Assembly (NCBI RefSeq): GCF_009827295.1
Contig: NZ_WTYD01000001.1
Location: 620,001 to 684,000 of the forward strand
Source: Qipengyuania pelagi
Lineage (GTDB): Bacteria; Pseudomonadota; Alphaproteobacteria; Sphingomonadales; Sphingomonadaceae
Length of the DNA: 64,000 bases
Reading direction: 5' to 3'
Shown here: positions 1-64,000 of the stretch, one piece after another
How positions within the stretch are numbered: the stretch's first letter is position 1
Layout: each line of letters opens with the position of its first letter
The notes under the pieces: model-generated
Databases searched by the model: none
What the model was told of the DNA's origin: nothing
What the model saw: the letters and a program-made list of their open reading frames with translations, nothing else
Translations under genes and position numbers: made by a program

Positions 1-866
1 CCCACCCGTTCCAGCACGAGATCGCCGGCGGCGTGACCGAACGTGTCGTTGATCGCCTTGAAATGGTCGAGATCGATTGTCAGCACATGCCGCGTTTGCG
101 CGGGATCGAGCGTTTCGGCGAAACGGAAGAACGAACGACGGTTCATCAGGCCGGTCAGGTGATCGCGATACGCCAATTGCTCGACCTCGCGCAGGGAATC
201 CTCCAATTGCCGGGTCAGCGCCCGGTTGGTGACGAGAGTGCGCGCCGTCTCCTCCTGACGGTTCGTCGCCGCGAAAGCATAAGCCAGGAAAACCAGGAAG
301 AGCGTGCTAATCGCCAACAAGGCGCCCCAATCGCGCCCATCGTTTTGTTCGAGTAACAGCAGGGCCAGGGCCGTAAACTGAAACCCCGCGGAATAGGTCA
401 GCGCCAGGACCGGGACGGGTGCCAGCATACTGACGATGATCGTGATCCCTGCCACCAGCGATCCGAATATCAGCATCGCCGCAGGCTCGTTGAGCGAGTT
501 GGCGAGAAGCGGGGGTAACATGCTGGCCCAGCTCGCGCCGCCCACGATCAGGGCAAGAGCAACAGGGCGAATCGCCTGCGAACCCTTGCCGCCATCGGCA
601 AGGATCGCGCGGGCGCGCTTGAAACTGATATGGGTCAGCGGGCTTGCCACGAAGCGGCTGGCTAGCGGGATGGCGAAGGCCATCGGATCGCCCAACTGGA
701 ACACCGCGAACACCATGATAAGCCAGCACACGGCATTGGCAATTTGGGCTTTCTTCTCGATTTCGAGCACCAGGCTGAGCTTCTGGCGATTAACCGCGCG
801 CTCGCTGACCTCGATCTGGCGATCGACACGCCTGGTGATCGCGTCGATACCGTCCGTGCCCTGCAT
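1..866 (-). CDS. Membrane-bound diguanylate cyclase (GGDEF), C-terminus outside window
   Basis: The reverse strand encodes a protein that starts at 866 and runs off the left edge. After a short cytoplasmic start there are about five or six hydrophobic segments, then a charged linker and the beginning of a GGDEF domain. The visible part has the DHLTGLMNR entry motif and DLDHFKAINDTFGH followed by AAGD, which bind metal and GTP in diguanylate cyclases. The GG(D/E)EF catalytic loop itself lies outside the window, so activity cannot be judged. The start ATG has a purine-rich AGAGGA upstream and an in-frame stop 13 codons before it. The expected role is synthesis of cyclic di-GMP at the inner membrane. 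The gene is divergent from uvrA. Confidence 0.85.
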   Translation of the reverse strand, partial: MQGTDGIDAITRRVDRQIEVSERAVNRQKLSLVLEIEKKAQIANAVCWLIMVFAVFQLGDPMAFAIPLASRFVASPLTHISFKRARAILADGGKGSQAIRPVALALIVGGASWASMLPPLLANSLNEPAAMLIFGSLVAGITIIVSMLAPVPVLALTYSAGFQFTALALLLLEQNDGRDWGALLAISTLFLVFLAYAFAATNRQEETARTLVTNRALTRQLEDSLREVEQLAYRDHLTGLMNRRSFFRFAETLDPAQTRHVLTIDLDHFKAINDTFGHAAGDLVLERV

Positions 867-1019
867 CCTGACCGTCCTCTGCCCGCTCAATTTCTTTATT
901 CGCTAGACGCGAAACACCACTCTTTTCGGTGGAAGTGAGCCAATTTTAGCCCTGACTTGGTTAACACCAGGTTTGCCGATCGCGTAATCCCCTTAAATTC
1001 CATGCGATCGCTCCCACAT

Positions 1020-1046
1020 GGAACCGAACCGAGCAGCCCGACCGTT
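1020..1046 (+). promoter_or_regulatory. Possible EcfG-type general stress promoter upstream of uvrA
   Basis: GGAACC at 1020-1025 is followed after 17 bases by CGTT at 1043-1046. This fits the -35/-10 pattern known for EcfG general-stress sigma factors in alphaproteobacteria (GGAAC near -35, CGTT near -10). It reads towards uvrA and would start transcription about 60 bases before the uvrA start codon. The assignment is by pattern only. Confidence 0.4.
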
Positions 1047-1087
1047 GACGGTTCCGAGGTGGGCTCGATCCTCTTCTTGACCCTGAC

Positions 1088-1102
1088 GAACATTTGCGGA
1101 AC
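1088..1102 (+). promoter_or_regulatory. LexA (SOS) box of alphaproteobacterial type before uvrA
   Basis: GAAC-ATTTGCG-GAAC is a perfect match to the direct-repeat operator GTTC-N7-GTTC (read on the other strand) used by alphaproteobacterial LexA. It ends 11 bases before the uvrA start codon, where bound repressor would block transcription. uvrA is a classical LexA target. Confidence 0.8.
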
Positions 1103-1113
1103 ACGCCCAACCC

Positions 1114-4041
1114 ATGGCTCTTACGAAAATATCGGTGCGCGGCGCGCGCGAACACAATCTCAAGGGTGTCGATATCGATCTGCCGCGCGATGCGCTGATC
1201 GTGATCACCGGGCTTTCGGGCTCTGGCAAGTCCAGTCTGGCCTTCGATACGATCTATGCGGAAGGGCAGCGGCGCTATGTGGAATCGCTGAGCGCTTATG
1301 CGCGGCAATTCCTCGAGATGATGCAGAAGCCCGATGTCGAACATATCGACGGGCTGTCTCCCGCCATCTCGATCGAACAGAAGACGACGAGCCGCAATCC
1401 GCGTTCCACGGTCGCGACCGTGACCGAAATCTACGATTATATGCGCCTGTTGTGGGCGCGTGTCGGCGTGCCTTATTCGCCCGCCACCGGCCTGCCGATC
1501 GAAGCGCAGACGGTATCCAATATGGTCGATCGCGTGATGGCGCTGCCCGAAGGCACGCGGCTCTATCTGCTCGCGCCGGTGGTGCGCGGGCGCAAGGGCG
1601 AATACCGCCGCGAACTCGCCGAATGGCAGAAGGCGGGCTTCACCCGCGTGCGGATCGATGGCGAGATATACCCGATCGAGGAAGCGCCCGCGCTCGACAA
1701 GAAGTTCAAGCATGATGTCGAGGTGGTGGTCGATCGCCTGGCGGTGAAGGAAGGCATCGAGACGCGCCTGGCCGACAGTTTCGAACAGGCGCTGCGGCTG
1801 GCCGATGGTCTCGCCTATGTCGACCTTGCCGATGGCGTGGTGCCGGGCCGCGAGAATGAGGGCGAGGGAGGGGGCGCGATGAAAGGCGCGGGCCTGCCCG
1901 CCAATCGTATCGTCTTCTCCGAAAAATTTGCCTGTCCGGTCAGCGGCTTCACCATCGAGGAGATCGAGCCGCGCCTGTTCAGCTTCAACGCGCCGCAGGG
2001 CGCCTGCCCGACCTGCGACGGCATCGGCGAAAAGCAATTGTTCGATCCCCAGCTGGTCGTCCCCAACGAGGCGCTGACCCTCAAGAAAGGCGCCGTGGTG
2101 CCCTGGGCGAAATCGAACCCGCCTTCGCCCTATTACATGCAGGTGCTCGCCAGCCTCGCCAAGGAATACGAGTTCAGCCTCGAGACCCCGTGGGAGGATT
2201 TCGACAAGGAAATCCGGGACATCATCCTGTTCGGCACCAAGGGCCGCGCCATCCCGCTCACCTTCAAGGACGGGCGCAAGAGCTACACGGTCAAGAAGCC
2301 GTTCGAAGGCGTGATCGGCAATCTCAACCGCCGCCTGCTCCAGACCGAAAGCGCCTGGATGCGCGAGGAATTGTCCAAGTTCCAGACCGCGCAGCCCTGC
2401 GAGACCTGCAACGGCAAGCGCCTCAACGAAAAGGCGCTGGCGGTGAAGATCCCAGGTCCTTCTGGGGTCACCGACATCGCCACCCCCACCAAGATGAGCG
2501 TCGCCGATGCCAAGGCCTGGTTCCTCGGCCTGCCCGAGCATCTGAACGACCAGCAATCGCAGATCGCCAAGGCCATCCTCAAGGAAATCAACGAGCGGCT
2601 GGGCTTCCTCGACAATGTCGGGCTCGACTACCTCAATCTCGACCGGACCAGCGGCACGCTGTCGGGCGGGGAGAGCCAGCGCATCCGCCTCGCCTCGCAG
2701 ATCGGCAGCGGGCTGTCGGGCGTGCTCTACGTGCTCGACGAGCCCAGCATCGGCCTCCACCAGCGCGACAACGACCGGCTTCTGGAAACGCTCAAACGCC
2801 TGCGCGATCTCGGCAACACGGTGATCGTCGTGGAGCATGACGAGGATGCGATCCGTGCCGCCGATTACGTCGTCGATCTCGGCCCCGGCGCGGGCGTGCG
2901 CGGGGGCGAGGTCGTGGCGGAAGGCACGCTGAAGCAGGTGCTCAAGTCCAAGAAATCGCTCACGGCGGACTACCTCACCGGGCGGCGCGAGATCGCGGTT
3001 CCGAAGGAACGCCGCAAGGGCAATGGCAAGCAGATCACTGTCCATGGCGCCCGCGCGAACAATCTGAACGACGTCACCGCCTCGATCCCGCTCGGGACCT
3101 TCACCTGCGTCACCGGCGTATCCGGCTCGGGCAAGTCGAGCTTCACCATCGACACCCTCTACGCCGCCGCCGCGCGCACGTTGAACGGCGCGCGCATCGT
3201 GGCGGGCGCGCATGACAAGGTCACCGGGCTCGATAATTGCGACAAGGTGATCGAGATCGACCAGTCCCCCATCGGCCGCACGCCGCGATCGAACCCCGCC
3301 ACCTATACCGGCGCCTTCACCCAGATCCGCGACTGGTTCGCGGGCCTCCCCGAGAGCCAAGCGCGCGGCTACAAGCCCGGCCGCTTCAGCTTCAACGTCA
3401 AGGGCGGCCGGTGCGAGGCGTGCCAGGGCGACGGCCTGATCAAGATCGAGATGCACTTCCTGCCCGACGTCTACGTCACCTGCGAGGAATGCGGCGGCAA
3501 GCGCTACAACCGCGAAACGCTGGAGGTGAAGTTCAAGGGCCACTCCATCGCCGACGTGCTCGACATGACGGTGGAGGATGCGGAAACCTTCTTCGAAAAC
3601 GTCCCCCCCATCCGCGACAAAATGCACATGCTGAACGAGGTGGGCCTCGGCTACGTCAAGGTCGGCCAGCAGGCGACCACCCTGTCGGGCGGCGAGGCGC
3701 AGCGGGTGAAGCTCGCCAAAGAATTAAGCCGCCGCAGCACCGGACAGACGCTCTACATCCTCGACGAGCCGACCACCGGCCTGCATTTCGAAGACGTGCG
3801 CAAGCTGCTCGAAGTGCTGCACCGGCTGGTGGACCAGGGCAACAGTGTGGTGGTGATCGAGCACAATCTGGATGTCATCAAGACGGCGGATTACCTGCTG
3901 GACCTTGGGCCGGGCGGCGGCGTGCGCGGCGGCGAGATCGTGGCCAAAGGCACGCCGGAAGAGGTCGCCGCAACGGAGGCGAGCTTCACGGGGCGGTATC
4001 TCAAGCCGATGCTGTTGCGGGTGAAAGAGCTGGCTCAGTAG
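1114..4041 (+). CDS. uvrA: Excinuclease ABC subunit UvrA
   Basis: This 975-residue protein is the damage-recognition ATPase of nucleotide excision repair; it loads UvrB at bulky DNA lesions. It has the two ABC modules of the family. The first Walker A motif is [10 protein letters not shown] near residue 32. The signature and Walker B of module one are LSGGESQR and [10 protein letters not shown], and of module two LSGGEAQR and [10 protein letters not shown]. The second zinc finger is complete (CEAC and CEEC pairs). In the first zinc module one pair reads CPVS instead of CPxC, while the partner pair CPTC is present; CPVSG is, from memory, common in alphaproteobacterial UvrA. Length is normal for the family. 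A LexA box and a possible EcfG promoter lie upstream, so SOS control is expected. Confidence 0.97.
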
Positions 4042-4097
4042 TTGATTTAGCAGCGTCTGGCTGCGTATCAGAAGGCGTCAACACCTAGGGGATAGTA

Positions 4098-5207
4098 GTG
4101 GAAACCGAAGTCACAAAAATCGCTCCTGAGCAGTTGCTTTTAGACCCCAACAACTATCGATTCCTCGATATCCCCGGATATAGAAAAGTCGCCAAGCGCG
4201 AACGCTACGGCGAGGATGGCGTTCAAGCTAAGGCGTTGGACCTTCTTACGTCCCATCAGGGCTTCGATCTTGAGTCGTTGAGGGATTCGATCGCGAGCAA
4301 TGGCTTCGTCCCATTAGACCAATTGGTAGTTGAAGAGTTCGATGAGCAGGACAACAAGAAGCGCTATTTGGTCATTGAAGGGAATCGCCGCGCCGCAGCG
4401 GTGAAGACACTTCTACGGGATCAAGAGGATGGTTCGGTTGATCTTTCTGACGAGGTCAAAAGCTCATTAAGCGCTCTGCCAGTCATAATTGTGAGTGGTG
4501 ATGAAAAGGAAAAAGACAATTTTCACAAGACTCTCATGGCTATTCGCCATGTTTCTGGGATCCGTGAATGGGGCGCGTATCAGCAAGCAAAGCTTGTGGT
4601 CGAGATGTACGAAGACGAGGCGGAGAGCTTTTCCCAAGTTGCGAAGCAAATTGGGATAAGCCCTCAAGAGGTAGGAAGGCGATACCGGGCATCGAAGGCG
4701 CTCAACCAGATGGAGAGCGACGATGAATTTGGCGTTCATGCAAGCCCGAAGTTGTACAGCTTTTTCCATGAAACAGTCTCCTCCCCACAGCTACGCGAAT
4801 GGCTTGATTTCTCAAACGATACATACACGGCTCAGAATGATGAGAGTCGAACATTGTTTTATCAGCTCCTTAGCCCGTCTGAGGTGGATGGTGAGAAATA
4901 CGACCCAAAACTTCAGAATGCCAATCGCCAGATTCGACAATTAAAACAGATAGTCGAAAGCGATGCCGCGCTCGCGCTATTGTCTGATCCAGAGAAATCA
5001 TTCGATGAGGCTGTGAAGGTTGCGGACGATGAAGCTGAGACGGATCAATCTGGTGCCACAGAGTATGCTCTCAGGCAGGCTCTCAAAGGACTTCGTAAAC
5101 CGGGCATTGATGCTTGGAATGATCCGACCGATCGAACGAAGCAACTTTGGGCAGAATTAAGAGCAGTCTTCGATGCGATCGATAAGGTTCTTGAGGATGA
5201 TGAGTGA
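4098..5207 (+). CDS. ParB/Srx-fold DNA-binding protein, first gene of a ParB-Mrr pair
   Basis: This 369-residue protein has a ParB/sulfiredoxin-like N-terminal domain at about residues 55-135. Its hallmark EGNRRAAA (residues 94-101) corresponds to the nucleotide-binding loop of ParB-like proteins. A helix-turn-helix-like stretch follows at about 175-205 (VAKQIGISPQEVGRRYR). The C-terminal part is acidic and unassigned. It is too remote from chromosomal ParB to be a partition protein, and no parA is nearby. The start is GTG with a good AGGGGA ribosome site. Its end overlaps the next gene, a nuclease, by GTGA, so the two are translationally coupled. Base composition is close to half G+C by eye, well below the neighbours, which suggests transfer. 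A role in sensing or marking foreign DNA for the nuclease is inference. Confidence 0.75.
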   Translation: METEVTKIAPEQLLLDPNNYRFLDIPGYRKVAKRERYGEDGVQAKALDLLTSHQGFDLESLRDSIASNGFVPLDQLVVEEFDEQDNKKRYLVIEGNRRAAAVKTLLRDQEDGSVDLSDEVKSSLSALPVIIVSGDEKEKDNFHKTLMAIRHVSGIREWGAYQQAKLVVEMYEDEAESFSQVAKQIGISPQEVGRRYRASKALNQMESDDEFGVHASPKLYSFFHETVSSPQLREWLDFSNDTYTAQNDESRTLFYQLLSPSEVDGEKYDPKLQNANRQIRQLKQIVESDAALALLSDPEKSFDEAVKVADDEAETDQSGATEYALRQALKGLRKPGIDAWNDPTDRTKQLWAELRAVFDAIDKVLEDDE

Positions 5208-6079
5208 AGAACGCGAATATCGTCGATGCCCTTGAGGCAGAAATTGGCATCGACGGCGAAGCTCGAAACTTAACTGACGCGGTGACCGCTGCGCTTTGCC
5301 AAGGCGGTTACGACGAAATTGATGCTGTCGGTTTGGCTGCGACACGTCGATCAGCAATCGTAAAGATCATCGACGACCGCCAACGATCCGCCCAAGCTGA
5401 TGGCTTGGTTCATACGCTCGAAGTTGTAGGCGCTTTTCGATCTCACGTCGGCGGAGCCGGTAGGCCGGAGGTCGCTGACGACGACAAGCTTTCTCTGGCG
5501 AAACAGGGGCGACGCCAAATCGCATCCATTTTGGCTTGCATGAAAGCACTTGACCATAACCAGTTTGAATTATTCGGTGCCGCATTGATCCGGTCTCTTG
5601 GAGCATCTGTGTCGGAGAAAACTAGGCAAACCGGCGATCAAGGAATAGATTTTGTCGGCACAACGCGTTTGGGCGAGCTACTTTCGCACCCTAAAAATAT
5701 CTTTAAGCTCGCGCATGATATGCAAATTGATTTCATTGGGCAGGCCAAGCATTATCCAAATAGACCGCTAAATCCATCTACAGTTAGAGAACTTGTTGGT
5801 AGTTTGGAGCTCGCGAGATCACGACATTTCTCGAACGACGATTTCTGTTTGCTTGAGGACCTGTCACTAAAGTCTTTCAGCCCAGTTTTTGCGCTTCTAA
5901 TAAGTACAGGACCTGTAACGGAAGGTGCCCGCTCTGTTGCTGAAAAGTCAGGTATAATAATTCGTTCTGGAGACCAAATCGCGACGTATTTGGCTGATTT
6001 GGGAGTCGGTATAGTCCCAGAGACGGGGGGGTTTTCCGAGGCGGTATTTAAAGACTGGATGCTCCAATCGATTCACTGA
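5204..6079 (+). CDS. Mrr-like PD-(D/E)XK restriction endonuclease
   Basis: This 291-residue protein carries a C-terminal nuclease domain of the Mrr type at about residues 118-270. The pattern is FELFGAALI with helix Glu122, then GDQGIDF with Asp149, then IGQAKHY with Gln180 and Lys182. This is the E...D...QxK arrangement of Mrr_cat enzymes, which cut DNA and are often methylation-dependent or invader-directed. STVRELVGSLELA follows, typical of the helix after the active site. The N-terminal 110 residues are helical and unassigned. It starts with GTG overlapping the stop of the ParB-like gene (GTGA) and has GAGGAT upstream. Low G+C content and the position between conserved genes point to an acquired defence module. 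Substrate specificity cannot be read from the sequence. Confidence 0.78.
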   Translation: MKNANIVDALEAEIGIDGEARNLTDAVTAALCQGGYDEIDAVGLAATRRSAIVKIIDDRQRSAQADGLVHTLEVVGAFRSHVGGAGRPEVADDDKLSLAKQGRRQIASILACMKALDHNQFELFGAALIRSLGASVSEKTRQTGDQGIDFVGTTRLGELLSHPKNIFKLAHDMQIDFIGQAKHYPNRPLNPSTVRELVGSLELARSRHFSNDDFCLLEDLSLKSFSPVFALLISTGPVTEGARSVAEKSGIIIRSGDQIATYLADLGVGIVPETGGFSEAVFKDWMLQSIH

Positions 6080-6497
6080 GAGGCCGGTCCGACTCAACGC
6101 AAAACTCTGTCTTACACCCCTCGGACCAATATTCCTCTCTGGCCCCTCCTCCACGAACCCGAGAGGCACCCCTGTCCATACCGTCCCCGACCTGTCGGCT
6201 AACCCCAAGCCGACTAAGCACGGGGCCCTTGAGGCGTGGCAAATTCATGCCGACGCAGGCCGCATCGGGAAGCGCGCTGCGCCTGATCCTGGGCGATTGC
6301 TTCATTAGTTTAGGACCAGACAGTGCTGCTTACCAGGCTGTTCCCTTAGAATGACGGCGACCTGTTGCACAGGACACTCTATCACGTTGTCAAATCCTCC
6401 GCGTTTCGCCAAGCTATCTACGATCTAAAAAAACTGTCCTACAACCCCCAAATGCCATACCTGCCTCGGTTCCTTTCCTCACACGGAGCATGGAACC
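6080..6497. other. Non-coding stretch downstream of the ParB-Mrr pair
   Basis: About 420 bases hold no convincing gene on either strand. Codon statistics look random and base composition is intermediate between the low-G+C insert and the surrounding chromosome. It probably contains the right-hand junction of the acquired segment. I found no integrase, tRNA end or clear direct repeat marking an attachment site. Confidence 0.5.
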
Positions 6498-6694
6498 ATA
6501 GCCGACACGCCCGAAATCCCGAGCTTCTCGCCGACAATCCCGCTGCCGCGCAGCGCTATCTGCGGATGGTCGCGGCGGTGGGTGGGGTGCCCGATGTGGG
6601 CGATGCGGTGGACGATCTCGTCCTCGAAGCGCTCCAGGACGCGTTCGGGGAGAATGGCGCGGGGGTTCCGGTGGTCGGTCGGGGCCGGTCCTGA
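6498..6694 (+). pseudogene. Possible remnant of a small gene
   Basis: From about 6514 to the stop at 6692-6694 one frame shows the high third-position G+C of real genes here and reads ELLADNPAAAQRYLRM and onwards. No suitable start codon lies in that frame. A plausible beginning (ADTPEI) lies in a different frame after ATA at 6498 where ATG would be expected. This looks like a small gene that lost its start and shifted frame, perhaps when the neighbouring segment inserted. No family is recognised. It could instead be chance coding-like sequence. Confidence 0.3.
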
Positions 6695-6793
6695 TGAGGA
6701 TCGTTTAGCGTTCGTGGCGAGCCGTGCGTTCGCGCTGGGCCGCCCTTAGCGCCTATCGCGCAATAAAGGGGGCAGAGCTTTTCTACCCCACCC

Positions 6794-7294
6794 TCAATCC
6801 AGCAGCGCCAGCTCCACCGTGCCGCTGCCGCGCTGGATCAGGCCGAGTTCGGTGGCGGCGGCGCGGCTTACGTCGAGGATGCGGTTGCCGTGGAAGGGGC
6901 CGCGATCGTTGATGCGGACGGTCACGGTCTTGCCATTGCGGGGGTTGGTGACCTCGACCAGCGTGCCGAAGGGCAGGGTGCGGTGCGCTGCGGTCATCGC
7001 GTGCATGTCGAACTTCTCGCCGCTCGCGGTGCGGCGGCCCTGGAACTTGGCGCCGTAATAGGAGGCGGTGCCGCTGCCGATCGCGCGCGCGACCGGGGCT
7101 TCCTCGATCGGCGGATCGAACGTGTCGAGATCGACCGCTCCGGCGGCGGGCGCGGAAGGCTGGGGAAGGGCGGAATGCGCCGTGAAGGCGGCGGCGAAAT
7201 GCGCTTCGCTCACGCGCTCGGCCGGGGTGGCGGCGGTGGCGGGGCTGGCAATGATCGCGGCAAGAGCAAAGGAACGAAATACGCGTTTGGACAT
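6794..7294 (-). CDS. rlpA: RlpA-like double-psi beta-barrel lipoprotein/lytic transglycosylase family protein
   Basis: This 166-residue protein begins with a cleavable signal sequence (FALAAIIASPATAATP). It has a Pro/Ala-rich linker and a double-psi beta-barrel domain at about residues 72-162. Family motifs are GTASYYG, then RTASGE, then HRTLPFGT and VRINDRGPF, where the Asp is a conserved active-site residue. RlpA proteins act on denuded peptidoglycan in the periplasm, often at the septum. This copy has no C-terminal SPOR domain and no obvious lipobox Cys, so its septal targeting is uncertain. It lies downstream of argG on the same strand with a 160-base gap. Confidence 0.85.
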   Translation of the reverse strand: MSKRVFRSFALAAIIASPATAATPAERVSEAHFAAAFTAHSALPQPSAPAAGAVDLDTFDPPIEEAPVARAIGSGTASYYGAKFQGRRTASGEKFDMHAMTAAHRTLPFGTLVEVTNPRNGKTVTVRINDRGPFHGNRILDVSRAAATELGLIQRGSGTVELALLD

Positions 7295-7456
7295 TTTAGT
7301 GTCCTCCGTTGTTTCGCCCAGCCTGATAGCCGAGCGAAGCGCGGGAGTCGTTTACGCGTCGGGAATTTGCCTCGATCTTGCCACGATTCGTCGTGGTTTG
7401 AGCCGGACGACCAGTCGCTCGGGCGAATTCTCAGGCCCGAATCGCTCTGATTGCGA

Positions 7457-8707
7457 TCAATCCGCCCCTCTGCCGCCCCCGTCGCGCTGGGCCAGCAGAC
7501 GCAGCCGCAATGCGTTGAGCTTGATGAAGCCCTCCGCATCCTTCTGGTCGTAGGCGCCCGCATCGTCCTCGAAGGTGACGTGCGCCTCCGAATACAGCGA
7601 ATGCGGCGATTTGCGGCCGACGACCATGGCGTTACCCTTGTAGAGCTTCAGCCGCACCGTGCCGTCGACCTTTTCCTGGCTGAGATCGATCGCCGCCTGC
7701 AACATCAGCCGCTCGGGGCTGAACCACAGCCCGTTATAGATCAGCTCCGCATAGCGCGGCATCAGCTCGTCCTTGAGATGCGCGGCACCGCGATCGAGCG
7801 TGATCTGTTCGATCCCGCGATGGGCGCGGGCATAGATCTCGCCACCCGGCGTCTCGTACATGCCCCGCGATTTCATGCCGACGAAGCGGTTCTCGACCAG
7901 ATCGAGACGCCCGATCCCGTGTTTGCGACCCAGATCGTTGAGCGCGGTGAGCAGTTCGGCGGGGCTCATCTTTTCGCCGTTGAGCGCGGTCCCGTCGCCC
8001 TTTTCGAAGTCGATCGTGATATATTCAGGGGTGTCGGGCGCATCCTCGGGATGGTCGGTGCGAGAATAGACGTAATCCGGCGTTTCCTCCCACGGATCTT
8101 CCAGGACCTTGCCTTCGGACGAGGTGTGGAGGAGGTTCGCATCGGTCGAGAACGGGCTTTCGCCGCGCTTGTCCTTGGGCACCTGGATCTGGTGCTGTTC
8201 GGCCCAGGCGATCAGCGCGGTGCGGCTGGTCAGGTCCCATTCGCGCCAGGGGGCGATCACCTTGATATCGGGCGCGAGCGCATAGGCGCTGAGTTCGAAG
8301 CGGACCTGATCGTTGCCCTTGCCGGTAGCGCCGTGGGCGATCGCGTCCGCGCCCGTCTCGCGCGCGATCTCGACCAGCCGCTTGGAGATCAGGGGCCGCG
8401 CGATGCTGGTGCCGAGGAGGTAATCCCCTTCGTACCGGGCATTGGCGCGCATCATCGGGAAGACGAAATCGCGCACGAATTCCTCGCGCAGATCCTCGAT
8501 GAAGATGTGTTCGTCGGGAATGCCCATGGCGCGGGCTTTCTCGCGGGCAGGCTCGATCTCCTCGCCCTGACCCAGATCGGCCGTGAAGGTGACGACCTCC
8601 AGCCCACGTTCGGCCTCGAGCCATTTGGCGATGACGGACGTGTCGAGGCCGCCGGAATAGGCGAGGACGACTTTCTTGATATCGGACATGGGCTTGATAT
8701 CGGACAT
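7457..8707 (-). CDS. argG: Argininosuccinate synthase
   Basis: The protein joins citrulline and aspartate using ATP in arginine biosynthesis. The N-terminal [13 protein letters not shown] is the PP-loop of N-type ATP pyrophosphatases. [13 protein letters not shown] and the [16 protein letters not shown] region are conserved in the family. The gene has two possible starts 18 bases apart, made by a perfect tandem duplication, giving [12 protein letters not shown] at the N-terminus. I chose the upstream ATG (416 residues) because AGGTG lies about eight bases before it. The downstream ATG at 8689 would give 410 residues and would use the first copy as leader. Confidence 0.96.
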
Positions 8708-8710
8708 GGG
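8675..8710. repeat. Perfect 18-bp tandem duplication at the argG start
   Basis: The unit cttgatatcggacatggg occurs twice without interruption at 8675-8692 and 8693-8710. It duplicates the argG start codon and the first codons in frame. It adds six residues if the outer start is used. Confidence 0.95.
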
Positions 8711-8855
8711 CGGCACCTGTGGGATTGCGCGGAATACATGGGATGCGAAGAGCGGGGCTCTCGCGAGTCGCGCGGGTGCTAGCACCGGGGCGGGCGGGTA
8801 GGAAAATGGTTTTGGTGCGAAAGGCCAAAGCTGCGTTTCGCAGGCGCCGCCTGGG

Positions 8856-9119
8856 TCAGCGGAGTTGGCTGTCCTTGCTCCCACGGCGGTTGAACCCGCT
8901 GCTCCGGGCCGAGGCATCCTGACCGGACTGGCATTCGACGCAGCGTTTCACGCCGGGAAGGGCAGTCCGGCGCTTTTCGGGAATTTCCTCGCCGCATTCG
9001 AGGCACCAGCGCTCGCTCTCGCCACTGGGCATACGGGCGCGCGCGGCGCTGACCGCATCCGACACGGTGTCGTCGATCTGATCCTGCACCGCGCCATCCC
9101 GCGTCCATCCGCCCGCCAT
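8856..9119 (-). CDS. Small DksA/TraR-type C4 zinc finger protein
   Basis: This 87-residue protein has the DksA/TraR-type zinc finger: CLECGEEIP, then [15 protein letters not shown], which supplies two CxxC pairs. An N-terminal helix (residues 10-30) precedes it, as in the short YbiI/TraR-like members that lack the long DksA coiled coil. DksA-family proteins bind the secondary channel of RNA polymerase; whether this short one does is unknown. An AAGGAAG ribosome site lies before the ATG. The C-terminal tail is charged and unassigned. Confidence 0.85.
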
Positions 9120-9208
9120 TTCCGCTTCCTTTCAACTGGTTGCGAAGTTTAAAGGTGGGGGCGGGGCGGGCGAAACGCAAGCCGCGCTTCGCTCCTCAGG
9201 GTGTGGGC

Positions 9209-9946
9209 TCAGATCCCCGCATACCATTGGTAGCCGCGATCCTCCCAATAGCCGCCATGGCCGCCGTAGAGATCGTCGAGGCTCGCCACCGCTTCGATCG
9301 CGGTCAGATATTTGGCGTGCTTGTATCCCAGCTGGCGCTCGATCCGCATCCGTAGCGGGGCGCCGTTCTTGATGGGAAGCGGCTCGCCATTGAGGCGATG
9401 GGCGATGATGGTTTGGGGGTGATAGGCGTCGACCAGATCGACGCTCTCGTAATAGCGCGCACCCGACAATTCATCGGCGCAACGGAAGACGATGTAGCGC
9501 GCTTCGGGCCTGAGTTTCGCCGCTTCGAGCAACACGGAGAGTTGCGGCCCGGTCCATTCGCCGATCGCGCTCCATCCCTCGACGCAATCGTGGCGGGTCA
9601 CCTGGGTGCGCTGGGGCAGGCGGCGGATATTGTCGAGCGTGAGGGTGAGCGGCGTCTCGACAAGGCCGCGCACTTCCAGCCGCCAGTCCGCGAAATCGCT
9701 CGCGGCCTGCGCCTGATAATCGCCATTCGTCGGATCGGTCGAGCCGTTGCCGCGGAAATAGGGGCTGATCGCGCTGCGCGGATATTCGGGGGCCAGTGCC
9801 TCGCGATCCGTGAGGAAGCGATGCGCGGTTTTGTGCCAGCTTTCGGCGGCGGAGAGCAGTTTCGCACCCGGCGCGCTTTCGGCCACCTTGTTGCAGCCCG
9901 CGAGGAACGCCGCGCCCGCAGCGACGAGGAAATTGCGGCGCTTCAT
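9209..9946 (-). CDS. Tat-exported molybdopterin-dependent oxidoreductase (MsrP/sulfite oxidase fold)
   Basis: This 245-residue protein has a twin-arginine start (KRRNFLVAAG) with a lipobox-like FLAGC, so it is probably a Tat-exported lipoprotein. The body is the oxidoreductase molybdopterin-binding fold. The molybdenum-ligating Cys sits in RHDCVEGWSAIGEWTG, and GAPLRMRIERQLGYKHAKY is the typical later motif. Relatives include the periplasmic methionine sulfoxide reductase MsrP. The partner here is not an MsrQ-type protein but the upstream cytochrome b, whose stop overlaps this ATG (ATGA). The substrate is unknown. Confidence 0.85.
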   Translation of the reverse strand: MKRRNFLVAAGAAFLAGCNKVAESAPGAKLLSAAESWHKTAHRFLTDREALAPEYPRSAISPYFRGNGSTDPTNGDYQAQAASDFADWRLEVRGLVETPLTLTLDNIRRLPQRTQVTRHDCVEGWSAIGEWTGPQLSVLLEAAKLRPEARYIVFRCADELSGARYYESVDLVDAYHPQTIIAHRLNGEPLPIKNGAPLRMRIERQLGYKHAKYLTAIEAVASLDDLYGGHGGYWEDRGYQWYAGI

Positions 9947-10620
9947 CGCGCGTCCCTTCCGGTGATCATGCTGCGCAGCTGCCAGACCGGCCCGGACAGG
10001 ATCACCAGCAAGACGTGGATAACGAAGAAGGCGAACAGCAGCGCGGCGAAGATGAAATGGAAACTGCGCGCCGATTGGCGCCCGCCCATCAGGTCGACCA
10101 TCCAGCCGAAACTCGGCTCCATCCCCGGACTGATCGCGATCCCGGTCAGAACCATTCCCGGCAGGATCACGCCGAGGACGAGGCCATAGGTGATCTTCTG
10201 AAGGAAATTATACTTGCCCTTGCCATGTTCGAAATCGAGCTTGAGATGCGCGGCGACGTCGGCCTTGATGTTGGCGGGACGCCATTCTTCGCGGCGTGTC
10301 GCGATGTCGCGCTTGAAATGGCGGTTCAATAGCATCGCGATCCAGCCGAACAGCAGCGTCAGCGCGAACAGCCACGCGGCGAGGATGTGCCAGTCGCGCG
10401 CCACCGCCAGACTGTAATAGCCGGGAATCGTCATCCAGTCGGGAAAGCGCGGGACGGCGAGCCAGGCGTCTTTCGCCTCGAACCCCCACTCGCCCCAATA
10501 GAGATAGCGATGCGCGTTGGAAATGGTGAGGCCCGACATGAAGAGGATCACCACGGCGACGAGATTGCTCCAGTGCCATAGGCGTGTGGTCAGCGCGTGG
10601 CGCTTGGCGGGTTTGGTCAT
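9943..10620 (-). CDS. Cytochrome b561-type membrane protein (Ni/Fe-hydrogenase b-type subunit family)
   Basis: This 225-residue protein has four main membrane segments with histidines placed for two b hemes: the first helix near TTRLWHWSNLVAVV, then a second pair near ARDWHILAAW, and the late FHFIFAALLFAFFVIHVLL. It would pass electrons from the quinone pool to a periplasmic partner. The start is fixed by the ATGA overlap with the upstream SDR gene, and its stop overlaps the start of the molybdopterin protein. This arrangement strongly suggests that it is the electron donor of that enzyme. Confidence 0.85.
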   Translation of the reverse strand: MTKPAKRHALTTRLWHWSNLVAVVILFMSGLTISNAHRYLYWGEWGFEAKDAWLAVPRFPDWMTIPGYYSLAVARDWHILAAWLFALTLLFGWIAMLLNRHFKRDIATRREEWRPANIKADVAAHLKLDFEHGKGKYNFLQKITYGLVLGVILPGMVLTGIAISPGMEPSFGWMVDLMGGRQSARSFHFIFAALLFAFFVIHVLLVILSGPVWQLRSMITGRDAR

Positions 10621-11402
10621 GAGTCCATCTTTTCGCGCGCGAGATAGATGACGTCGCGATCCTGATCGCACAGATGCTGGCCGCTATCGACGAACAGGGT
10701 CTGGCCGCTGGCGAGCCAGCCATGCGACAGGAACAGGGCGGCGCGCGCAACCTCGTCCTTGCCGGTCTTGCGGCCAAGCAAATTGAGGCGATGGCTGACC
10801 TCGGCCTCATCCTCGTCCTGATCGTGGCTGGGCAGAATGGCACCGGGGGCGAGGCCGTAGATCCGATCCGTCTCGCGCCATCCCGCCAGTGCACGGCCCT
10901 TGGATAGCATCGGGATCGTCGATCCGAGCGCGTGCTTGCTCATCGTGTAGCTGAAGAAATCGGGGTTGGGATTGCGCAGCTTCTGGTCGGTCACGCTGAT
11001 GACCCGCCGTCCGCCCCTGGCTCGCGCGTGGGTCAGAAAGGCCTGCGCCATGCGCGCAGGGGTCCGCGCGTTGATCTGCATAGTGCGTCGTCCGGTTTCG
11101 GGATCGAGTGCCCCGACCTCGTCGGGTTCGAACACGCTGGCGCAATTGACCAGCACGCGCCAGTCCGCGAGCCGTCCGGCCACAGCCTCGACCATCGCGA
11201 CCGAGGCGTCACCGTCTTCCAAATCGCAGGTCACCGTCTCCGCGCTCGGAAGGTCTGCGGCAAGCCGTTCGGCCTCCTCGCGCGACTGGCCGTAATGCAC
11301 GATCACATGCCAGCCCGCCTCGCCGAACCCGCGCGCGATCCCCGCGCCGAGGCGCTTGGCACCGCCGGTCACGAGCACGCTGGGTCTTTCACTGTCGGCC
11401 AT
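10617..11402 (-). CDS. Short-chain dehydrogenase, pteridine reductase-like
   Basis: This 261-residue NAD(P)H-dependent oxidoreductase has the nucleotide-binding motif TGGAKRLGAGIA near the N-terminus and the catalytic YTMSK near residue 155. The GGAKRLG variant and overall layout resemble pteridine reductase/FolM-type enzymes that reduce dihydropterins. I chose the internal ATG giving MADSERPS because the upstream part has no family similarity. It is first in a three-gene coupled operon with the cytochrome b and molybdopterin oxidoreductase genes. A link to pterin or redox metabolism is inferred from that context. Confidence 0.82.
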   Translation of the reverse strand: MADSERPSVLVTGGAKRLGAGIARGFGEAGWHVIVHYGQSREEAERLAADLPSAETVTCDLEDGDASVAMVEAVAGRLADWRVLVNCASVFEPDEVGALDPETGRRTMQINARTPARMAQAFLTHARARGGRRVISVTDQKLRNPNPDFFSYTMSKHALGSTIPMLSKGRALAGWRETDRIYGLAPGAILPSHDQDEDEAEVSHRLNLLGRKTGKDEVARAALFLSHGWLASGQTLFVDSGQHLCDQDRDVIYLAREKMDS

Positions 11403-11430
11403 CGCCCGCGACCATAGCGGAGCCCTGCGT

Positions 11431-11481
11431 AAAGAAAAGGCGCGCCGCCTCCCCAAAAGGTCCGGGAAAAGGCGACGCGCC
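11431..11481 (-). terminator. Rho-independent terminator after the glycine-zipper gene
   Basis: On the minus strand GGCGCGTCGCCTTTTCC pairs with GGAGGCGGCGCGCC across a short loop, followed by TTTTCTTTA. It lies between the end of the gene at 11507 and the next start at 11402. Confidence 0.75.
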
Positions 11482-11506
11482 ATTCTTCGCAAGGCTGTTC
11501 AGCGTC

Positions 11507-11893
11507 TTAGCGGCAGCTAAGGCTCCCGCGATCGATCTCGCGACCGACCAGAGCGCCGACCGCGCCGCCGAGGATCGCGCCGAGCGTCCGATCACCGCGG
11601 CCCGCCAGTTCGTGCCCGGCGAGCGCGCCGACGCCCGCGCCGATCACGAGGCCGGTCGTCCCGTTGTCGCGCTTGCAGTAATAGCGACCGTCATTGCCCT
11701 GCCACATCCGGTCGGAGCGCGTGATGCGCTGCGGCTGCACGTAATAGCCACGGCTGTCATAGCGTGCGCGATCCTTGGCGCGCTTGCCATGGGCGGGCGC
11801 CCAAGACGGCGGATCGGCAAGGGCCGGGGCAGCGGTTCCGATCCCGGTTACGGCCATGGTCGATGCGGCGAACGCCAGAGTGAGCTTTTTCAT
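11507..11893 (-). CDS. Glycine zipper 2TM-domain secreted/outer membrane protein
   Basis: This 128-residue protein has a signal peptide ending near APALADPP. An Arg/Lys/Tyr-rich middle (about 30-75) precedes a glycine zipper at about 80-120 (GLVIGAGVGALAGHELAG, then GAILGGAVGALVG). Such 2TM glycine-zipper proteins resemble the rickettsial 17-kDa antigen/SlyB group, usually outer membrane or envelope-associated. It is a single gene with its own terminator. The function is not known. Confidence 0.8.
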   Translation of the reverse strand: MKKLTLAFAASTMAVTGIGTAAPALADPPSWAPAHGKRAKDRARYDSRGYYVQPQRITRSDRMWQGNDGRYYCKRDNGTTGLVIGAGVGALAGHELAGRGDRTLGAILGGAVGALVGREIDRGSLSCR

Positions 11894-11981
11894 AAGTTAT
11901 GTCCTCATGACTGAATTTGAAAACTACGATCCAGTCGTTTGGCCATGGGCCCACAACCTCAGGTGAACGCGCGGTTGTAAG

Positions 11982-12014
11982 GCGAAATCCGCGACGGAAC
12001 GTGCGGATTTTCGC
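11982..12014 (-). terminator. Stem-loop after the rlmN-MOSC operon
   Basis: GCGAAATCCGC at 11982-11992 pairs with GCGGATTTTCGC at 12003-12014, with one bulge. It follows the MOSC gene stop at 12030 on the minus strand. There is no clear T-run, so it may be a weak terminator or an mRNA end. Confidence 0.5.
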
Positions 12015-12029
12015 GACGAAATGCGGCAG

Positions 12030-12668
12030 TCATAAAAGGTCGCGCGCCTTGCCGCGCCATTGCGGGCACAGCCGATCGAGGTTGGCGATGGCGCGCAGAT
12101 CTGCGGGTGTGGTTCGATCGTCCGGGTCGAACAGGGCAGCGAAAACCCGTGCGACGGACCATTCCGCATGACCGACTTCGACGCGCTCGATCGCATCGCC
12201 CGCTTCGGCCTCGCCTTCCTCGATCACGCGGTAATACCAACCGCAGGCATGGGTCTTGAGGATATGCTTGATCATCCCCTTGCGAGCGAACCGGTGTTCG
12301 ATCTTCCAGCATGGCTGGCGCGGCTGGCTGATTTCGAGCAGCGCGCCGCCGATGCGGAACCGGTCCCCGATATGGACTTGGTTCTCGGCCAAGCCGGTCG
12401 CGACGATGTTCTCCCCGAACGCGCCGTAGCGGGAGAGGAGATCGTGTCCCCCAAGATAATCGCGCCATATCGGATAGTGGTCGTGCGGGTAATGATGGAC
12501 CGCCATTTCCGGCCCGCCGTGATATTTGGGGTCGGCCACCGCATCGCCCGCTAGGCCGAGCGAACGGATCGCGACCCGGCCGTCGACCGGGTGTTTGTCG
12601 ATCGCGCTGGTATCCTCGCCGCGGAAGGGTTTGGGTTGGCCGATGCAGAGGGCGGTAAGGGACGTCAT
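12030..12668 (-). CDS. MOSC domain protein (YiiM-like)
   Basis: This 212-residue protein has the MOSC fold found in molybdenum-cofactor sulfurases and YiiM-type reductases. Visible family motifs are LGLAGDAVADPKYHGG, then HYPIWRDYL, then YGAFGENI, and QPRQPCWKIEHRF with the conserved Cys. YiiM-like proteins take part in molybdenum-dependent reduction of N-hydroxylated compounds. The start ATG overlaps the stop of the upstream methyltransferase (ATGA). It is the last gene of a four-gene unit. Confidence 0.87.
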   Translation of the reverse strand: MTSLTALCIGQPKPFRGEDTSAIDKHPVDGRVAIRSLGLAGDAVADPKYHGGPEMAVHHYPHDHYPIWRDYLGGHDLLSRYGAFGENIVATGLAENQVHIGDRFRIGGALLEISQPRQPCWKIEHRFARKGMIKHILKTHACGWYYRVIEEGEAEAGDAIERVEVGHAEWSVARVFAALFDPDDRTTPADLRAIANLDRLCPQWRGKARDLL

Positions 12669-13267
12669 GCGGGGTCTTTTAAGCGCACGGTGAGCGCGAT
12701 CCAATCGCGAACCGTCCCATCGGCGCCTTGCCCACGGAATATCTCGCTATCCGCGATCGCGAAGCCTACCTCGCGATAGAGGCCCGCGATCCAATCGGCG
12801 TCGGGGAAATTGTGCAGGCGGCCCAGCAGGCAGCGTCCCTCACCATTGCCGAGTTTATAGCTGGCATAATGCCATCCGCCGGGCTTCAGCGCGGTGCGGA
12901 TCGCCGCGAGGACATCGGGCAGATCGGCGCGCGCGACATGGAGCAGACAGGCATGGGCCCAGACCGCGTCGTATTCCCCGCGCGCCGCAAGCTCGTCAAA
13001 GCGCATGACCCGCGCGCCGAGGTCGAAGCGTTCGTTCGCCTTCCTTACCATCGCGGGAACCGCGTCGGTCGCGTCCACCACGAAGCCGCGCTCAGCGATG
13101 TGCGCCCCATCACGCCCGGTTCCACATCCTAGTTCGAGGACGCGCGCGCCTGGCTCCAGCCGGTCGAGGAAGCCGTCGAGATGGCGGCTGGGCGCCTGCC
13201 CGGAACTCGCGGTCAAACCCGGCGCAAGCCCGGCATAGAAGGCGAGCGTGGCCGGGTCGGCGCTCAT
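12665..13267 (-). CDS. Class I SAM-dependent methyltransferase
   Basis: This 200-residue protein has a Rossmann-type methyltransferase domain. Motif I is VLELGCGTGRDGAHIA, the acidic end of the second strand is VDATDAVPAM, and motif IV is DAVWAHACLLHV. The post-motif GGWHYASYKLG is typical of small-molecule methyltransferases of the Methyltransf_11/25 type. The substrate cannot be inferred. Both ends overlap neighbouring genes by ATGA, so it is translated in a chain with the IspZ-like and MOSC genes. Confidence 0.87.
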   Translation of the reverse strand: MSADPATLAFYAGLAPGLTASSGQAPSRHLDGFLDRLEPGARVLELGCGTGRDGAHIAERGFVVDATDAVPAMVRKANERFDLGARVMRFDELAARGEYDAVWAHACLLHVARADLPDVLAAIRTALKPGGWHYASYKLGNGEGRCLLGRLHNFPDADWIAGLYREVGFAIADSEIFRGQGADGTVRDWIALTVRLKDPA

Positions 13268-14283
13268 CCGGCCTCGTCCGCAGGCGGCGGGCGATAGCGC
13301 GGCCATGTCTCGCGCCAGATTTTGCCCTGCGCATATTGGAACACGATCAGGATCAGCCCCATCGACACGACGAAATCGGCGAAGGTGCTGTAGAACAGCC
13401 AGACATCGGTCGAGGTGTAGAGCGCGACGATCAGGTTGAGCGCGGCCATCGCGGCCCCCATCAATCCCATGCCGATCCCCAGCCGCCCGGCGTCGATCCC
13501 GCGATAGGGGAGGTAATTCTTCAGCCGGATCGCCAGCCCGTTCCCGCCGCGCAGCCCGTCGATCAGGAACAGACCCGCGCTGACAAGGCCGATCACCGTG
13601 GTGCGATATTTCACCGCCTCGTCGGACTGGAACATCAGCGCGAGAGCGGCAGAGGCGATCATCAGCGCGATGCCGAACAGCGCCAGCCCGCCGAGCAGGT
13701 CGATCTTCGTGATCTTCTGCGCGACCAGCAGCGCGAGACCCAATCCCGCACCCACGATCGCAGCGGTGGTGAGGTCGGTATATTTGGCGATCACGAAGAA
13801 CAGGAGGCCGAGCAGGATATCGACGGCGAGCGGAATGCGGTTGCGCTTGAACGCGCTGAAATCGATCTCCGAATTCGCATCGCCGCTGGCGTTCTGCTTG
13901 AAGGCGTCGCCCATCGATCCGTCCGCGTAGGCCACCATCTGCGCGCGGTATTTCTCGGGATAGGCAATGGTTCTTCCGGGGTGGCTCTCATGCACGGTCA
14001 CATCATCGCGGCGGACTGCGATCCCCATATTGCGCGAGCTGATATAGCCGGCTTCTACCGTCAGGAGCGATCCGTCAGGAAGCGTCGAAGTAAGGAGGTG
14101 ATTGCGCACCGCCGAAGGCCCGATGGCGGGAGTCTGGTCGCGAGCGACGATGCGACCATTCAGTTCGAGCTCACTGAACAGCCCGTCCGTGCGCGAGCGC
14201 AGCGTAACGCATCCCGGAACGCCGTCCACCGCGAACTGGCGGCGGTAGCGCCAGAGCGTCAGCCCGCCTTGCTTTTCGGCCAT
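13264..14283 (-). CDS. IspZ/YciB-like inner membrane protein with extra N-terminal domain
   Basis: This 339-residue protein has two parts. The C-terminal half (about 150-325) is a five- or six-helix membrane domain similar to the septation protein IspZ/YciB family (for example FKRNRIPLAVDILLGLLFFV and the WLFYSTFADFV region). The N-terminal 140 residues are soluble and beta-rich, with the start AEKQGGLTLWRYRRQFAVDG, and are not found in standard YciB. YciB is linked to envelope integrity and cell division. The gene follows rlmN with a four-base gap and overlaps the methyltransferase start. The function of the added domain is unknown. Confidence 0.65.
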   Translation of the reverse strand: MAEKQGGLTLWRYRRQFAVDGVPGCVTLRSRTDGLFSELELNGRIVARDQTPAIGPSAVRNHLLTSTLPDGSLLTVEAGYISSRNMGIAVRRDDVTVHESHPGRTIAYPEKYRAQMVAYADGSMGDAFKQNASGDANSEIDFSAFKRNRIPLAVDILLGLLFFVIAKYTDLTTAAIVGAGLGLALLVAQKITKIDLLGGLALFGIALMIASAALALMFQSDEAVKYRTTVIGLVSAGLFLIDGLRGGNGLAIRLKNYLPYRGIDAGRLGIGMGLMGAAMAALNLIVALYTSTDVWLFYSTFADFVVSMGLILIVFQYAQGKIWRETWPRYRPPPADEAG

Positions 14284-14287
14284 GTGC

Positions 14288-15544
14288 TCAGGCCTCGACG
14301 GCCTGCGTCGTTTCTGCCGCTTCCGCCGCCTCGCGATCGCGCTGGGCACGGCTCTTCTTCTCCGCCGCGGTCTTCAACTGCCCGCAGGCGGCGTCGATAT
14401 CGCGCCCCCTTGGCGTGCGCACAGGCGCGCTGATTCCACCTTCGAAGACGATGTCGGAAAAACGCCTGATCCGCTCCGGGCTCGAACATTCGTAAGGCGC
14501 GCCGCCCCAGGGGTTGAAGGGGATGAGGTTGACCTTGGCGGGCAGATCGTACTGCTTGATCAGGCGGACGAGCTCGCGCGCGTCCTCGTCGCTGTCGTTC
14601 TTGTTCTTCAGCATCACATATTCGAACGTGATGCGCCGGGCGTTGGACGCGCCGGGATAATCGGCGCAGGCCTGCAGCAATTCCTCGATGCCGTATTTCT
14701 TGTTGATCGGCACGATCTCGTCACGGATATCCTTGGTGACGGCGTGGAGCGACACGGCGAGATTGACGCCGATCTCCTCGCCGCAGCGGGCCATCATCGG
14801 CACGACGCCGCTGGTCGACAAAGTGATGCGGCGCTTCGACAGCGCCAGCCCGTCTCCATCCATCACGATGCGCAGCGCATCGCGCACATTGTCGAAATTG
14901 TAGAGCGGTTCGCCCATGCCCATCATGACGATATTGGTGAGCAGGCGCCCGTCCGAGGTGTAGGCGCTCTCGCTCTCGTCGCCCAGATCGTCCATCCGCC
15001 CTTTCGGCCATTCGCCCAGCGCATCGCGCGCCAGCATGACCTGCCCCACGATCTCGCCGGGCGTCAGATTGCGCACCAGCCGCATCGTGCCGGTATGGCA
15101 GAACCGGCAATTGAGCGTGCAGCCGACCTGGCTGGAGACGCACAAAGTCCCGCGATCCGCATCGGGGATGAAGACCATCTCGAATTCGTGGCCGTCATCG
15201 GTGCGCAGCAGCCATTTGCGGGTCCCGTCCGTCGAATGCTGGGCCTCGACCACGTTGGGGCGCCCGATCACGAAGCGTTCCGTCAGCCACGGGCGCATCG
15301 TCTTGGCGATGTCCGTCATCGCCTCGAAATCGGTGACGCCGCGGTGATAGAGCCAGTGGAACACCTGCTTGGCGCGCAGCTTGGCCTGCTTCGCATCGAG
15401 ACCGGCATCGGCGAAGAGGGCGCGGATGCGGTCTTTCGACAGGCCGAGCAGGTCGGTGCGGCCATCGGCACGCGGAGTAATGTCGCGCGCGACGGGAACC
15501 GGGTCGATCTGCCCGGGGATGCTCATGAGGTTCGTATCGGCCAT
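14288..15544 (-). CDS. rlmN: 23S rRNA (adenine2503-C2)/tRNA methyltransferase RlmN
   Basis: This 418-residue radical-SAM enzyme methylates C2 of A2503 in 23S rRNA and A37 in some tRNAs. The [4Fe-4S] cysteines are C142, C146 and C149 in [21 protein letters not shown] carries an upstream conserved Cys, and [12 protein letters not shown] near the C-terminus holds the catalytic Cys that forms the covalent intermediate. [10 protein letters not shown] is also a family signature. A charged Ala/Glu-rich tail follows the last motif. It is first in a four-gene minus-strand unit. Confidence 0.97.
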
Positions 15545-15696
15545 GGGAGCGCGCCATATAGCGATGTCAGGCGGGTTTTGGAAGCGGGCGCTGGGATGGG
15601 TGCTCAGATGGCCTCCGTGCCGACCATCGCCGGTTCCCGGCCATCCATCCCGAAAATCCGTTCATCTGGTCGCAACAATGTTTCAAAAATGCCACA

Positions 15697-15724
15697 GTTT
15701 CATGTTGTGTGACGTTAATGAAAC
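15697..15724. repeat. Inverted repeat GTTTCAT/ATGAAAC upstream of the barrel protein gene
   Basis: GTTTCAT at 15697-15703 is the exact reverse complement of ATGAAAC at 15718-15724, with 14 bases between. It lies about 95 bases before the outer membrane protein gene, in the 275-base divergent region with rlmN. It could be an operator, but no known consensus is recognised. Confidence 0.5.
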
Positions 15725-15819
15725 TACACGGCTTGGGCCGCCGTTTCCTCTCCGTGCCCGACGCGACGCACCGGATGAATAGCCGATGCCGAGGGTCGCG
15801 CTGTTAACGGAGAATACCA

Positions 15820-16485
15820 ATGAAGACCATTACTGCCCTTTTCGCCGCCGCTTCCACCTTCGCGGTTGCAGCCCCCGCCATGGCGCAGAGCGCCGACGCT
15901 CCCTTCACCGGCTTCCGCGTCGAAGGCCTCGCCGGTTACGACGTCAGCCAGGCCGGTAGCGATGCGGACAACGAAGCGAACGAGAACGACGACCAGTCGA
16001 TCGACGGCTTCAATTACGGCATCGGCGCGGGTTACGATTTCAACGCCGGTGGCGTCGTCCTCGGTCTCGAAGCGGAACTGAGCGATTCCACCGCCAAGAC
16101 CGAGTTCACCAACGGCGATTTCGAAGGCTTCGGCCTCGGCAATGTCGAGACGGGCCGCGACATCTATGTCGGTGCGCGCGCCGGTTTCCTCGCCGCGCCG
16201 GACCTGCTGATCTACGGCAAGGGCGGCTACACCAACGCCCGCTACAACATCGAAAGCTCGTTCGACGGTGACGAATATCGCGCCAAGATCGACACCGATG
16301 GCTTCCGCATCGGCGCGGGTGCGGAATACGCGCTGAGCGGGAACAGCTACGCGAAGATCGAATACCGCTATTCGAACTACAGCGATGCCGAACTCGACTT
16401 CGAAGGCGACACGCCCGATCAGGATCTGGGCGAGATCGATCTCGACCGTCATCAGGTGATGGTGGGTTACGGCCTGCGCTTCTAA
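15820..16485 (+). CDS. Outer membrane beta-barrel protein (OmpA/opacity-like porin family)
   Basis: This 221-residue protein has a signal peptide ending at APAMAQ. It is then a run of alternating amphipathic strands with acidic loops, such as YGIGAGYDFNAGGVVLGLEA and DIYVGARAGFL. It ends in GYGLRF, with the terminal Phe recognised by the Bam machinery. Length and layout fit an eight-stranded barrel of the OMP_b-brl family found in sphingomonads. A strong bidirectional terminator follows the gene. The function may be structural or adhesive; no substrate can be inferred. Confidence 0.88.
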   Translation: MKTITALFAAASTFAVAAPAMAQSADAPFTGFRVEGLAGYDVSQAGSDADNEANENDDQSIDGFNYGIGAGYDFNAGGVVLGLEAELSDSTAKTEFTNGDFEGFGLGNVETGRDIYVGARAGFLAAPDLLIYGKGGYTNARYNIESSFDGDEYRAKIDTDGFRIGAGAEYALSGNSYAKIEYRYSNYSDAELDFEGDTPDQDLGEIDLDRHQVMVGYGLRF

Positions 16486-16513
16486 GCGCCGCCTGATCGA
16501 CGAAAAAAAAGGG

Positions 16514-16545
16514 GCCGGGGGCGCTTCGAGCGCCTCCGGCTTTTT
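16514..16545. terminator. Strong bidirectional terminator
   Basis: An 11-bp stem (GCCGGGGGCGC with GCGCCTCCGGC, one G-T wobble) closes a five-base loop. It is flanked by eight A on the left and five T on the right. It therefore serves both the barrel protein gene (plus) and the converging gene that ends at 16551 (minus). Confidence 0.93.
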
Positions 16546-16550
16546 CGTGT

Positions 16551-17045
16551 CTAGCGGCGGGCGCAGGCCACGGTCGCGGCATCCATGGCGGACGATGCGC
16601 CGTCGAGCGTGTAGGTGTTCGAGAAGCGCCGACCGCTCCGATCCACGGAGGAGACCGTCATCCGGCTGGCGGATCGCATCGCGGCGACGATGGCGGCATC
16701 CATTGCGCGATCCTGCGCCCAGGCGTCCGCTCCGCCGCCGGTCAGGGTGAAGCGCTTGCCGTTCATGTTCAGCGTGACCGCGGCTGCATCGCGAAGATCG
16801 CGCGACAGGCGGAAATGAACCTGACCACGGATCGCGCGGCGCGGCCAGGTCGCGATGGTGGCATAGGGTTCGTGGTCGCGTTGCAGCCGGCTCGGCGCGG
16901 GCATGGCGATGGCATAGCAGCGCGGGCCGCCTCCATTGCGAAGCTCGTCGCGAAACGCCCCCCAATCCCCGAAGACGCCGAGGCTGTCCTTGGCCTGGAG
17001 CGGGGCTGCGGCGGCGAGCAGCGCGACGGCGGCGAGCCTAATCAT
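16551..17045 (-). CDS. Periplasmic protein, possibly invasion-associated locus B-like
   Basis: This 164-residue protein starts with a signal peptide (AVALLAAAAPLQAKD). The sequence after it, GVFGDWGAFRDE followed by RCYAIAMPAPS, resembles the entry motif of IalB-like periplasmic proteins. The rest forms beta strands with a late Cys. The gene overlaps the end of greB by eight bases and is probably co-transcribed with it. The family call is tentative; a generic exported protein is the alternative. Confidence 0.55.
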   Translation of the reverse strand: MIRLAAVALLAAAAPLQAKDSLGVFGDWGAFRDELRNGGGPRCYAIAMPAPSRLQRDHEPYATIATWPRRAIRGQVHFRLSRDLRDAAAVTLNMNGKRFTLTGGGADAWAQDRAMDAAIVAAMRSASRMTVSSVDRSGRRFSNTYTLDGASSAMDAATVACARR

Positions 17046-17553
17046 AGGCGATCTCGATGATTTCCCACTCCTTCACCCCGCCGGGCAGGCGCACGGTCCG
17101 CAGATCGCCCAAAGCCGCACCGCGCAGAGCGCGCGCCAGCGGGCTGGTCCAGCCGATCCTGCCCCGGCCTGCGTCCTGTTCGTCATCGCCGACCAGGGTG
17201 ACGGTGCGGCGCGCATCGTCCTCGTCGGCGAGGGTGACCGTGGCGCCGAAGAACACCCGGCTTCTATCGACCTGTTCGTGCGGTTCGATGACGCGGGCGG
17301 CCTTCATCCGGCGCGCCAGATGGCCGAGTTCGCGGTCGATCTCGCGCATCCGCTTGCGGCCATATAGATAGTCCCCGTTCTCGCTGCGATCGCCATTGCC
17401 CGCCGCCCAGTTCACGATTTCGGCGATTTCCGGCCGTTCGGTGCCGAGCAGGTGATCGTAACGCGCTTTCAACGCGGCGTAGCCCGCCGCGCTGATCGGA
17501 TTGGTCTTGCGCGCAGGGGCGTTGGTATCGGGAGGCGGAGAGGAGGCAGGCAT
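17038..17553 (-). CDS. greB: Transcription elongation factor GreB
   Basis: This 171-residue protein rescues backtracked RNA polymerase by stimulating cleavage of the transcript. The N-terminal coiled coil holds NPISAAGYAALKARYDHL and NWAAGNGDRSENGDYLYGRK, where the two acidic residues at the hairpin tip act at the polymerase active site. The R(M)REIDRELGHLARRM region and the C-terminal FKBP-like domain (SPLARALRGAALGD) match GreB rather than GreA, as does the YGRKRMREID stretch. An N-terminal extension of about 15 residues is Pro-rich. Confidence 0.92.
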   Translation of the reverse strand: MPASSPPPDTNAPARKTNPISAAGYAALKARYDHLLGTERPEIAEIVNWAAGNGDRSENGDYLYGRKRMREIDRELGHLARRMKAARVIEPHEQVDRSRVFFGATVTLADEDDARRTVTLVGDDEQDAGRGRIGWTSPLARALRGAALGDLRTVRLPGGVKEWEIIEIAYD

Positions 17554-17573
17554 CGCCCGCCTCCTACCGCAGA

Positions 17574-19529
17574 TCAGCGCAGGAAGTCACCAGCCGAGCG
17601 TGCGCGGCCATAGGCGGTGCGTTCGGGATAGAGCTGTTCGTAGACCGCCGCATTCTCGATCACACGCTGGACATAGTTCTTGGTCTCGAAGAACGGGATC
17701 TTCTCGATCCATTCGACCCAGCTGATCGATCCGGTGCGCGGATCGCCGTTCGAGCGCAGCCATTTGTTCACATTGCCCGGCCCGGCATTGTAGGCCGCGA
17801 AGGCGAGCGGATAGCTGCCGTCGTAATAGCTCACGAGCCGCGTGATGTGATTGGAACCGAGGCGGACGTTGTAATTCGCATCGTCGATGAGGGAGGAGGA
17901 CATGTAGGTCACGCCCGCCTTGTCCGCTTCCTCGCGCGCGGTGCCCGGCATCAGCTGCATCAGGCCGCGCGCGCCCGCATGGCTGATCGCGTTCTGCGCG
18001 AACTGGCTTTCCTGTCGCGCGATCGCGTGGACCAGCGTGAATTCGGCGCCCGGGGGGAGCGGCAGGACGGGAAAGCCCTGCGTCACGAATTCGTGATGTC
18101 CGTCCGCGCCCGCCGCTTCGGCGACATTGACCGCCAGATCGCGCCGCCCGATTTCGCGGGCGAGATCGGCGACCATCTGGTGTTCTTCCAGCGTGTCAGC
18201 CGATTGGGCCAGTTCGCGATAGAACTGGATGCCGGTGCGCCAGGGAGCATCGCGGGCGACTTCGCGCACGGCGGCCACGATCGGCTGGGCGGCAAAGGCC
18301 TGGCGCGCTTCGGGTGTGGGGACGGTCAGATTGTCGGCGGCGAGCTTGGGGACCGGGCGGCCCAACTCCTTCAACGCCAACTGGCCGTAGAACCGGTCCG
18401 CATATTCGGCGGCCATCTCGTAATAGCGGTTCGCCTCGTCCGTCATCCCGGCATGCTTCGCGGCGAGGCCCGCCCAGTAGAACCCCTTGGACCGGGTCTG
18501 CGGTGTCTGCGCGGCGGCGCCGTAGCGATAGAATAGCGGCGCGGCGCGGCGTCCGTCGCCAAGATCCCACAGGGCGGAAGTCCCGCCGAGCCAGACAAGC
18601 GAGGTGTAATCGTCGCGCAGGCGATAGCTGCCCGTGCTGACGTCGAAGCCGGGCGCGAACAGATCGTCGACCGATGCGGCGATCTGGGCCGCCTGGCCGG
18701 GACTGGCGCCGCGCGCGACGCTGAGCATTTCGCCGATCATCGCTTCGGGATCGAAAGCAGGCTGCTCGAAGCTCGGGCGACTGGTCAGGAGCGCGATCGC
18801 CTGCGGCATCTGGCGCGAGGTGCGGTAGTGGCGCACGAGATTGTAGATATAGCCCGGATCGCTGCGCGCGACATTCGGCGCGAGCGCGGATGTGTCGGGC
18901 ATCGAACCCTGCAACAGCGACAGGCGCGCCATCGCCAGCGCGCGCGATTGCGGCGAGACGCGCACCGCCTGCCGCGCGGCACCTTCGCTATCGCCCTGCC
19001 ACAACAGCGCATCCATGCGCGCGTCCTGATCCTCGGCGGAGAAGCGCGTGCCGTAGAGCCCTTGGATATAGGCCTCCGAAGGCCCGCTCATCGTGCCGCC
19101 GCGCCATGCCGCGCGAGCCACGTCATACGCCTCGGCCCGGTTCTGTGTGCCGAGCGCGAGAGCATAGCGAGCCTTCGCGCTATTGGTGATCGGCGGGTTG
19201 CGATCGAAGAAGGCGACCAGCTGGTCGGGGGTGACCGGATCGCGATCCAGCGCGGCCTCTGCACGGCGCTGCAAGCGGTCCTGCTGCGGGAAGCCCTCAT
19301 AGGTGGTGATGAAATTGGCGTAGGTCGCGAAGGGCAACCCATCCTGACCGATCAGATATTCCCACCGCTCGATCGCGGGAGCCATCGCGCCCTGCTGCCC
19401 CGCAACGAGATTGCTGCGCGCGCGGTCCCAGCTCGATCCGTCCTGCGCGCTGGCGATGGAAGGGGTCGCCAGCGCGGTGCCGGCGAGAATTGCGGTCTTG
19501 AAAACTGTTTTGAGTACCATGCTGGACAT
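17574..19529 (-). CDS. Soluble lytic murein transglycosylase (Slt family)
   Basis: This 651-residue periplasmic protein has a signal peptide ending near PSIASAQD. A long alpha-helical superhelix (about 40-480) precedes the catalytic SLT domain. The catalytic Glu507 lies in AIARQESQF, followed by GARGLMQLMPGTA and AFAAYNAGPGNV, all hallmarks of family 1 lytic transglycosylases. The enzyme cleaves the glycan strands of peptidoglycan with formation of 1,6-anhydro ends. It is divergent from dapA, another gene tied to peptidoglycan supply. Confidence 0.94.
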   Translation of the reverse strand: MSSMVLKTVFKTAILAGTALATPSIASAQDGSSWDRARSNLVAGQQGAMAPAIERWEYLIGQDGLPFATYANFITTYEGFPQQDRLQRRAEAALDRDPVTPDQLVAFFDRNPPITNSAKARYALALGTQNRAEAYDVARAAWRGGTMSGPSEAYIQGLYGTRFSAEDQDARMDALLWQGDSEGAARQAVRVSPQSRALAMARLSLLQGSMPDTSALAPNVARSDPGYIYNLVRHYRTSRQMPQAIALLTSRPSFEQPAFDPEAMIGEMLSVARGASPGQAAQIAASVDDLFAPGFDVSTGSYRLRDDYTSLVWLGGTSALWDLGDGRRAAPLFYRYGAAAQTPQTRSKGFYWAGLAAKHAGMTDEANRYYEMAAEYADRFYGQLALKELGRPVPKLAADNLTVPTPEARQAFAAQPIVAAVREVARDAPWRTGIQFYRELAQSADTLEEHQMVADLAREIGRRDLAVNVAEAAGADGHHEFVTQGFPVLPLPPGAEFTLVHAIARQESQFAQNAISHAGARGLMQLMPGTAREEADKAGVTYMSSSLIDDANYNVRLGSNHITRLVSYYDGSYPLAFAAYNAGPGNVNKWLRSNGDPRTGSISWVEWIEKIPFFETKNYVQRVIENAAVYEQLYPERTAYGRARSAGDFLR

Positions 19530-19624
19530 AATGTCCCCCCGCTCCTTATCAGGCGCTGAATGAAATCGCGTCGATGCGGCGAATTCGCCCGCATTGTCAT
19601 GCCTCTAACGCAGGATCCGGGTAA

Positions 19625-20506
19625 ATGTTCACAGGTTCGATTCCCGCTCTGGCGACTCCTTTTCGCGACGGAGCGTTCGACGAGGTCGCTTATCGCAAGC
19701 TGATCGACTGGCAGATCGAGAACGGGAGCAAGGGGCTGGTCCCCTGCGGTACCACGGGAGAGGCGTCGACGCTGTCCAATGCCGAGCATCACCGGGTGAT
19801 CGAGGTCTGTATCGAACAGGCGGCGGGCCGCGTCCCGGTGATCGCGGGCTGCGGCAGCAACGATACCAAGAACGCGCTGCTCCATATGGGGTTTTCGAAG
19901 AAGGCGGGGGCGACTGCTGGGCTGTGCGTCGCGCCCTATTACAACCGCCCGAGCCAGACCGGGCTGATCGCCCATTTCAGCTATCTCGCCGAACACAGCG
20001 ACCTGCCGATCGTGCTGTACAACGTGCCGGGACGCACCGTCACCGATATCGAGGACGAGACGGTTGTGGAACTGGTGCGCCGATTCCCCGACCGGATCGT
20101 GGCGATCAAGGATGCGAGCGGCGATCTGTCGCGCGTGGCCGATCATCGCATGGGCCTGTCCAAGGATTTCTGCCAATTGTCGGGCAATGACGAATTGTGG
20201 TTGCCCCATGCGGCGGCGGGCGGATCGGGGTGTATCTCCGTCACCGCGAATGTCGCGCCGAAACTGTGCGCCGAATTCCACGAGGCGATCGCCGCCAACG
20301 AACTGGCAAAGGCGCGCGAATTGAACGACCGCCTGTTCCCGCTGCATTACGCGATGTTCTCGGACGCGAGCCCCGCGCCGGTGAAATACGCGCTCAGCCG
20401 GGTGCATGACTGGTTCTCCGACGAGGTCCGCCTGCCGATCTGCCGCGCCAGCGATGCCAGCCGCAAGGCGGTGGACGAGGCGCTTGCGATCGCGGGACTG
20501 ATCTAA
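19625..20506 (+). CDS. dapA: 4-hydroxy-tetrahydrodipicolinate synthase
   Basis: This 293-residue (beta/alpha)8 enzyme condenses pyruvate and aspartate semialdehyde in the lysine/diaminopimelate pathway. The Schiff-base Lys162 is in RIVAIKDASGD. The proton-relay motif VLYNVPGRT and the GTTGEASTL loop that binds pyruvate are present. The length is normal. The stop overlaps the convergent hydrolase gene by three or four bases. Confidence 0.96.
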   Translation: MFTGSIPALATPFRDGAFDEVAYRKLIDWQIENGSKGLVPCGTTGEASTLSNAEHHRVIEVCIEQAAGRVPVIAGCGSNDTKNALLHMGFSKKAGATAGLCVAPYYNRPSQTGLIAHFSYLAEHSDLPIVLYNVPGRTVTDIEDETVVELVRRFPDRIVAIKDASGDLSRVADHRMGLSKDFCQLSGNDELWLPHAAAGGSGCISVTANVAPKLCAEFHEAIAANELAKARELNDRLFPLHYAMFSDASPAPVKYALSRVHDWFSDEVRLPICRASDASRKAVDEALAIAGLI

Positions 20507-21576
20507 AGCAATTCGTCCTCGTCGAGGATCGGCGAGGCCGGGAAGGGCGGGTCGCTGACGGCCATCGCCTCGACGATCGAATGCGCGTTTTCCCCAACAT
20601 GGTCGAGCGCTCCGACCTCGGCGATATGGAACAGGGCATCGCCCTGATTGACCACGGGCAGTGTCGCGTGGCCGATGATGACGCCGTCGATCGGGCTGAC
20701 GAGTTCTATGCCGTCTTCGCCGAACAGACCGCCGACCACGGCCAGCAGATTGCCCTGGCGCACGATATCGCCCGATTTCCTCACCCGGCGAGAGACCCCG
20801 CCGCGCGGCGCGCGCACCCAGTGGGATCGGTTGGCGCGCATCGGGACGGCGGTGTTATCGATCCCGTCGCTCGCCGCGATCATGCCGATATAGGCAAGCA
20901 CCCGCAGCACGCCCGCAGCCCCGACGCCGATCGAATAGCGATCGAAACGCAGCGCCTCGCCTGCTTCCAGGAGAAGCATCGGAACTTCACGTTCAGCCGC
21001 GAGCGCCCGCATCGATCCGGGCCGCAGCGGGCTTTCGACGATGATCGGCGCGCCGAAGGCCATGGCCAGTTCGGTCAGATAGGGACTGCCCGAGGCGATC
21101 CGTATCTGCGGCAGATTGTAGCGGTGGACTGCGGCGGTGTGCATATCGATGCCGAGCGTGCAGCGTTCGATCACATTGGCGAGGAAGCAATGCGCGAGCT
21201 GCGCAGCGAGGCTACCCCCCTCATGGCCCGGAAAGCTGCGATTGAGATCGCGCCGGTCGGGCAGATAGCGGCTGTGCGCGGCGAAGCCGTAGATATTGAC
21301 GGCGGGCGCCAGGATCACCGTGCCCGAAAGGTGTTCCGGCATGAGATGGTCGAGCAGGCGCTGGACGATGGCGGTGCCGACGATCTCGTCCCCGTGGATG
21401 CCCGCACTCACGAAAACGCATGGACCGCGCTTGGCCCCATGCAGCACTTTCAACGCCAGCGAGGAATCGAGGCCCGTGACCTGCTGGCTGACCGGGATCG
21501 TCAGGATCTCGCTCGTTCCGGGTGCGATGCTGCGATCGTGGATGGCGAAGGGGGCGGGCGCGTTGTGCGAACTCAT
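20503..21576 (-). CDS. Succinylglutamate desuccinylase/aspartoacylase family zinc hydrolase
   Basis: This protein of about 357 residues has the M14-like zinc site of the AstE/AspA family. SAGIHGDEIVG supplies the first His and Glu, and IDMHTAAVHRYN the second His. The C-terminal part (about 260-330) resembles a biotinyl/lipoyl-like beta domain (SPIDGVIIGHATLPVVNQGDA), as in the larger bacterial members. I chose the ATG giving MSSHNAP; two upstream starts would add up to 12 residues. The substrate is uncertain, and such genes often accompany RimK-type ligases, which are not seen here. Confidence 0.85.
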   Translation of the reverse strand: MSSHNAPAPFAIHDRSIAPGTSEILTIPVSQQVTGLDSSLALKVLHGAKRGPCVFVSAGIHGDEIVGTAIVQRLLDHLMPEHLSGTVILAPAVNIYGFAAHSRYLPDRRDLNRSFPGHEGGSLAAQLAHCFLANVIERCTLGIDMHTAAVHRYNLPQIRIASGSPYLTELAMAFGAPIIVESPLRPGSMRALAAEREVPMLLLEAGEALRFDRYSIGVGAAGVLRVLAYIGMIAASDGIDNTAVPMRANRSHWVRAPRGGVSRRVRKSGDIVRQGNLLAVVGGLFGEDGIELVSPIDGVIIGHATLPVVNQGDALFHIAEVGALDHVGENAHSIVEAMAVSDPPFPASPILDEDELL

Positions 21577-21708
21577 GCGGAGATTTAGGAACACCGGGGC
21601 AGCCATGCGCAAGCGAAAAAGCGCGCGTAGCGCCGGTCGTGGAAAAAACGGGCGGGGCGGGGGCGGCTAACTTGCGCGACTCGCGACCCCCGCCATAGCC
21701 TGCCGCCC

Positions 21709-22026
21709 ATGACCGATACCTTCTCCGCCCTGTCCGACCCAACGCGGCGGCTGCTGCTCGATCGCTTGAGCGAGCGGGGCGGGATGACGCTGTCGGACCT
21801 GTCGGAAGACCTGCCGATCACGCGCCAGGCGGTGGCCAAGCACCTCGCCGTGCTGGAAGCGGCCGAACTGGTCGCTTCCGAGCGTGACGGGCGCTGCAAG
21901 CGACATTACCTTAACCCGATCCCGCTGGCCAAGATGGCGCGCCGGTGGCTGGGACGGTTCGAAGAGGTGCCACTGGGCGCGATGGCGGGCTTCCAGGGGG
22001 CGGCCGAACTCCACGCCCCCGGCTGA
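21709..22026 (+). CDS. ArsR-family winged-helix repressor
   Basis: This 105-residue protein has the ArsR fold from its first residues: FSALSDPTRRLLLDRLSERG, then LPITRQAVAKHLAVLEAAEL as the recognition helix region and RDGRCKRHYLN as the wing. The usual metal-binding Cys pair of ArsR (CxC) is absent, so it may sense something else. Members of this type often sit beside an AHSA1 (SRPBCC) gene, but here the next gene is on the opposite strand. The targets are unknown. Confidence 0.88.
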   Translation: MTDTFSALSDPTRRLLLDRLSERGGMTLSDLSEDLPITRQAVAKHLAVLEAAELVASERDGRCKRHYLNPIPLAKMARRWLGRFEEVPLGAMAGFQGAAELHAPG

Positions 22027-22039
22027 CTTCACCCCGAGA

Positions 22040-22843
22040 TCAATCGTCGCTGGTGGGCGCGCCGAATTCGGGCAATGGCAGCCGGAGGAGTTGTGGCAAA
22101 TCGAGTTCGAACTCTTGTTCGAGGATGGCAACGAGGTCCCTTGCTGTCTCGACGTGCCGGATAAGGACTGGTCCCGATCGGTGTTCGGTCAAGCTTTTAC
22201 CCCGGAGGCTGAGATGACGATCGCCATCTCGACGCTGCACCGTCAAGCGCGTAACGAACGGCGAATTCCCATCTTTTCCCTGCCATTCGCTCATCCTGGC
22301 GAGTTCGGCCTCGTCCGCGGGCTCGGCGCGGAAGTCGAAGCCGAATGGATCCCGCCCGGCTAGGCGTTCAGTGAAACGCCAGCCATCGTTGCCGAGGTCT
22401 TCAAGGGAAACCACGAAGGGGCCGTCCGACCACGTGCCCCCCTTGAGCGGAAGCGGTTGCGTTAGGCTGCCTCCGAAGCCGACGTCCACCAGATAGGGGC
22501 GTTCCAGCAGCACCAGCAGTGCGAGATGCGAGCCAGGACGGGCCGTTGCAGAACGATGGTTCTGGACCGTGCACGACAGGCGGACGGTCGTGAAGCCGAT
22601 TTGGTCGAGCATCATGCCCAGAAGTCCGTTCTGTTCGTAGCACCATCCTCCGCGCTTCTGATCGACCATCTTGGTGAAGGCGCGACGCGGTTCAATCCCG
22701 GGTGGGCGACCGAGATGGATATCCAGCGTTTCGAAGGGAAAAGTAGCGACATGCCGAGAGACGATGGCGCGCAGTCCATTCAGATCTGGCGTCAGAGGGC
22801 CTGTCAATCCTATCCGCGCGAGATAGCGATCAAGCGGCTTCAT
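22040..22843 (-). CDS. nat: Arylamine N-acetyltransferase
   Basis: This 267-residue enzyme moves acetyl from acetyl-CoA to aromatic amines, hydrazines and hydroxylamines. The Cys-His-Asp triad is visible: C68 in KRGGWCYEQN, H106 in GSHLALL, and D120 in YLVDVGFGG. Length and motif spacing are standard. Its start lies inside the end of the VOC gene upstream (14-base overlap), so both are probably transcribed from the divergent region that holds the SoxR box. That would place a xenobiotic-modifying enzyme under redox-drug control. Confidence 0.93.
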   Translation of the reverse strand: MKPLDRYLARIGLTGPLTPDLNGLRAIVSRHVATFPFETLDIHLGRPPGIEPRRAFTKMVDQKRGGWCYEQNGLLGMMLDQIGFTTVRLSCTVQNHRSATARPGSHLALLVLLERPYLVDVGFGGSLTQPLPLKGGTWSDGPFVVSLEDLGNDGWRFTERLAGRDPFGFDFRAEPADEAELARMSEWQGKDGNSPFVTRLTVQRRDGDRHLSLRGKSLTEHRSGPVLIRHVETARDLVAILEQEFELDLPQLLRLPLPEFGAPTSDD

Positions 22844-23225
22844 AGCTGACTACCTCGAATTCGATTCCGTCCCAATCGAGGAAATAGAAGCTGCGCGGTC
22901 CGGGCTCGTATTGTCCCTGATTAAACGGAAGCAGACCGGCCTCGGCCACCAGCGCTTCGGCCGCATCCAGATCGCTGACCGCGATCCCGATATGGTTCAT
23001 CGGCGCGCCCTTGCCGAACCCGGCAGCGACGTCCGGATTGGTGTAAATCGCGAGATAGGCCTGCGCATCGCCGAGATGGATGGTGCGTCCGCCAGCCATG
23101 GCTGGGCCTTCCCATCGGCGGGTCCATCCGGTGATCTGGGCGATCAGATCGGCGAGCCGGTCCGGGTCGCTCGACGAGATATTGACGTGTTCGAGCCGGG
23201 CGGAAACGTGGGTTCGATCGGGCAT
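22830..23225 (-). CDS. VOC (glyoxalase/dioxygenase superfamily) protein
   Basis: This protein of about 131 residues is a vicinal oxygen chelate protein. ARLEHVNISSSDPDRLADLI is the first beta-alpha-beta unit, and MNHIGIAVSDLDAAEAL the second. SFYFLDWDGIEFEVVSYE closes the module. The paired His/Glu residues could bind a metal. I chose the ATG giving MPDRTHV because GGAG lies six bases before it; two other ATGs are 6 and 12 bases upstream. It is the first gene after the SoxR box. It may be a lyase, dioxygenase or drug-binding protein. Confidence 0.85.
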   Translation of the reverse strand: MPDRTHVSARLEHVNISSSDPDRLADLIAQITGWTRRWEGPAMAGGRTIHLGDAQAYLAIYTNPDVAAGFGKGAPMNHIGIAVSDLDAAEALVAEAGLLPFNQGQYEPGPRSFYFLDWDGIEFEVVSYEAA

Positions 23226-23314
23226 GGACATCTCCATCCGAACCGCCGCGTGTGCCCGCTTCGACAGTGAGGCAGGCTTCCCATGCGGCAGGTCCGGTGC
23301 CCACACTCATGCAA

Positions 23315-23332
23315 CCTCAAGTTTGCTTGAGG
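23315..23332. promoter_or_regulatory. SoxR box between the VOC gene and soxR
   Basis: CCTCAAGTTTGCTTGAGG is an 18-bp dyad with seven-base arms. It matches the known E. coli soxS operator CCTCAAGTTAACTTGAGG at 16 of 18 positions. On the minus strand a TTGACC (-35) and CATGAG (-10, weak) are separated by 19 bases across the box, the long spacer typical of MerR-type promoters. On the plus strand TTGAGG and TATCAG with a 17-base spacer could drive soxR. Confidence 0.88.
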
Positions 23333-23363
23333 TCAAGCCGCAACGTCGCTATCAGTGTGATCG

Positions 23364-23801
23364 ATGGGACCGAACGACACACTTTCGATAGGCGAACTCG
23401 CCCGCCGCACGGGGCTCAGCGTCTCCGCGATCCGCTTCTACGAGGACAAGGGGCTGATCGAACCGATGCGTACTGGCGGCAATCAGCGGCGCTTTCTGCG
23501 CAGCGATATCCGTCGGCTGAGCTTCATCCTGATCGTCCAGAAGCTCGGCCTCTCGCTCGAAGAGATCGGCGAACATCTCCGCGCGCTGCCCAAGGGTCGC
23601 ACACCGAGCAGTTTCGACTGGTGGAAGATCAGCGAGGCGATCCGTGGCGGGCTGGACGAGCGCATCGCGCAATTGCAGGCGATGCGCGACAATCTCGACG
23701 GATGTATCGGCTGCGGCTGCCTGAGCCTCAAGACTTGCCAGATCTACAATCCGCAGGACATCGCCGCCGAGGGCGGGGCGGGGCCGCGCATCCTGCGTTA
23801 G
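23364..23801 (+). CDS. soxR: Redox-sensing transcriptional activator SoxR
   Basis: This 145-residue MerR-family protein has the winged-helix start LSIGELARRTGLSVSAIRFYE, a dimerisation helix, and the [2Fe-2S] cluster motif C114-x2-C117-x-C119-x5-C125 in GCIGCGCLSLKTCQIYNP. SoxR is activated when redox-cycling drugs or nitric oxide oxidise the cluster. No soxS is seen, as usual outside enterics, so it should act directly on its targets. The ATG lies only eight bases after a good -10 and has no ribosome site, so the mRNA may be leaderless. The gene is divergent from the VOC and N-acetyltransferase genes. Confidence 0.96.
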   Translation: MGPNDTLSIGELARRTGLSVSAIRFYEDKGLIEPMRTGGNQRRFLRSDIRRLSFILIVQKLGLSLEEIGEHLRALPKGRTPSSFDWWKISEAIRGGLDERIAQLQAMRDNLDGCIGCGCLSLKTCQIYNPQDIAAEGGAGPRILR

Positions 23802-24319
23802 GTATCCGGCCCAAGCTCGGGATCGAGATCGCGCGGGCGCGCGAAGTGGACGAGCTTGCCGCATTCCGGCGTCAAATCCGCCCAATCATCGATATCCAGT
23901 TCGAAGACAGCGTAGCTCGCGGTCGGGAATTTCACCTTCGCTTCGTCGAACAGGGCGTTCTCATGCGCGGGCGCGACCAGTTCGAGGACCATGTCGCCGA
24001 GACCGGGATTATGAGCCGCGATCAGCACGGCCTTGCCGCTCGCCTGATGCAGCACATCCATCATCGTGTCGGTCCCGGCGAGATAGAGGCGGCGGTCCCA
24101 TTCGGGCGACAGTTCGGGCAAGGCCTCTTCGAGTGTCGTCTTCACCCGCTGGGCCGGGCTGGCGATCAGCGCATCCCATTTGATCCCGTGGTCGCGGATA
24201 TGATCGCCCATAAGCCGCGCGCCCTTGCGCCCGCGCGCGTTCAACCCGCGATCGAAATCGCGCGTGTCGCCATCGCTCCAATCCGATTTTGCATGACGCA
24301 TCAGGCCGAGGATCTTCAC
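23798..24319 (-). CDS. sixA: Histidine phosphatase, SixA-like
   Basis: This 173-residue protein belongs to the phosphoglycerate mutase-like histidine phosphatases. The phosphate-accepting His is in LMRHAKSDWSD, the second catalytic His in IAAHNPGLGD, and ARGRKGARLMGDHI is a SixA-type helix. SixA removes phosphate from His residues of phosphotransfer proteins in E. coli; the target here is unknown. It starts with GTG, which overlaps the end of the DinG-like gene (GTGA), and its stop overlaps that of soxR convergently. Confidence 0.88.
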   Translation of the reverse strand: MKILGLMRHAKSDWSDGDTRDFDRGLNARGRKGARLMGDHIRDHGIKWDALIASPAQRVKTTLEEALPELSPEWDRRLYLAGTDTMMDVLHQASGKAVLIAAHNPGLGDMVLELVAPAHENALFDEAKVKFPTASYAVFELDIDDWADLTPECGKLVHFARPRDLDPELGPDT

Positions 24320-27078
24320 GCGCTTTCCTTGCTCTCTTTGGCCGTTTCGCCACCCGGCACCGCATGAACACCTTGCGCGACCCGCTGTAAAGCTTCCGCG
24401 AGCGTCAGGCGAAGGACCGGGGTGCCATCGGGGAAGGCGGAGAGAAAGCGCGAGGGGAAGGCGGATGAGAGGACGACGAAATGGCCGGCATCCTCGCGCG
24501 TGCGGATCAACCGTCCGAACGCCTGGGCGAGGCGGGCGCGGATGATGCGATCGTCATGCCCCTTGGCGCCGCCGGGCTCATCCGCGGCGGCGGCGCGACG
24601 CGCCCGGTGGAGAATGGTGGGGCGCGGCCAGGGCACGCTTTCCATGACGACGCAGCGCAAGGACCGCCCCGGCACGTCCACCCCGTCGCGCAGCGCATCG
24701 GTGCCGAGCAGGCTGGCGCGCGGATCGTCGCGGAAGATGTCGGTGAGCGTGCCGGTGTCGATCGGATCGACATGCTGGGCGTAGAGTGGCAGGCCAGCGC
24801 GCGCGAGCCGGTCGGCGATGCGGCCATGCACCGCGCGCATTCGCCGGATCGCGGTGAAAAGGCCGAGAACGCCGCCATCCGATGCCTCGATCAACCGCGC
24901 ATAGGCACCGGCGAGCCCGGCAATATCGCCGCGCCTGATATCGGTCACGATCAGGACCTCGGCACGGTTGGCGTAATCGAAGGGGCTGTCCGATTGGCTG
25001 GTGCGCGGCGCGATTTCGAGATGCGCGGCACCGCTGCGCGCCACGGCGTGCGGCCAGTCCGGCCCATCCTCGCCGCGATCTGTTAGCGTTGCGCTGGTCA
25101 GCATCACGCCATGCGCGGGCTCGAGCACGGTGCGGGCGAAGGGTTTCATCGGATCGACCCAGTGGCGATGCAGCCCGACATCGAATTCGCGCGCATCATT
25201 GCGATCGACGGCCAGCCAGTCGACGAAATCGGGGTCCGCCGGGCCGCCGAGCCGCGACAAGAGCGCCTCCCATGCGGCCAGCAGGTCGATCCGCCAGGCG
25301 AGCGAATGGCGTGCCCCTTCGATCCGGGCGCGCCCCTGTCCGTCGAGCCAGTCCGGCGCATCCACGATGATGGCCTCCAACCGGCCCGCCAGCTTCATCA
25401 GCGGTGTGCGGATCGCGGCGAGGGCCTGCGCCGCCATGCCCGCCGCCTCGACCAGCTCGCCGGGGAGCGATGCGGTTTCGGTCTCGATCCCGTATCCCGC
25501 CTCCTGCCCGCTCTCGTCGCGCGCATAGGTCGTGGCGCGGACCTGGGCGAGCAGGGCCTCGACGGGGCCCAAAGGAGCGCCTTCCGCCAATCGGCCCAGC
25601 CAGCCTTCCGAGGGGAGGTCCTGCGCCGCGGCAACCGCCGCCTCGACCGCCTCGCCGCCCGCATCGTCATAGCTGGCGACATCGGCGAGCCGCGCGGCGA
25701 GGCCCCGGCGCCGCCCGCGATTGCCGCGTTCCGGCCCGACGATCCAGCGCCGCAGTTCGATGCTTTCCTGCCCTGTGAGCGCGGCGGAAAAGGTCGAATC
25801 GGCGGCATCGAAGACGTGATGCCCCTCGTCGAACACGATGCGTGTCGGGCGCTGGGCATGGTCTCTACCCCGCGCGGCGTTGACCATCACCAGTGCATGA
25901 TTGGCGATGACGAGATCGGCCTGCGCGCTCGCCCGCGCGCTGCGTTCGATGAAGCATTTTCTGTAATGCGGGCACCCGGCATAGACGCATTCGCCGCGCT
26001 GGTCGGTCAGCGCGGCGATCCCGCGCTTTCTGAACAGCGTGCCGAGCCAGCCGGGCAGATCGCCGCCGATCATGTCGCCATCCTGCGAATAGGCAGCCCA
26101 GCGCGCCACCAGTTGCGCTAGAATGGCAGGGCGCCCCGCGAACCCGCCTTGTAGCGCATCTTCGAGGTTGAGCAGGCAGAGATAATTCTCGCGCCCCTTG
26201 CGCACCACCACCGGGCGCGATCCATCGGCGCGCCGATCCGGCCAGGCGCGGCTGCTCTCCTTGCGCAACTGGCGCTGCAAGTTCTTGGTGTAGGTCGAGA
26301 CCCAGACCGTTCCGCCCGATCGTTCCGCCCAGAGCGAGGCGGGGGCGAGATAGCCCAGCGTCTTGCCGATCCCGGTCCCGGCCTGCGCCAGCAAGATATG
26401 GGGCCTCCTGTCCTGCGCGCGCGGTGCGAAAACGCCGCCCGCGCCGCGCGCGAACAGGCGCTGCCCCTCGCGCTTTTCGGCGCCTTCGCCGGTCAGGCGT
26501 TCCAGCTTGCCCTCGATCGCCAGTTCGTCGAGCGCGACCTGCTGGGGCTGTGTGCGTTCGGGCGCCTCCTCCCATTCGGGCAGGCGCGAGAACAGCCATT
26601 TCTCCGCCCGTTCGGGTTTCTTGATGTGCGGGGCGAGCACCTGCGCCCAGGGCCAGCGCAGCCGGGTTAGCGATTGCAAAGAGGACCACGCGCCCTCCCG
26701 CTCGGCCCAATCGCCGCTCGCGCAGATCTCGAGCAGACGCGCGGCCGCTCTCTGAAGCAACAGAGGCACGGCATCGTCGCTACCCGGCACAGCGAGATCG
26801 AGCGCCTCGGCCAACCCTTTGGGTGTCGGCACGCAGAACCGCGCTGGTCTCACGAAAGCGAACAGCTCCAGAAGATCGAGCCCGGACAAGTCGGGATAGC
26901 CCAGACGATTGGCGACCAGCGGCGCGTTCAGCAGCAAGAGGGGAGTGTCGGCTGCGGCCATCACCGCCTCGCCCTTGGAACAGCCGCGCGTTTCCCCATT
27001 CGCATCGCGCAGCCATGTGCCCGCATGGCTGGCATGGATCGCGGGGAGGGCCAGGGGTTCGACGGCAGGCTCGGTCAC
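24316..27078 (-). CDS. DinG/YoaA-like ATP-dependent DNA helicase (XPD type)
   Basis: This superfamily 2 helicase of about 920 residues has Walker A in AQAGTGIGKT, an iron-sulfur cluster region with Cys in ENYLCLLN and then ECVYAGCPHYRKCF, the VIANHALVM motif typical of DinG, and DEGH as Walker B. The C-terminal half has HD2 motifs (ALRDGVDVPG and AFGRLIRTREDAG). It would unwind DNA 5' to 3', for instance at R-loops or forks. I chose GTG at 27078 as start because the longer option lacks similarity and overlaps a LexA-like site. It is divergent from lysK. The N-terminal 230 residues are unusual and unassigned. Confidence 0.88.
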   Translation of the reverse strand: MTEPAVEPLALPAIHASHAGTWLRDANGETRGCSKGEAVMAAADTPLLLLNAPLVANRLGYPDLSGLDLLELFAFVRPARFCVPTPKGLAEALDLAVPGSDDAVPLLLQRAAARLLEICASGDWAEREGAWSSLQSLTRLRWPWAQVLAPHIKKPERAEKWLFSRLPEWEEAPERTQPQQVALDELAIEGKLERLTGEGAEKREGQRLFARGAGGVFAPRAQDRRPHILLAQAGTGIGKTLGYLAPASLWAERSGGTVWVSTYTKNLQRQLRKESSRAWPDRRADGSRPVVVRKGRENYLCLLNLEDALQGGFAGRPAILAQLVARWAAYSQDGDMIGGDLPGWLGTLFRKRGIAALTDQRGECVYAGCPHYRKCFIERSARASAQADLVIANHALVMVNAARGRDHAQRPTRIVFDEGHHVFDAADSTFSAALTGQESIELRRWIVGPERGNRGRRRGLAARLADVASYDDAGGEAVEAAVAAAQDLPSEGWLGRLAEGAPLGPVEALLAQVRATTYARDESGQEAGYGIETETASLPGELVEAAGMAAQALAAIRTPLMKLAGRLEAIIVDAPDWLDGQGRARIEGARHSLAWRIDLLAAWEALLSRLGGPADPDFVDWLAVDRNDAREFDVGLHRHWVDPMKPFARTVLEPAHGVMLTSATLTDRGEDGPDWPHAVARSGAAHLEIAPRTSQSDSPFDYANRAEVLIVTDIRRGDIAGLAGAYARLIEASDGGVLGLFTAIRRMRAVHGRIADRLARAGLPLYAQHVDPIDTGTLTDIFRDDPRASLLGTDALRDGVDVPGRSLRCVVMESVPWPRPTILHRARRAAAADEPGGAKGHDDRIIRARLAQAFGRLIRTREDAGHFVVLSSAFPSRFLSAFPDGTPVLRLTLAEALQRVAQGVHAVPGGETAKESKESA

Positions 27079-27100
27079 GAAAGGTGCTATTCCAAGCCTG

Positions 27101-27115
27101 GAACGAAAAGTAAAC
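27101..27115 (-). promoter_or_regulatory. Possible degenerate LexA box before the DinG-like gene
   Basis: GAAC-GAAAAGT-AAAC matches the alphaproteobacterial GAAC-N7-GAAC pattern at seven of eight fixed positions. It lies 22 bases before the GTG start of the helicase gene. dinG is damage-inducible in E. coli, so the site is plausible but unproven. Confidence 0.35.
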
Positions 27116-27193
27116 AAGACTGGCCGCCGATCCGCGCCGCGTTGTGTGGTTCGCACTTGCAACAGCGCGGAAATTCACGGAAAAGCGCGGGCG

Positions 27194-28825
27194 ATGACCA
27201 TGACCGACCTGATGACCGCCGCCAATTCCTCCAAAGCCTGGCCCTTCCAGGAGGCGCAGAAGCTCCTGAAGCGCTATCCCGACGGTGCCAAGCCTGACGG
27301 ATCGCCGGTCCTGTTCGAGACCGGCTACGGCCCCAGCGGCCTGCCGCATATCGGCACGTTCCAGGAAGTGCTCCGCACCACGCTGGTCCGCCGTGCGTTC
27401 GAAGCGCTGATCGGCGCGAAGCCGGAAGACGGCAAGACGCGGCTGGTGGCCTTCAGCGACGATATGGACGGGTTGCGCAAGGTCCCCGACAATGTGCCCA
27501 ACCAGCAGTTGTTGCAGGACAATCTGCACCTGCCCCTGAGCCGGGTGCCGAACCCGTTCGACACCGATCACGACAGCTTCGCCGCGCACAACAACGCGAT
27601 GCTGCGCGAATTTCTCGACCGGTTCGGGTTCGCTTATGAATTCGTCTCGGCCAGCGATCGCTACAATTCGGGCGCTTTCGACGATGCGCTGCGCGAGGTT
27701 ATGCGCAAGAACCAGGCGATCCTCGACATCATGCTGCCCACCTTGCGGGCCGAACGCGCGGCGACCTATTCGCCGATCATGCCGATCAGCCCCACGACCG
27801 GGCGCGTGTTGCAGGTGCCGGTCGAGGTCGTGGATGCCGAGGCCGGAACGGTCCGCTTCACCGACGAGGATGGGAGCGAAATCGAACAATCCGCGCTGGG
27901 CGGCATGGCCAAGCTTCAGTGGAAGGTGGATTTCGCCATGCGCTGGGTGGCGCAGGGCGTCGACTATGAAATGTATGGCAAGGACCTGACCGATACCGGC
28001 ATCCAGTCGGGCAAGATCGCGCAGGTCCTGGGCGGCAGAAAACCCGAAGGGCTGATCTACGAGCTGTTCCTGGACGAGAACGGCGAGAAGATATCGAAGT
28101 CCAAGGGCAACGGCCTCACGATCGAGCAGTGGCTCGAATATGGGAGCGAGGATTCGCTCGGCTTCTACATTTTCCCCAATCCCAAGAGCGCGAAGCAGCT
28201 GCATGGCGGCGTGATCCCGCGCGCGGTCGACGATTACTGGCAGTTCCGCGAGCGGCTGGCCGAACAGGATCTGGACAAGCAGCTCGGCAATCCGGTCTGG
28301 CATCTGGCGCGCGCGAATGGCGGGTTCGTGGGTAGCGAAGCACCGGGCGCGGGCGACAGCCTGCCAGTGACCTACGCTTTGCTGTTGAACCTCGTCGGCG
28401 TTTTGGGTGCGCAGGCGGATCGCGATCAGGTGTGGTCGTATCTGGGCAATTACATCGCCGATCCCGATCCCTCGGCGCATCCCGAACTTGATGCGCTGGT
28501 GGACAAGGCGCTGGCCTATAACCGCGATTTCGTCGCGCCCTCGCTCCAGCGCCGCAAGGCTGAACAGAATGAAGCGGCAGCGTTGCAAAGACTCGACCAA
28601 GAACTGGCCGGGATGGCGCAGGGGACCTCGGCCGAAGACATCCAGACTGCGATCTATGAAATAGGCAAGGATGAAGCCTACGGTTTCGAATCCCTTCGCG
28701 ATTGGTTCAAGGCATTATATCAAACTTTATTGGGCAGCGATCAGGGCCCGCGTATGGGTAGCTTCGTCGCTCTTTACGGGATCGACAATACACGTGCTTT
28801 GATAAAGGATGCACTGGGGGACTGA
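27194..28825 (+). CDS. lysS: Lysyl-tRNA synthetase, class I
   Basis: This protein of about 543 residues charges tRNA-Lys. It belongs to the class I (archaeal-type) enzyme, unrelated to the class II LysRS of E. coli. The HIGH-type motif is GYGPSGLPHIGTFQEV near residue 50, and the KMSKS-type loop is KISKSKGNG. The C-terminal half is helical, as expected of the anticodon-binding part. Class I LysRS is typical of many alphaproteobacteria. Two ATGs lie six bases apart at the start; I use the first. The gene is divergent from the DinG-like helicase and is followed by the LOV kinase. Confidence 0.95.
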   Translation: MTMTDLMTAANSSKAWPFQEAQKLLKRYPDGAKPDGSPVLFETGYGPSGLPHIGTFQEVLRTTLVRRAFEALIGAKPEDGKTRLVAFSDDMDGLRKVPDNVPNQQLLQDNLHLPLSRVPNPFDTDHDSFAAHNNAMLREFLDRFGFAYEFVSASDRYNSGAFDDALREVMRKNQAILDIMLPTLRAERAATYSPIMPISPTTGRVLQVPVEVVDAEAGTVRFTDEDGSEIEQSALGGMAKLQWKVDFAMRWVAQGVDYEMYGKDLTDTGIQSGKIAQVLGGRKPEGLIYELFLDENGEKISKSKGNGLTIEQWLEYGSEDSLGFYIFPNPKSAKQLHGGVIPRAVDDYWQFRERLAEQDLDKQLGNPVWHLARANGGFVGSEAPGAGDSLPVTYALLLNLVGVLGAQADRDQVWSYLGNYIADPDPSAHPELDALVDKALAYNRDFVAPSLQRRKAEQNEAAALQRLDQELAGMAQGTSAEDIQTAIYEIGKDEAYGFESLRDWFKALYQTLLGSDQGPRMGSFVALYGIDNTRALIKDALGD

Positions 28826-28847
28826 ACCCTGGGCAGGGATTCGCAAC

Positions 28848-29921
28848 ATGGCGGAGAGTGACGATGCAACAGGCGGGAACGCGGGCGATGCGGGGCATTC
28901 CGCGCGTCTGTCCTCGCTGCGTCTCACGGCCGACCAATTGTTTTTGCAGACCACCGCGCAGACCCGGATGGCGCAGTGCATTTCCGATCCGCATCAGCCC
29001 GATTGCCCGATCGTCTATTGCAACCAGGCTTTCGTCGACCTGACGGGATACCCGATCGACGAGATCATCGGGCGCAATTGCCGGTTCCTCCAGGGAGAAA
29101 AGACCGCGCCTTCCGCCGTGGCGCGCCTGCGCAGCGCGGTCGAGCAGCGCGTCTATACCGTGGCCGACATCCTGAATTACCGCAAGGATGGCACGTCGTT
29201 CTGGAACGCGGTTCACGTCGGGCCGATCTATAACCCCGAAGGCGAGCTTGAGTATTTCTTCGGCTCGCAATGGGATGTCAGCGAATTGCTGGCCGCGCGC
29301 GATACGATCGTGGAGAACGACCGGGTGGCGGATGAATTGCGCCATCGCACCGACAATCTGTTTGCCGTTCTGACCGCGATCGTGCGCCTGTCGGCTCGGG
29401 GCGCGGAAGAGGTCGAGGAACTATCCGAAAAGGTCCAGCGCCGCATCGAAGCGCTGGCGGCCGCCCACCGGGTTTCCCTCTCGGCCACGGGAATGGACAG
29501 CGATTCCTCCGACCTGCGCACCTTGGTCGAGGCGGTGATGAAGCCCTATCGCAGTTCCAATGCCGACCGGATCGATATCGTGGGCGACACGTTCGAACTG
29601 CCGCGCAAACACGTCACGCCGCTCGGCCTCAGCCTGCATGAACTGGCGACGAATGCCATCAAATACGGCGCCCTGTCGCGTGGCGACGGGCGGGTCCATA
29701 TCGACTGGGAGGTCGAGGACGATTTCATCGTGGTTCACTGGATCGAGCTGCTGGGCCAGGCCATCGGCCTGTCCGATGGGGGCCGGGATGCGATCAGCAA
29801 AGGGACCGGCACGCGGCTGATGCAGGGTGTGATCGGCGGTATCGGTGGATCGGTGGAAAGCCGGCTCGACCCCGAAGGCTTGCGCGCGACGATCCGCGTG
29901 CCGCGCAAGGTGCAGACCTAA
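28848..29921 (+). CDS. Blue-light-sensing LOV-HWE histidine kinase
   Basis: This 357-residue soluble protein has an N-terminal LOV domain (about 30-150) with the flavin-adduct Cys78 in GRNCRFLQG and the NYRKDGTSFWN flavin-binding strand. A short helix leads to an HWE-type kinase core: phosphoacceptor His166 in LRHRTDNLFAVL, the N-box HELATNAIKYGALS, and the diagnostic WxE in HWIELLG. This layout and length match the Erythrobacter EL346-type light-regulated kinases. It should bind FMN and change autophosphorylation on blue light. No response regulator or PhyR-like gene is adjacent. The start has AGGGA upstream; the gene lies 22 bases after lysS. Confidence 0.94.
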   Translation: MAESDDATGGNAGDAGHSARLSSLRLTADQLFLQTTAQTRMAQCISDPHQPDCPIVYCNQAFVDLTGYPIDEIIGRNCRFLQGEKTAPSAVARLRSAVEQRVYTVADILNYRKDGTSFWNAVHVGPIYNPEGELEYFFGSQWDVSELLAARDTIVENDRVADELRHRTDNLFAVLTAIVRLSARGAEEVEELSEKVQRRIEALAAAHRVSLSATGMDSDSSDLRTLVEAVMKPYRSSNADRIDIVGDTFELPRKHVTPLGLSLHELATNAIKYGALSRGDGRVHIDWEVEDDFIVVHWIELLGQAIGLSDGGRDAISKGTGTRLMQGVIGGIGGSVESRLDPEGLRATIRVPRKVQT

Positions 29922-29959
29922 CTCGGTAACGGCTCGAACCGACTGCAACTACCGGAGGA

Positions 29960-30649
29960 TCAGCTCCACTCGCGGGTGCGATACCATTTGGTCAGCACGT
30001 ATTTCTGTCCCTTCACCACCGGCGTTCCCGCATGAAGCGTCGCCTCGTTGGGCGTCCCGTCGGGCAGGGCGTTGTTCCAGATCAGCAGGACGCCGGGTTC
30101 GGGTTCGATCGCCGCTTCGATTTCGGGGAAGAAGGTGTGTCCGCCTTCCTCCACCTTGTTGAGGAAGGCCATGGCGGTCCAGCTGCGCTGGCCTCCGCGT
30201 TCGTTTTCCAGTTTCCAGTAAGGCTGGTCGGTATAGAACCAGTCGTTATGCGGCTTGAATTCCTGGCCGGGGAGATAGCGCTGCCCCTGGATCGATTCCC
30301 CGAAGCGCGGATCGATGCCCAGCAGATCGTCGATCCGGCGCGAAACGCTTTTGACGAAAGCATGGGTCGGGTCGAGATCGCCGGAATAGGACGTACGGAA
30401 TCCCTTGGCGTAATCCTGATCGTGCAGCTGGCTAGGCCTCGCGATCGCATCGATCATGGCGATCAGCCGCTCGCATTCGGAAGGCGACAGAAAGCCGCCG
30501 AGCGCGAAAATCTCGGCATCTTCGGTCGGGAAGCGATAGATCCCGGTATCCTGCGCCAGCCGTTCGCGAACCTGCGCACCGACGCGTTTGAGCGCGGCGC
30601 GATCGGGATTGGGCAGGGAGGACGTGTCATAAGTCGCGCTGGAGGCCAT
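29960..30649 (-). CDS. 2OG-Fe(II) oxygenase, prolyl 4-hydroxylase-like
   Basis: This 229-residue protein has the double-stranded beta-helix oxygenase fold. The iron ligands are His and Asp in FKPHNDWF and the distal His in ATLHAGTPV; the 2-oxoglutarate-binding Lys follows in KGQKYVLTKWYR. FLSPSECERLI and TFFPEIEAAIEPEPG are typical of the P4Hc family. Bacterial members hydroxylate prolyl residues in proteins such as EF-Tu in some species, but the target here is unknown. It is divergent from the cytochrome b561 gene across an unusual inverted repeat. Confidence 0.9.
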   Translation of the reverse strand: MASSATYDTSSLPNPDRAALKRVGAQVRERLAQDTGIYRFPTEDAEIFALGGFLSPSECERLIAMIDAIARPSQLHDQDYAKGFRTSYSGDLDPTHAFVKSVSRRIDDLLGIDPRFGESIQGQRYLPGQEFKPHNDWFYTDQPYWKLENERGGQRSWTAMAFLNKVEEGGHTFFPEIEAAIEPEPGVLLIWNNALPDGTPNEATLHAGTPVVKGQKYVLTKWYRTREWS

Positions 30650-30670
30650 GGTCAGGGATGTAGCAAACAC

Positions 30671-30706
30671 CCTGCCTGCCGCAAGACATCCCTTGCGGAA
30701 GGCAGG
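30671..30706. repeat. Interrupted inverted repeat in a divergent promoter region
   Basis: CCTGCC-TG-CCGCAAG pairs with CTTGCGG-AA-GGCAGG around a six-base loop. The arms are 15 bases each with one 2-base mismatch. It sits 21 bases before the oxygenase gene (minus) and 46 bases before the cytochrome gene (plus). There is no T-run, so a regulatory dyad or leader hairpin is more likely than a terminator. Confidence 0.7.
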
Positions 30707-30752
30707 ATGGTCGTTAATTCATGGCCGCCGCACGGATAAGCAGGAGGGGTCC

Positions 30753-31304
30753 ATGCCGAACACCAATACCAATCGTCGATATTCCGTTGGCGCCATGATC
30801 TTTCACTGGACCATCGCAATCGCCGTGATCGTGAACTGGCGGATCGCAGAGGCGGCCCATCATGCCCAGGGTGCCGACAGGGGCGCCATCTTCGCCAATC
30901 ACAAGGCTTTGGGCATCCTCATCCTGGCCCTGACGCTGGGGCGGCTCGCCTGGCGCTGGACCCACCCGGTCCCTCCCTTGCCCTCGGATCTCGCCAGGTG
31001 GGAACAGGTGTTGGCGCGCGTGGTGCACGTCATCTTCTACGTGCTGCTGATCGCTCTTCCGCTGGGCGCATGGATCGCCAATTCCCTCACCGGACGCGAG
31101 ATCGACATGTTCGGCCTGTTCACGATTCCACCGCTGCCGATTGGGAAGAACGATGCGTTGGGCAGCGCGCTGTTCTCGGCTCACGGAACCGGCGGCTCGA
31201 TCTTCATCTATCTGATCGGCCTGCATATTCTCGGCGCGCTCAAGCACACCTTCTTCGACAGGAATGGCGGCATCTTCCGTATGCTGCCCTTCGGAAAAGT
31301 CTAG
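30753..31304 (+). CDS. Cytochrome b561 family membrane protein
   Basis: This 183-residue protein has four membrane helices with heme-ligand histidines: GAMIFHWTIAIAVIVNW, FANHKALGILIL, VHVIFYVLLIALPLGAW, and the late AHGTGGSIFIYLIGLH. Such YodB/CybB-like b cytochromes oxidise quinol and may reduce superoxide or periplasmic partners. A very good AGGAGGGG ribosome site precedes the ATG at 30753. It ends before a minus-strand terminator. Confidence 0.92.
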   Translation: MPNTNTNRRYSVGAMIFHWTIAIAVIVNWRIAEAAHHAQGADRGAIFANHKALGILILALTLGRLAWRWTHPVPPLPSDLARWEQVLARVVHVIFYVLLIALPLGAWIANSLTGREIDMFGLFTIPPLPIGKNDALGSALFSAHGTGGSIFIYLIGLHILGALKHTFFDRNGGIFRMLPFGKV

Positions 31305-31311
31305 CGAGACC

Positions 31312-31356
31312 CAAAAAGAGGCCCCCGGCCCGCAATCGTGCGCGGGGCAGGGGGCC
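31312..31356 (-). terminator. Terminator after the RcnB-like gene
   Basis: GGCCCCC at 31320-31326 pairs with GGGGGCC at 31350-31356, with further pairing inside (CCGC with GCGcGG). On the minus strand the stem is followed by TCTTTTTG. It also lies just after the stop of the convergent cytochrome gene. Confidence 0.8.
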
Positions 31357-31404
31357 AGTCCTCCGGCAGACCACTCTCAAAGCCACCGGAGATTTCAAAA
31401 ACGA

Positions 31405-32451
31405 CTACCAGAAGAAGTCGTAGATCACGTCGACCACTTCGCCGCTGTAGATATCGACCAGCAGGACGTCGTCGTAATAGCGCACCCAGCGATAGGGGCC
31501 GTAGACTTCGGGCAGGCGATAACGCCACGGATCGTTGATATAATAGCGGTTGGAATAGAAGCCGCTGCCGAGCGTGAAACCGATCGAAATCCGGCTGTAG
31601 CGGTGATTGCGATAGGGCGAATAATACCGGCCGATATTGAACAGGCTGCGATTGGCGGCGCGATATCGATGCCAGTCGTAGCGCTGGTTCCGGCGCCAGT
31701 CGCTGCGGTTCCAGACACGGTAATCGTTCCAACGGCGTCCATCGTAATAGCGGCCATAGCCATTGCGATAGGCCTGACGCTGGTCGCGATAGCGGCTCTG
31801 ATCCCAGCTTCGCTGGTCGCGATAGCGGCTCTGATCGCGCTGGTCGCGCCAGTTCCTCTGGTCGCGATAGGCGTCGCGGCGGTCCTGCTGCTGGTCTCGC
31901 GCATCCTCGCGACGATCCTGCCGACGATCGCGCCAATCCTCGCGCCGATCCTGCTGACGCTCGCGAGCGTCCTCGCGCCGCTCGCGCCAATTGCTCCCAG
32001 AGGGGCTGCGCTGGTCGCGCGCGTCCTGGCGTGCGTCACGGCGGGCCGCATCGGCGCGGGCCTGTTCGCGAAGCGCTTCGTTGGCGCGGCGGAAGACGTT
32101 GCCGTCCCGCGAGTCCCCCTGGCCCGAACGATCGGGCCGTTGCGCGCGCTGCTGAGTTTCGGTGCGGCGCGCTTCCTGGGCTCGCTGAGCGCGGGCGGGT
32201 GCGACCGCGGCATCGGGCGCGGCGGCCCGCTCGCGAAGCACCTGACGGCGTTCACTGCGCTCGCTGCGCCCACGACGATACTGGTCGCGATCCTGCGCGA
32301 GTTCCGCAGCCTGCGCCGATACGCCGGTATCGATCGCCACCATCGGCGCGTCGAAATCGACGGCGGGGGCAGCCGAGGCCGACATGGCCGAGAGGCCAAG
32401 CGCAACCGCCAAGGCCCCCAGGGCGCTGCCTTTCAATAAGATATTCGTCAT
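31405..32451 (-). CDS. RcnB-like periplasmic protein with long Arg/Asp/Gln-rich middle
   Basis: This 348-residue protein has a signal peptide (ALAVALGLSAMSASAAP). Residues about 50-235 are strongly charged and low in complexity, with repeated RDQR, DRRED and RYRDQR units. The C-terminal part, PYRWVRYYDDVLLVDIYSG and EVVDVIYDFFW, matches the RcnB family, first described in nickel/cobalt homeostasis. The charged middle is far longer than in E. coli RcnB and may bind acidic surfaces or nucleic acid. Metal function should not be assumed. The gene is divergent from the flavin oxidase gene. Confidence 0.82.
   Translation of the reverse strand: MTNILLKGSALGALAVALGLSAMSASAAPAVDFDAPMVAIDTGVSAQAAELAQDRDQYRRGRSERSERRQVLRERAAAPDAAVAPARAQRAQEARRTETQQRAQRPDRSGQGDSRDGNVFRRANEALREQARADAARRDARQDARDQRSPSGSNWRERREDARERQQDRREDWRDRRQDRREDARDQQQDRRDAYRDQRNWRDQRDQSRYRDQRSWDQSRYRDQRQAYRNGYGRYYDGRRWNDYRVWNRSDWRRNQRYDWHRYRAANRSLFNIGRYYSPYRNHRYSRISIGFTLGSGFYSNRYYINDPWRYRLPEVYGPYRWVRYYDDVLLVDIYSGEVVDVIYDFFW
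31780..31836. repeat. 24-bp direct repeats inside the RcnB-like gene
   Basis: A 24-base unit occurs at 31780-31803 and again at 31813-31836, 33 bases apart. It encodes the repeated DQSRYRDQR peptide and reflects recent internal duplication in the low-complexity region. Confidence 0.9.
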
Positions 32452-32649
32452 GGAGCTTTTGTCCTTCCCCGTGGAAAGCCGCCCCACCATTGCGGCTTGA
32501 ATGATCGCCGATGCGATAAATGGTGCAGTATCGGTCCGGCCATGACGCGAAACTGAACCGGGTGCAACGCTTATTGTTCATATTTGCGCGCCGAACTATG
32601 AACGATGTGGTGATTGACAGCTTGGTCGCGACGCTGTCTCACCTATCGG

Positions 32650-33219
32650 ATGTTCGACACTCTCGACGCCGTCCGAACCGATATCGCCCAGCGCCTGAAG
32701 CGCGGCGCGAGCGATCGGAAATCGGCCTTCCATTGCCCCGCTATTGCCACTGCGGATGCCGACGCCCGGATCATGGTCCTGCGCGCCTTTGACGAGGATG
32801 CATGGACCCTGCGCTTCAACACCGATGCCCGCGCTCCCAAGGTGGCGGCGATCGGTGAAAGCGCGCCGGTGGGTGTGCTGTTCTACGATGCCGGAGCGAA
32901 GATCCAGCTCCGCTGCCGGGGCACCGGACGGATCGAGCACTATGGCCCCATCGCCGACGCTGCATGGGAGGAAGCGACCAATTTCGCGCGGCGCTGCTAT
33001 CTGGGTGACGGCCCCGGCGCGGTATCGGACGGACCGACAAGCGGGCTTCCCGAGCGGTTCGAAGGGGTCGAGCCCAGCGACGAAGACCTAGAACCAGCGC
33101 GCGAGAATTTCGCGGTCCTGCTGGTCACGGTCGAGGAAGCGGACTGGTTCTACCTGTCCAATGACGGCCATGTGCGCGCGCAATTCCTGCACGGCAAAGG
33201 CCGATGGGTGGCGCCCTAA
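32650..33219 (+). CDS. Pyridoxamine 5'-phosphate oxidase-family flavoprotein
   Basis: This 189-residue protein has the split-barrel FMN-binding fold. DARIMVLRAFDEDAWTLRFN and TDARAPKVAAI are the FMN-contacting strands, and IQLRCRGTGRIEHYG the dimer-side strand. It ends in a PNPOx C-terminal-like segment (LSNDGHVRAQF). Compared with true PdxH the C-terminus is divergent, so it may be an FMN-dependent reductase or stress protein rather than the pyridoxal 5'-phosphate synthase. The ATG at 32650 was chosen because the upstream part lacks similarity. Confidence 0.82.
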   Translation: MFDTLDAVRTDIAQRLKRGASDRKSAFHCPAIATADADARIMVLRAFDEDAWTLRFNTDARAPKVAAIGESAPVGVLFYDAGAKIQLRCRGTGRIEHYGPIADAAWEEATNFARRCYLGDGPGAVSDGPTSGLPERFEGVEPSDEDLEPARENFAVLLVTVEEADWFYLSNDGHVRAQFLHGKGRWVAP

Positions 33220-33229
33220 AATACTGATA

Positions 33230-33255
33230 GGCGGCGGGCGATCATGCCCGCCGCC
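33230..33255. terminator. Perfect 10-bp stem between converging genes
   Basis: GGCGGCGGGC and GCCCGCCGCC flank a six-base loop. It lies between the stops of the flavin oxidase (plus) and FKBP (minus) genes. It has no T-run, so termination may be weak or Rho-assisted. Confidence 0.65.
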
Positions 33256-33261
33256 CAAGCT

Positions 33262-33699
33262 TCACGCAGCCTGCTTGATATCGCGCAGTGTGATGTCAAA
33301 TGTGAGGTCCTCGCCCGCGAGCGGGTGATTTCCGTCAGCCTTGACGGCCGTTTCGCCGACCTCGACGACATAGAGCGTCATCGGCTGGCCATCGGGCGAT
33401 TGCGCCTGCAAGGCCATTCCCGGCTGCGGGGCGGGTTCGGGCGGCAGGTTCTCGCGCGGAATGTCGACCACGAGCGCGTCCTGGCGCTGCCCGAAGGCGC
33501 TGTCGCAGGGGATGGAGACGCTCTGCTCGTCGCCCACCTTCATATCGGTCAGGGCCGCCTCGATCTGCGGGAAGATCTGGCCCGCGCCGAGTTGAACGTC
33601 CTGCGGCCCGCTCTGCGCGGTGGTGCCGACCTGTTCGCCGTCCCCCCGCTTGAGGACGTAGTCGATGGTCACGGTGTCGCCGTTTGTGGGAGTCGTCAT
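33262..33699 (-). CDS. FKBP-type peptidyl-prolyl isomerase, SlyD-like
   Basis: This 145-residue protein has the FKBP core split by an insert-in-flap domain, as in SlyD. GDTVTIDYVLKRGDG, then GAGQIFPQIEAALTDMKVGDE, then CDSAFGQRQDALVVDIPREN are the recognisable parts, followed by NHPLAGEDLTFDITL. It would act as a cytoplasmic foldase and chaperone. The metal-binding His/Cys-rich tail of E. coli SlyD is missing. The gene is downstream of ettA on the same strand but separated by a strong stem-loop. Confidence 0.92.
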   Translation of the reverse strand: MTTPTNGDTVTIDYVLKRGDGEQVGTTAQSGPQDVQLGAGQIFPQIEAALTDMKVGDEQSVSIPCDSAFGQRQDALVVDIPRENLPPEPAPQPGMALQAQSPDGQPMTLYVVEVGETAVKADGNHPLAGEDLTFDITLRDIKQAA

Positions 33700-33810
33700 G
33701 GATATCCTTTGGGGATTTCGTGTTCGCGGCGCGGGGGCGCTCAGGCCCGCGACTGCGCCGTCAGGAAATGCGCCCGCGTATCGAGCGCGTCGACACCCAT
33801 GTGGGAAGCG

Positions 33811-33848
33811 GGACGGGGAGAGTCAAACGAAGCGGACTCTCCCCGTCC
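33811..33848 (-). terminator. Perfect 14-bp stem-loop after ettA
   Basis: GGACGGGGAGAGTC at 33811-33824 is the exact reverse complement of GACTCTCCCCGTCC at 33835-33848, with a ten-base loop. It begins four bases beyond the ettA stop on the minus strand. There is no T-run; it may stop polymerase with Rho or protect the mRNA end. Confidence 0.75.
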
Positions 33849-33852
33849 GGGC

Positions 33853-35526
33853 TCAGCGCGTCAGCTTCTTGTAGGCGAGGCGCGTAGGCCGATCCGCCGC
33901 ATCGCCCAGGCGGCGGCGCTTGTCTTCCTCGTAAGCCTCGAAATTACCCTCGAACCATTCGACATGGCTGTCGCCCTCGAAGGCGAGGATGTGGGTGGCG
34001 AGACGGTCGAGGAAGAAGCGGTCGTGGCTGATGACCACGGCGCAGCCGGCGAAGTTCTCGATCGCTTCTTCCAGCGCACCAAGCGTTTCCACGTCGAGGT
34101 CGTTGGTCGGTTCGTCCAGCAGCAGGACGTTGCCGCCTTCTTTCAGCATCTTGGCCATGTGGACGCGATTGCGTTCGCCGCCCGACAGCTTGCCGACGTT
34201 CTTCTGCTGGTCCTGTCCCTTGAAGTTGAAGGCCCCGACATAGGCGCGGGTGCTGGTGTCGTGGCCGTTGACCTTCATATAATCGAGCCCGTCCGAGATT
34301 TCCTCCCAGACATTGTTCGACGGGTTCAGATGGTCGCGGCTCTGGTCGACATAGCCGAGATGGACGGTCGAGCCGATTTCGACGGTTCCGCTGTCGGGTT
34401 CTTCCTTGCCGGTCAGGATCTTGAAGAGCGTCGACTTACCCGCACCGTTCGGCCCGATCACGCCGACGATGCCGCCCGGCGGCAGCATGAAGGACAGGTT
34501 TTCGAACAACAGCTTGTCGCCATAGGCCTTCGAGATGTTGTTCGCTTCGATCACCTTGCCGCCCAGACGTTCGGGCACCTGGATGACGATCTGCGCCTTG
34601 CCGGGCTTGCGATCGTTCTGGCTCTCCTGCAATTCCTCGAACTTGCGGATACGCGCCTTGGACTTGGTCTGGCGCGCGCTGGGGGTCTGGCGGATCCATT
34701 CGAGTTCGCGGCTGAGCGCCTTGGAGCGGCCCGATTCCTCGCGGCTTTCCTGTTCGAGGCGCTTGGCCTTCTTCTCGAGATAGGTCGAGTAATTGCCCTC
34801 GTAGGGGTAATACGATCCGCGATCGAGCTCGAGGATCCAGCCCACCACATTGTCGAGGAAGTAGCGATCGTGGGTGATCATCAGCACCGCGCCCGCATAC
34901 TCCTTGAGGTGGTTTTCCAGCCACTGTACGGATTCCGCGTCGAGGTGGTTGGTCGGCTCGTCCAGCAGCAGGATCGACGGCTTCTGGATAAGCAGGCGGG
35001 TGAGCGCCACGCGGCGCTTCTCACCGCCCGAAAGATCGGTGACGGGCCAGTCGCCGGGAGGGCAGCGCAGCGCTTCCATCGCGACTTCGAGCTGGTTGTC
35101 GAGCGTCCAGCCATCGACCGCGTCGATCTTGTCCTGGAGATCGGACATCTCGGTGCTGAGCGCGTCGAAATCGGCGTCTTCCTCGCCCATTTCCATGCCG
35201 ATCTGGTTGAAGCGTTCGACCATGTCGGCGATGTCGCGCGCGCCGTCCTTGACGTTTTCGAGCACGGTCTTGCTCTCGTCGAGCTCCGGCTCCTGCTCGA
35301 GATAGCCGACGGTGATGTTCTCGCCCGCCCAGGCTTCGCCGGTATAGTCCTTGTCGATCCCGGCCATGATCTTGATCAGCGTCGATTTACCGGCGCCGTT
35401 GGGGCCGACGATGCCGATCTTGGCGCCTTGGTAGAATTGCAGGTTGATGTTCGACAGGACCGGCTTCTGGGCGCCGGGGAAGGTCTTGGTCATGTTCTTC
35501 ATGACATAGGCGTATTGGGCGGACAC
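33853..35526 (-). CDS. ettA: Energy-dependent translational throttle protein EttA
   Basis: This 557-residue ABC-F protein binds the ribosomal E site and gates the first elongation step according to the ATP/ADP ratio. It has two ABC modules: GPNGAGKST near residue 41 with LSGGEKRRVALTRLL and LLLDEPTNHLDAES; and GPNGAGKST again with LSGGERNRVHMAKML and LLLDEPTNDLDVETL. The linker between them carries the P-site tRNA interaction motif region (ALSRELEWIRQTPSARQTKSK). The length is exactly that of the family. Confidence 0.97.
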   Translation of the reverse strand: MSAQYAYVMKNMTKTFPGAQKPVLSNINLQFYQGAKIGIVGPNGAGKSTLIKIMAGIDKDYTGEAWAGENITVGYLEQEPELDESKTVLENVKDGARDIADMVERFNQIGMEMGEEDADFDALSTEMSDLQDKIDAVDGWTLDNQLEVAMEALRCPPGDWPVTDLSGGEKRRVALTRLLIQKPSILLLDEPTNHLDAESVQWLENHLKEYAGAVLMITHDRYFLDNVVGWILELDRGSYYPYEGNYSTYLEKKAKRLEQESREESGRSKALSRELEWIRQTPSARQTKSKARIRKFEELQESQNDRKPGKAQIVIQVPERLGGKVIEANNISKAYGDKLLFENLSFMLPPGGIVGVIGPNGAGKSTLFKILTGKEEPDSGTVEIGSTVHLGYVDQSRDHLNPSNNVWEEISDGLDYMKVNGHDTSTRAYVGAFNFKGQDQQKNVGKLSGGERNRVHMAKMLKEGGNVLLLDEPTNDLDVETLGALEEAIENFAGCAVVISHDRFFLDRLATHILAFEGDSHVEWFEGNFEAYEEDKRRRLGDAADRPTRLAYKKLTR

Positions 35527-35647
35527 GGACGGCGTTCCTCTTCAAAAATCTGGAATCGGGGAAATCTGCGCGTCAGATAGGCGCTGGCGGGGAAGGGGGC
35601 AAGTTTGACGCTTGGCAGGCGCTTCAATGCCCGATAGCGAAGCGCGC

Positions 35648-37021
35648 ATGACCAGAACCGCCATGCTCGCCGCCGCCCTCCTCGCCACCGTCGCCACCCC
35701 TGTGGTGGCGCAGGCCGATCCCGTCGCCTCTGCCGCCGATGCGGCGCTGACGCAGGATCGCTATGCCTGGGATTTCGTCGAAGGCGTCACCACCGAAGTC
35801 GGCCCGCGTCAGGCAGGCACCGAGGCGGAGCAGCGCGGACGCGACTGGGCGGTCGCCTGGCTCAAGCGCAACGGCTTCGTAAACGTCGCGGACGAGCCGT
35901 TCGAGATGGATACCTGGGTGCCGGGCGATACGCATAAGGCGGAAATCCTCAGCCCCTATGCCCAGCCGCTGGTCATCCAGCCGCTCGGCAACAGCGCCTC
36001 GACCGGGCCGGACGGGATCGAGGCGGAAGTGGTCGAGTTCGAGAACGTCGACGCGCTGCGCGCTGCGCCCGATGGCAGCCTCGAGGGCAAGATCGCTTAT
36101 ATCTCGCATTCGATGACGCCGACGCAGGACGGCTCGCAATACGGGTTTGCAGGGCCCGCGCGCTGGGTCGGCGCGGGGATCGCGGCGAGCAAGGGCGCGG
36201 TAGCGACCATCATCAAGGCGGTGGGAACCGATTATCATCGCAACCCGCATACCGGCGGCACCAGCTTCCCCGATGGCGTCGAGCCGACCCCGGCCGGCGC
36301 GCTGAGCCTGCCCGATGCGGCGAATCTCGAACGCATGTTCGACCGCGCGCAGGGTACGCCGATCCGCATGAAGCTGACGCTGACGCCGCGCCGTCTGGGC
36401 ATGACGACGAGCGGCAATGTCGTCGGCGAAATCGTCGGGCGCGATCCCTCGCTGCCGCCGGTGCTCGTCGCCTGCCATCTCGACAGCTGGTGGAACGGGA
36501 CCGGCGCATTCGACGATGGGGCGGGCTGCGGCATCGTCGCGGCGGCGGCGAAACATGCGGCCTCGGGCGCACAGCCGCTGCGCACCATTCGCGTGCTGAT
36601 GGCGGGCGCGGAGGAAACCGGCCTGTGGGGCTCCAAGGCCTATAGCGCCGCCCATATCGACGAACCGATTGCGGTGGGGCTGGAAAGCGATTTCGGCGCC
36701 GATCGCATCTGGCGCTTCGAAAGCAATTTCCGTGAAGCCAATCCGGCGCTCCACGCCCGGATCGCCAGCGCGGTGGCGCGCTTCGGCGTGTCGAACGGCA
36801 CGGCTGTCGCAACCGGCGGTGCGGATATCGACATCGCCCGCGACCAGAAGACCGCGATCATCGACCTTCAGCAGGACGGCACCCGCTATTTCGACCTGCA
36901 CCACACGCCCGACGATACGCTGGACAAGATCGATCCGGTCCAGCTGCGCCAGAACGTGGCGGTGTGGACGCAGGTGGTCGGTATCCTGGCGAACGAGCCG
37001 GGTGCGATCCTGCCGCGTTGA
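35648..37021 (+). CDS. M28-family zinc metallopeptidase, exported
   Basis: This 457-residue protein has a signal peptide ending near PVVAQADP. A protease-associated domain lies at about 120-230, followed by the M28 catalytic fold. Zinc ligands and catalytic acid are visible in ACHLDSWW, GAFDDGAGC, AGAEETGLWGS, LESDFG and DLHHTPDDT. Family members are aminopeptidases or carboxypeptidases acting on oligopeptides in the periplasm. I chose the ATG at 35648 so that the signal peptide begins the protein; a TTG 36 bases upstream is in frame. Confidence 0.92.
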   Translation: MTRTAMLAAALLATVATPVVAQADPVASAADAALTQDRYAWDFVEGVTTEVGPRQAGTEAEQRGRDWAVAWLKRNGFVNVADEPFEMDTWVPGDTHKAEILSPYAQPLVIQPLGNSASTGPDGIEAEVVEFENVDALRAAPDGSLEGKIAYISHSMTPTQDGSQYGFAGPARWVGAGIAASKGAVATIIKAVGTDYHRNPHTGGTSFPDGVEPTPAGALSLPDAANLERMFDRAQGTPIRMKLTLTPRRLGMTTSGNVVGEIVGRDPSLPPVLVACHLDSWWNGTGAFDDGAGCGIVAAAAKHAASGAQPLRTIRVLMAGAEETGLWGSKAYSAAHIDEPIAVGLESDFGADRIWRFESNFREANPALHARIASAVARFGVSNGTAVATGGADIDIARDQKTAIIDLQQDGTRYFDLHHTPDDTLDKIDPVQLRQNVAVWTQVVGILANEPGAILPR

Positions 37022-37120
37022 ATTGCCAGGGCGCTGCATCGTCACGGCTCTTGAGCAAGCGTTAACCTTGGCAAGCTAGACCGGACGCCGGGTTGCAGGA
37101 GACCGAAGGAAGCCGGGGGG

Positions 37121-38317
37121 ATGATGCAGAACCAGATCATCGGCCTCATCAATCCGGCGATCGCGCTGCTTTTCGCGGCGACTTTTCTGCTTCTGTGGTG
37201 GCGCGATCGGGCGGCGCGGCATGTGCTGGCCATGGGGCTGGGCTATTTCGGGACGGCCATCGGATTCCTGGCCTTTCACTTCGATTCCACCGGGGATTCG
37301 ACTTCGTCGGTCCTGATCACGCATTTCGGATATTCCGCAGGCGTTTGCGGGACGGTTTGGGGGGTCTGCCGCCGGGCGGGCGTGCGCGTCCGCGTTCCGA
37401 TCATGGCGGCGATCGTGGTCGCGACGGCGATCGCGCTCGCCACTGGCGATGTCGCGTCGAATGTGAATGCCCGCATCTACGCGTCCAACACCTGTTACGG
37501 TATCTTGATGGCACTCGGCGCGCAGATTCTATCGCGTAGCGGACGAACCGCGGCGATCGACCGGGTGCTGCTGTGGATCATGATACTGTCCGCCGCGCAG
37601 TTCTTCATCCGCCCCTTCACGACAATCCTCTACCAGGGCGTGGTGAGCGGCGAGGTCTATCGCGAGTCAGTGTTCTATGCCGTGATGGTGGCGATGGTAG
37701 CGGTGGTGTCGCTGATGATGGCGATGGCGATGGTCGCGGCCTGCATCGTCGATCTGATGCACAAGGTGAGGGACGATTCCTCGCGCGATCTGCTTACGGG
37801 CCTTTACGCGCGCAAAGCCTTCGAAAGCCGGGCGACGGACCTGATCGAGCAGGCTCATGCCAATGGGATCGTGGCGAGCGCGATCGTGGCCGACATCGAT
37901 TATTTCAAGCGGGTCAATGACATCTGGGGGCATCAGGCGGGGGACCATGCCATCGCGACCTTCGGGCGGCTGATTGCGCGCATGGTGCGCGATGGCGATC
38001 ATGCGGGCCGGATCGGCGGCGAGGAATTCTGCGTGATCGTGTGGCAATGCGACGGGGCGGGCGCGACGGGCCTCGCAGATCGCATCCGGCGCGAGATGAG
38101 CTGTCTGCCGATAGAAGGGCTTCCTTCCGATATTCGTCTGACTGCGAGCTTCGGGGTGGCAGAAATGAAGCCGGGCGAAGGCTATGGCAAGCTGTTCGCG
38201 CGGGCCGATGCCGCATTGTATCGGGCCAAGCAAGCCGGCCGGAACTGCGTGATGCAGGATGGTGGAAACGCAATGCCATCCGGCGCGATCGCTTCGATTG
38301 CCGCCGCCCACGCCTGA
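37121..38317 (+). CDS. Membrane-bound diguanylate cyclase (GGDEF)
   Basis: This 398-residue protein has about seven membrane segments in its first 210 residues, then a complete GGDEF domain (about 220-380). The active loop is GGEEF in RIGGEEFCVIVW, which is a functional variant. DIDYFKRVNDIWGHQAGD precedes it. The allosteric RxxD inhibitory site five residues before the GGEEF is not obvious. There is no EAL domain, so cyclic di-GMP synthesis is expected. The input domain resembles MASE-like sensor regions of unknown ligand. It resembles the truncated gene at the left window edge in layout. Confidence 0.92.
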   Translation: MMQNQIIGLINPAIALLFAATFLLLWWRDRAARHVLAMGLGYFGTAIGFLAFHFDSTGDSTSSVLITHFGYSAGVCGTVWGVCRRAGVRVRVPIMAAIVVATAIALATGDVASNVNARIYASNTCYGILMALGAQILSRSGRTAAIDRVLLWIMILSAAQFFIRPFTTILYQGVVSGEVYRESVFYAVMVAMVAVVSLMMAMAMVAACIVDLMHKVRDDSSRDLLTGLYARKAFESRATDLIEQAHANGIVASAIVADIDYFKRVNDIWGHQAGDHAIATFGRLIARMVRDGDHAGRIGGEEFCVIVWQCDGAGATGLADRIRREMSCLPIEGLPSDIRLTASFGVAEMKPGEGYGKLFARADAALYRAKQAGRNCVMQDGGNAMPSGAIASIAAAHA

Positions 38318-38321
38318 CCGG

Positions 38322-39695
38322 TCATAGCCGTTCCGTGCCGAATTCCTGGCGCAGCAGGCGGGGGACCAGCACGAGCTGGAACCCTGCCCTGAGGGCCAGG
38401 AACAGGACGAAGGACAGCCACAGACCGTCATTGCCCAGCGGCCAGGTCAGCCACAGCGACAGGGCATAGACCGCCGCCGCGCCGATCATGGAAACGAGCA
38501 GAGCGCGCGTCCAGCTCGCCCCAACGAAAACGCCGTCGAACACGAAGGCCGCGACGCCAGCGAAGGGCATGATCGCGAGCCATATTGCATAGGAGCGTCC
38601 GGTCTCGGCCACGGCGGGCGTCGCGGCGAAGGCGTCGATCAGTGGCCCTGCGAACAACGCCAGCGCGAGCGATACGCAGGCAGCGAGCGCGAAGCCGCGC
38701 CACAGGATCGCCCGCATATAGGCGGTAAAGCCCGCCCGGTCGTCGGCCCCGCGCCGCTCTCCGTTGAGGACCTGCGCCGCATTCTCGAACCCGTCGAGCA
38801 GCAGCGCCATGAGGACGAAGAGCTGGTGGAAGATCCCGTTCGCAGCCAGCACCACTGGGCCCCGCTCCGCACTGAGGCGGGTGAGGGCGGCGAGCGCGAT
38901 CATCAGCACCACGGTCCTCAAAAACAGGTCGCGATTGACCGACAGGAAAGGGCGCAATTTCGTCAGCGAGAGGATCGAAGCGGAGCGTGCGGCGGCTCGT
39001 ATCGCGCGCCCCGTCTCGCCGCGCAGCACGAACAGCGCGATCGCGGCAAGCTTGGCATATTCGGCGACGAAGCTGGACCAGCCGATCCCGGCGATACCCC
39101 AATCGAGGCCCAGGGCGAGGAATAGCCCAAGCGCGAGATTGAGAAGGTTATAGGCCACCTCGAAGGCGAGCACGGCACGCATCCGTCTCTGCCCGACGAG
39201 GAAGCCGACCAGGGCGAAATTCGCCAACACGGCGGGCGCGCTCCAGTATCGGATGTCGGCATAGATGCGCGCCGCTCCGAGGACACCGCCCTCGGCGCCC
39301 AACACGCCGAGCAGGCGCGGCAGGAGCACGGGCTTGAGCACCAGCAGCAGCGCAGCGATCGTCACACCGACCACGAGGCCGCGTAGCAGCAGGGCCGCCT
39401 GCGCTTCGCCGCCAGCCCCGCCTTCGCTGCGCGTTCCTGCCTGGGCGACCAGCCCCGTGGTGCCTGTCTTGAGGAAGTTCATGACGACGAACAGCATGGC
39501 GAACAGCCGCGCCCTGATATCGACCGCGCCCTGCGTCGGCGCATCGCCCAACCGTCCGACAATCCACATATCGCCGACGCCGATCAGCGCGGTGGCGACA
39601 TTGGTGACCATGGCGGGCAGGGCGATAGCCCAGATCGCCCGCGTGTCTATCGGCGCTGAAAGGGACAAGGAACGGGACCGCATCGCAGGAGCCAT
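38322..39695 (-). CDS. MATE-family efflux transporter (DinF-like)
   Basis: This protein of about 457 residues has twelve predicted membrane helices. The first repeat contains AIALPAMVTNVATALIGVGD and GDMWIVGRLG, and the DinF-type Asn/Asp placement in the N-terminal lobe. The second half repeats the fold (GIFHQLFVLMALLLDGFENAAQVL). MATE proteins export cationic drugs or metabolites with Na+ or H+. Two ATGs 12 bases apart could start the protein and neither has a clear ribosome site. It ends four bases from the converging diguanylate cyclase gene. Confidence 0.9.
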   Translation of the reverse strand: MAPAMRSRSLSLSAPIDTRAIWAIALPAMVTNVATALIGVGDMWIVGRLGDAPTQGAVDIRARLFAMLFVVMNFLKTGTTGLVAQAGTRSEGGAGGEAQAALLLRGLVVGVTIAALLLVLKPVLLPRLLGVLGAEGGVLGAARIYADIRYWSAPAVLANFALVGFLVGQRRMRAVLAFEVAYNLLNLALGLFLALGLDWGIAGIGWSSFVAEYAKLAAIALFVLRGETGRAIRAAARSASILSLTKLRPFLSVNRDLFLRTVVLMIALAALTRLSAERGPVVLAANGIFHQLFVLMALLLDGFENAAQVLNGERRGADDRAGFTAYMRAILWRGFALAACVSLALALFAGPLIDAFAATPAVAETGRSYAIWLAIMPFAGVAAFVFDGVFVGASWTRALLVSMIGAAAVYALSLWLTWPLGNDGLWLSFVLFLALRAGFQLVLVPRLLRQEFGTERL

Positions 39696-39757
39696 GCGGC
39701 GCGCAGCGCGATCGGGCAAGCGCTTGCATCCACGGCGCGCTCGGCTAGCGATGGCGG

Positions 39758-40027
39758 ATGGACTTACGCGACCTCATGCAGAACTATTTCGGCACGCGCG
39801 ATCTGGCCGCGATCGATCCCGAGGCCACCCGCGCCGGGGTCGAGCGGATGCGGGTCGATTTCGGCCTGGAACAGGATCGCGGGCGGCGCTTCGCCCTGTG
39901 GACCCTGCTCCATATGTTCGACGCAGCCCCCGATCTCGACGTCGCGTTCGAACACGAAGAGGATCGGGAGGCCGCGCGCAATCTGATGGATCTGATGGCT
40001 CAGGCCAACGATCCCCCGGACGATTAG
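39758..40027 (+). CDS. Small conserved-looking acidic protein of unknown function
   Basis: This 89-residue protein shows the strong third-position G+C bias of real genes. It is mostly helical and acidic, with no signal peptide, membrane segment or Cys. It reads MDLRDLMQNYFG, then LWTLLHMFDAAPDLDVAFEH, and ends in DDPPDD-like residues. I do not recognise a named family. It is divergent from the MATE gene and ends two bases from the converging helicase gene. Confidence 0.7.
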   Translation: MDLRDLMQNYFGTRDLAAIDPEATRAGVERMRVDFGLEQDRGRRFALWTLLHMFDAAPDLDVAFEHEEDREAARNLMDLMAQANDPPDD

Positions 40028-40029
40028 GC

Positions 40030-41748
40030 TCAGGCGTTGCGCTTGCGCCGCGCGTCGTGGCGGTTCGACGGTTTGGGATGGAAATCCTGATGCCGCTTCT
40101 TGCGCCCATTCTCGCGTGCCTGGACACGCGGCCCTTCGGCGGAGCGCTCGATCGTCAGCTCGCCACCCTTTTCATCCTGACCGGCGGTCTTCGCCGCGGT
40201 GCTGGCGAAACTGTCGGCGACGGTGCGGGGGATCTGGAAATAGGTTTCGTTGGGACCGATGCGGATCGCGCCGATCTCGTTGCGGGTGATCCCGCCGCGG
40301 CGGCACAGGATCGGCAGGATCCAGCGCGGATCGGCATTGCGGCGGCGTCCGACATCGAGCCGGAACCAGACCGTATCCTCGAACCCGGCGCGGTGCTTCT
40401 CTTTCTGCGCGGCGCGATGGGCATCCACGGTCTGGGCCGAAAACTCCTCCGGTTCGGGCAGCTTGGCGCGATAGGCCTGCGCCAATAGCAGCGCGATGTC
40501 GCGCGGGCTGCGCTCGTTGAGAAGGGTATCGGCAAGCTCGCGATCCGCGTCCTCGACCGAAGCGGCGTCGATCGGCTGCAACAGCGTTTCGAGGAGACGC
40601 GTGCGATCCTGCGCCAGCACCGCCTTGCGATCGGGCACGTCGATCCACAGCGTCTCGATCCCGGCGTGGCGCAGCATCCCTTCGGTGCGGCGACGGCGGT
40701 TGAAGGGGACCACCATCACCGCCGTACCCTTGCGCCCGGCGCGCCCGGTGCGGCCCGAGCGGTGCTGCAAGGTCTCCGCATCGCGCGGCAAGTCGACATG
40801 GATGACCAGCGTCAGCGAAGGCAGGTCGATCCCGCGCGCGGCGACATCCGTGGCCACGCAGACCCGCGCGCGCCCGTCACGCAAGGCCTGGAGGGCCTGG
40901 TTGCGCTCCGACTGGGAATGTTCGCCCGACAGTGCGACAGCAGCGAAACCGCGATCCTGCAGGACGGTGTGCAATTGCCGCACCCGCTCGCGCGTGGCGC
41001 AGAACAGGATCGCGGTCTCCGCCTCGTGGAAGCGCAGGAGATTGACGACCGCCGTCTCGATCGCGGCGGGGGGGACGGCGACAGCCTGATAGGCGATGTC
41101 CCCATGGCCGCGTTCCTGGCCTCCCGTGGCGATGCGCAGCGCATCCTGCTGGTAACGGCGCGCCATCGCTTCGATCGGGCGCGGCATGGTGGCGGAGAAC
41201 ATCAGCACGCGCCGCCCCTGGGGCGTGGCGTCGAGGATGTATTCCAGCTCCTCGCGAAAACCCATGTCGAGCATTTCGTCCGCTTCGTCGAGCACGACGA
41301 CGGCAAGCGCCGAGAGGTCGAGCGCGCCGCGCTCGATGTGATCGCGCAACCGACCGGGCGTGCCGACCACGATGGTGGCGCCCGCCTTCAGGGCACGGCG
41401 TTCGGCCTGCGGGTTCATCCCGCCGACGCAGGATGCGATACGCGCGCCGGTCTTTTCATACAGCCAGCCCAGTTCCTTGCTGACCTGAAGGGCCAGCTCG
41501 CGCGTCGGAGCGATCACGAGGGCCGACGGGGCGCCGCGCGAAAACAGATCGCCGTCTTCGCCCAGCACTTGATCTGCGAAGGCGAGACCGAAGGCCACTG
41601 TCTTGCCCGACCCGGTCTGTGCGGACACGACCAGATCGCGCCCCCTCGCTTCGGGTTGCAGCACGGCCTCCTGCACCGAGGTCGGCGTATCGTATCCGCG
41701 CGAGGACAGGGCTTGGGCCAGTGGGGCGGGGGATTGGGGGAACGGCAT
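40030..41748 (-). CDS. DEAD-box RNA helicase (DeaD/CsdA-like)
   Basis: This protein of about 572 residues has all DEAD-box motifs: AQTGSGKT, PTRELALQ, TPGRL, VLDEADEMLD, SATMP, and HRSGRTGRAG. The region at about 440-520 (RLDVGRRRNADPRWILPILCRRGGITRNEIGAIRI) is a DbpA-type RNA-binding domain. The tail is basic (KKRHQDFHPKPSNRHDARRK). It probably remodels structured RNA or ribosome precursors. The start MPFPQSP was chosen because the longer version is only Pro/Ala-rich. It is divergent from the hybrid kinase gene. Confidence 0.94.
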   Translation of the reverse strand: MPFPQSPAPLAQALSSRGYDTPTSVQEAVLQPEARGRDLVVSAQTGSGKTVAFGLAFADQVLGEDGDLFSRGAPSALVIAPTRELALQVSKELGWLYEKTGARIASCVGGMNPQAERRALKAGATIVVGTPGRLRDHIERGALDLSALAVVVLDEADEMLDMGFREELEYILDATPQGRRVLMFSATMPRPIEAMARRYQQDALRIATGGQERGHGDIAYQAVAVPPAAIETAVVNLLRFHEAETAILFCATRERVRQLHTVLQDRGFAAVALSGEHSQSERNQALQALRDGRARVCVATDVAARGIDLPSLTLVIHVDLPRDAETLQHRSGRTGRAGRKGTAVMVVPFNRRRRTEGMLRHAGIETLWIDVPDRKAVLAQDRTRLLETLLQPIDAASVEDADRELADTLLNERSPRDIALLLAQAYRAKLPEPEEFSAQTVDAHRAAQKEKHRAGFEDTVWFRLDVGRRRNADPRWILPILCRRGGITRNEIGAIRIGPNETYFQIPRTVADSFASTAAKTAGQDEKGGELTIERSAEGPRVQARENGRKKRHQDFHPKPSNRHDARRKRNA

Positions 41749-42035
41749 GGAAATCAGAAACTTTCGAGCGAGCGCACGCGGCCTTGCGGCCGGAGCGGAA
41801 CGGGGGGAAGCGCTTGGGGGAGCGGGGGGCGGGCGCGTGTGGGCGCACATTTGTGCGAGCCCGTTAGACCATCGCGCGGGAAAAAGCGCCTCCTAATTTA
41901 GCCCCTTAATTTGGCGTGATGCCCCGCCTGCGCTTCTCGTCGAAGAATAGGCCCGGTTTTGCGAAAAATTTACCGTCTCGCGATAGCGCTGGCAGCTTGC
42001 GAACCCGAGTTTCGCGAAGCGGTTAGGTGGTTAAT

Positions 42036-45000
42036 GTGATCCATTCGACAATCGATGCCGTGCCGAATGGCGAATCCGCCGGGATGCCAGCGCGCGACCA
42101 CGAAGGGGCGGAAACGCCCAAACCAACGCTTCCCAGCGCTCATTCGAGGCTGCGCTGGCTGATCGATCCCGCCGTGCTCGCGGTCTGTTATTTCATCGCC
42201 GGCTATATCGGCCTCTCGCTCGCCGTGCCGCCGGGATATGCGACCGTGGTCTGGCCCGCATCGGGCGTCGCGCTGGCGGCACTGCTGCTGCGCGGGCCCC
42301 GGATCTGCGCGGGCGTGTGGATGGGTTCCGCGGCGATCAACATCCTCCACAGTTTCGAAGGCATCACAAGCGTGCGCGAGGCGATCCTCCCGCTCGCCAT
42401 CGCGGCGATAGTCGGACTGGGTGCCTGCCTCCAGGCGCTTGCGGGCTGGGCGATGTTCCAGCGACTTTCGGCGCGGATCGAGGCGCGCGACTGGCGCCAA
42501 CTGATGCGGCTGACCGGCGCACTGATCCTGCCCTGCCTGATATCCGCGACGATCGGGGTCGGAACCCTCGTCATGGCGGGGGCCGTGCCAGTCGAGATGA
42601 TCGGCACGAACTGGTCGACATGGCTCTTCGGTGACGTTCTCGGGATATTCTTCGTCCTCCCGATCCTGATCTTTTCCGGCCATTCGCCGATCACGATGCT
42701 GTGGCGGGGCAGGGCGCTCGGCAGAGCGAGCGCGCTCATCGCCGCCTGTCTCACGACCACGCTGCTGCTGACATTCTACGCCACGCGCCACGCGGCCGAG
42801 CAAGCGTATCACCAGTCGAACGAGAGCTTCGAAGCGCTCGCCACCGACACCGAACAGGCGCTGGCCTATCGGCTGGGAACCTATTCCCGCGCGATCGAAG
42901 CGGCGGGAGCGTTCGCGGCGCTGAGCAATCACGTTACGCCCGACGCTTGGCGCAACTATGTCAGCCGCCTCCACCTCGAGCACTCCTATCCGGGCATGCG
43001 CGGCCTCGGCATTTTCCGCGAGGTGCGGGCCGACAAGATGGAGACGTTCAGAAACCAGTTCGCAGACGAATTCGGCGATCGATTTGCCGTTCACCCCGAG
43101 GTCGATAGCGACGTGCACTTCGTCATCGACCGGATCGAGCCGCTGGAGGACAATCTCGCCGCTCTCGGCCTCGATCTCGCCTTCGAACAGGGGCGCCGCG
43201 ATGCGATCGCGCTTTCGTCGGCGACGGGGCAGCCCACCATCACGCGCCCGATCAAGCTGGTGCAGGATTCCGGGCAAGGGGTCGGCTTCCTGCTGATGCG
43301 TCCGATCGAGGAAGATGATCCCCAGTTCGGACGGCGGTGGTCCTATTCGCCTCTGATCGCGGCGGATTTCCTGGCCGATCTGACGCCGCGCCAGGGTGGC
43401 GATTTCTCGCTCGAGGTGTTCTTCGGGCGCAGCACCGAACCCGACGACCTCATGTATGCGACGGGTGTCGACCGGGCATCCGCACCCGCATTCGAGATCG
43501 TCCGTACGATCGAGATGGCGAACGAGCCGATCACGCTTCGCTGGCGCGCCCTGCCGGCCTTCGAGGAACGTATAACGTCTGACGAGCCTCTTATCGTCCT
43601 CGCGTCCGGCATCGTGGTCACGATCCTTCTCGGCCTCCTCCTGGTCGCCCTTTCCCGGCGCGAGGCAGTGGTGGTGCGGATGGTCGAGGAAGCCACCGCA
43701 GAGGTGGAAGAGCGCAACCGGATGCTCAATCTCGCCGAAGCCACCGCCCATGTCGGGCATTGGTATGTCGATCTCGAGCAGGGAACCGTCGATTGGTCGG
43801 ACGAGGTCTTCCGCCTGCATGGGCTCGAAGGAAAGGCCCCGCCCACACTCGACAAGGCGATCGAGTTCTATCATCCCGAAGACCGGCCCTTCGTCGAGGA
43901 TGCGATTGCCGAAGCCGCCGCGAGCAAGACGGGCTTTCGCTTCAACGCGCGGCTGATGGTGGCCGAGGGTACCTTTCGCCATGTCGAGGTGATCGGACAT
44001 GCCGGAAACGACGGGGAGGGCGATCGGGGCGGCGAAATTGCCGCTGCGGACAATGCCGGGGCCAAGTCCCTGTTCGGCGTCATTATCGATCGCACCGAAG
44101 AGGTCGAGATGCGACGCAGCCTCACCGATGCACGCGACCGTGCGCGCGCTGCGGATGAGGCCAAGACCAGCTTCCTTGCCAATATGAGCCACGAGATACG
44201 CACGCCCATGAACGGGGTGATCGGGTTCACCGAACTCGCGCTTTGCGAAGAAAAAGACCCGGTCCAGCGCCGCCGTCTGGGGATGATCGCGGATTCCGGC
44301 AATGCGATGCTGCGCTTGCTCAACGATCTGCTCGATCTCGCCAAGATCGAGGCCAATCAGATGAGCGTGAACGGCGAACCAGCCGATATGCGCCATACGA
44401 TGCGCAGTTGCCTGCGTCTGATGGAGCCGGTCGCCAAGGCGAAGCGCATCCACCTCAATCTCGATATCGACCCCGATCTGCCTTCCCGTGTGGTGGTCGA
44501 CAAGATGCGGTTGCGCCAGATCGTCCTCAACCTGCTCGGCAATGCGGTCAAGTTCACCGAAGAGGGCGAGGTGGCGCTGGGTTTGGAGATCATCCCATCA
44601 GGCGATGATCGGGTTATACGGATTACAGTCCGCGACACCGGGATCGGCATTCCCGCCGACCGGCTGGAAAACGTGTTCGAGAAATTCACCCAGGCCGATG
44701 CGACCACGGCGCGCCGCTTCGGCGGAACGGGGCTCGGCCTGCCGATCAGCGCTGAACTGGCGCGGCTGATGGGCGGCGACCTTCGGGTGGAAAGCGAACT
44801 CGGCAAGGGGTCGGTCTTCATCCTCGACCTGCCGCTGCGCGTAGCCGAGCCGGTGGCGGAAGAAGGCGAAGAGTTCGGAAGCCCGGATAACGGCGAGGCT
44901 TCGCAATCGGGGAATCTTCGCATCCTCGTCGCCGAAGACAACCCGGTGAACCAAGAGCTGACGCGCGCCATGGTCGAAAAGGCGGGGCACACATGCGAAC

Positions 45001-45671
45001 TGGCTGAGAATGGGCGCGAGGCGATCGCTAAAGTTCGGCTCGCCAGGGAGAAAGGCGCTCCCTTCGATCTGGTTCTGATGGATATGCAGATGCCGGTGCT
45101 AGACGGCGTCGGCGCGACGATGGCGATCCGCGAGGCGGGCTTCTCACCCGCTGAACTGCCCATCATCGCCGTCACCGCCAACGCCTATACCGACGATATC
45201 CGCCAGTGCCGCGTGGCCGGGATGCAGGGGCATCTGGCGAAGCCCCTGCGGATGGGGGATCTTTCGCGGGTGATCGCACAATGGTCGGCCTCGCCTGGCG
45301 AAGACGATACGAGACCGGCTCCGTCCAAGCCTGCGTCAGCAAAACCCGCTGCCGCCAGGCGCGATGCTGCCACAAGTCCGCGTCTGCGCAAGATGTTCGC
45401 CGATCGCCTGACCGCGACGCGCGATGCGATCGCTGCGGCGCAGGCGATGGGCTCGATCGATAGGGATACGCGCGACGACATTGCGGGGCTTCTGCACCAG
45501 ATCGCTGGAACCGCCGCCTATTTCGACGGGGCGGAGCTTGGCAGCCGGTGTCTGGAGACTGAAAAGGCCCTGCTGGCCTGCGAAGACGATGGCGAAATGC
45601 GGGCGATGCTGACGAGGATCGACCGACTGCTCGGGCAGGAGAGCCCGGAAGAAACAATTGAGGACGAGTGA
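42036..45671 (+). CDS. Hybrid sensor kinase with MASE1, CHASE, PAS, REC and Hpt domains
   Basis: This protein of about 1,211 residues combines, in order, an eight-helix MASE1 membrane domain (about 40-255), a CHASE periplasmic sensor (about 265-515), a further helix, a PAS domain (about 570-690), the kinase core with His719 in NMSHEIRTPMNG and a full ATPase (VFEKFTQAD, GGTGLGL), a receiver with Asp1016 in LMDMQMPV, and an Hpt domain with His1154 in LLHQIAGTAAYF. This allows a complete internal phosphorelay that ends on Hpt and then on a separate response regulator. The nearby single-domain regulator at 46820 is a candidate. GTG at 42036 has AGGTGG five bases before it; GTG at 42027 is the alternative. 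Confidence 0.93.
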   Translation: MIHSTIDAVPNGESAGMPARDHEGAETPKPTLPSAHSRLRWLIDPAVLAVCYFIAGYIGLSLAVPPGYATVVWPASGVALAALLLRGPRICAGVWMGSAAINILHSFEGITSVREAILPLAIAAIVGLGACLQALAGWAMFQRLSARIEARDWRQLMRLTGALILPCLISATIGVGTLVMAGAVPVEMIGTNWSTWLFGDVLGIFFVLPILIFSGHSPITMLWRGRALGRASALIAACLTTTLLLTFYATRHAAEQAYHQSNESFEALATDTEQALAYRLGTYSRAIEAAGAFAALSNHVTPDAWRNYVSRLHLEHSYPGMRGLGIFREVRADKMETFRNQFADEFGDRFAVHPEVDSDVHFVIDRIEPLEDNLAALGLDLAFEQGRRDAIALSSATGQPTITRPIKLVQDSGQGVGFLLMRPIEEDDPQFGRRWSYSPLIAADFLADLTPRQGGDFSLEVFFGRSTEPDDLMYATGVDRASAPAFEIVRTIEMANEPITLRWRALPAFEERITSDEPLIVLASGIVVTILLGLLLVALSRREAVVVRMVEEATAEVEERNRMLNLAEATAHVGHWYVDLEQGTVDWSDEVFRLHGLEGKAPPTLDKAIEFYHPEDRPFVEDAIAEAAASKTGFRFNARLMVAEGTFRHVEVIGHAGNDGEGDRGGEIAAADNAGAKSLFGVIIDRTEEVEMRRSLTDARDRARAADEAKTSFLANMSHEIRTPMNGVIGFTELALCEEKDPVQRRRLGMIADSGNAMLRLLNDLLDLAKIEANQMSVNGEPADMRHTMRSCLRLMEPVAKAKRIHLNLDIDPDLPSRVVVDKMRLRQIVLNLLGNAVKFTEEGEVALGLEIIPSGDDRVIRITVRDTGIGIPADRLENVFEKFTQADATTARRFGGTGLGLPISAELARLMGGDLRVESELGKGSVFILDLPLRVAEPVAEEGEEFGSPDNGEASQSGNLRILVAEDNPVNQELTRAMVEKAGHTCELAENGREAIAKVRLAREKGAPFDLVLMDMQMPVLDGVGATMAIREAGFSPAELPIIAVTANAYTDDIRQCRVAGMQGHLAKPLRMGDLSRVIAQWSASPGEDDTRPAPSKPASAKPAAARRDAATSPRLRKMFADRLTATRDAIAAAQAMGSIDRDTRDDIAGLLHQIAGTAAYFDGAELGSRCLETEKALLACEDDGEMRAMLTRIDRLLGQESPEETIEDE

Positions 45672-45690
45672 TCTCGCGTGAAGCGGCGGC

Positions 45691-46542
45691 TCAGGCCGGT
45701 ATTCGCCCCATCATCTCGCCCAGCCGGATGCTTCCTTCGGGCGTCCAGTCCCGATTGAACGCAATCGTGTCCTGTTCAAACAGCATGATGACTGTCGAGC
45801 CGAGCCGAAAGCGTCCCATCTCCTCGCCCTGATCGAGCATGATGTCCCGATCGGTGTAATCCCATTGCGCAATTTCGCCCGTCCGTTCGGGATTGACCAC
45901 GCCATGCCACACCGTCTCCATACTGCCGACGATGGTGGCGCCGACCAGCACCATGACGAACTGGCCGTGCTGCTCGGACCTGAAGACGCACACGGTCCGC
46001 TCGTTGCGCGCGAACAGACCCGGCACGCCGCGCGCGGTCACCGGGTTCACGGAAAATAGCGATCCGGGGACATAGATCATCCGCTCCAACCGCCCGGCGC
46101 ATGGCATATGCAGGCGATGGTAGTCGCGCGGCGAGAGATAGAGGTTGGCGAAGCTGCCGTGGCGGAATCGCTCCGCAAGCGCGGTGTCTCCGGCGAGCAA
46201 TTGCGCGGTGGTGAAACCATGCCCCTTGGCCTGGATGATGTGGTGATCCTCGATCTCGCCGAACCGGCTGATCGCCCCGTCGACCGGAGACACGAAGGGC
46301 GCATCGGCCAGAGGGCGCGCACCAAGTTTGAGAGGGCGGGTGAAGAAATCGTTGAAGGTCTCGTAACTCGCGATGTCGGGGTTTTCCGCCTCGCTCATGT
46401 CGACGCCGTAGCGATCGACGAACCAGCGGATCAGCCCAGTGGTCGATCGACCCCGCCGCGCATTCGCCACCCGGCCTGCCAGGCGGGTGAGGCCCTGCTT
46501 GGGAAGGAGGTGCTGAAACAGGATGAAGAGGCGGTCGCTCAT
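45691..46542 (-). CDS. psd: Phosphatidylserine decarboxylase proenzyme
   Basis: This 283-residue enzyme makes phosphatidylethanolamine from phosphatidylserine at the inner membrane. The autocleavage site is LGST in RLGSTVIMLFE near the C-terminus; the Ser becomes the pyruvoyl group after cleavage. FVSPVDGAISRFG, RDYHRLHMPCAG and YVPGSLFSVNP are conserved family blocks. Length corresponds to the long (E. coli-like) class. The ATG giving MSDRLFILFQ was chosen. A phosphatidylserine synthase gene is not in the window. Confidence 0.96.
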   Translation of the reverse strand: MSDRLFILFQHLLPKQGLTRLAGRVANARRGRSTTGLIRWFVDRYGVDMSEAENPDIASYETFNDFFTRPLKLGARPLADAPFVSPVDGAISRFGEIEDHHIIQAKGHGFTTAQLLAGDTALAERFRHGSFANLYLSPRDYHRLHMPCAGRLERMIYVPGSLFSVNPVTARGVPGLFARNERTVCVFRSEQHGQFVMVLVGATIVGSMETVWHGVVNPERTGEIAQWDYTDRDIMLDQGEEMGRFRLGSTVIMLFEQDTIAFNRDWTPEGSIRLGEMMGRIPA

Positions 46543-46819
46543 CGTTATCCAACGCCGTGTCTTGAGGATCGTGCCGGATCGGATTGCCGAGCTGGCGAAG
46601 GATGCGGGCATATCGACAGGGCCACCGCGCGGCAATGATGATGCCGGACGGCTGGCTGTCTCGAAGCGGCCATGGCTTGGGGATTCCTAACGCCAATAAG
46701 CGCAGAAAAGAAAAACTTCGCGTTTTTACAGCCTGTTAATGCTTCGCCACTATCGCCGATGGGTCAAAAAATATTCTGCGGGGCGTGCGTACGAATCCAA
46801 ACATAATCGTGGGGGATAC

Positions 46820-47206
46820 ATGGCTAAGATTTTTCTTATCGAGGATGACGAGATCGTCGCGGAGATGGTCGGGGCGGCTTTCTTCGACGCCGGGCACACC
46901 TTCGGCTGGATCGGAGACTCCTCGCAGGCCATCGAGGTCATTCGCGACCGAAAGCCCGACGCCATTATCCTCGACCAGCGTATGCCTGGGGTGCCGGGAA
47001 TGGAATTGTTGCGCGATCTGCGGCGCAATGCGTTTACGACCCTTGTCCCTGTCATGATGTTGTCCGCCGTATCGAGCGATAACGACAAGGCGATCGCTTT
47101 CTACGAAGGCGCCGATGATTACATGGTGAAGCCGTTCGACCCCGAAGAAGTGGTCTTTCGGACAGAGGAATTGCTCGGCCGATCGCGCCGGGTCCTGGCG
47201 GGCTGA
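46820..47206 (+). CDS. Single-domain response regulator (receiver only)
   Basis: This 128-residue protein is a bare receiver domain: IFLIEDDEIVAEM with the acidic pocket, the phosphoacceptor Asp in AIILDQRMPG, MMLSAVSS with the conserved Ser, and DYMVKPFDPEEV with the Lys. There is no output domain, so it would work by protein contact or as a relay in a phosphorelay. GGGGGA lies directly before the ATG. The hybrid kinase 1.1 kb upstream, with its C-terminal Hpt domain, is a possible donor. The 277-base divergent region with psd is A+T-rich and probably holds its promoter. Confidence 0.93.
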   Translation: MAKIFLIEDDEIVAEMVGAAFFDAGHTFGWIGDSSQAIEVIRDRKPDAIILDQRMPGVPGMELLRDLRRNAFTTLVPVMMLSAVSSDNDKAIAFYEGADDYMVKPFDPEEVVFRTEELLGRSRRVLAG

Positions 47207-47433
47207 ATCTGGCGCAAGAATTCGGCCTTTCTACTTTCTCCTTCGTGACTAATCCCTGCGGCCCCTCCGATCACATTCACACCAAGTGACGGCGTCGCTA
47301 CTCCCTTTCGCAGCCTGTCCTTCCCCATCCGCTATGCGTGCGCTCTCCCACGCCGCAGATGCGTTGCCATTGCCGGGCGAGTGCTGCTAATCCATGGGCT
47401 TAAGGCCCCGATATGGGGTCAGGGGAGATACCA

Positions 47434-49845
47434 TTGAAACGGATCGTTACGCTGTGCGCCATGCTAGTGGCCTCGCCTGCCGCTGCGCAGGGGATCGAGC
47501 AGACCAAGGGCTCGTTCGAAGACAAGTTCCGCCAGCTCGACGAAGTGCTGCCGACGGCCAATGTCTATCGCAACGCCTCTGGCGCGCCGGGCCATCAATA
47601 TTGGCAGCAGGAAGCCGATTACACGATCGAGACGACGCTGGACGAGGACCGCCGCCGGTCGAGTTCGCGCGCCACGATCCGCTACACCAACAATTCGCCT
47701 GACTCGCTACCCTGGCTGTGGATGCAGCTCGACCAGAACATCTTCCGCAACGATTCCATGGCCGAACTGACCGACGATTTCGGCGGGGCGGGGCGGCGCG
47801 GTCCGGCGGTGAGCAATGCCAGCGGCAGCCAGCCCGCGCGCCTGTCGCTGGAGGAACTGCGCCGCCAGCAGACGATGGAGGACAATCAATTCGGCTACGA
47901 CATCCGCTCGCTGCGACTGGTCGGCGGCGGCGAGCTGAAGCGCACGGTCGTAGGCACGCTGATGCGGATCGATCTGCCGGTGGCGCTCGCGCCGGGGCAG
48001 AGCGTCGAATTCACGATCGAATGGGATTTCAACATCGTCGAGGAAAACGCGGTCTATGCGCGATCGGGCTACGAACACTTCCCCGACGATCCGCGCCCCG
48101 GCGGCAACGACATCTTCCTGATGGCGCAGTGGTTTCCGCGAATGGTCGCCTATTCGGACTATGAAGGCTGGCACAACAAGGAGTTCCTGGGCCGGGGCGA
48201 GTTCACGCTGGAATTCGGCGATTACGATGTTTCGATCACCGTGCCGGACGATCACATCGTGTCGTCGACCGGCGTGTTGCAGAACCCCACGCAGGTCCTG
48301 ACCGCCCAACAGATCCAGCGTCTGGAGCGGGCGCGCACTGCTGATGCGCCGGTCTTCATCGTCACCCCGCAGGAAGCCGAAGCGAACGAGCGCAGCGGCG
48401 CATCGGGCATGAAGACCTGGCGCTATTCCGCGCAGAACGTGCGCGATTTCGCCTGGGCGTCGAGCCGCAAATTCGCCTGGGATGCGCAGGGCCATAACCA
48501 GCCCGGTGCCGAGAACGAGACCGTGATGGCGATGTCCTTCTACCCCAAGGAAGGCGGCGAGCTGTGGCAGAAATATTCGACCGCAGCCGTCGTCCACACG
48601 ATGGAGGTCTATTCGCGCTTCAGCTTCGACTATCCCTATCCCACCGCGCAAAGCGTCAACGGGCCGGTGGGCGGGATGGAATATCCCATGATCACCTTCA
48701 ACGGGCCGCGCACCAATCTCAACGACGATGGGACGCGCACCTATTCGCTGTCGGAAAAGATGTTCCTGCTCGGCGTCGTTATCCACGAGATCGGGCACAT
48801 CTATTTCCCGATGACGGTCAATTCGGACGAGCGGCAGTGGACCTGGATGGACGAGGGGATCAACTCCTTCCTCGATTCTATCGCGGGCTATGAATTCGAT
48901 CCGACCCTGCCGTGGAGCGGGGGCATCCCGCGCGACGTGATCTCCTACATGATCTCGGACAATCAGGTGCCGATCATGACGCATTCGGATTCGGTGCTGA
49001 ATATCGGCCCCAACGCCTATACCAAGCCGTCCGCCGCCTATCACATCCTGCGCGACACGGTGATCGGGCGCGAACGGTTCGATTTCGCGCTCAAGGAATA
49101 TGCGCGCCGCTGGAAGTTCAAACGGCCCACGCCCGCCGATTTCTTCCGCACGATCGAGGAAGCCTCGGGCACGGATCTCGACTGGTTCTGGCGCGGCTGG
49201 TTCTACACCACCGACCACGTCGATATCGCGCTCGATTCGATCTACAAGCTGCGCATCGATACCAAAAATCCCGATATCGACCTGCGCCGCCGCCGCGAGG
49301 AGCTGGCGAACGAGCCCAAGCGCATCGGCGTTACGCTGAACGAGGAACAGGACCTGCCGATCTGGGTGCTGGAAAATCCCGGTGTCCGCGATTTCTACGA
49401 CGAGAACGACCAGTTCACCGTCACGCCCAAGGACCGGAAGGATTACCGCTCCTTCCTCGACGGTCTGGAGCCATGGGAGCGGGCCACCTTCGATCGCGCG
49501 ATCAGGGAGGACCGCAATTATTACGTCCTCAACTTCTCGAACAAGGGCGGGCTGGTGATGCCGATCATCCTTGGCCTGACCTTCAGCGATGGCAGCACGG
49601 AACGGATGAACATTCCGGCGGAGATCTGGCGCCGCGATTCCCGTTCGGTTACCAAACTGCTGCATTTCCCCAAGGGCAAGGAACTGACCGAAGTGGTGGT
49701 CGACCCCAATTGGGAAACGGCGGATGCGGATATCGAGAACAATTATTACCCGCGCCGCATCATCCCGAGCCGGATCGAGGCGTTCAAATCCGAAGGATCG
49801 ACCTCGCGCCAGGGCCGTGATCTGATGCGGGAGGCGAGCGAGTGA
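47434..49845 (+). CDS. M1-family metallopeptidase, exported
   Basis: This protein of about 803 residues has a signal peptide (KRIVTLCAMLVASPAAAQ). A beta-sandwich N-terminal domain is followed by the gluzincin catalytic core: VVIHEIGHIYFP with two zinc His and the catalytic Glu, then WMDEGINSFLDS, where the downstream Glu is the third ligand. M1 peptidases remove N-terminal residues from peptides. The usual GxMEN exopeptidase motif appears here as VGGMEYPM, so the specificity may differ. TTG at 47434 with a strong GGGGAG six bases upstream gives a clean signal peptide; an ATG at 47413 is in frame. The next gene overlaps its end (GTGA). Confidence 0.9.
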   Translation: MKRIVTLCAMLVASPAAAQGIEQTKGSFEDKFRQLDEVLPTANVYRNASGAPGHQYWQQEADYTIETTLDEDRRRSSSRATIRYTNNSPDSLPWLWMQLDQNIFRNDSMAELTDDFGGAGRRGPAVSNASGSQPARLSLEELRRQQTMEDNQFGYDIRSLRLVGGGELKRTVVGTLMRIDLPVALAPGQSVEFTIEWDFNIVEENAVYARSGYEHFPDDPRPGGNDIFLMAQWFPRMVAYSDYEGWHNKEFLGRGEFTLEFGDYDVSITVPDDHIVSSTGVLQNPTQVLTAQQIQRLERARTADAPVFIVTPQEAEANERSGASGMKTWRYSAQNVRDFAWASSRKFAWDAQGHNQPGAENETVMAMSFYPKEGGELWQKYSTAAVVHTMEVYSRFSFDYPYPTAQSVNGPVGGMEYPMITFNGPRTNLNDDGTRTYSLSEKMFLLGVVIHEIGHIYFPMTVNSDERQWTWMDEGINSFLDSIAGYEFDPTLPWSGGIPRDVISYMISDNQVPIMTHSDSVLNIGPNAYTKPSAAYHILRDTVIGRERFDFALKEYARRWKFKRPTPADFFRTIEEASGTDLDWFWRGWFYTTDHVDIALDSIYKLRIDTKNPDIDLRRRREELANEPKRIGVTLNEEQDLPIWVLENPGVRDFYDENDQFTVTPKDRKDYRSFLDGLEPWERATFDRAIREDRNYYVLNFSNKGGLVMPIILGLTFSDGSTERMNIPAEIWRRDSRSVTKLLHFPKGKELTEVVVDPNWETADADIENNYYPRRIIPSRIEAFKSEGSTSRQGRDLMREASE

Positions 49846-50348
49846 TTTCGCGCTCGCTCGCTCGAGTGCTGCTGGCGCTGACGGTGCTTTTCGCCGCCGT
49901 GCCAACCGCGGCGCATCAGCAGAAGCTCGCCATCTCCACCGTGTCGGTCAATCCGCGCACCGATAGGGTGGAGATCGTCCATCAGGTGCCCTTGCACGAT
50001 GCCGAACACGCGCTGCGCCATGGCGGGGTGCATTCGCCCGATATCGTCAGCAGTCCCGAGAGCCGCGAGGCCTTTGCCGATTACGTGACGACGCGTTTTC
50101 CCGTCCGCATCGGTGACCAGTTCGCCAAGCTGACGTTCGTGGGCAGCGAGGTGAAGGGCGGGAGCCTATGGGTCTATCAGGAAATGCCGATACCGGCGCC
50201 CTCGCAGACCGTCTCGATCAACTCGCAGATCCTGACCGAAGTCTGGGCGCGACAGGAAAACCGCGTCAATCTGGGCGGCGGCACCGATGTGAGGACGCTG
50301 ATCTTCCGCGCCGGTGACGGGTTCAAGGAGGCGGAGCTGCGGCGCTGA
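49842..50348 (+). CDS. DUF6702-like exported protein
   Basis: This 168-residue protein has a signal peptide ending near PTAAHQQKL. The mature part begins like DUF6702 proteins (AHQQKLAISTVSVN and RVEIVHQVPLHDAEHAL). It starts with GTG overlapping the stop of the M1 peptidase gene by four bases, so it is translated with it. The pairing suggests an accessory or inhibitor-like role for the peptidase, which is inference from position only. Confidence 0.72.
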   Translation: MISRSLARVLLALTVLFAAVPTAAHQQKLAISTVSVNPRTDRVEIVHQVPLHDAEHALRHGGVHSPDIVSSPESREAFADYVTTRFPVRIGDQFAKLTFVGSEVKGGSLWVYQEMPIPAPSQTVSINSQILTEVWARQENRVNLGGGTDVRTLIFRAGDGFKEAELRR

Positions 50349-50367
50349 TACGCGGCGCAGCTCGACC

Positions 50368-51885
50368 TCAGATCGCCTGTCTGACCCGTAGCGTCGCTAG
50401 CGCCGCCACGCCCAGCGCGCCCGCCGCGAACAGCATGGTCCAGATCGGCTCGCCGGGGAAGAGCAGCTTCATCAGCGATCCCATCACCGTCGCCACCAAA
50501 AGCTGGGGGACGACGATGAAGATGTTGAAGAGGCCCATATAGATGCCGAGCTTCGCCTGCGGGAGGTTGGAGGCGAGGATGGCGTAGGGCATGGCGAGGA
50601 TGCTGGCCCAGGCGATCCCGATCCCGATTTCGGCGACGAGCAGGATCTGGGCGTCGCGCACCACGAAGAACATCAGGAACCCGACCGCGCCGAGCGCAAG
50701 GCAGATCGCGTGCGTCACGACCTGTCCGAACCGGCGGCTGAGCCAGGGGAGCAGCGCCAGCGCCGCCACCGCCGCGACGCCGTTATAGACCGTGAAGAGG
50801 ACGTTCACCCAATTCGCGCCATCATTATACGCCGCGCTCGCCGTGTCGGTGCTGCCGAAGACGTATTGGGTCACGACCGGCGTGGTGTTGATCCACATGA
50901 TGAACAGGGCGGACCAGCTGAAGAACTGGACCAGCGCGAGCCGTTTCATCACGTCCGGCATTCCGGCGAAATCGCCCACTATGCTGGACAGCATATTAGT
51001 GGTGCGGCCCTTCTTGGCGAGCGCGATGGCGGCGGCGCTGAGCAGGCCGTAGGCGGCGAGCAGGGCGCCGAGCAGCAGCACCTCCTTCTCCAGCGCCAGC
51101 GCATCCACGGCCAGCACGACGATGAGGCCCAGCGCGACCCAGACCGCGCTCGACAGATAGGATTTGCTCGCCAGTGCGCGGACCGGTTGCACACTGTCCA
51201 CCGCAGCCGCCTCGCCCGCGAAGGAAGCCTGTTCTTCGGGGCTGTATTCGCGCGTCGTCACGATGGTCCAGAGCACCGCCAGGAACAGGGCAGCGCCGCC
51301 GAACCAGAAGCTGAAGCGAACCGTATCGGGCAGGGCGCCCGGCGCGGCGACATTGCTGATCCCGAGATGTTCGAGCAGCCAGGGGAAGATCGATCCGACC
51401 ACCGCGCCCGCGCCGATAAAGGCGGTCTGCACCGAATAGCCGACGCTGTGCTGGTCCGTCCGCAGCATATCGCCGACGAAGGCGCGGAAGGGCTCCATCG
51501 AGACGTTGAGCGAGGCGTCGAGGACCCACAGCATGGCGGCGGCGAACAGCAGCGGCGCGCCGAAAGAGGGGCTGAGCGGCATCAACAGCAGCGCCAGCGC
51601 GGCGAAGATGGCGCCGGTGAGGAAATAGGGGCGACGGCGCCCCAAGCGGTTCCACGTCTTGTCCGACAGATGGCCGATGATCGGCTGCACGATCAGCCCG
51701 GTGAGCGGCGCCGCGACCCACAGAGCGGGCAAGTCGTCCATGCTGGCGCCCAGCGTCTGGAAGACCCGGCTCATATTCGCATTCTGCAACGCGAAGCCGA
51801 TCTGGATGCCGAAGAAGCCGAAGCTGATGTTGAACAGGCCCCAGAAACCCTGGCGCGGCTTTTCGATAAGGGCGGCTGTTGTCAT
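50368..51885 (-). CDS. MFS sugar transporter (GPH/SLC45-like), probably maltooligosaccharide permease
   Basis: This 505-residue protein has twelve membrane helices with a long cytoplasmic loop after helix six (around residues 205-235). GHLSDKTWNRLGRRRPYFL is the conserved loop 2-3 motif of sucrose/maltose-type SLC45 and GPH carriers. Its place in an alpha-glucan locus suggests proton-coupled uptake of maltose or maltotriose across the inner membrane. A near-copy of the receptor operator lies 90 bases before its start. It follows the LacI gene after a 104-base gap. Confidence 0.9.
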   Translation of the reverse strand: MTTAALIEKPRQGFWGLFNISFGFFGIQIGFALQNANMSRVFQTLGASMDDLPALWVAAPLTGLIVQPIIGHLSDKTWNRLGRRRPYFLTGAIFAALALLLMPLSPSFGAPLLFAAAMLWVLDASLNVSMEPFRAFVGDMLRTDQHSVGYSVQTAFIGAGAVVGSIFPWLLEHLGISNVAAPGALPDTVRFSFWFGGAALFLAVLWTIVTTREYSPEEQASFAGEAAAVDSVQPVRALASKSYLSSAVWVALGLIVVLAVDALALEKEVLLLGALLAAYGLLSAAAIALAKKGRTTNMLSSIVGDFAGMPDVMKRLALVQFFSWSALFIMWINTTPVVTQYVFGSTDTASAAYNDGANWVNVLFTVYNGVAAVAALALLPWLSRRFGQVVTHAICLALGAVGFLMFFVVRDAQILLVAEIGIGIAWASILAMPYAILASNLPQAKLGIYMGLFNIFIVVPQLLVATVMGSLMKLLFPGEPIWTMLFAAGALGVAALATLRVRQAI

Positions 51886-51974
51886 CGCTTTATTCCTCGT
51901 CCGTATCCGGCAGGTCTTTTCGCCCGCTCGGAACCGATCCGCGCTCGCACGAAGCGGCGGGTCTCACAAGGCTG

Positions 51975-51984
51975 CATACGAATG
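51975..51984. promoter_or_regulatory. Probable LacI-family operator before the sugar transporter
   Basis: CATACGAATG matches the perfect palindrome CATACGTATG at 53201 in nine of ten bases. When extended, CTGCATACGAATGTG here aligns with CAGCATACGTATGTG there at 13 of 15 positions. It lies between the end of the regulator gene and the transporter start, suggesting separate control of the transporter. Confidence 0.65.
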
Positions 51985-51989
51985 TGGCG

Positions 51990-53054
51990 TCAGGGCGCGG
52001 CCCCGTTCGTCGCACCGGTCGCGGGCGCGCTGGACCCTCTCACGATCAACCGTCCCGCCAGTCTGCGTGGCGGAAGATCGCGCCCTTCGATCTGGGCAAG
52101 CAGGGTTTCGACCAGCGCCTGGCCCGCCCCACCGATATCCTGCATCACGGTGGTCAGCGGCGGTGTTGTCAGGCTGGCTGCCGGAATGTCGTCGAACCCG
52201 ACCACTGCGATATCGTCGGGCACCAGGCGGCCCGCCTCTTTCAAAGCCCGCATCGCGCCGATGGCGATAAGGTCGCTCGCGGCGAAGATCGCGTCGAAAC
52301 GCGCGCCCGAGGCGATGAGGGATTGCGTGGCCCGATGCCCGGCCTCCTCGGTCGTGATCGCGTCGTACTGAAGGTCCGGGTCGGGTTCGATTCCCGCCAC
52401 CCCGAGCGCCTCGCACAAGCCCAGATAGCGCCCGCGAAATTCGGGATAATGCTCGTCCGCATGACCTAGGAAGGCGATATCGCGCCGCCCGCTGTCCGTC
52501 AGATGCGTCCCGGCCAGAAACCCGGCGGCGTGATTGTCGGTCCCCACCGTCACCCCGCTCGCATCGCTCGACACAGATCCCCAGCGCGCAAAATGCGTCC
52601 CCTGCCGCTCCAGCTGGTCGAGCCGCTCGCGATAGAGGGTGTAGTCGCCATAGCCCAGCAGGATCAGCCCGTCCGCGCGGTGGCTGTCCTGATAGCGGAC
52701 GTGCCAGTCGTCCTCCATCTTCTGGAACGAGATCAGGAGGTCGAGCCCCCGGTCCGCGCAGGCGCGGGTGATCGACCCGAGCATCGCAAGGAAGAAGGGA
52801 TTGATCATGCTCTCGTCGGGCGTGGGGTCCTCGAAGAAGAGGAGCGCGATCGTGTTCGAGCGTTGCGAGCGGAGCGAACTGGCGTTCTTGTCGACGGTGT
52901 AATTGAGTTCGGCGGCGATCGCTTCGATCCGGGCGCGGGTCTTGGCGCTGACCGATTTGTCTCCCCGCAGGGCCCGGCTGACGGTCGGTTGCGACACGCC
53001 CGCGCGATAGGCGATATCGAAACTCGTCGGCCTCCCGCTCGGCGTGCGTCCCAT
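51990..53054 (-). CDS. LacI-family transcriptional regulator of the alpha-glucan locus
   Basis: This 354-residue protein has the LacI helix-turn-helix at its start (SFDIAYRAGVSQPTVSRALRG), the hinge region VDKNASSLRSQRS, and a periplasmic-binding-protein-like effector core. DGLILLGYG, GRRDIAFLGH and AVVGFDDIPAASLTTPPLTT are typical of sugar-responsive members. By context it should respond to maltose or a maltodextrin and repress the divergent TonB receptor operon and the transporter gene. Two matching palindromes support this. Confidence 0.93.
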   Translation of the reverse strand: MGRTPSGRPTSFDIAYRAGVSQPTVSRALRGDKSVSAKTRARIEAIAAELNYTVDKNASSLRSQRSNTIALLFFEDPTPDESMINPFFLAMLGSITRACADRGLDLLISFQKMEDDWHVRYQDSHRADGLILLGYGDYTLYRERLDQLERQGTHFARWGSVSSDASGVTVGTDNHAAGFLAGTHLTDSGRRDIAFLGHADEHYPEFRGRYLGLCEALGVAGIEPDPDLQYDAITTEEAGHRATQSLIASGARFDAIFAASDLIAIGAMRALKEAGRLVPDDIAVVGFDDIPAASLTTPPLTTVMQDIGGAGQALVETLLAQIEGRDLPPRRLAGRLIVRGSSAPATGATNGAAP

Positions 53055-53185
53055 GCCTCTCTCCCGATTGCAAAAGCGGCGTGTTTCCGCGCTTCCCGCA
53101 AGCTGGTGCCACGCTAAGCCGCAGCGGCGGTTATGGCAATGCGGGCTGGCCGAAAGGGTAGTGCAATCGCGCAACAGCGATGCCT

Positions 53186-53210
53186 CGATGCATCGCATCA
53201 CATACGTATG
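53186..53210. promoter_or_regulatory. LacI-type operator pair before the TonB receptor gene
   Basis: CATACGTATG at 53201-53210 is a perfect 10-bp palindrome with a central CG, the usual form of LacI-family operators. CGATGCATCG at 53186-53195 is a second perfect palindrome just upstream. They lie 128 bases before the receptor gene, in the region divergent from the regulator gene, where they could also serve autoregulation. Confidence 0.7.
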
Positions 53211-53337
53211 CTGTCTTCCGCAGCAGAGGAAACCGAGCCTATCCGTAAAGGGAAGGGCGGAGAATCCGACAATCGGAAGCCGCCCTAACCAAAGGATTCC
53301 CGGTCCATGGCGGGCTGGTTCTGGAGAGGGTAGAAAA

Positions 53338-56124
53338 ATGGCTTTTCGCGACACGCTTCGCAGCGGGATCAGCATTTCCGCATTCACCGCAACCCTGGCG
53401 CTGGCCGGCGGCCTGCTTCCCTCCGTCGCGATGGCGCAGGGTAGCCAGCAGACCACGCCCGAACAGGTCGACGAAGGCCAGCCGGTCACCGATCCCGATG
53501 CCGCTGCGGACGATGTCATCATCGTGACGGGCTTTCGTGCCAGCCTGGAAAGCGCGGTGGCGGAAAAGAAGCTGTCCGACCAGATCGTGGAATCGGTCAC
53601 GGCGGAAGATATCGGCAAGCTGCCTGACGCCTCGATCGGGGAATCGATCGCGCGCCTTCCCGGCCTTACCGCGCAGCGCCTGAACGGGCGCGCCAATGTG
53701 GTCGCGATCCGCGGCTTCGGCCCGGATTTCTCCCAGACGCTGCTGAACGGCCGCGAACAGACGACCACGAGCGACAACCGCTCGGTCGAGCTGGACCAGT
53801 ATCCGTCTGAAATCGTCAATCAGGTCGTCGTCTACAAATCGCCCACCGCCTCGCTGGTCGGGCAGGGCCTCGTCGGCACGATCGATATCCGCACCATCCG
53901 CCCGCTCGAAACCGGCAAGCAGATCATCGCCGTCGGCGCGCGCGGCTCGTGGGCCGATATCGGCGCGCTCAACGCCGGTTCGCGCGAATACGGCTATCGC
54001 GTCAACGGCACCTTCGTCGACCAGTTCGCCGACGACACGATCGGCATCTCGCTTGCTGCATCCTATGTGGACGAGCCCTACCAGCTTCAGGAATTCAACG
54101 CCTGGGGTTATGCCGGAACGCAGGTGAACGGGCAGGACGCGGCGCTGATCGGCGGGTCGAAATCCTATGTCACCTCGACGCGCCTGAAGCGGCTCGGCGT
54201 CAACGGCACGCTGCAATGGCAGCCGATGCCGCAGCTGACCCTCACCGTCGACGGGTTCTATTCCAATTTCGACGACGACCAGTCCAAGCGCGGCATCGAA
54301 CTCCCGCTCGGCTTCGGCGCGTTCGGGACGACCTTCAATCCGGCCAATTTCACGGTGGAGGACGGGCTCGTCACTTCGGGCCAGTTCGACAATGTGCGCG
54401 GCGTGATCCGCAACGACGTGTTCCAGCGCAAGGCGGACCTCTATTCGGGCGGCTTCAACGCGCTGTGGGATGGTGACGACGGCTGGACCGCCTTCTTCGA
54501 CTTCGGCTATTCGCGCACCGATCGCAACGAATTGAGCCTGGAAAGCTATTCCGGCACCGGCTTCAACGGAGACGATACGGGGCGCGGCTCGGCGGCGACG
54601 ATCGGCTTCACCTCGGGCGACAAGGGCACCGTCTTCAACCCCTCGCTCGATTACAGCGATCCGGCGCGCATCTTCCTCACCGACCCGCTCGGCTGGGGCG
54701 GCGGCGCGATCCCGCAGGCGGGTTATTCGAACAACCGCATCATCGAGGACGAGCTGTTCCAGTTCCGCGGCGAAGTCGAAAAGGAATTCGACGGCGGCTT
54801 CCTGCGGAGCGTGCAGTTCGGCATGAACTACACGACCCGCGAAAAGAGCCTGACGCCGGACGAGGCGTTCGTGCGCCTTCCGAACGGCGCGACCGAGGTG
54901 GCGATCCCGTCGCAATTCCTGCTGCGTTCGACCGACCTTACCTATCTCGGCCTCGGCCCCATCGTCAGCTACGATCCGCGCGAGCTGATCGCGGCAGGCA
55001 TCCTCGTGCTCGAACCGCGCGTCGCGACCGGGCCGAATGCCGCCAATGACGTTTTGAGCAAGAGCTACACGGTCAATGAAGACCTGATGACGCTCTATCT
55101 CCAGGCGAATATCGAGCAGGAACTGGCGAACGGCGTGCTGACCGGCAATGTGGGCGTGCAGGGGATCAATACGGTCCAGAATTCGACCGGCTTCATCTTC
55201 CCGGCTGCCGGCCCGCAGCGCCTGACCTTGGGTGACGATTACTGGGACGTGCTGCCGAGCGCGAACCTGTCCTTGCGCCTCAACAGCGACTGGGTGTTCC
55301 GCGTCGCGGCGGCGCGCGAGATCATGCGGCCCCGATTGGACGACACGCGCCTTTCGATCGGTTACGGGATCGATAATTCGGTGCCCGGCGGGATCATTCG
55401 CGGCGGTGGCGGCAACCCCTATCTGCGGCCCTATCGCGCCAATGCCATCGATTTCAACATCGAGAAATATTTCGGCACCGGCGGGGTCGTCGCGCTCCAG
55501 CTGTTCTACAAGGACATCAAGAGCTACGTCTTCAACGGCCGCTTCGCCTTCGATTATTCGTCCTTCCCGCCCCCCACTGGAAGCGCGGCCTATCCCAACC
55601 TGTCGCCGATCGGCACGCTGGATGCGCCGATCAACACCGGCGGCGGCGATCTCTATGGTGCGGAACTGGCGGTGACGCTTCCCTTCGACACCTTCAGCGA
55701 GGCGCTGGAAGGCTTTGGTATCACGGGCGGTGCCAGCTACACCAAGACCAAGATCGAGGATGCGAACGGGAACGAGACGCAGATCCCCGGCTATTCGAAA
55801 TGGGTCGTCAACGGGACAGCCTATTTCGAACGGGCAGGGTTCAACACCCGCGTCAGCGCCCGCTATCGTTCGACCTTCCTCGGGGACTTCACCGGCTTCG
55901 GCGGATCGCCGGTGCGGCGCACCGCGCTGGACGAGACGATCATCGATGCGCAGATCGGCTACGATTTCCAGGATGGCACCGCGCTGGAAGGGCTCTCGCT
56001 CTACCTCCAGGGCCAGAACCTGACCGATCAGCCCTTCGTCTCGACCGGGGCGGAGCGCAACCAGGTGATCGACTATCAGCTCTATGGGCGTCGCTTCCTC
56101 GCGGGTTTCACCTACAAGTTCTGA
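53338..56124 (+). CDS. TonB-dependent outer membrane receptor, probably for maltodextrins
   Basis: This protein of about 928 residues has a signal peptide ending in SVAMAQ. A TonB box-like DDVIIVTGF sits at the start of the mature protein, then a plug domain (SIGESIARLPGLTAQRLNG, VVAIRGFGPDFSQTLLNG) and a long barrel ending in FLAGFTYKF with terminal Phe. It is of the large TonB receptor type described first in Caulobacter for maltodextrin uptake. It would import oligosaccharides too big for porins. GAGAGGG lies before the ATG. A strong stem-loop follows its stop. Confidence 0.95.
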   Translation: MAFRDTLRSGISISAFTATLALAGGLLPSVAMAQGSQQTTPEQVDEGQPVTDPDAAADDVIIVTGFRASLESAVAEKKLSDQIVESVTAEDIGKLPDASIGESIARLPGLTAQRLNGRANVVAIRGFGPDFSQTLLNGREQTTTSDNRSVELDQYPSEIVNQVVVYKSPTASLVGQGLVGTIDIRTIRPLETGKQIIAVGARGSWADIGALNAGSREYGYRVNGTFVDQFADDTIGISLAASYVDEPYQLQEFNAWGYAGTQVNGQDAALIGGSKSYVTSTRLKRLGVNGTLQWQPMPQLTLTVDGFYSNFDDDQSKRGIELPLGFGAFGTTFNPANFTVEDGLVTSGQFDNVRGVIRNDVFQRKADLYSGGFNALWDGDDGWTAFFDFGYSRTDRNELSLESYSGTGFNGDDTGRGSAATIGFTSGDKGTVFNPSLDYSDPARIFLTDPLGWGGGAIPQAGYSNNRIIEDELFQFRGEVEKEFDGGFLRSVQFGMNYTTREKSLTPDEAFVRLPNGATEVAIPSQFLLRSTDLTYLGLGPIVSYDPRELIAAGILVLEPRVATGPNAANDVLSKSYTVNEDLMTLYLQANIEQELANGVLTGNVGVQGINTVQNSTGFIFPAAGPQRLTLGDDYWDVLPSANLSLRLNSDWVFRVAAAREIMRPRLDDTRLSIGYGIDNSVPGGIIRGGGGNPYLRPYRANAIDFNIEKYFGTGGVVALQLFYKDIKSYVFNGRFAFDYSSFPPPTGSAAYPNLSPIGTLDAPINTGGGDLYGAELAVTLPFDTFSEALEGFGITGGASYTKTKIEDANGNETQIPGYSKWVVNGTAYFERAGFNTRVSARYRSTFLGDFTGFGGSPVRRTALDETIIDAQIGYDFQDGTALEGLSLYLQGQNLTDQPFVSTGAERNQVIDYQLYGRRFLAGFTYKF

Positions 56125-56130
56125 TGCGGA

Positions 56131-56173
56131 CGGCGGGGCAGCGGACCTTGAGACAGGGTCCGTCGCCCCGCCG
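56131..56173 (+). terminator. Strong intercistronic stem-loop after the receptor gene
   Basis: The 17-base arm 56131-56147 pairs with 56157-56173 with only one A-C mismatch and one G-T wobble, around a nine-base loop. It starts six bases after the receptor stop. There is no T-run, so it may be a partial terminator or a 3' mRNA stabiliser that gives more receptor than downstream enzymes. Confidence 0.7.
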
Positions 56174-56232
56174 CTTCGGTCTGCCCCACCATGGCCCCGC
56201 CGATGACGGCGAGCGCCGAAGGAGGTAGCGCC

Positions 56233-57774
56233 ATGACCGTGATGCAGCAAAGCCAACGGGACACGGCTCCCCTTTCGATCGCCATCGCGGGCGGCGGCAC
56301 GGCCGGCTGGATGGCGGCGGCGGCCCTGTCGAGGCTGACCGGATGCCGCGTTACGCTGGTCGAATCCGACGCGATCGGCACGGTTGGCGTGGGCGAGGCG
56401 ACGATCCCGCAGATCCGCCTGTTCAACCGCAGCCTCGGCATCGACGAGAGCGAGTTCCTGCGCGAGACGAGAGGCACGTTCAAGCTCGGCATCGAGTTCG
56501 CCGGATGGCGCAAGCCGGGCGAGAGTTACATGCACGCGTTCGGCAATCTGGGGCGCGGGGCGGGGCTGTTGCCGTTCCACCAGCTCTGGCTGCGCGGGCG
56601 TGAGTTGGGAGTGGCGGGCGATCTTTCCGCCTATTCGCTCAACGAAGTAGCGGCACGCGCGGGCCGGATGGAGATGTGGCCGACGGGGCAGGGGCCGGAC
56701 TTGCCATGGGCCTATCATTTCGACGCCTCGCTCTATGCCGCTTTCCTGCGCCGCTTCGCCGAAGCGCGCGGCGCGGTACGGGTCGAAGGACGCATCGCCT
56801 CGGTCGATCGTGATACGGATAGCGGCGATATTCAGTCGCTTGCGCTCGATAGTGGAGAGCGGATCGAGGCGGATTTCTTCCTCGATTGCACCGGATTTCG
56901 CGCGCTCCTAAGTGGGGCCAGTGCCGATTTCGAGGACTGGAGCCACTGGCTCCCCTGCGATCGCGCGATCGCGCTGCCCTCTGCGGGTGACGGCGAACCA
57001 GTTCCCTTTACGCGCGCCACCGCGCACACGGCCGGGTGGCAATGGCGGATTCCCTTGCAGCACCGCACGGGCAACGGCCTCGTCTATTGCAGCGAATACC
57101 TTTCCGACGATGAGGCCGAAGCGACCCTGCGCGCCCATCTTGATGGCGAGGCGCTTGGTGAGCCAAACCGGTTGCGGTTCACGACGGGAATGCGCGGCGC
57201 GCCCTGGAGCGGCAATTGCCTCGCTCTGGGTCTTGCCGCAGGCTTCCTCGAGCCGCTGGAATCGACCAGCATCCATCTGATCCAGTCGGGCATCGCGCGC
57301 TTTCTCGCCATGCTGCCGCGCCGGGGCGCCACGCATGTGATGGCGGAGGAGTTCAACCGCCAGAGCCGCTTCGAATGGGAAAGCGTTCGCGATTTCCTGA
57401 TCCTGCATTACGCCGCCAACGAACGGCACGGCGAAGCGTTCTGGGACCGGTGCCGTACCATGACCCTGCCCGACAGCCTTTCCGCGCGGCTCGACCTGTT
57501 CCGCGCGACGGGATATCTTCACCGCGAGCACGAGGAATTGTTCACCGAGCCCGGCTGGGTGCAGGTTCTGGTGGGGCAGGGCATCCTGCCGCACGATACC
57601 CATCCCAATGCCGACGCGCTCGACCCGTCGGGGCTCGCCCGGCTTCTCGGCGAGATCGAAAGCGGCATCGCCTCGCTGGTCGATCGAATGCCGACCCACG
57701 CCGAATTCCTGCGTCGCCATTGCGCGCCGCAAGCCAGTTCCCGCCCCGCCGCCATGATGGAGACGGCCCGATGA
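56233..57774 (+). CDS. Flavin-dependent halogenase-like protein (tryptophan halogenase family) of the sugar locus
   Basis: This 513-residue protein has the FAD-binding GGGTAGW (residues 20-26), the region GVGEATIP, the halogenase-type Lys84 in TFKLGIEFAGW, and a WxWxIP motif (WQWRIP), which is the signature of flavin-dependent halogenases. Members in TonB/glycoside hydrolase loci are common in Caulobacterales and sphingomonads but their reaction is unknown. A perfect AAGGAGG site precedes the ATG. Its stop overlaps the start of the GH13 gene (ATGA). Halogenation of a small indole or sugar-linked compound cannot be claimed from sequence. Confidence 0.88.
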   Translation: MTVMQQSQRDTAPLSIAIAGGGTAGWMAAAALSRLTGCRVTLVESDAIGTVGVGEATIPQIRLFNRSLGIDESEFLRETRGTFKLGIEFAGWRKPGESYMHAFGNLGRGAGLLPFHQLWLRGRELGVAGDLSAYSLNEVAARAGRMEMWPTGQGPDLPWAYHFDASLYAAFLRRFAEARGAVRVEGRIASVDRDTDSGDIQSLALDSGERIEADFFLDCTGFRALLSGASADFEDWSHWLPCDRAIALPSAGDGEPVPFTRATAHTAGWQWRIPLQHRTGNGLVYCSEYLSDDEAEATLRAHLDGEALGEPNRLRFTTGMRGAPWSGNCLALGLAAGFLEPLESTSIHLIQSGIARFLAMLPRRGATHVMAEEFNRQSRFEWESVRDFLILHYAANERHGEAFWDRCRTMTLPDSLSARLDLFRATGYLHREHEELFTEPGWVQVLVGQGILPHDTHPNADALDPSGLARLLGEIESGIASLVDRMPTHAEFLRRHCAPQASSRPAAMMETAR

Positions 57775-59588
57775 AGACCTTCGCCCTGACTCTCGCCGCC
57801 GCTTTGCTTGCCAGCGGTCCCGTCCTCGCCAAGCCGAGCGAGCCGGAAAGCTTCCGCGCACGCGGGGTGGAGGACGAGGTGATCTATTTCGTCCTCCCCG
57901 ATCGCTTCGCCAATGGCGACAGCACGAACGATCTCGGCGGCTATCCCGAAGATCGGCTCGTCAGCGGATTCGACCCGACCCACAAGGGCTTCTATCACGG
58001 CGGCGACCTCAAAGGGCTGACCGAGAAGCTCGACTATATCCAGGGCATGGGCGTCACCGCGATCTGGTTCGCGCCGATTTTCAAGAACAAGCCGGTGCAG
58101 GGCGATCCCGGCAATCCGGGCAGCTTCAGCGCGGGCTATCACGGATATTGGGTGACCGATTTCACCCAGGTCGATCCCCATTTCGGTACCAATGAAGAAT
58201 TCGAAGCCTTTGTCGACGCGGCCCATGCGCGGGGGATGAAGGTCTATATGGACATCATCGCCAACCACACCGCCGACGTGATCCGCTTCGCGGAGAACGA
58301 ATACGAATATCGCAGCAAGGGCGATTATCCCTATTCGACCAGAGGCGGCCCGGGCGGCGCCCCGATCAACGAGGGGTTCGATCCCAAAAATCCGAGCGCG
58401 GAAAACTGGGCACGCCTGACCGACCCGAATTACGCCTATACCCCCATGGTCCCCGAAGCCGAGCGCGACGTTAAGGTCCCCGCTTGGCTCAACGATCCGA
58501 TCTATTACCACAATCGCGGTGACAGCTTCTGGGTCGGCGAGAGCAGCGTCTATGGCGATTTCGTCGGGCTGGACGATCTCTTCACCGAACATCCGCGCGT
58601 CGTTTCGGGAATGATCGACATCTTCGGGGACTGGATCGACCGGTATGGGATCGACGGATTTCGGATCGACACCGCCAAGCACGTGAACCCCGAATTCTGG
58701 CAGGCCTTCGTGCCCGCCATGCTCGAACGGGCCGAGGCGAAGGGCATCCCCAATTTCCACATTTTCGGCGAGATCGCCTACCAAACGCCCGATGCGGTCA
58801 CGGCGGCGCGGGTGATGGCCGAAGCGCAGCTGCCCTATGCGCTCGACATGGGCTTCGCCAAGGCGGCGCAGCTGGTTGCGAGCGGGAAGGAGGCGCCGCA
58901 GGTGATGGCCGATTTCCTGGTGCAGGACGTGATCTATCCCGGCGGCGCGAAGACCGCGACGGGCCTGCCGACCTTCCTCGGCAATCACGATTTCGGACGT
59001 TTCCCGATGTTCCTGCGCGAATATGCGGAAACCGAGGATCGCGACGAATTGCTGGCGCGCACCAGACTGGGCCACGCGATGATGTTCGCGCTGCGCGGCG
59101 TGCCGACGGTCTATTACGGGGACGAGCAGGGCTTCATCTCGGACGGAAACGACCAGCTCGCGCGCGAGGATATGTTCGAAAGCCGGGTCGATGCCTATAA
59201 CGATAACGCGCTGCTCGGCACCGATGCGACGACCGCGGGCGACAATTTCGACATCGCCCATCCGCTCTACGTCCTGATCGGGGAACTGACGGCGATGCGC
59301 ACCGGCTCGCCTGCCTTGCGGCGCGGGCTGACCACAGTGCGCGGGTTCGACCATGAAGGGCCGGGCCTGCTGGCGGTCGAGCGCCATGACGAAGAAAGCG
59401 GCCAGCGCGTATTGGCGGCGTTCAACACGTCCGATCAGGCGATCACGCGCGATATCGAGGTGGATTACGGCGCCCGCATGCTCACGTCCCTGTCAGGCGA
59501 ATGTCCCGCCACGCCGACCGCACCCGGCAGCGTGCAGCTGACCATCCCCGCCTTCGGCTGGGCGGTCTGCGAATTGGGAGCTGACTGA
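57771..59588 (+). CDS. Exported GH13 alpha-amylase-family enzyme
   Basis: This 605-residue protein has a signal peptide ending near SGPVLAKP, so it is periplasmic or outer-surface. The GH13 motifs are MDIIANHT, then GFRIDTAKH with nucleophile Asp300, FHIFGEIAY with acid Glu334, and FLGNHDFGRF with Asp407. A C-terminal beta domain closes the protein. It could act as alpha-amylase, cyclomaltodextrinase or maltogenic enzyme on oligosaccharides brought in by the receptor. It overlaps both neighbours (ATGA at the start, TGATG at the end). Confidence 0.93.
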   Translation: MKTFALTLAAALLASGPVLAKPSEPESFRARGVEDEVIYFVLPDRFANGDSTNDLGGYPEDRLVSGFDPTHKGFYHGGDLKGLTEKLDYIQGMGVTAIWFAPIFKNKPVQGDPGNPGSFSAGYHGYWVTDFTQVDPHFGTNEEFEAFVDAAHARGMKVYMDIIANHTADVIRFAENEYEYRSKGDYPYSTRGGPGGAPINEGFDPKNPSAENWARLTDPNYAYTPMVPEAERDVKVPAWLNDPIYYHNRGDSFWVGESSVYGDFVGLDDLFTEHPRVVSGMIDIFGDWIDRYGIDGFRIDTAKHVNPEFWQAFVPAMLERAEAKGIPNFHIFGEIAYQTPDAVTAARVMAEAQLPYALDMGFAKAAQLVASGKEAPQVMADFLVQDVIYPGGAKTATGLPTFLGNHDFGRFPMFLREYAETEDRDELLARTRLGHAMMFALRGVPTVYYGDEQGFISDGNDQLAREDMFESRVDAYNDNALLGTDATTAGDNFDIAHPLYVLIGELTAMRTGSPALRRGLTTVRGFDHEGPGLLAVERHDEESGQRVLAAFNTSDQAITRDIEVDYGARMLTSLSGECPATPTAPGSVQLTIPAFGWAVCELGAD

Positions 59589-61216
59589 TGGCGAGCCTGA
59601 GCAAGCCCGCACGCGCACCGCACCCCGACCCGGCGGTCGAATGGTGGCGCGGCGCGGCGATCTACCAGATCTATCCGCGCAGCTTCATGGATGCGAATGG
59701 CGACGGGATCGGCGACCTTCCGGGTATCACCCGGCGGCTCGACCATGTCGCCTCGCTCGGCGTCGATGCGATCTGGATCTCGCCGTTCTTCACCAGTCCG
59801 ATGAAGGATTTCGGCTACGACGTCAGCGATTATCGCGATGTCGATCCGATCTTCGGCACGCTCACCGATTTCGACGCGCTGGTCGCCCGCGCGCACGAAC
59901 TCGGCCTCAAGGTCCTGATTGACCAGGTCTATTCGCACACTTCGGACGAGCACGCCTGGTTCGTCGAAAGCCGCGCCAGTCGCGATAACGCGAAGGCGGA
60001 CTGGTATGTCTGGGCCGATGCCAAGCCCGACGGCACGCCGCCGTCCAACTGGCAATCGGTGTTCGGCGGCCCGGCCTGGACCTGGGATGCGCGGCGCGGG
60101 CAATATTACCTGCACAATTTCCTCAGCTGCCAGCCGCAGCTGAACGGGCATAACCCTCACGTGCAGGAGGCGCTGCTTGGCGTGGCGCGGTTCTGGCTGG
60201 ATCGGGGCGTCGACGGATTCCGCATCGATGCGCTGAATTTCGCGATGCACGATCCGCAATTGCGCGACAATCCGCCCGCCCCGCCGACCGATCGTGCGCG
60301 CACGCGGCCGTTCGATTTCCAGCGCAAGATCCACAACATGTCGCATCCCGACATTCCCGGTTTCATCGAGCGCATCCGCGCGGTGACCGACGAGTACGAG
60401 GCCGTCTTCACCGTGGCCGAAGTCGGCGGGGACGAGGCCGAGGCGGAGATGAAAACCTTTACCCACGGCAATACCCGCCTGAACTCCGCCTACGGGTTCA
60501 ATTTCCTCTATGCCGATCGCCTGACCCCCGGACTGGTCTGTGCCGCTTTGGCCGAATGGCCCGACGAGGACGGCGTGGGCTGGCCGAGCTGGGCGTTCGA
60601 GAACCACGATGCGCCGCGCGCCGTCTCGCGCTGGTGCGCGCCCGAAGATCGCGATGCCTTCGCGCGGATGAAACTGCTGCTGCTGGCGAGCCTCAGGGGC
60701 AATATCATCCTCTATCAGGGCGAGGAACTTGGCCTGACGCAGGTCGATATCCCGTTCGAGCAATTGCAGGACCCCGAAGCGATCGCGAACTGGCCGCTGA
60801 CCCTGTCGCGCGACGGCGCGCGCACGCCAATGCCGTGGAAGAGCAGGGGGCAGAGCGAGGGAGAGGGCGGCTTCGGGTCTGAAACGCCCTGGCTTCCGCT
60901 CGGTGAGGAAAACCTTGCGCGTTCGGTCGAACGTCAGGACGCCGATCCGGCTTCGCTGCTGTCGCTCACCCGCGAGGTGATCGCGCTGCGCACATCCTCA
61001 CCCGCTTTGCGGCACGGTTCCGCCACCTGCCATGCCGATGGCGCGCTATTGCGCCTCGATCGCGTGAGCGAGGGCGAGCGGATCGTCTGCCTGTTCAATC
61101 TTTCGCCCGATCCCCTTCACGATATCCCCATTCCCCAAGGAGAAACCCTATGCAGCGTCAATTCGGTCATGTCCGACAGTCTCGGACCCTACGGCGCGCT
61201 GGTGGTGCGGGTCTGA
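59588..61216 (+). CDS. Cytoplasmic GH13 alpha-glucosidase (subfamily 23-like)
   Basis: This 542-residue protein lacks a signal peptide. Its start WWRGAAIYQIYPRSFMDANG followed by DGIGDLPGIT is typical of oligo-1,6-/alpha-glucosidases. Catalytic residues are Asp214 in GFRIDALNF, Glu278 in TVAEVGGDE and Asp341 in FENHDAPRA. It would release glucose from maltose and maltooligosaccharides after uptake by the MFS carrier. Its start is coupled by TGATG to the gene before, and its stop by TGATG to the GH97 gene. Confidence 0.94.
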   Translation: MASLSKPARAPHPDPAVEWWRGAAIYQIYPRSFMDANGDGIGDLPGITRRLDHVASLGVDAIWISPFFTSPMKDFGYDVSDYRDVDPIFGTLTDFDALVARAHELGLKVLIDQVYSHTSDEHAWFVESRASRDNAKADWYVWADAKPDGTPPSNWQSVFGGPAWTWDARRGQYYLHNFLSCQPQLNGHNPHVQEALLGVARFWLDRGVDGFRIDALNFAMHDPQLRDNPPAPPTDRARTRPFDFQRKIHNMSHPDIPGFIERIRAVTDEYEAVFTVAEVGGDEAEAEMKTFTHGNTRLNSAYGFNFLYADRLTPGLVCAALAEWPDEDGVGWPSWAFENHDAPRAVSRWCAPEDRDAFARMKLLLLASLRGNIILYQGEELGLTQVDIPFEQLQDPEAIANWPLTLSRDGARTPMPWKSRGQSEGEGGFGSETPWLPLGEENLARSVERQDADPASLLSLTREVIALRTSSPALRHGSATCHADGALLRLDRVSEGERIVCLFNLSPDPLHDIPIPQGETLCSVNSVMSDSLGPYGALVVRV

Positions 61217-63276
61217 TGCGCGCCGGACTGAAAGGAGCCCTGTGCGCGCTCCTCGCCTCGACCGCGCTTCCCGCCTGGGCCGCCGATGTCGCTTCGCCCG
61301 ACGGGCGCACGGTGGTGACGCTTGATGTCGATGGCGATGGAGTGCCGTTCTACCGCGTCGTGCGCGACGGCAAGCCGCTGATTGCCGACAGCGACCTTGG
61401 TTTCCTGTTCACCGACGCCCAGCCGATGCGGCGCAATTTCAAGGTCGAGAGCGAAACCCGCGCCGCCCATGACGATACCTGGGAACAGCCCTGGGGCGAA
61501 CGCCGCTTCGTGCGCGATCACCATAACGAACTGGCCGTCACCTTTCGAGAGGGGCGTCAGAACAGCAATCGCGCGCTGACGGTGCGGATGCGCGTGTTCG
61601 ATGACGGGATCGGCTTCCGCTATGAATTTCCCGACAGCGATGTGATGCCGGTCGCCAATATCGCCGAGGAACTGACCGAATTCGCCATTGCGCCAGAAGC
61701 CGCGAAGGATGGGAAGGCGTGGTGGATTCCGGGCGGCGATTTCAACCGCTACGAATATCTCTACAACGAAACCCCCATCGACGGAGTCACCACCGCGCAC
61801 ACGCCGATCACCATGCGGCTGGCGGACGGAACCCATCTCGCGTTCCATGAGGCGGCGCTGGTCGATTATTCGGGCATGTGGCTGCGGCGGATGGAAGGAT
61901 CGCGCTTCCGCGCCTCGCTCGCGCCTTCGAGCCGCGGAGCGAAGGTGGTGCGCGAAGGCGCCTTCACCACGCCTTGGCGCACGATCCGCATCAGCGACGG
62001 GCCTGCGGGACTCGTCGAAAGCGACATCGATCTGAACCTCAACGAACCGAACAAGCTGGGCGATGTCAGCTGGGTGGAGCCGGGCAAGTATATCGGCATC
62101 TGGTGGGGCATGATCTCCAATCGCTGGACCTGGGGAACGAGCGACCGCCACGGCGCGACGACCGAGCGCACGAAGGAGTATATCGACTTCGCGGCGAAGC
62201 ACGGGTTCCGCGGCGTGCTGGTGGAAGGCTGGAATGTCGGCTGGGATGGCGACTGGTTCAACAATGGCCGCGAATTCAGCTTCACCCAGAACTATCCCGA
62301 TTTCGACCTGCGCGAGGTGACGGATTATGCCCGGTCGAAAGGTGTCCGCCTGATCGGGCATCACGAGACCAGCGGCAATATCGCCAATTACGAAGCCCAG
62401 CTCGAAGATGCGCTCGATCTCTACAAGGAACTGGGCGTCGACTGGATCAAGACCGGATATGTCGCCGATGCGGGCGGGATCGTGTCCTGCAATGCCGACA
62501 TCGCCGACCCTTGCGATCCCGAGACCGAGATCTTCGAATGGCATGATGGCCAGCGCCAGGTGCAGCATCACCTGAAGGTCGTTCAGGAAGCGGCGAAGCG
62601 CGGTATCGCGATCAATCCGCACGAACCGGTCAAGGATACCGGCCTCCGCCGCACCTATCCCAACTGGGTCGCGCGCGAGGGCGCGCGGGGGCAGGAATAC
62701 AATGCCTGGAATGCCTATGGCAGCGGCGTCGAACACGATCCGACGCTGGTCTACACCCGGATGCTGTCGGGGCCGATGGATTACACGCCCGGCGTGCTCG
62801 GGCTGGTCGGAGACAATGATTATCCGTTCTCGTCCACGCTCGCCAAGCAATTGGGCCTCTATCTCGCGATCTATTCGCCGATCCAGATGGCGGCCGATTT
62901 CATCGAAAGCCTCGATGCGCATCCGCGTGAGCTTGAATTCATCAAGGCGGTCCCCGCCGACTGGTCGGAAAGCCATCTGATCGACGGTGCGGTGGGCGAT
63001 TACGCCATCTTCGCGCGCAAGGGACGCGACAGCGACGACTGGTATGTCGGCGGGGTCAACGATGCGACCGAACGCACGCTGACGCTCGATTTCGACTTTC
63101 TCGACGCTGGCGCGACCTATACCGCCAAGGTCTGGAAGGACGGACCGGAGGCGACCTATCTGACCGATAAGCGCCACGATATCGCTTACGATACCGTCAC
63201 GGTGACAAAGGGCGACAGCTACACCGTCCGTCTGGCACCGGGCGGCGGAGTGGCGATCCAGCTCAAGCCCCGCTGA
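61216..63276 (+). CDS. Exported GH97 alpha-glucosidase (SusB-like)
   Basis: This 686-residue protein has a signal peptide ending near LPAWAAD. The N-terminal super-sandwich (about 25-290) and the TIM barrel (about 300-570) fit family GH97. Typical segments are WWIPGGDFNRYEYLYNETP, GVLVEGWNVGWDGDW, and the later HHETSGNIANYE and TPGVLG regions. SusB-like members split alpha-linked glucose from the ends of maltooligosaccharides in the periplasm with calcium help. The gene is coupled by TGATG overlaps on both sides. Confidence 0.94.
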   Translation: MRAGLKGALCALLASTALPAWAADVASPDGRTVVTLDVDGDGVPFYRVVRDGKPLIADSDLGFLFTDAQPMRRNFKVESETRAAHDDTWEQPWGERRFVRDHHNELAVTFREGRQNSNRALTVRMRVFDDGIGFRYEFPDSDVMPVANIAEELTEFAIAPEAAKDGKAWWIPGGDFNRYEYLYNETPIDGVTTAHTPITMRLADGTHLAFHEAALVDYSGMWLRRMEGSRFRASLAPSSRGAKVVREGAFTTPWRTIRISDGPAGLVESDIDLNLNEPNKLGDVSWVEPGKYIGIWWGMISNRWTWGTSDRHGATTERTKEYIDFAAKHGFRGVLVEGWNVGWDGDWFNNGREFSFTQNYPDFDLREVTDYARSKGVRLIGHHETSGNIANYEAQLEDALDLYKELGVDWIKTGYVADAGGIVSCNADIADPCDPETEIFEWHDGQRQVQHHLKVVQEAAKRGIAINPHEPVKDTGLRRTYPNWVAREGARGQEYNAWNAYGSGVEHDPTLVYTRMLSGPMDYTPGVLGLVGDNDYPFSSTLAKQLGLYLAIYSPIQMAADFIESLDAHPRELEFIKAVPADWSESHLIDGAVGDYAIFARKGRDSDDWYVGGVNDATERTLTLDFDFLDAGATYTAKVWKDGPEATYLTDKRHDIAYDTVTVTKGDSYTVRLAPGGGVAIQLKPR

Positions 63277-64000
63277 TGGGGGAGGGGCGCCCACCCCATA
63301 TTGTCGTGCTCGGTGGGGGCAGCGCAGGGTGGATCACAGCCTGCCTGCTCCACCAGCGCTGGGCTGCGCGCGGCGGCACGGTGACGGTCGTCGAAAGTCC
63401 GGCGATCGGGATCATCGGCGTGGGCGAGGGATCGACGCCGCAATTGAAGGCGATGTTCGACCAGCTCGGCATCGCCGAGGCCGATTGGATGCCCGCCTGC
63501 GATGCGACCTACAAGCTCGGTATCCGCTTTGCCGGGTGGAGCGAGCAGGCGGGGTTCGACAGCTATTTCCATCCGTTCCCCGGTCCGGTGGATCTCCACA
63601 CCGAGCCGCATTTCGTCCGCAATTGCCTGCTCGCGCGCCAGGGCTTCGATGTTCCCGCGCATCCCGACCCCTGGTTCCTCGCGACCCGGCTGGCCGGGGA
63701 AGGGCGCGCGCCTCATGCTACGGAGAATTTCCCCTTCGCGCCGAGCTATGGCTATCATTTCGATGCCCACAAATTGGGCGCGTTCCTGCGCGATTGGGCC
63801 GTGGCCAAGGGCGTGGTGCACCGCCCCCTCAAGGTCGAGCGGGTCGAGCTTTCCCAGACCGGCGACGTCGCCGCGCTGCTTTGCGAGAATGGGGAGCGGA
63901 TCGCGGGCGATCTCTTCGTCGACTGTTCGGGCTTTCGCGGGATGATCGCGCAGCAGGCGCTGGGCGTTCCGTTCGAAAGCTTCGCCGACAACCTGTTCAA
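63276..64000 (+). CDS. Second flavin-dependent halogenase-like protein, cut by window end
   Basis: The visible 241 residues start with the FAD motif GGGSAGW (13-19), then IGVGEGSTP and Lys80 in TYKLGIRFAGW, the same layout as the halogenase-like gene at 56233. VDCSGFRGMIAQQ is the later FAD-binding strand. The WxWxIP segment lies outside the window. It starts by TGATG overlap with the GH97 stop, so it belongs to the same operon. The two copies are clearly divergent and therefore not a recent duplication. Confidence 0.88.
   Translation, partial: MGEGRPPHIVVLGGGSAGWITACLLHQRWAARGGTVTVVESPAIGIIGVGEGSTPQLKAMFDQLGIAEADWMPACDATYKLGIRFAGWSEQAGFDSYFHPFPGPVDLHTEPHFVRNCLLARQGFDVPAHPDPWFLATRLAGEGRAPHATENFPFAPSYGYHFDAHKLGAFLRDWAVAKGVVHRPLKVERVELSQTGDVAALLCENGERIAGDLFVDCSGFRGMIAQQALGVPFESFADNLF

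What the first reader, a model, noticed from the sequence alone, without database searches (positions are those of the whole stretch)
4098..6079. Coupled ParB/Srx-fold and Mrr-like nuclease pair: candidate two-gene defence system
Two genes overlapping by GTGA encode a ParB-like protein (EGNRRAAA, then a helix-turn-helix) and an Mrr-type nuclease (Glu122, Asp149, Gln180-x-Lys182). They sit alone in lower-G+C DNA between uvrA and chromosomal genes, without a methylase, parA or integrase. Known Mrr-type enzymes restrict foreign or modified DNA. A ParB-fold partner could be a nucleotide-dependent DNA clamp that recruits or licenses the nuclease. The pairing is seen directly; the defence role is inference.
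Basis: partly seen in the sequence, partly recalled or inferred. Interest (0 to 1): 0.72.

Follow-up and report, generated by a model that had tools for sequence, protein, structure and literature searches.

The report
ParB-like sensor paired with Mrr nuclease
Two overlapping bacterial genes make a DNA-clamp-like protein and a DNA-cutting enzyme that travel together and sit in a chromosomal spot where related bacteria keep many different anti-virus genes, so they are probably an undescribed variant of a known type of anti-phage defence.

Summary
The pair is real: a 369-aa ParB-fold protein (4098-5207) and a 291-aa Mrr-type nuclease (5204-6079), overlapping by GTGA. (1) In all 17 other loci examined with a close, unfused ParB relative, an Mrr gene lies directly downstream (titles include Proteobacteria, Chloroflexi, Acidobacteria, Pedosphaera); the two proteins' distances co-vary (r = 0.93, 15 intact pairs). 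(2) The pair is patchy, and the 92%-identical relative G404 has an empty site. The uvrA-rlpA interval is a variable hotspot: 23 of 24 measurable genomes hold 1.9-6.5 kb there, and 11 of the 18 whose low-G+C genes I scanned hit PADLOC defence families. The ParB belongs to a clan whose partner changes by clade: Mrr; another nuclease-like protein, often with a methylase; a PDC-M38 ATPase fusion; or the PD-lambda-5 methylase (the last two confirmed by PADLOC). Predicted folds: ParB/KorB/Noc clamps, and MspJI/AspBHI modification-dependent endonucleases. Best reading: a ParB-fold DNA sensor that positions or licenses an Mrr nuclease against foreign DNA, without its own methylase. Context supports defence well; clamp action, nucleotide use and target are inference. 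Verdict: new variant of a known kind.

The parts
4098..5207 (+). Gene A: ParB-fold protein, 369 aa, GTG start; N-terminal ParB/Srx-like domain, helix-turn-helix, helical C-terminus
   Evidence: ORF; PADLOC PDC-M38A E=8e-55 (profile positions 15-322 of 715) and PD-Lambda-5_A E=1.5e-13; TIGR00180 weak, 21.4 bits against cut-off 58.45; predicted fold closest to KorB/ParB/Noc
5204..6079 (+). Gene B: Mrr-type PD-(D/E)XK nuclease, 291 aa, GTG start
   Evidence: Pfam PF04471 E=5e-10; predicted fold closest to the catalytic part of MspJI/AspBHI
5204..5207 (+). GTGA stop/start overlap of the two genes (suggests translational coupling)
   Evidence: sequence; a 4-nt overlap also in L002, L006, L008, L009, L010, L013, L014 and L055
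4377..4400 (+). Codons for EGNRRAAA (residues 94-101), the position of the ParB nucleotide-binding P-motif
   Evidence: falls on AGERRWRA of the host's own canonical ParB in a weak local hhalign match (probability 22%, E=0.0009); E94, G95, R97, R98 and A100 invariant in 53 aligned sequences
4575..4715 (+). Helix-turn-helix region of gene A (about residues 160-206)
5567..5749 (+). Catalytic motif of gene B: Glu122 (5567-5569), Asp149 (5648-5650), Gln180-x-Lys182 (5741-5749)
   Evidence: D149, Q180, K182 invariant in 59 rows, E122 nearly invariant; DQGIDF...GQAK aligns with DGGVDF...GQAK of MspJI (E=0.0065)
4011..6793 (.). Variable cargo interval between uvrA and rlpA; replaced by about 120-127 bp in close relative G404
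   Evidence: blastn of window against L045: 1-4010 and 6794-13348 map to nearly adjacent sequence; tblastn gap 120 bp
1114..4041 (+). uvrA, fixed left border of the hotspot
   Evidence: ORF, named by eye; found with rlpA on one stretch in 24 of 29 genus loci
6794..7294 (-). rlpA-like gene, fixed right border of the hotspot
   Evidence: ORF, named by eye; a match in 31 of 31 genus genomes searched, own included

Best explanation
The two genes are one mobile anti-phage or anti-plasmid unit. Gene A is the sensor: a ParB-fold protein with a DNA-binding helix-turn-helix that engages some feature of incoming DNA (a site, a modification, or a replication or topology state) and probably changes state with a bound nucleotide, perhaps as a sliding clamp. 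Gene B is the effector: an Mrr/MspJI-type PD-(D/E)XK nuclease that cuts DNA when positioned or licensed by gene A. Self-protection does not come from a dedicated methylase; it must come from gene A's target choice or from host methylation. Shown here: the pairing, co-inheritance, conserved catalytic residues, predicted folds, the defence hotspot, and the change of partners across the ParB clan. Inferred: defence activity itself, nucleotide use, clamp formation, physical interaction, and the target.
For: Adjacency in 17 of 17 other loci with a close unfused ParB, found by searching with gene A alone (16: L002-L014, L055, L056, L057; plus L105), overlapping by 1-4 nt in 11 of the 14 pairs with a clear start, window included. 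ParB and Mrr distances correlate r = 0.933 over 15 intact pairs, 0 of 5000 Mantel permutations as high. Hotspot: 24 measurable genus genomes, one empty and 23 occupied; 11 of the 18 occupied loci whose low-G+C genes were scanned hit PADLOC families at E <= 1e-4. The pair sits at the same uvrA site in L008, L055, L056 and L057, in both orientations. ParB clan with partner type tracking clade: 4 label changes on the tree, the minimum possible; shuffled mean 20.7. That clan includes PD-lambda-5 (6 of 6 group IV proteins hit its A models, one tested partner its B model) and PDC-M38 (2 of 2 tested), and PD-lambda-5 is experimentally protective (PMC9519451, passages). Folds. Other loci hold R-M or phage genes beside the pair: NotI-type nuclease with D12 methylase (L010), D12 with PDDEXK (L012), N6/N4 methylase (L011), Vsr and integrase (L002), terminase (L005).
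Against: No functional data. No PADLOC model matches gene B strongly (best PDC-S02, 24 bits), so the pair is not itself a catalogued system there. 7 of the 18 scanned hotspot loci had no PADLOC hit, and no random loci were scanned as a control. Scanned neighbours in L007 (trypsin-like) and L013 (no hit) are not defence genes. ParB's canonical ENxxR motif is not recognisable in gene A (by eye), so CTP hydrolysis and a ParB-type clamp are uncertain. The window and L055 pairs are about as diverged as uvrA, so between those two genomes vertical descent is not excluded.
Confidence: 0.66

Rival explanations
1. Type IV-like, modification-dependent restriction: gene B alone recognises and cuts modified foreign DNA (as MspJI, AspBHI or E. 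coli Mrr do), and gene A is only a regulator of expression or activity, as proposed for DndB.
For: The five Foldseek matches of gene B at E <= 0.001 are MspJI and AspBHI chains (VIA); no methylase beside the pair in the window; DndB, a ParB-superfamily protein, is described as a transcriptional regulator (PMC10853773, PMC12704722, passages read).
Against: The MspJI similarity covers about residues 95-291, the catalytic part, and no reader domain was recognised by Pfam in the N-terminal third, a part the structural rows barely test. Gene A is the more conserved half (Mrr more diverged in 104 of 105 comparisons), and related ParB clades keep gene A while the partner differs, which suits a core sensor better than a repressor.
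Confidence: 0.2
2. Restriction-modification-like unit relying on a host or neighbouring methylase: gene A checks methylation of a site and lets gene B cut unmethylated DNA, the methylase being supplied in trans (CcrM or a linked enzyme).
For: Related ParB units carry a methylase beside them (L058, L059, L060, phages L082-L084) and PD-lambda-5's second gene is one. 5 of 16 tested pair loci have a methylase in the fetched flank: L002, L010, L011, L014 by tblastn and L012 by Pfam; L006 has a weak match. The host encodes N6_N4 methylases, one CcrM-like by eye.
Against: The linked methylases are of different classes and positions and in L010 belong to a NotI-type pair. The other 10 tested loci gave no hit with nine methylase queries, though that search also missed the L012 enzyme, so absence is not proved, and L003, L004, L009 have short flanks.
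Confidence: 0.2
3. Toxin-antitoxin or abortive unit: gene B is a self-toxic nuclease and gene A its neutraliser, released on infection.
For: Two overlapping genes, nuclease second. L055 keeps gene A intact while gene B carries an insertion.
Against: L008 keeps gene B intact while gene A is split by a frame break, the opposite of what an antitoxin predicts, though L008 is a MAG and the break may be an assembly error. A large, conserved, ParB-clamp-like gene A is unlike known antitoxins (recalled).
Confidence: 0.12
4. Not defence: a chromosomal or mobile-element maintenance operon (partition-like or regulatory).
For: ParB fold; some members sit in phage-like surroundings (L005 terminase; L014 on a viral contig).
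Against: No parA beside it; a canonical ParB exists elsewhere in the genome; TIGR00180 score far below its cut-off; gene A constantly paired with a nuclease and, in this family, at a defence hotspot.
Confidence: 0.05

Closest known systems
PD-lambda-5 (Vassallo et al. 2022; PADLOC PD-Lambda-5_A and _B)
   Same: ParB-like gene A, N-terminal part similar (19 models, best E=1.5e-13); two-gene anti-phage unit; experimentally protective in E. coli (PMC9519451, passages).
   Different: PD-lambda-5's second gene is a methyltransferase (PADLOC PD-Lambda-5_B also scores as MTase_II); here the second gene is an Mrr nuclease. The A models have 428-613 positions, and matches lie within residues 6-200 of gene A.
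PADLOC candidate PDC-M38 (PDC-M38A/B)
   Same: Best profile match of gene A (E=8e-55 over residues 11-320); groups with the Mrr branch in the tree (100/94).
   Different: Members here are about 730 aa, ParB fused to an AbiLi/AriA-like ATPase (E=5e-257 to PDC-M38A), followed by PDC-M38B; other PDC-M38A models match the ATPase half alone. No Mrr.
ParB + nuclease-like + methylase units of P2-like phages (Wphi gp98-gp96-Mth and relatives)
   Same: ParB of about 360-400 aa followed by a gene of about 300-370 aa with a DGGxD...Q motif.
   Different: Second protein has no Pfam or PADLOC match, its profile match to Mrr is not significant (hhalign probability 0.7%), and a DNA methylase gene adjoins.
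Mrr / MspJI / AspBHI modification-dependent endonucleases
   Different: Those carry their own reader domain in one protein (recalled); here none was recognised and a ParB-fold partner is encoded.
ParB/Noc/KorB CTP-gated DNA clamps
   Different: No ParA beside it, sequence below the ParB family cut-off, ENxxR region not recognisable.

Membership tests
PD-lambda-5 | ParB-like A component | tested here: inconclusive
   PADLOC PD-Lambda-5_A E=1.5e-13, N-terminal part only; true members match full length, up to E=6e-255
PD-lambda-5 | DNA methyltransferase B component | tested here: not met
   Second gene is Mrr_cat; no methylase ORF seen between uvrA and rlpA
PDC-M38 (PADLOC) | ATPase-bearing A component and PDC-M38B partner | tested here: not met
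   Gene A is 369 aa and matches profile positions 15-322 of 715 only; gene B does not hit PDC-M38B at E <= 1
Type IV restriction, Mrr family | Mrr_cat PD-(D/E)XK domain with catalytic residues | tested here: met
   PF04471 above cut-off; residues conserved
Type IV restriction, Mrr family | Recognition domain (Mrr_N winged helix or SRA-like) in the same protein | tested here: inconclusive
   No Pfam hit to such a domain; structural rows barely test residues 1-105
Type IV restriction, Mrr family | Cuts modified DNA only | not testable with these tools
   needs biochemistry
ParB/Spo0J partition proteins | ParB family score over cut-off and ParA partner | tested here: not met
   TIGR00180 21.4 bits against cut-off 58.45; no parA beside it
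ParB-CTPase fold superfamily | ParB/Srx fold with nucleotide-binding P-motif | tested here: met
   fold searches; GNRR falls on GERR of host ParB, weak alignment
ParB-CTPase fold superfamily | NTP binding or hydrolysis | not testable with these tools
   needs binding assay; ENxxR motif not recognisable by eye
Anti-phage defence system | Defence-island or hotspot association and patchy distribution | tested here: met
   no random-locus control
Anti-phage defence system | Measured protection against phage or plasmid | not testable with these tools
   no experiment

The most novel reading that the evidence does not exclude
ParB-fold DNA clamps form an unrecognised class of immune sensors: one conserved nucleotide-gated, DNA-loading protein coupled to interchangeable effectors (Mrr nuclease, a second nuclease-like family, PDC-M38 ATPase, PD-lambda-5 methylase). 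In the Mrr branch the clamp itself tells self from non-self without any dedicated DNA modification, by loading on and spreading along foreign DNA and licensing the nuclease there.
Probability: 0.35. Interest if true: 0.82.

Novelty: new variant of a known kind. Interest (0 to 1): 0.62.

Why it matters
ParB-type NTP-switch clamps are known for chromosome segregation, and a 2025 survey (PMC12704722, abstract and passages) found many orphan versions with unexplained roles. A clan with a constant ParB part and clade-specific partners, one branch of which is the experimentally protective PD-lambda-5, makes the question 'do DNA clamps act as immune sensors?' directly testable with a two-gene unit that has no methylase of its own. 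The uvrA-rlpA hotspot is also a ready source of undescribed candidate defence genes.

Tried and rejected
Reading the pair as a partition locus: rejected (no parA beside it, weak TIGR00180, host ParB elsewhere). Reading it as PD-lambda-5 or PDC-M38: rejected as membership because the methylase or ATPase parts are absent, kept as kinship. Viral-contig scan with the single protein: 8 pattern matches, no relative; with the alignment one locus. Plasmid collection: gene B had no match, gene A 4 distant ones; phage collection: gene A 11 records, all under 60% identity; gene B was not searched in phages. Solved-structure sequence searches gave no ParB match for gene A and only a marginal MspJI match for gene B. 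One alignment of 43 cargo and 2 pair proteins was not used for scanning because the tool would not report per member. The stretch 6104-6305 was first taken for a boundary element or RNA; no Rfam or tRNA match, and the alignment with L055/L056 suggests, by eye, the remains of a small gene. No sigma-70-like promoter and no terminator on the pair's strand was found by consensus, which says little in this group. Repeats flanking the cargo: none convincing. Global hhalign of gene A with host ParB was meaningless.

Limits of the counts. PADLOC and Pfam were run on 20 of 43 low-G+C cargo ORFs (18 of 23 occupied loci) and on no random loci. The low-G+C filter (<= 0.575) and the non-overlap choice of ORFs are mine. 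Of 31 genus genomes with rlpA, 29 of the 30 others were fetched (not G422); 5 of the 29 lacked uvrA on the stretch. The occupied intervals also hold apparently chromosomal genes (LuxR-type regulators and others by eye), so not all their length is cargo. The tree used the first 330 residues and left out L008 (split), and hits with other or unclear partners: L098, L099, L101, L102, L116, and weak or distant ones (L022-L024, L061, L062, L086-L088). Group II labels for L058, L060, L085 and L096, and group IV methylases other than L114's, are by eye. The distance test left out damaged L008, L011 and L055. The 10 neighbours were picked by eye.
Full report
WHAT IS THERE. Gene A (4098-5207, 369 aa) and gene B (5204-6079, 291 aa) overlap by GTGA and lie between uvrA (1114-4041) and an rlpA-like gene (6794-7294, minus strand), both named by eye, in DNA of 0.46-0.54 G+C against about 0.57-0.70 in most of the first 20 kb. 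Gene B is over the Pfam cut-off for Mrr_cat. Gene A is only weakly ParB by Pfam and NCBIfam, but it matches PADLOC's candidate PDC-M38A (E=8e-55, profile positions 15-322 of 715) and 19 PD-Lambda-5_A models (best E=1.5e-13).

THE PAIR IS CONSERVED. The protein database holds 409 relatives of gene A and 104 of gene B at E<=0.001. A pattern scan of one genome for each of 84,980 species gave 12 loci, and a viral-contig scan one; family and phylum samples gave more. In each of the 17 loci with a close, unfused gene A other than the window (L002-L014, L055, L056, L057, L105), an Mrr gene lies directly downstream. Three are damaged: L055 has gene B split by an insertion with a transposase-like ORF (by eye), L008 has gene A split, and L011 has gene B short (161 aa). 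Overlap of 4 nt is seen in nine of the 14 pairs (window included) whose start is clear, 1 nt in two, gaps of 3-5 nt in three; four more have unsure starts. Over 15 intact pairs, ParB and Mrr distances correlate at r=0.933 with 0 of 5000 permutations as high; Mrr is the more diverged in 104 of 105 comparisons.

IT IS PATCHY AND SITS IN A HOTSPOT. Family sample: 9 of 397 genomes have any match, 4 of them strong (own, G162, G358, G033). Genus: strong only in the own genome among the 10 same-genus genomes listed and 27 further ones. Order: 12 of 396, two strong; phylum: 16 of 398, two strong unfused plus four fused. The close relative G404 (L045) aligns at 92% and 91% on either side of window 4010/6794, with 127 bp between: an empty site. 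I took 29 of the 30 other genus genomes with an rlpA match; 24 held uvrA and rlpA on one stretch. One is empty (120 bp) and 23 hold 1.9-6.5 kb; in 18 of these at least one ORF of G+C 0.54 or less, without a chromosomal look, lies on the uvrA side (by eye). The intervals also hold apparently chromosomal genes. The neighbouring rlpA-argG interval varies only from 139 to 1097 bp over 26 measured loci.

THE HOTSPOT HOLDS DEFENCE GENES. From the 23 occupied loci I listed 43 low-G+C ORFs and scanned 20 of them from 18 loci. PADLOC hits at E<=1e-4 in 11 loci: DRT UG13a (L047), DRT UG17 (L068), DzbA (L050), dCTPase (L051), PDC-M55C/HEC-05 (L052), AbiLi with AbiLii (L066), MTase_II with a BglII-type endonuclease by Pfam (L067), dGTPase (L075), 'beta' (L071), AriA/Old-like (L064; generic AAA similarity), and a weak PD-T4-10_B (L048). 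Seven loci had none (L049, L053, L054, L069, L072, L073, L076), although L049 has a Schlafen AlbA_2 domain and L072 a weak NB-ARC match. Five occupied loci were not scanned (L063, L065, L070, L074, L077). No random-locus control was run. The pair itself occupies this site in the window, L008, L055, L056 and L057, in L056 and L057 in the opposite orientation to uvrA; two other Erythrobacter loci with the pair (L006, and L009 on a 6.2-kb contig) show no uvrA in the DNA held.

OTHER SURROUNDINGS. Outside the hotspot the pair lies beside a NotI-type endonuclease and D12 methylase (L010), a D12 methylase and PDDEXK protein (L012), an N6/N4 methylase (L011), Vsr, a C5 methylase and an integrase (L002), a phage terminase (L005), or on a viral contig (L014); scanned neighbours in L007 and L013 are not defence-like. 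With nine methylase queries, tblastn found a methylase in four of 16 loci (L002, L010, L011, L014) and a weak match in L006; L012's was missed by it and found by Pfam. So a linked methylase is not constant, but the negative loci are not proved free of one.

A CLAN WITH CHANGING PARTNERS. More distant ParB relatives fall into groups by partner: (I) Mrr; (II) a nuclease-like protein of about 300-370 aa with a DGGxD...Q...W..K-type motif, in several cases with a C5 or D12 methylase beside it, including Wphi gp98-gp96-Mth and two other P2-like phages; (III) ParB-ATPase fusions of 724-731 aa, which PADLOC calls PDC-M38A (E=5e-257 and 7e-270 in the two tested), followed by PDC-M38B (one tested, cut by the locus end, E=2e-40); (IV) longer ParB proteins that PADLOC calls PD-Lambda-5_A (6 of 6, E=2e-28 to 6e-255), followed by a D12-type methylase, PD-Lambda-5_B in the one tested (E=7e-80). 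L115 (516 aa, 49 bits) has a different Mrr-like neighbour. On a 42-row tree the partner labels need 4 changes, the minimum possible, against 20.7 on shuffles; group III branches beside or within group I with support 100/94. Groups I and II need 2 changes each, so a single origin of each is not shown, and several long branches make deep placements unsure.

CONSTRAINT. Window against L055, codon positions 1/2/3 identical: gene A 0.976/0.995/0.762, uvrA 0.909/0.930/0.699, gene B residues 1-138 0.862/0.928/0.609. Gene A is thus more constrained than UvrA at similar silent divergence. It also means that these two genomes may share the pair by descent.

LITERATURE. PD-lambda-5 is validated and described as a compacted prophage RM+Abi system with a methyltransferase (PMC9519451, passages). 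A survey of the ParB-CTPase fold reports HNH, UPF0020 and methylase fusions and ATP/CTP/GTP binding, and the word Mrr does not occur in its main text (PMC12704722, abstract and passages). A BREX survey notes ParB-HNH (GmrSD) nucleases (PMC12839542, passages). An earlier analysis lists a HEPN family in operon with a 'ParB nuclease and DNA methylase' (PMC3710099, passages). Searches for parb-like + mrr + defence system (0 papers) and parb + mrr + restriction endonuclease + defense (11 papers; passages of two read; nine seen as listing only) showed no description of this pair; PDC-M38 gave 0 papers. Many subscription papers and all bioRxiv preprints were not searchable.

CONCLUSION. The most likely mechanism is a ParB-fold DNA sensor licensing an Mrr/MspJI-type nuclease. 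It is kin to, but not a member of, PD-lambda-5 and PDC-M38, and so a new variant of a known kind. The clamp and nucleotide steps remain to be shown.

Noticed in passing
window 4011-6793 and L045-L077: The uvrA-rlpA interval is a variable defence hotspot of the genus: 23 of 24 measurable genomes occupied; no integrase noticed by eye in the cargo. A paper search for uvrA + defence + hotspot + integration gave 8 papers, seen as listing only, none evidently about it.
   Followed up: partly
L049, L053, L069, L072, L073, L076 (uvrA-rlpA interval): Low-G+C cargo genes whose scanned member had no PADLOC hit (AlbA_2 protein, phosphoribosyltransferase-like plus SLOG-like pair by eye, 387-aa protein, 842-aa NTPase with weak NB-ARC match, UDG-like protein): candidate undescribed defence genes.
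   Followed up: no
L082-L085, L058-L060, L094-L112: A second nuclease-like family (alignment A6) without Pfam or PADLOC match in the members scanned follows ParB in P2-like phages and several bacteria, with a methylase adjoining in L058-L060 and L082-L084.
   Followed up: partly
L059, L096, L100: Three genomes of the family carry a group II ParB unit next to what reads by eye as lepA (EF-4), suggesting a second cargo site (in L096 the neighbour is read in another frame).
   Followed up: no
window 6104-6305: Apparently decayed remains of a small gene that looks open in L055 and L056 (74% identity), beside the cargo on the rlpA side (reading by eye).
   Followed up: partly
L055 7477-9310: Gene B of the most similar pair is interrupted by an insertion with a transposase-like ORF while gene A stays intact.
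   Followed up: partly
L086 (plasmid pTiAF3.44 of Agrobacterium larrymoorei): A distant ParB relative lies beside a DEAD/DEAH-box helicase gene and a dndABCDE cluster.
   Followed up: no
G000:C4 (L120, L121): The own genome has further ParB-family genes on contig 4, possibly a plasmid partition locus.
   Followed up: no
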